Positions 1-9,075 of a stretch of DNA of 9,075 bases are shown here, piece by piece. The stretch's first letter is position 1. Each line of letters begins with the position of its first letter. Under the pieces are notes generated by a model. That model was not told the origin of the DNA. It worked only from the letters and a program-made list of their open reading frames with translations, and ran no database searches. The DNA comes from Ignavibacteriales bacterium (lineage in GTDB: Bacteria > Bacteroidota > Ignavibacteria > T3Sed10-11): positions 1-9,075 of the forward strand of contig PWJF01000254.1 in NCBI GenBank assembly GCA_003560935.1. Direction: 5' to 3'. Made by a program: the position numbers and the translations under genes.

Positions 1-939
1 ATAGATGCATTAATCGACAAGATACTCCGGGCTGATCTCGAACAGAAGGTAAGGGGGAGCTGGCGGATAAAGTTATATTATCTGCGGTCGCGGCTGTTCA
101 ACTTACAAAAACACACGCGATCGTTTCAGGTCGGTCAGCGGCACTACGATCTTGGTAATGATTTGTATCGTGCCATGCTCGATAAACGCATGAACTATAC
201 ATGTGCATACTGGAAGAACGCAGGCAACCTCGACGAAGCACAGGAAGCCAAGCTCGATCTTGTGTGTAAAAAAATTAATATCAAACCCGGCATGCGTATC
301 CTCGAGTTGGGATGCGGCTGGGGAAGCTTTGCAAAGTATGCAGCGGAAAAATACGGCGCCGAGGTGATCGGTGTAACCGTTTCAAAAAAGCAGGTTGAGC
401 TCGGCATGGAGCTTTGTAAGGGATTACCCGTCGAGCTGAGATTACAGGATTACCGGGATGTCTCGGGAATCTACGACGCGGTGGTATCGATTGGAATCAT
501 GGAACATGTCGGATACCGGAACTACCGTACCTATATGGAAGTAGCCGACCGCTGTTTAAGAGACGACGGCATCGCGTTTGTTCATACAATCGGCGGCAAC
601 AAAACCACGACAACCACAAATCCATGGACGGGAAAATATATCTTTCCGAACAGTATGCTTCCCTCGATTGCACAACTCGGTTCTACAATGGAAGGATTGT
701 TCGTAATGGAAGACTGGCATAATTTCGGTCCGGATTATGATAAAACATTGATGGCGTGGTACCGTAATTTCGAGAATGCGCGGGATGATTTAAAGCATAA
801 CTACGACGAACGCTTTCGCCGCATGTGGCGGTATTATCTGCTCAGCTCCGCAGGCGGATTCCGGTCGCGTGGTACGCAGCTCTGGCAAATCGTGATGACG
901 AAACCCGGAACCAAACAACCGTGTTGCAGAATAAGTTAA
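1..939 (+). CDS. cfa: Cyclopropane-fatty-acyl-phospholipid synthase, 5' partial
   Basis: S-adenosylmethionine-dependent enzyme that adds a methylene group across the double bond of unsaturated acyl chains in membrane phospholipids. The frame is open from base 1, so the N-terminus (roughly 70 residues compared with the 382-residue E. coli protein) lies outside the window; 312 residues are visible. The family block HYDLGNDLY is at visible residues 48-56. The SAM-binding motif LELGCGWG is at 101-108. The residues known from E. coli Cfa to form the bicarbonate/active site are all present: Cys68 (in NYTCAYW), Glu168 (MEHVG), His195 (VHTIG) and Tyr246 (FGPDYDKTLMAWY). The C-terminal block ending in TQLWQIV is also typical. 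A shorter TTG start at 163 is possible on paper but would cut off conserved residues. The gene is followed after 70 bases by a flavoprotein reductase, so it may belong to a lipid-modification pair. Family members that make mid-chain methyl or methylene groups rather than cyclopropane cannot be excluded from sequence. Confidence 0.95.
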   Translation: MDALIDKILRADLEQKVRGSWRIKLYYLRSRLFNLQKHTRSFQVGQRHYDLGNDLYRAMLDKRMNYTCAYWKNAGNLDEAQEAKLDLVCKKINIKPGMRILELGCGWGSFAKYAAEKYGAEVIGVTVSKKQVELGMELCKGLPVELRLQDYRDVSGIYDAVVSIGIMEHVGYRNYRTYMEVADRCLRDDGIAFVHTIGGNKTTTTTNPWTGKYIFPNSMLPSIAQLGSTMEGLFVMEDWHNFGPDYDKTLMAWYRNFENARDDLKHNYDERFRRMWRYYLLSSAGGFRSRGTQLWQIVMTKPGTKQPCCRIS

Positions 940-945
940 ATGTAA

Positions 946-964
946 CGCGGGACGCTGTCCCGTG
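946..964 (+). terminator. Hairpin after cfa, possible weak terminator
   Basis: An 8-bp stem (946-953 with 957-964, including one G-T pair) closes a 3-base loop just after the cfa stop codon. The strong core is CGGGAC/GTCCCG. The only T-run nearby is four bases at 977-980, too far for a classical intrinsic terminator. It may attenuate transcription or protect the 3' end of the mRNA. Confidence 0.35.
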
Positions 965-1009
965 CCGTGGAAGATAGTTTTATGTTGTAATGCATATGCA
1001 AAAAACTAA

Positions 1010-1963
1010 ATGATAAAAAAACAGGTTATCATAATCGGCGGCGGACCCGCAGGATCGTCCTGCGCGTGGCGATTGAAGCGGCATAACATAGATTGCCGTA
1101 TACTGGACCGTGCGGTATTTCCGCGTGAAAAACTATGTGCCGGATGGATTACCCCCGAAGTCCTTGAAGACCTCGAAATAAGTCCATCTGAATATCCGCA
1201 TGGTATAATCGCGTTGAGGAAAATGCATGTGAAATTCCGCATGTTGCGATTTAAAGTCCCGACATTACAATATTCGATTCGCAGATATGAATTCGATTAC
1301 TGGCTTCTGAAACGTTCGGGAGTACCTGTGGAAACTCATAACGTCAGACAGATTGAAAAAGACAGAGGTGAATTCATAATAGATGGCGCCTATTCATGTA
1401 CATATCTGATCGGTGCGGGAGGTACCGGGTGTCCCGTGTATAAAACTTTTTTTAAAGGATCGAAGGTACGGATGGATGAAAACCTCATAGTGACGCAGGA
1501 AGAAGAATTCCCGTACGATTACTCCGATGCAAATTGTTATCTGTGGGTTATGGAAAACGATCTGCCCGGATATGCGTGGTATGTTCCGAAGGGAAATGGC
1601 TACCTCAATGTCGGTATTGGAGGGAAAGCAGCCGGTTTAAAGAAGCGTCGCGATTCCATCAACAGGCATTGGGAAATGTTTGTGAATAAATTGAAGGAAA
1701 AAAAATTAACACCCGGACATGATTATAATCCGAAAGGACACAGCTACTATCTCCGGAATGGATCGGCCGCGCTGCGGCAGGGGAACATTTTTCTCATCGG
1801 CGATGCCGCAGGACTTGCAACCACCGATATGGGAGAGGGAATCGGTCCTGCGATAAGAAGCGGATTAAATGCGGCAGATGCGATTGCGCGTGGAACGGAC
1901 TATACACTCAACGGAATTTCGCGGCGCTCAATACGGTGGAAGTGGCTGAGATTCAGAAAATGA
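1010..1963 (+). CDS. Geranylgeranyl-reductase-family FAD oxidoreductase
   Basis: A 317-residue flavoprotein of the geranylgeranyl reductase / FAD-dependent monooxygenase-like superfamily. Members reduce C=C bonds in isoprenoid or lipid chains, or oxidise hydrophobic substrates. The FAD dinucleotide motif GGGPAG is at residues 10-15. FPREKLCAGW, the conserved patch next to the flavin, is at about 37-46. YAWYVPKG followed by NVGIGG (about 185-203) is the pattern that packs over the active site in this family. The second FAD motif GDAAG, followed by DMGEGI and a conserved helix, lies at about 263-285. There is no membrane segment. The start ATG has no clear Shine-Dalgarno site. An 8-codon reading frame starting at 990 ends with a TGA overlapping the ATG, but is probably chance. 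The true substrate cannot be read from sequence. The position after cfa suggests an acyl-chain substrate (inference). The basic C-terminal tail looks like a natural end. Confidence 0.8.
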   Translation: MIKKQVIIIGGGPAGSSCAWRLKRHNIDCRILDRAVFPREKLCAGWITPEVLEDLEISPSEYPHGIIALRKMHVKFRMLRFKVPTLQYSIRRYEFDYWLLKRSGVPVETHNVRQIEKDRGEFIIDGAYSCTYLIGAGGTGCPVYKTFFKGSKVRMDENLIVTQEEEFPYDYSDANCYLWVMENDLPGYAWYVPKGNGYLNVGIGGKAAGLKKRRDSINRHWEMFVNKLKEKKLTPGHDYNPKGHSYYLRNGSAALRQGNIFLIGDAAGLATTDMGEGIGPAIRSGLNAADAIARGTDYTLNGISRRSIRWKWLRFRK

Positions 1964-2001
1964 GATTCTATTCATCTTATGTGTAATATTGGAGTGAATA
2001 C

Positions 2002-3189
2002 GTGAACTCTACTACCACCCTTATACTCGGCGGTGGATTCGGCGGAATGGCGGCGGCACATACACTCCGCTCTCTTTTGCCGCTCGAACATAAAATTATC
2101 CTCGTTGATAAATCACCTTACTTCATCGTCGGTGCAACCAAAACATGGGTAATGCTCGGTACAAAAAATGCCGGGGAAATAACCGCTCAACGGGAAAAGA
2201 TACTTCCACAAAATGTTGCATTTGTAGAATCCGATATTCACACGATCGATAGTAAAAGCGGTGAAGTGGAAACAAGCCGTGGCGGATATCGCGGTGATTT
2301 TATGATCATTGCATTGGGTGCGGATTTGAATATGGGAGCGATCCCCGGACTTGACAGCGCAGCACATACATTTTATACCGTCGGCGATGCGATGAGACTT
2401 CAGGTTGAATTGCAGGAGTTTACAAAGGGAGACATCGTTTTTCTCATTCCGCGCATTCCGTTTAAGTGTCCTCCCGCACCATACGAAGCTGCATTAATGC
2501 TCGATCATCATTATACGCGTCTCAATGTCCGCGATCAAATTTCTATATCGATATATACGGTGGAACCCGGTCCGATGTCGACCGCAGGGCCGGAAATAAG
2601 TTCTTTTGTACGCGGTATGATTGAAGAACGTAACATCGGCTATCATCCGTTGAAACAAACCGAATCGATAGATGAAAAGCGCCGAACCATTACCTTTAAT
2701 GACGGCAGCGAAAAAAGGTATGAAGTGCTCATTGCGGTTCCTCCTCATCAGGTGCCGGAGGTCATTTTAAAGGCCGGGCTTTGCAACGATAGCGGTTGGA
2801 TACCGGTTGATCCGAAAACAATGAAAGTTACATCTCAAAAAAGTAATATTCCCCTTTATGCAATTGGAGATAATACAGTAGTACCGCTTCCGGGTCGATA
2901 TAAACCCGATAAACCGCTCGTGCTGCCGAAAGCGGGCGTGTTTGCCGCATCTCACGGAATTATTGCCGCAAAACAAATTGCAGCGGCCATTAAAGGAGAA
3001 ACCGGGCATGATGAGTTCGACGGAAAGGGGTACTGCTACATCGAAACCGGCGGTGAAGAGGCATTAAAAGGTGAGGGATCGTTTTTTGAATTGCCGCACC
3101 CGCGGATGGATCGGCGAATGCCGGATAAGGAACAGTATCAGGATAAGATAGGGTGGATAGAGGGTTGGTTGCATGGGAAGATTGTTTGA
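2002..3189 (+). CDS. Sulfide:quinone oxidoreductase-like FAD protein
   Basis: A 395-residue two-dinucleotide-domain flavoprotein of the SQR / flavocytochrome c sulfide dehydrogenase-like group. Characterised members oxidise sulfide and pass electrons to quinone at the inner face of the membrane. Seen here: the N-terminal FAD motif GGGFGG (10-15), KCPPAPYE at 155-162 with Cys156, a second FAD contact YAIGDN at 286-291, and Cys345 in GKGYCYIETG near the end. Cys156 and Cys345 sit where SQRs carry the two redox cysteines that handle sulfur next to the flavin. A third cysteine seen in many SQRs, about 30 residues before the first, is absent. Cys261 lies elsewhere. The GTG start at 2002 is supported by GGAG at 1991-1994, seven bases upstream. 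No transmembrane helix is visible, so attachment would be peripheral. A type II NADH dehydrogenase is the main alternative, but the KCPPAPYE motif argues for SQR-like. Sulfide as substrate is not proven. Confidence 0.8.
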   Translation: MNSTTTLILGGGFGGMAAAHTLRSLLPLEHKIILVDKSPYFIVGATKTWVMLGTKNAGEITAQREKILPQNVAFVESDIHTIDSKSGEVETSRGGYRGDFMIIALGADLNMGAIPGLDSAAHTFYTVGDAMRLQVELQEFTKGDIVFLIPRIPFKCPPAPYEAALMLDHHYTRLNVRDQISISIYTVEPGPMSTAGPEISSFVRGMIEERNIGYHPLKQTESIDEKRRTITFNDGSEKRYEVLIAVPPHQVPEVILKAGLCNDSGWIPVDPKTMKVTSQKSNIPLYAIGDNTVVPLPGRYKPDKPLVLPKAGVFAASHGIIAAKQIAAAIKGETGHDEFDGKGYCYIETGGEEALKGEGSFFELPHPRMDRRMPDKEQYQDKIGWIEGWLHGKIV

Positions 3190-3192
3190 TTT

Positions 3193-3221
3193 TTGAATGT
3201 ATTGGATTATTTTCATATATT
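3193..3221 (+). promoter_or_regulatory. Putative promoter of tRNA-Ser
   Basis: TTGAAT at 3193-3198 and TATATT at 3216-3221 are separated by 17 bases. The expected transcription start is around 3228, just before the mature tRNA 5' end at 3235. The arrangement fits a sigma-70-like promoter, but the region is AT-rich and the match may be partly chance. Confidence 0.45.
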
Positions 3222-3234
3222 AATGTGTTTAATC

Positions 3235-3323
3235 GGAGAGGTGGCAGAGCCTGGTTGAACGCGCCGCACTCGAAATGCGGTATACCCTTCGTGGTATCGG
3301 GGGTTCGAATCCCTCCCTCTCCG
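3235..3323 (+). tRNA. tRNA-Ser (anticodon CGA)
   Basis: An 89-nt type II tRNA. The acceptor stem is GGAGAGG (3235-3241) with CCTCTCC (3316-3322) and discriminator G at 3323. The anticodon stem CCGCA/TGCGG (3264-3268, 3276-3280) holds the 7-base loop CTCGAAA, giving anticodon CGA at 3271-3273, which reads the serine codon UCG. The long variable arm (ATACC/GGTAT stem, 3282-3297) is the serine/leucine-type hallmark. The T-arm is GGGGG-TTCGAAT-CCCTC (3299-3315). The 3' CCA is not encoded, because CGC follows the acceptor/discriminator, so CCA must be added by nucleotidyltransferase. Confidence 0.97.
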
Positions 3324-3324
3324 C
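3308..3324 (+). repeat. 17-bp direct repeat, copy 1 (tRNA-Ser 3' end)
   Basis: The 17 bases from the second half of the T-loop to one base past the discriminator of tRNA-Ser recur exactly 107 bases downstream at 3415-3431. This portion of a tRNA is the usual core of integrase attachment sites. Confidence 0.9.
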
Positions 3325-3338
3325 GAGACACTATAGTT

Positions 3339-3384
3339 ACCCTAATGTACTAATGTTGAGCGAGAATCGATAGGGTTTCTTTTT
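3339..3384 (+). terminator. Possible terminator downstream of tRNA-Ser
   Basis: ACCCTA (3339-3344) pairs with TAGGGT (3371-3376) across a 26-base loop and is followed at once by a T-rich run (3376-3384, broken by a single C). The position directly after the tRNA fits an intrinsic terminator. The long loop and short stem make it weak. Confidence 0.4.
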
Positions 3385-3431
3385 ACAGAGGGAACACCGG
3401 AGCGAAGGGGAGGTAATCCCTCCCTCTCCGC
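3385..3431 (+). pseudogene. Possible tRNA-Ser acceptor/T-arm relic
   Basis: This segment contains the second exact 17-base copy (3415-3431) of the tRNA-Ser 3' end. The bases upstream also echo a tRNA. ACAGAGG (3385-3391) matches 5 of 7 bases of the tRNA 5' end and pairs at those five positions with the acceptor 3' strand at 3423-3427. AGGGG (3406-3410) with CCCTC (3418-3422) rebuilds a 4-of-5-pair T-stem around a 7-base loop whose sequence (AGGTAAT) is no longer TTCGAAT. The D, anticodon and variable arms are replaced by about 14 bases. It reads as a collapsed tRNA copy or the scar of an element that used the tRNA as its attachment site. It should not work as a tRNA. Confidence 0.5.
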
Positions 3432-3495
3432 ATAAGCAGAACCTTTTTACCTCATTCCTGACCTGTACATGGAATTTTATAGCTCTTCTGATCGT

Positions 3496-3501
3496 TATAA
3501 T
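3496..3501 (+). promoter_or_regulatory. Candidate -10 box for the superoxide dismutase
   Basis: A perfect TATAAT lies 55 bases before the dismutase start codon, followed by a pyrimidine-rich leader (about 3509-3527). No convincing TTGACA-like -35 box lies 16-18 bases upstream, so this may be an activator-dependent promoter or a non-sigma-70 arrangement. No clear PerR or Fur operator was seen. Confidence 0.3.
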
Positions 3502-3555
3502 ACATTCGATCTTTTTCTTTTTCTTTAATCATTACTTACAAATGGAGGATGTGCT

Positions 3556-4293
3556 ATGTCAAATTATACTGGACGCAGAGATTTCATGAAAACTTCCGCA
3601 CTGGGGGCATTGTCACTCGGTGTAGCGGGGAGCGGGCTCGCTGCAGGTTCATCACTCGCAGCAGAATCATCCATTACTACAGGATCGAATCTCGAGTACC
3701 GATTCGAAGCAAAGCCGCTAAAAGAATCGACGCTCACAATGGACGGTATCTCACGAAAAACAATGGAAGAACATTTTAAGCTGTATCAGGGATACGTGAA
3801 CAAATCAAACGAGATACTCGGATTATTAAAAACCGCCGACCCCGGAAAAGGGAATCAGATCTATAGCGATATTCGCGTATTAAAACATGAACTCACATTC
3901 GCCATCGGCGGTGTGAAGAATCACGAAATTTATTTCGACCATCTCGGCGGTAAAGGCGGACGCCCGGAGGGACAACTCCTTGCCGATATCGAAGAGAACT
4001 TCGGCAGCTTCGATGCCTGGGCGGCTGATCTTAAAGGAACCGGCATTGCAGCACGCGGATGGGTCTGGTTGGCATACGATCACGACACCGGAACATTGTT
4101 CAACTATCTCGGCGATGCGCAAAATACATTTCCGGTGTGGAATGCAACAGCCATACTCGCACTCGACACGTATGAACATGCGTACTTTATCGACTATGCC
4201 GTCAACCGCGGCGCGTATATTGATGCGTTCATGAAAAATATAGATTGGGCGGCAGTAGAAAAGAGATACGATGCTATTCCGAAGAAATCTTAA
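3556..4293 (+). CDS. Tat-exported Fe/Mn superoxide dismutase
   Basis: A 245-residue superoxide dismutase that converts superoxide to oxygen and hydrogen peroxide. Residues 1-36 form a twin-arginine signal: GRRDFMK (6-12), then an Ala/Gly/Leu-rich hydrophobic stretch with probable cleavage near LAA-E (34-37). The folded, metal-loaded enzyme is therefore predicted to be exported. The metal ligands are all present: His73 (EEHF), His123 (KNHEIYF), and Asp204 and His208 (DTYEHAYFIDY). Tyr80 matches the active-site gateway Tyr34 of classical enzymes. GG before VKNH and Gln189 (DAQN) place the outer-sphere glutamine in the C-terminal domain, as in Mn-type enzymes, so manganese or cambialistic use is likelier than strict iron (inference). 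The usual HHxxHH helix is altered to HFKLYQGY, losing the second-shell His30 and His31. Tyr206 replaces the common Trp of the DVWEHAY motif. The start is backed by GGAGG at 3544-3548. Cytosolic peroxide-removing genes follow. Confidence 0.95.
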   Translation: MSNYTGRRDFMKTSALGALSLGVAGSGLAAGSSLAAESSITTGSNLEYRFEAKPLKESTLTMDGISRKTMEEHFKLYQGYVNKSNEILGLLKTADPGKGNQIYSDIRVLKHELTFAIGGVKNHEIYFDHLGGKGGRPEGQLLADIEENFGSFDAWAADLKGTGIAARGWVWLAYDHDTGTLFNYLGDAQNTFPVWNATAILALDTYEHAYFIDYAVNRGAYIDAFMKNIDWAAVEKRYDAIPKKS

Positions 4294-4330
4294 ATCTCAA
4301 ATCATTCATTATCAATGAAAGGACTGTATC

Positions 4331-4537
4331 GTGAGTACCTATTATGAAAAGCTCGAGATTGTCGGCGTCTCATCAAAATCGTATGAAGATGCAATTCAAA
4401 ACGCAGTACATGAAGCAAAGAATAGGTTCAGCGAACTGCGATGGTTTGAGGTAGTTGAGTTCCGGGGTGGTATCACCGACGATGAAAGTATTCAATATCA
4501 GATTGTTTTAAAGATAGCGGCGAAAAAAGGAAACTAA
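4331..4537 (+). CDS. Dodecin, flavin-binding protein
   Basis: A 68-residue dodecin. These small proteins form hollow dodecamers that bind riboflavin, FMN or FAD in stacked pairs; they buffer free flavin and protect against its photochemistry. Typical features are the opening strand YYEKLEIVGVSSKSYEDAI, one helix, and the signature LRWFEVVEFRGGI (36-48). In that signature Trp38 is the residue that stacks on the isoalloxazine ring, and Arg45 matches a conserved ligand-contact position. The final strand YQIVLKIAAK ends the fold, and full length is normal. The GTG start at 4331 is supported by AAAGGA at 4317-4322; no ATG is available nearby. The location between a superoxide dismutase and two peroxiredoxins, in a window with several flavoproteins, fits a role in limiting flavin-driven oxidative stress. 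Confidence 0.95.
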   Translation: MSTYYEKLEIVGVSSKSYEDAIQNAVHEAKNRFSELRWFEVVEFRGGITDDESIQYQIVLKIAAKKGN

Positions 4538-4555
4538 TTCGGGAGAGCAGCAATT

Positions 4556-5023
4556 ATGTCGTTGCAGGAAGGGGAAAAAGCCCCCGATTTTGAGTTGTAC
4601 GATACGAATAAAATGAAAGTAACATTAAAAGATGTGCTCGGGAAAAAAGCCGTGCTTGCCTTCTTCCCCGGCGCATTTACCAGTGGATGTACAAAAGAAA
4701 TGTGTACATTCCGTGATCAGCTTTCGGAATTTAATCGACTCGGCGGCCAGGTATACGGCATCAGTGTCGACGGACCCGCTGCAAATAAAGCGTTTACCGA
4801 ACAATATAAGTTGAATTTTCCCGTTCTCAGCGATTTCTCCCGGAATGCTTCAAGAAAATACGGCGGTGTGCATGAAGATTTTTGGGGAGTAAAAGGGTAT
4901 GCGGTAGCCAAACGTTCGGTGTTCGTGCTTGATGAAACCGGTACGGTCGTGTATTCATGGGTAACCGATAATCCGGGCGATCAACCGAATTTCGATGAGA
5001 TCCGGAACGCATTGCACTCATGA
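4556..5023 (+). CDS. Peroxiredoxin, AhpE/BCP-like
   Basis: A 155-residue thiol peroxidase that reduces hydrogen peroxide or organic hydroperoxides. The peroxidatic centre is PGAFTSGCTKEMC, with Cys45 as the attacking cysteine, Thr42 and Pro38 as its conserved partners, and Arg120 (AVAKRSVFVLD) completing the active site. Cys50, five residues after Cys45, is where BCP/PrxQ enzymes carry the resolving cysteine, so an intramolecular disulfide reduced by thioredoxin is likely. The PGAFT form of the motif and the tail SWVTDNPGDQPNFDEI resemble AhpE-like and related proteins more than classical BCP. No signal peptide is present, so it is cytoplasmic. It starts 18 bases after dodecin, with GGGAGAG just upstream. 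It is about the same length as the next gene but clearly a divergent paralogue. Confidence 0.92.
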   Translation: MSLQEGEKAPDFELYDTNKMKVTLKDVLGKKAVLAFFPGAFTSGCTKEMCTFRDQLSEFNRLGGQVYGISVDGPAANKAFTEQYKLNFPVLSDFSRNASRKYGGVHEDFWGVKGYAVAKRSVFVLDETGTVVYSWVTDNPGDQPNFDEIRNALHS

Positions 5024-5087
5024 GAAGCGGATCCGTCGACTCTCGAAATGACGTCACCACTATACAATATTTTTGGAGTAATGAAAC

Positions 5088-5555
5088 ATGCCAGCGTTGA
5101 AGATAGGAGATAAAGCGCCGGATTTCTCGCTGCCGGATCAAACCGGTACGGTACGGTCGCTGAAAGATTTTAAAGGTAAAAAACTTGTATTATATTTTTA
5201 TCCGAAGGATAACACCTCGGGTTGCACGAAAGAAGCGTGTGCTTTTCAGGAAAACCTTGGCGTTTTGAGGAAGAAAGGCGTAGAAGTAGTCGGGGTGAGT
5301 GCCGATAGTGTACGATCGCATGAAAAGTTTGCCGGTAAATATAATTTACAGTTTCCGCTTTTAAGCGACGAGAACAAAGAGATGATCAAAGCATACAATG
5401 TATGGAAAAAGAGGAGAATGTATGGAAAGGAATATATGGGTATTGAGCGCACGACGTACGTAATCGATGAAAGCGGAAGGATCGCTCATATTTTTCCGAA
5501 GGTAATGGTAAACGGACACGTTGAAGAAGTTTCACAGGTGTTGGACGAAAATTAA
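5088..5555 (+). CDS. bcp: Thioredoxin-dependent thiol peroxidase, BCP/PrxQ type
   Basis: A 155-residue bacterioferritin-comigratory-protein-type peroxiredoxin reducing peroxides in the cytoplasm with electrons from thioredoxin. The canonical motif YPKDNTSGCTKEAC is at residues 38-51, with peroxidatic Cys46 and resolving Cys51. The family signature GIERTTYVID (118-127) supplies the active-site Arg121. The start is chosen at 5088, where GGAG (5075-5078) is correctly spaced; an ATG at 5081 is in another frame and stops after 10 codons. It lies 64 bases after the preceding peroxiredoxin and 24 bases before the pterin synthase gene, so oxidative-stress and pterin genes may share a transcript. Confidence 0.95.
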   Translation: MPALKIGDKAPDFSLPDQTGTVRSLKDFKGKKLVLYFYPKDNTSGCTKEACAFQENLGVLRKKGVEVVGVSADSVRSHEKFAGKYNLQFPLLSDENKEMIKAYNVWKKRRMYGKEYMGIERTTYVIDESGRIAHIFPKVMVNGHVEEVSQVLDEN

Positions 5556-5558
5556 TAA

Positions 5559-5579
5559 GGAGGATTCAGGGTAAAGAGG
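5559..5579 (+). promoter_or_regulatory. Unusual ribosome-binding region of the pterin synthase gene
   Basis: A strong GGAGG (5559-5563) sits 16 bases before the ATG at 5580, too far for standard use, while AAAGAGG (5573-5579) directly abuts it. No ATG, GTG or TTG lies in frame between them, and homology to animal PTPS fixes the start at 5580. Translation may need coupling or mRNA folding that brings GGAGG closer. Confidence 0.4.
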
Positions 5580-5987
5580 ATGGTATACGTTACAAGACGG
5601 GCACAGTTTAGCGCATCGCATCGTCTTCACAATCCGAAACTCAGTGAAGAGGAAAACCGACGCATTTACGATAAATGTAATAACCCCAGCGGGCATGGTC
5701 ATAATTATGATGTCGAAGTAACCGTCGCGGGAGAACCCGATCCGGAAACGGGAATGGTGATCGATTTGAAACTATTAAAACGATTAATTCACGAATATGT
5801 TATCGAACAACTCGATCATAAGCACCTGAATTACGACGTTGATTTTATGCGCGATGTTATCCCGACTGCGGAAAATATTGCAATAAAAATATGGGAGCGG
5901 CTTGAACCGCACATCGAGAACGGCAAATTATATTCGGTTAAATTATTTGAATCACAAAACAACTATGTAGATTATCGAGGTCAATAA
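5580..5987 (+). CDS. 6-pyruvoyl-tetrahydropterin synthase (PTPS type)
   Basis: A 135-residue zinc enzyme of the PTPS/QueD family. PTPS removes triphosphate from 7,8-dihydroneopterin triphosphate and makes 6-pyruvoyl-tetrahydropterin, the second step of tetrahydrobiopterin synthesis. Zinc ligands are His14 (FSASHRL), His39 and His41 (GHGHNY). The catalytic triad is Cys33, Asp79 and His80 (QLDHKHL), and Glu124 (KLFES) contacts the pterin. The spacing [11 protein letters not shown], with five residues between the catalytic Cys and the first His, is that of animal PTPS. Bacterial QueD of the queuosine pathway has the shorter CxxxHGH form. SDEEN-like SEEEN (22-26), the block [10 protein letters not shown] and the C-terminal NNYVDYRG also follow the animal enzyme. 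Queuosine-pathway 6-carboxytetrahydropterin synthase activity remains the alternative. The following GTP cyclohydrolase and sepiapterin-reductase-like genes favour biopterin. Confidence 0.9.
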
Positions 5988-5994
5988 AAAGATC

Positions 5995-6579
5995 ATGGAA
6001 GAAACTGCGGTTGTAAATAATACATTGGAAAAAGCGGTACATACAATACTGCTGGAGATTGGCGAGGATCCCGAACGGGAAGGATTGCTTAAAACGCCTC
6101 ACCGCGTAGCCGGAGCGATGGAATTCCTGACATCCGGATACCGGCAGGATGTTCAGCAGGTTCTCAACGGCGCCGTGTTCGAAGAAAAATATAACGAAAT
6201 GGTGATCGTGCGGGATATTGATGTTTTCAGTCTGTGTGAACATCATCTGCTTCCCTTTTACGGACGCGCGCATGTCGCATACATTCCGAACGGAAAAATA
6301 GTCGGATTAAGTAAACTGCCGCGTGTTGTAGATATGTATGCAAAGCGTCTCCAGGTTCAGGAGCGTTTAACACAGCAAATTGCACAGACGCTGTACGACG
6401 TGCTGCAACCCGACGGCGTGGCGGTAGTTATAGAGGCGCGCCACATGTGCATGATGATGCGAGGCGTTGAGAAACAGAATTCTCTCGCCACGACGAGCGC
6501 CATGCTCGGTGTTTTCCAGGAAGACCCGAAGACACGTATGGAATTCCTCAATCTTATTGACCGCCGCACCGCGCTTTAA
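5995..6579 (+). CDS. folE: GTP cyclohydrolase I
   Basis: A 194-residue enzyme that opens and rearranges GTP to 7,8-dihydroneopterin triphosphate, the first step of both folate and biopterin synthesis. [16 protein letters not shown] (23-38) is the conserved N-terminal block. Zinc ligands are Cys81 and His84 (CEHHLLPF) and Cys152 (RHMCMMMRG). His83 and His150 match the catalytic histidines. [21 protein letters not shown] is the pterin-binding signature, with Gln122 in it. This is the zinc-dependent type IA enzyme with all key residues. It begins 7 bases after the PTPS stop, with no clear Shine-Dalgarno sequence of its own, so translational coupling is likely. The order PTPS-folE places its product directly into the biopterin branch, although it could also feed folate. 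Confidence 0.97.
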
Positions 6580-6596
6580 CGGAAAAAGGAGTCATC

Positions 6597-7295
6597 ATGA
6601 ACATATGGGTGACCGGCGCCGGTAAAGGTATCGGAAAAGCCATTGCCGAAGAATTATTACGCGAGGGGCATAAAGTCGCAATCAGTGCCCGGAACCGGGA
6701 GTCCCTCGATTCATTATCGGTCATTACCGCATACAGCGATTCACTGTTCAGAGTGCCGGTGGATGTATCCTCATTTAAGATGGTAAACGATGCCGCTCAA
6801 TTGATTAACGAAAAATTCGGTTCCATCGATGTGCTCATTAATAATGCGGGGGTAACGCAATTCAAGCCGATTATGGACACATCGATTGATGAATTTGACG
6901 AAATAATCGATGTGAATTTAAAGGGTGTGATGTACGGGATGAAAGCGGTACTGCCGTATATGACCGGGAGAAAAACGGGATGGATCATTAATATTATTTC
7001 GGTAACGGTGAATAAAGTCTTTACGAATTCGGGTGCGTATGCTTCTTCCAAAGCCGGTGTTCTTGCACTGACTAATGTGTTACGGGAAGAGGTGAGAGAT
7101 AAAGGAATAAAAGTTACTTCGATCATTCCGGGGGCTACATATACTGAAATGTGGCCCGAAGGTGTTCGGAAAAAATACGGGGAGCGGATGATGCGGCCTG
7201 AAGATATCGGAAAGATAGTCGCTGCCTTACTCCGTTCACCTGAAGACGTTATGATGGAGGAAATCACGGTACGGCCTCGACTGGGGGATTTGTAG
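6597..7295 (+). CDS. Short-chain dehydrogenase, probable sepiapterin reductase (Chlorobium type)
   Basis: A 232-residue classical short-chain dehydrogenase. The NADPH motif TGAGKGIG is at 6-13, NNAG at 82-85, and the catalytic tetrad is Asn107, Ser135, Tyr148 and Lys152 (YASSK). Arg32 after the second strand (SARNR) suggests NADP preference. Several features recall Chlorobium tepidum sepiapterin reductase as I remember it: TGAGKGIG, PGATYTEMW at 178-186, a MMRPEDIG block, and the tail EEITVRPRLGDL. That enzyme reduces both side-chain keto groups of 6-pyruvoyl-tetrahydropterin and yields L-threo-tetrahydrobiopterin. Placement right after PTPS and folE supports the call. GGAG at 6588-6591 sets the start, 17 bases after folE. 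A generic 3-oxoacyl reductase is the alternative. The stereochemistry of the product cannot be read from sequence. Confidence 0.78.
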   Translation: MNIWVTGAGKGIGKAIAEELLREGHKVAISARNRESLDSLSVITAYSDSLFRVPVDVSSFKMVNDAAQLINEKFGSIDVLINNAGVTQFKPIMDTSIDEFDEIIDVNLKGVMYGMKAVLPYMTGRKTGWIINIISVTVNKVFTNSGAYASSKAGVLALTNVLREEVRDKGIKVTSIIPGATYTEMWPEGVRKKYGERMMRPEDIGKIVAALLRSPEDVMMEEITVRPRLGDL

Positions 7296-7373
7296 AAGTG
7301 GAGGGGTTTTATAGACCGATGAATAGTTGTTTTTTAATCAATGAGCGAAGCGAATTAATATTAAAGGGTATGT

Positions 7374-8081
7374 ATGTCTTTACAAGGTCAAGTAGCAATT
7401 ATAACGGGAGCGAGTAAAGGTATCGGAAAAGCAATTGCGCTGTCGTTTGCGAAAGAGAAGATGAAGGTTGCTCTCGCGGCGCGAACGAAATCCGATCTTG
7501 ATAAAGTAGCGGAGGAAGTAAATAAACTCGGCAGTGAGGCACTCATTGTTCCTGCAGATGTATCACGAGGACAAGCCGTCGATCACTTGATTTCTCAAAC
7601 GCTTGAAAATTTCGGGAAAATTGACGTCCTTATCAACAATGCGGGAATGGGTGTATTTGCACCCGTCGATGAATTGTCGACGCAGGATTTTGACCGCATG
7701 TTTGCAATCAATATGCGCAGTGTATTTCTCTGCACACGTGCAGTATTGCCGCATATGAAAAATCAAAAATCGGGTGCGATCATAAATATTTCATCGCTCG
7801 CAGGAAAAAATTTTTTTAAGGGAGGATCCGGTTACGCTGCGACCAAATGGGCATTGAATGGTTTTACGAAGTGCCTCATGCTTGAAGCCCGTGAGTATGA
7901 TATACGCGTTTCGGTTGTCTGTCCGGGATCTGTGGTCACCGACTTTTCGCCGCACAGCGGAAAAGACCCTTCAAAGATATTACAACCGCAGGATGTCGCC
8001 GATTCGGTGCTTGCCATTTTGCGATTACCGCCGAATGCGCTCATGAGCGAGATCGATTTGCGTCCGACCAATCCGAAATAA
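7374..8081 (+). CDS. Second short-chain dehydrogenase, possible pterin reductase
   Basis: A 235-residue classical short-chain dehydrogenase. TGASKGIG is at 11-18, NNAG at 88-91, and the catalytic residues are Asn113, Ser141, Tyr154 and Lys158 (YAATK). Ala-Arg-Thr after the second strand suggests NADPH use. The C-terminal MSEIDLRPTNP echoes the EEI-V-RP tail of the preceding dehydrogenase, so the two probably belong to related subfamilies, though identity is low elsewhere and this is not a recent duplicate. It has its own AAAGGG (7363-7368). A 78-base gap separates it from the preceding gene. Possible roles are a second ketone reduction in biopterin synthesis, a dihydropteridine-type recycling step, or unrelated FabG-like chemistry. 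The context favours pterin, but the substrate is not determined. Confidence 0.7.
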   Translation: MSLQGQVAIITGASKGIGKAIALSFAKEKMKVALAARTKSDLDKVAEEVNKLGSEALIVPADVSRGQAVDHLISQTLENFGKIDVLINNAGMGVFAPVDELSTQDFDRMFAINMRSVFLCTRAVLPHMKNQKSGAIINISSLAGKNFFKGGSGYAATKWALNGFTKCLMLEAREYDIRVSVVCPGSVVTDFSPHSGKDPSKILQPQDVADSVLAILRLPPNALMSEIDLRPTNPK

Positions 8082-8088
8082 AAAAATT

Positions 8089-9075
8089 ATGAACCGATAC
8101 GACGTCACAATAATCGGCGGCGGGCCGACCGGTTTGTTTGCCGCTTTCTACGCAGGTCTGCGCGGTATGACGACCAAAATAATAGATGCGCTTCCGCATC
8201 TGGGTGGTCAGTTAACTGCGCTCTACCCTGAGAAGTATATTTACGATGTCGCCGGTTTTCCGAAAGTCCTTTCAAAAGATCTGGCTCAAAACCTCACCGA
8301 ACAGGCGCTTCAATATAACCCTGCCGTCCATCTCGGTGCAAAGATCACCGATATGCGTATCATTACCGCGGATGAAGCCGATGAAGGAAGACCTTCGAAG
8401 TATTTTGAACTTGATACCGAAGACGGCAGCACCCATCAAACATATTCAATAGTGCTGACGATCGGCATCGGCGCATTCGCACCCCGTAAACTGAATCTCG
8501 AAGATGTACAGAAGTTTGAGGGACAGGGAGTCGATTACTTCGTCAAAGATAAATCCAAATTTAAGAATAAACGTTTGTTGATCGTCGGCGGAGGGGACAG
8601 CGCTGTCGATTGGGGATTGCATTTGCACGAACTTGCCGATTCGATTACCTTAATTCATCGCCGCGACCGGTTCCGTGCACATGAGAAAAGCATCAAGCAA
8701 CTCTTCGATTCTCCGGTTGAGATAAAGATTCCGTATGAAGTAAAAGCCATCCACGGACATTCACGAGTTGAAAAAGTAACCATCATCAACAACAAAACGA
8801 AAGAAGAAGAACAACTCGAGGTCGATCATATTCTGCTGAATCTGGGATTCGTAGCAAACATCGGTAAGATAAAAGAGTGGGGACTCAATATTGTAAAAGG
8901 CGATATTGAAGTGACGAGTAAAATGGAAACGAATGTACCCGGTATTTATGCGGCGGGTGATATTGCAACTTATCCCGGCAAGTTAAAGCTGATCGCGACC
9001 GGTTTCGGTGAGGCAGCGACGTCGGTCAACAACGCGAAAACATACATTGATCCGTCGGCAAAAGCTTTCCCCGGG
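8089..9075 (+). CDS. Ferredoxin/flavodoxin-NADP reductase, thioredoxin-reductase-like, 3' partial
   Basis: The frame is open for 329 codons to the last base of the window; only a short C-terminus should be missing. The protein belongs to the thioredoxin-reductase-like FNR family of Chlorobium and Bacillus (YumC). It moves electrons between NADPH and ferredoxin in the cytoplasm. Seen: the FAD motif GGGPTG (10-15), LGGQLTALYPEKYIYDVAGFP (a family block just after), the NADPH-domain motif GGGDSAVDW (167-175), and the second FAD motif YAAGDIATYPGKLKLI (287 on). The CxxC disulfide of true thioredoxin reductases is absent from the NADPH domain, where VGGGDSAVDW continues into LHLHELAD, which confirms the FNR assignment. 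The ATG at 8089 follows the preceding stop by only 7 bases, with an A-rich leader and no Shine-Dalgarno site, suggesting coupling to the dehydrogenase gene. Confidence 0.93.
   Translation, partial: MNRYDVTIIGGGPTGLFAAFYAGLRGMTTKIIDALPHLGGQLTALYPEKYIYDVAGFPKVLSKDLAQNLTEQALQYNPAVHLGAKITDMRIITADEADEGRPSKYFELDTEDGSTHQTYSIVLTIGIGAFAPRKLNLEDVQKFEGQGVDYFVKDKSKFKNKRLLIVGGGDSAVDWGLHLHELADSITLIHRRDRFRAHEKSIKQLFDSPVEIKIPYEVKAIHGHSRVEKVTIINNKTKEEEQLEVDHILLNLGFVANIGKIKEWGLNIVKGDIEVTSKMETNVPGIYAAGDIATYPGKLKLIATGFGEAATSVNNAKTYIDPSAKAFPG

Follow-up and report, generated by a model that had tools for sequence, protein, structure and literature searches.

A predicted GTP-to-tetrahydrobiopterin gene cluster beside peroxiredoxin genes in an Ignavibacteriales genome

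We consider it fairly probable that an operon of an Ignavibacteriales bacterium converts GTP to tetrahydrobiopterin (BH4), likely the L-threo isomer, and that this cofactor serves redox protection beside peroxiredoxins (Prx) instead of assisting an aromatic amino acid hydroxylase. The window, by which we mean the whole analysed stretch of 9,075 nucleotides, belongs to assembly GCA_003560935.1, a draft of 2.95 Mb in 574 contigs that is 79.1% complete. Bacterial BH4 synthesis is already known, and this is a further case of it.

The operon forms part of a row of nine genes on the + strand (3556-9075) with intergenic gaps of 7-78 bases, in the order superoxide dismutase (SOD), dodecin, Prx1, Prx2, 6-pyruvoyltetrahydropterin synthase (PTPS), GTP cyclohydrolase I (FolE), SDR1, SDR2, and ferredoxin-NADP reductase (FNR) (Table 1). 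An earlier note on this DNA had described PTPS, FolE and an SDR in tandem, separated by 7 and then 17 bases, with which the ORF coordinates agree. That three-gene cluster stands as described, but the same-strand row is longer, extending from SOD (3556) to FNR (8089, cut by the window end); likewise, the span 5580..8081 given for it holds for the three genes, but a second SDR at 7374-8081 had not been set apart. Prx2, which matches the thiol peroxidase model NF006960 with 153.3 bits (cut-off 140), lies upstream of PTPS at a distance of 24 bases. The order Prx2-PTPS-FolE-SDR1-SDR2-FNR is common to five other genomes of the genus (in loci L138 and L139, an ORF filter hid FolE and SDR1, both of which tblastn shows in L092 and L093, shorter loci of the same genomes). 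SOD occupies the same position in L137, L138 and L139, the three genus loci that extend that far, dodecin is also found in L137-L140, and FNR is at the same position in L137-L141. Beyond FNR, a related gene follows in L137, L138 and L139, the genus loci long enough, and the L137 copy is annotated as a D-2-hydroxyacid dehydrogenase. Since a promoter and terminator scan yielded counts near the shuffled expectation, co-transcription is argued from gene spacing.

Table 1. Genes of the same-strand row, with positions in the window and best supporting matches.
Feature	Position	Strand	Evidence
Fe/Mn superoxide dismutase (SOD), first gene of the row in the genus	3556..4293	+	Pfam Sod_Fe_C E 2.5e-25
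Dodecin, small flavin-binding protein	4331..4537	+	Pfam Dodecin E 2.2e-19
Peroxiredoxin 1 (Prx1), AhpC/TSA family	4556..5023	+	Pfam AhpC-TSA E 7.8e-37
Peroxiredoxin 2 (Prx2), PrxQ/Bcp type	5088..5555	+	Pfam AhpC-TSA E 1.1e-43
6-Pyruvoyltetrahydropterin synthase (PTPS), PTPS-II (C-x5-HGH)	5580..5987	+	PF01242 E 1.5e-38
GTP cyclohydrolase I (FolE)	5995..6579	+	PF01227 GTP_cyclohydroI E 1.7e-80
SDR1, predicted C. tepidum-type sepiapterin reductase	6597..7295	+	adh_short E 1.7e-53; 2bd0 E 1.2e-33
SDR2, second SDR	7374..8081	+	Pfam adh_short E 3.3e-64; signature FSYKSK
Ferredoxin-NADP reductase (FNR), thioredoxin-reductase-like type	8089..9075, 3' end beyond window	+	best solved match 6gas, E 1.8e-108

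The PTPS reads as a BH4-type enzyme. Its motif, at residues 32-43, is C-x5-HGH, the signature that a 2016 paper gives for PTPS-II (BH4), with ExxHGH given for PTPS-III (PMC5041015). The nine QueD copies of the class whose motif was read all carry C-x3-HGH, which bears out the animal-type, non-QueD spacing that had been reported from the window; motifs were read for the fetched loci rather than for all 54 genomes with PTPS. Residues H14, C33, H39, H41, D79, H80 and E124 are the same in rat PTPS, and the catalytic residues are present, as previously stated. Because QueD shares these zinc and catalytic residues, their presence points to an intact-looking enzyme and no more. Overall identity discriminates further, with 69/132 positions (52%) shared with rat PTPS and 36/120 with the QueD of a same-genus genome (G002). 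Against the solved PTPS 1b66, which we take to be the rat enzyme (and 2g64 that of C. elegans), the match has an E of 2.5e-44. In a 127-row tree, a branch with support 94/88 (not starred) separates all nine QueD rows from the window PTPS and both animal enzymes; in 98% of 200 bootstrap replicates, QueD formed a single group. The rat and C. elegans enzymes lie nearest to Acidobacteria copies (92/92), so “animal-type” denotes the PTPS-II spacing, not animal ancestry.

Two genomes of the genus, G002 and G005, carry a separate short PF01242 gene, QueD, adjoining queC, a radical-SAM-like gene (27.0 bits, below the Pfam cut-off of 29.5) and another small gene, an arrangement as expected for a predicted queuosine cluster. 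The window PTPS itself shows neither CxxxHGH nor queC or queE neighbors, and a PTPS that groups with QueD beside queC/queE, the outcome named beforehand as speaking against a biopterin route, did not occur. In the 79% complete window genome, queC and a second PF01242 match were not found, for which incompleteness may account; queC was likewise not found in genus genomes G003 and G004. A folate-bypass (PTPS-III) function is unlikely, as motif reading finds no ExxHGH in the window PTPS and FolB is encoded in the window genome (G000:C303, E 3.8e-35) and in all five genus relatives. FolE matches the solved GTP cyclohydrolase I (GTPCH-I) 1is7 with an E of 2.9e-74 (1is7 and 1fb1 being, we assume, the rat and human enzymes). 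It is single-copy in the four genus genomes searched, the window genome included, and present in two copies in two class relatives searched. Given a single FolE per genus genome and FolB in all six, the FolE of the operon must also feed folate.

For the reductase step, we compared six positions taken from the C. tepidum sepiapterin reductase (SR; 2bd0), namely F99, S145, Y158, K162, W196 and D240. SDR1 keeps all six and is the only one to do so among nine SDRs examined in the window genome: SDR2 keeps the equivalents of F99, S145, Y158 and K162 without W196 and D240, and of the seven further SDRs none keeps F, W and D together or has both F and W. (The genome yielded 11 matches, the remaining two being weaker, with E of 7.5e-7 and 1.5e-6.) The catalytic Ser-Tyr-Lys triad, S135, Y148 and K152 in SDR1, is weak evidence alone, since all seven of these other SDRs keep it. 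F89 and W186 of SDR1, corresponding to F99 and W196, do not vary across 37 aligned rows of near relatives, and a 2008 paper, going by its title, reportedly ties Phe-99 and Trp-196 of the C. tepidum enzyme to L-threo-BH4. All six positions are kept by 42 of the 77 SDR rows drawn from the loci, a count that takes in both SDR1 and C. tepidum SR, and by 118 of 120 SDR1 relatives among the matches listed, which include the window entry and are near relatives by construction. The residue comparison left out L001, L082-L087 and L090-L096 (repeats, hydroxylase loci, plus L094/L095) as well as PTPS of at most 105 aa and SDRs of at most 200 aa. SDR1 is identical to C. tepidum SR at 81/228 positions. Speaking against the assignment, SDR2 scores against that enzyme as well as SDR1 does, the fold comparison does not discriminate SDR1 as a sepiapterin reductase, and the SDR tree leaves 2bd0, with its long branch, outside the clade of SDR1 at a weak fork (64/44). 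Hence SDR1 is a predicted C. tepidum-type sepiapterin reductase on the strength of its residues; the label of a sepiapterin-reductase-like dehydrogenase holds through these six positions, not through fold or tree.

The most probable product of the cluster is (L-threo-)tetrahydrobiopterin. FolE would convert GTP to 7,8-dihydroneopterin triphosphate, PTPS would turn this into 6-pyruvoyl-tetrahydropterin, and SDR1 would reduce both side-chain carbonyls with NADPH. The L-threo isomer is likely because SDR1 keeps the C. tepidum residues, and C. tepidum makes L-threo-BH4 (PMC5683033). BH4 synthesis by the operon appears well supported by what can be read from sequence, and the proposal that three consecutive genes span the route from GTP to BH4 gains support, as a prediction, from protein families, motif, tree and active-site residues.

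This gene set is widespread in the class. A window-type PTPS (at least 46% identity) occurs in 54 of the 61 genomes of the class sample; the 2016 paper had predicted only about 50 bacterial proteins of the PTPS family for BH4 synthesis (PMC5041015). Two of these copies (G009, G054) are 46-53% similar to the window PTPS but carry C-x3-HGH, and without them the count becomes 52/61. The following counts concern named loci, the best 80 of a longer list, and relatedness within the class makes them non-independent. FolE lies within 1 kb downstream of PTPS on the same strand in 69 of the 73 named loci with at least 1.2 kb downstream, which argues for an adjacency beyond chance, and it is only 36-44% identical in 15 of the 74 that have it. 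Where FolE is present and the downstream DNA reaches 2.2 kb or more, an SDR follows FolE within 700 bp in 36 of 63 loci. In the window, SDR1 starts 17 bases after FolE, giving the PTPS-SDR co-occurrence of PTPS-II.

Besides the pathway genes, Prx is the most recurrent neighbor. It lies beside PTPS, upstream on the same strand, in 19 of 27 class loci and 6 of 9 families (L090-L116, leaving out the window and the QueD-only loci L088 and L089), and in none of 26 control loci around queC, PCD, FolB and hydroxylase genes. Among the best 80 named loci, Prx occurs within 1.3 kb upstream in 32 of the 72 with enough upstream DNA, and its ORF cluster appears in 41 of the 80, the next unlabelled cluster in 15. 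Families f10, f5 and f13 are without Prx beside PTPS; the link is common, not universal. Nine of the 26 unlabelled neighbor clusters shown are annotated (PhoH, YbeY, RNase HII, sigma factor, NDK, amidohydrolase, a heavy-metal-resistance protein, a familyless one and a family 2 glycosyltransferase), and no BH4 user is evident among them. The family 2 glycosyltransferase lies upstream of PTPS in L079, and its ORF cluster spans nine of the best 80 loci.

The three known BH4 user families were not found in the six draft genomes of the genus. An aromatic amino acid hydroxylase (PF00351) was found in 6 of 61 class genomes, all in family f2, and in none of the six genus genomes; NO synthase (PF02898) in none of the 61 and none of the six; and the fatty-acid-hydroxylase family (PF04116), to which AGMO presumably belongs, in 39 of 61 and in none of the six genus drafts. 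PF04116 proteins need not depend on BH4. PTPS occurs without all three families in 21 of 54 genomes (20 without G009 and G054), all six of the genus among them, and 14 of the 21 are at least 95% complete. If independence is assumed, the chance that a user gene present in all six genus genomes was missed through incompleteness alone is ~1.4e-5. These searches strengthen the earlier impression, gained from the window, that no hydroxylase or NO synthase is visible and that the user is unknown.

With none of the known user families found in the genus drafts, the cofactor probably does something else, perhaps of a protective kind. We favor a redox or antioxidant role because of the recurrence of Prx and because the genus row also holds SOD, a second Prx, dodecin and FNR. 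BH4 is described as cytoprotective and antioxidant in animal cells in a review (PMC10215290); no comparable account for bacteria turned up in the literature covered. In the most speculative part of this proposal, reduced biopterin would be retained as a small molecule that donates electrons or scavenges radicals; Prx and SOD would deal with peroxide and superoxide arising along with its oxidation, and electrons for its re-reduction might come from SDR2 or FNR. It is doubtful that the whole, apparently non-phototrophic class uses L-threo-BH4 as a Prx-coupled redox metabolite with no hydroxylase using it, with synthesis, re-reduction (SDR2, FNR) and peroxide clearance (two Prx, SOD) placed in one operon. 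A literature search with most subscription journals outside its scope returned nothing joining biopterin with the stem Ignavibacteri-, and no title on this operon among the matches listed.

Alternatively, BH4 might serve a monooxygenase of a still unrecognised family, with pterin-4a-carbinolamine dehydratase (PCD), encoded elsewhere in the genome, recycling the hydroxylated cofactor; we see this as possible, though rather unlikely. PCD is indeed present in five of the six genus genomes, and of the 21 genomes in which PTPS occurs with no known user family, 20 encode it, yet it is equally common without a window-type PTPS (6/7) as with it (48/54), for which reason we dropped it as a sign of a hidden hydroxylase. 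PCD has also been given a role in Moco metabolism (PMC3223725), and no hydroxylase is evident among the six genes annotated beside it in G005 (patatin/Omp85, methyltransferase, radical SAM, TPR, phosphoribosyltransferase, NUDIX). It is improbable that the cell stores or exports biopterin in glycosylated form, like the tepidopterin of Chlorobium tepidum, for a function in light or electron transport. C. tepidum does form an L-threo-biopterin N-acetylglucosamine via a dedicated transferase (PMC5683033, PMC3546692), but no glycosyltransferase was seen among the window genes scanned or among 20 annotated genus neighbor proteins, and the absence of BchB, a single marker, from all 61 class genomes makes a photosynthetic role unlikely here. 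Least credible by far is a reading of PTPS as a QueD or folate-bypass enzyme standing by chance beside folE and of the SDRs as unrelated fatty-acid-type reductases: databases label relatives 6-carboxytetrahydropterin synthase, the window PTPS is the sole PF01242 match of its incomplete genome, and the single FolE must serve folate too, but motif, identity and tree set this PTPS apart from QueD, G002 and G005 have their own QueD-queC locus, FolB is present, and SDR1 keeps the sepiapterin-reductase residues. For this group, the name 6-carboxytetrahydropterin synthase is probably a misnomer, one that would lead queuosine predictions astray.

A predicted BH4 route with a proposed redox role bears on the long-standing question of what biopterin does in bacteria. 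With synthesis genes in 54 of 61 class genomes and BchB in none, photosynthesis is an unlikely reason for making it, and with 21 of the 54 PTPS genomes devoid of the three user families, hydroxylation need not be the reason either; the recurrent Prx neighbor offers a testable lead. Among known systems, QueD (PTPS-I) and PTPS-III share family PF01242 with the window PTPS. QueD has the same zinc and catalytic residues but differs in its C-x3-HGH and, in G002 and G005, in its separate locus, while PTPS-III differs in its ExxHGH, absent from the window enzyme, whose genome has FolB. The animal pathway (GTPCH-I, PTPS, SPR) uses the same first two enzyme families, close to the solved animal proteins, whereas the window reductase is of the C. 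tepidum kind, likely yielding the threo isomer, in a genus whose drafts show no match to the three known user families. With BH4 synthesis in C. tepidum, the expected chemistry is the same, and F99, W196, D240 and the Ser-Tyr-Lys triad are all retained in SDR1; as differences, the window operon carries Prx, SOD, dodecin and FNR, with no glycosyltransferase nearby and no BchB in the class sample.

Among the matches listed, ten Acidobacteria-type loci (L048, L065, L068, L070, L071, L072 and L076-L079) carry two PTPS copies in tandem, of which the first is 57-60% and the second 44-55% identical to the window PTPS. In the PTPS tree, the first and second copies form two separate clades, and FolE comes next after the pair in nine of the ten loci. 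One of the two copies may have taken on a new role. At L079, a family 2 glycosyltransferase gene lies directly upstream.

No hydroxylase match was found accompanying the pterin-4a-carbinolamine dehydratase of the window's genome. Within the genus, a radical SAM gene adjoins the dehydratase gene, with a methyltransferase gene one further along.

Other features in the window and its genome (G000)
Feature	Position	Remark
Geranylgeranyl-reductase-like gene	window 1010-1963	precedes the flavoprotein (2002-3189)
Flavoprotein	window 2002-3189	nearest model type III sulfide:quinone reductase, E 8.7e-56, score far below model cut-off
tRNA-Ser, anticodon CGA	window 3235-3324	separates the two gene groups
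Pterin-4a-carbinolamine dehydratase	G000:C177:9461-9727 (L142)	

Four relatives with 63-69% identity to the window PTPS (P0070, P0074, P0094 and P0104) bear the public-source name 6-carboxytetrahydropterin synthase, which is likely wrong for them. Two further proteins of the window-PTPS kind, at loci L097 (genome G054) and L098 (G009), share 46-53% identity with it but have C-x3-HGH, the spacing of QueD, and are possibly intermediate or converted enzymes.
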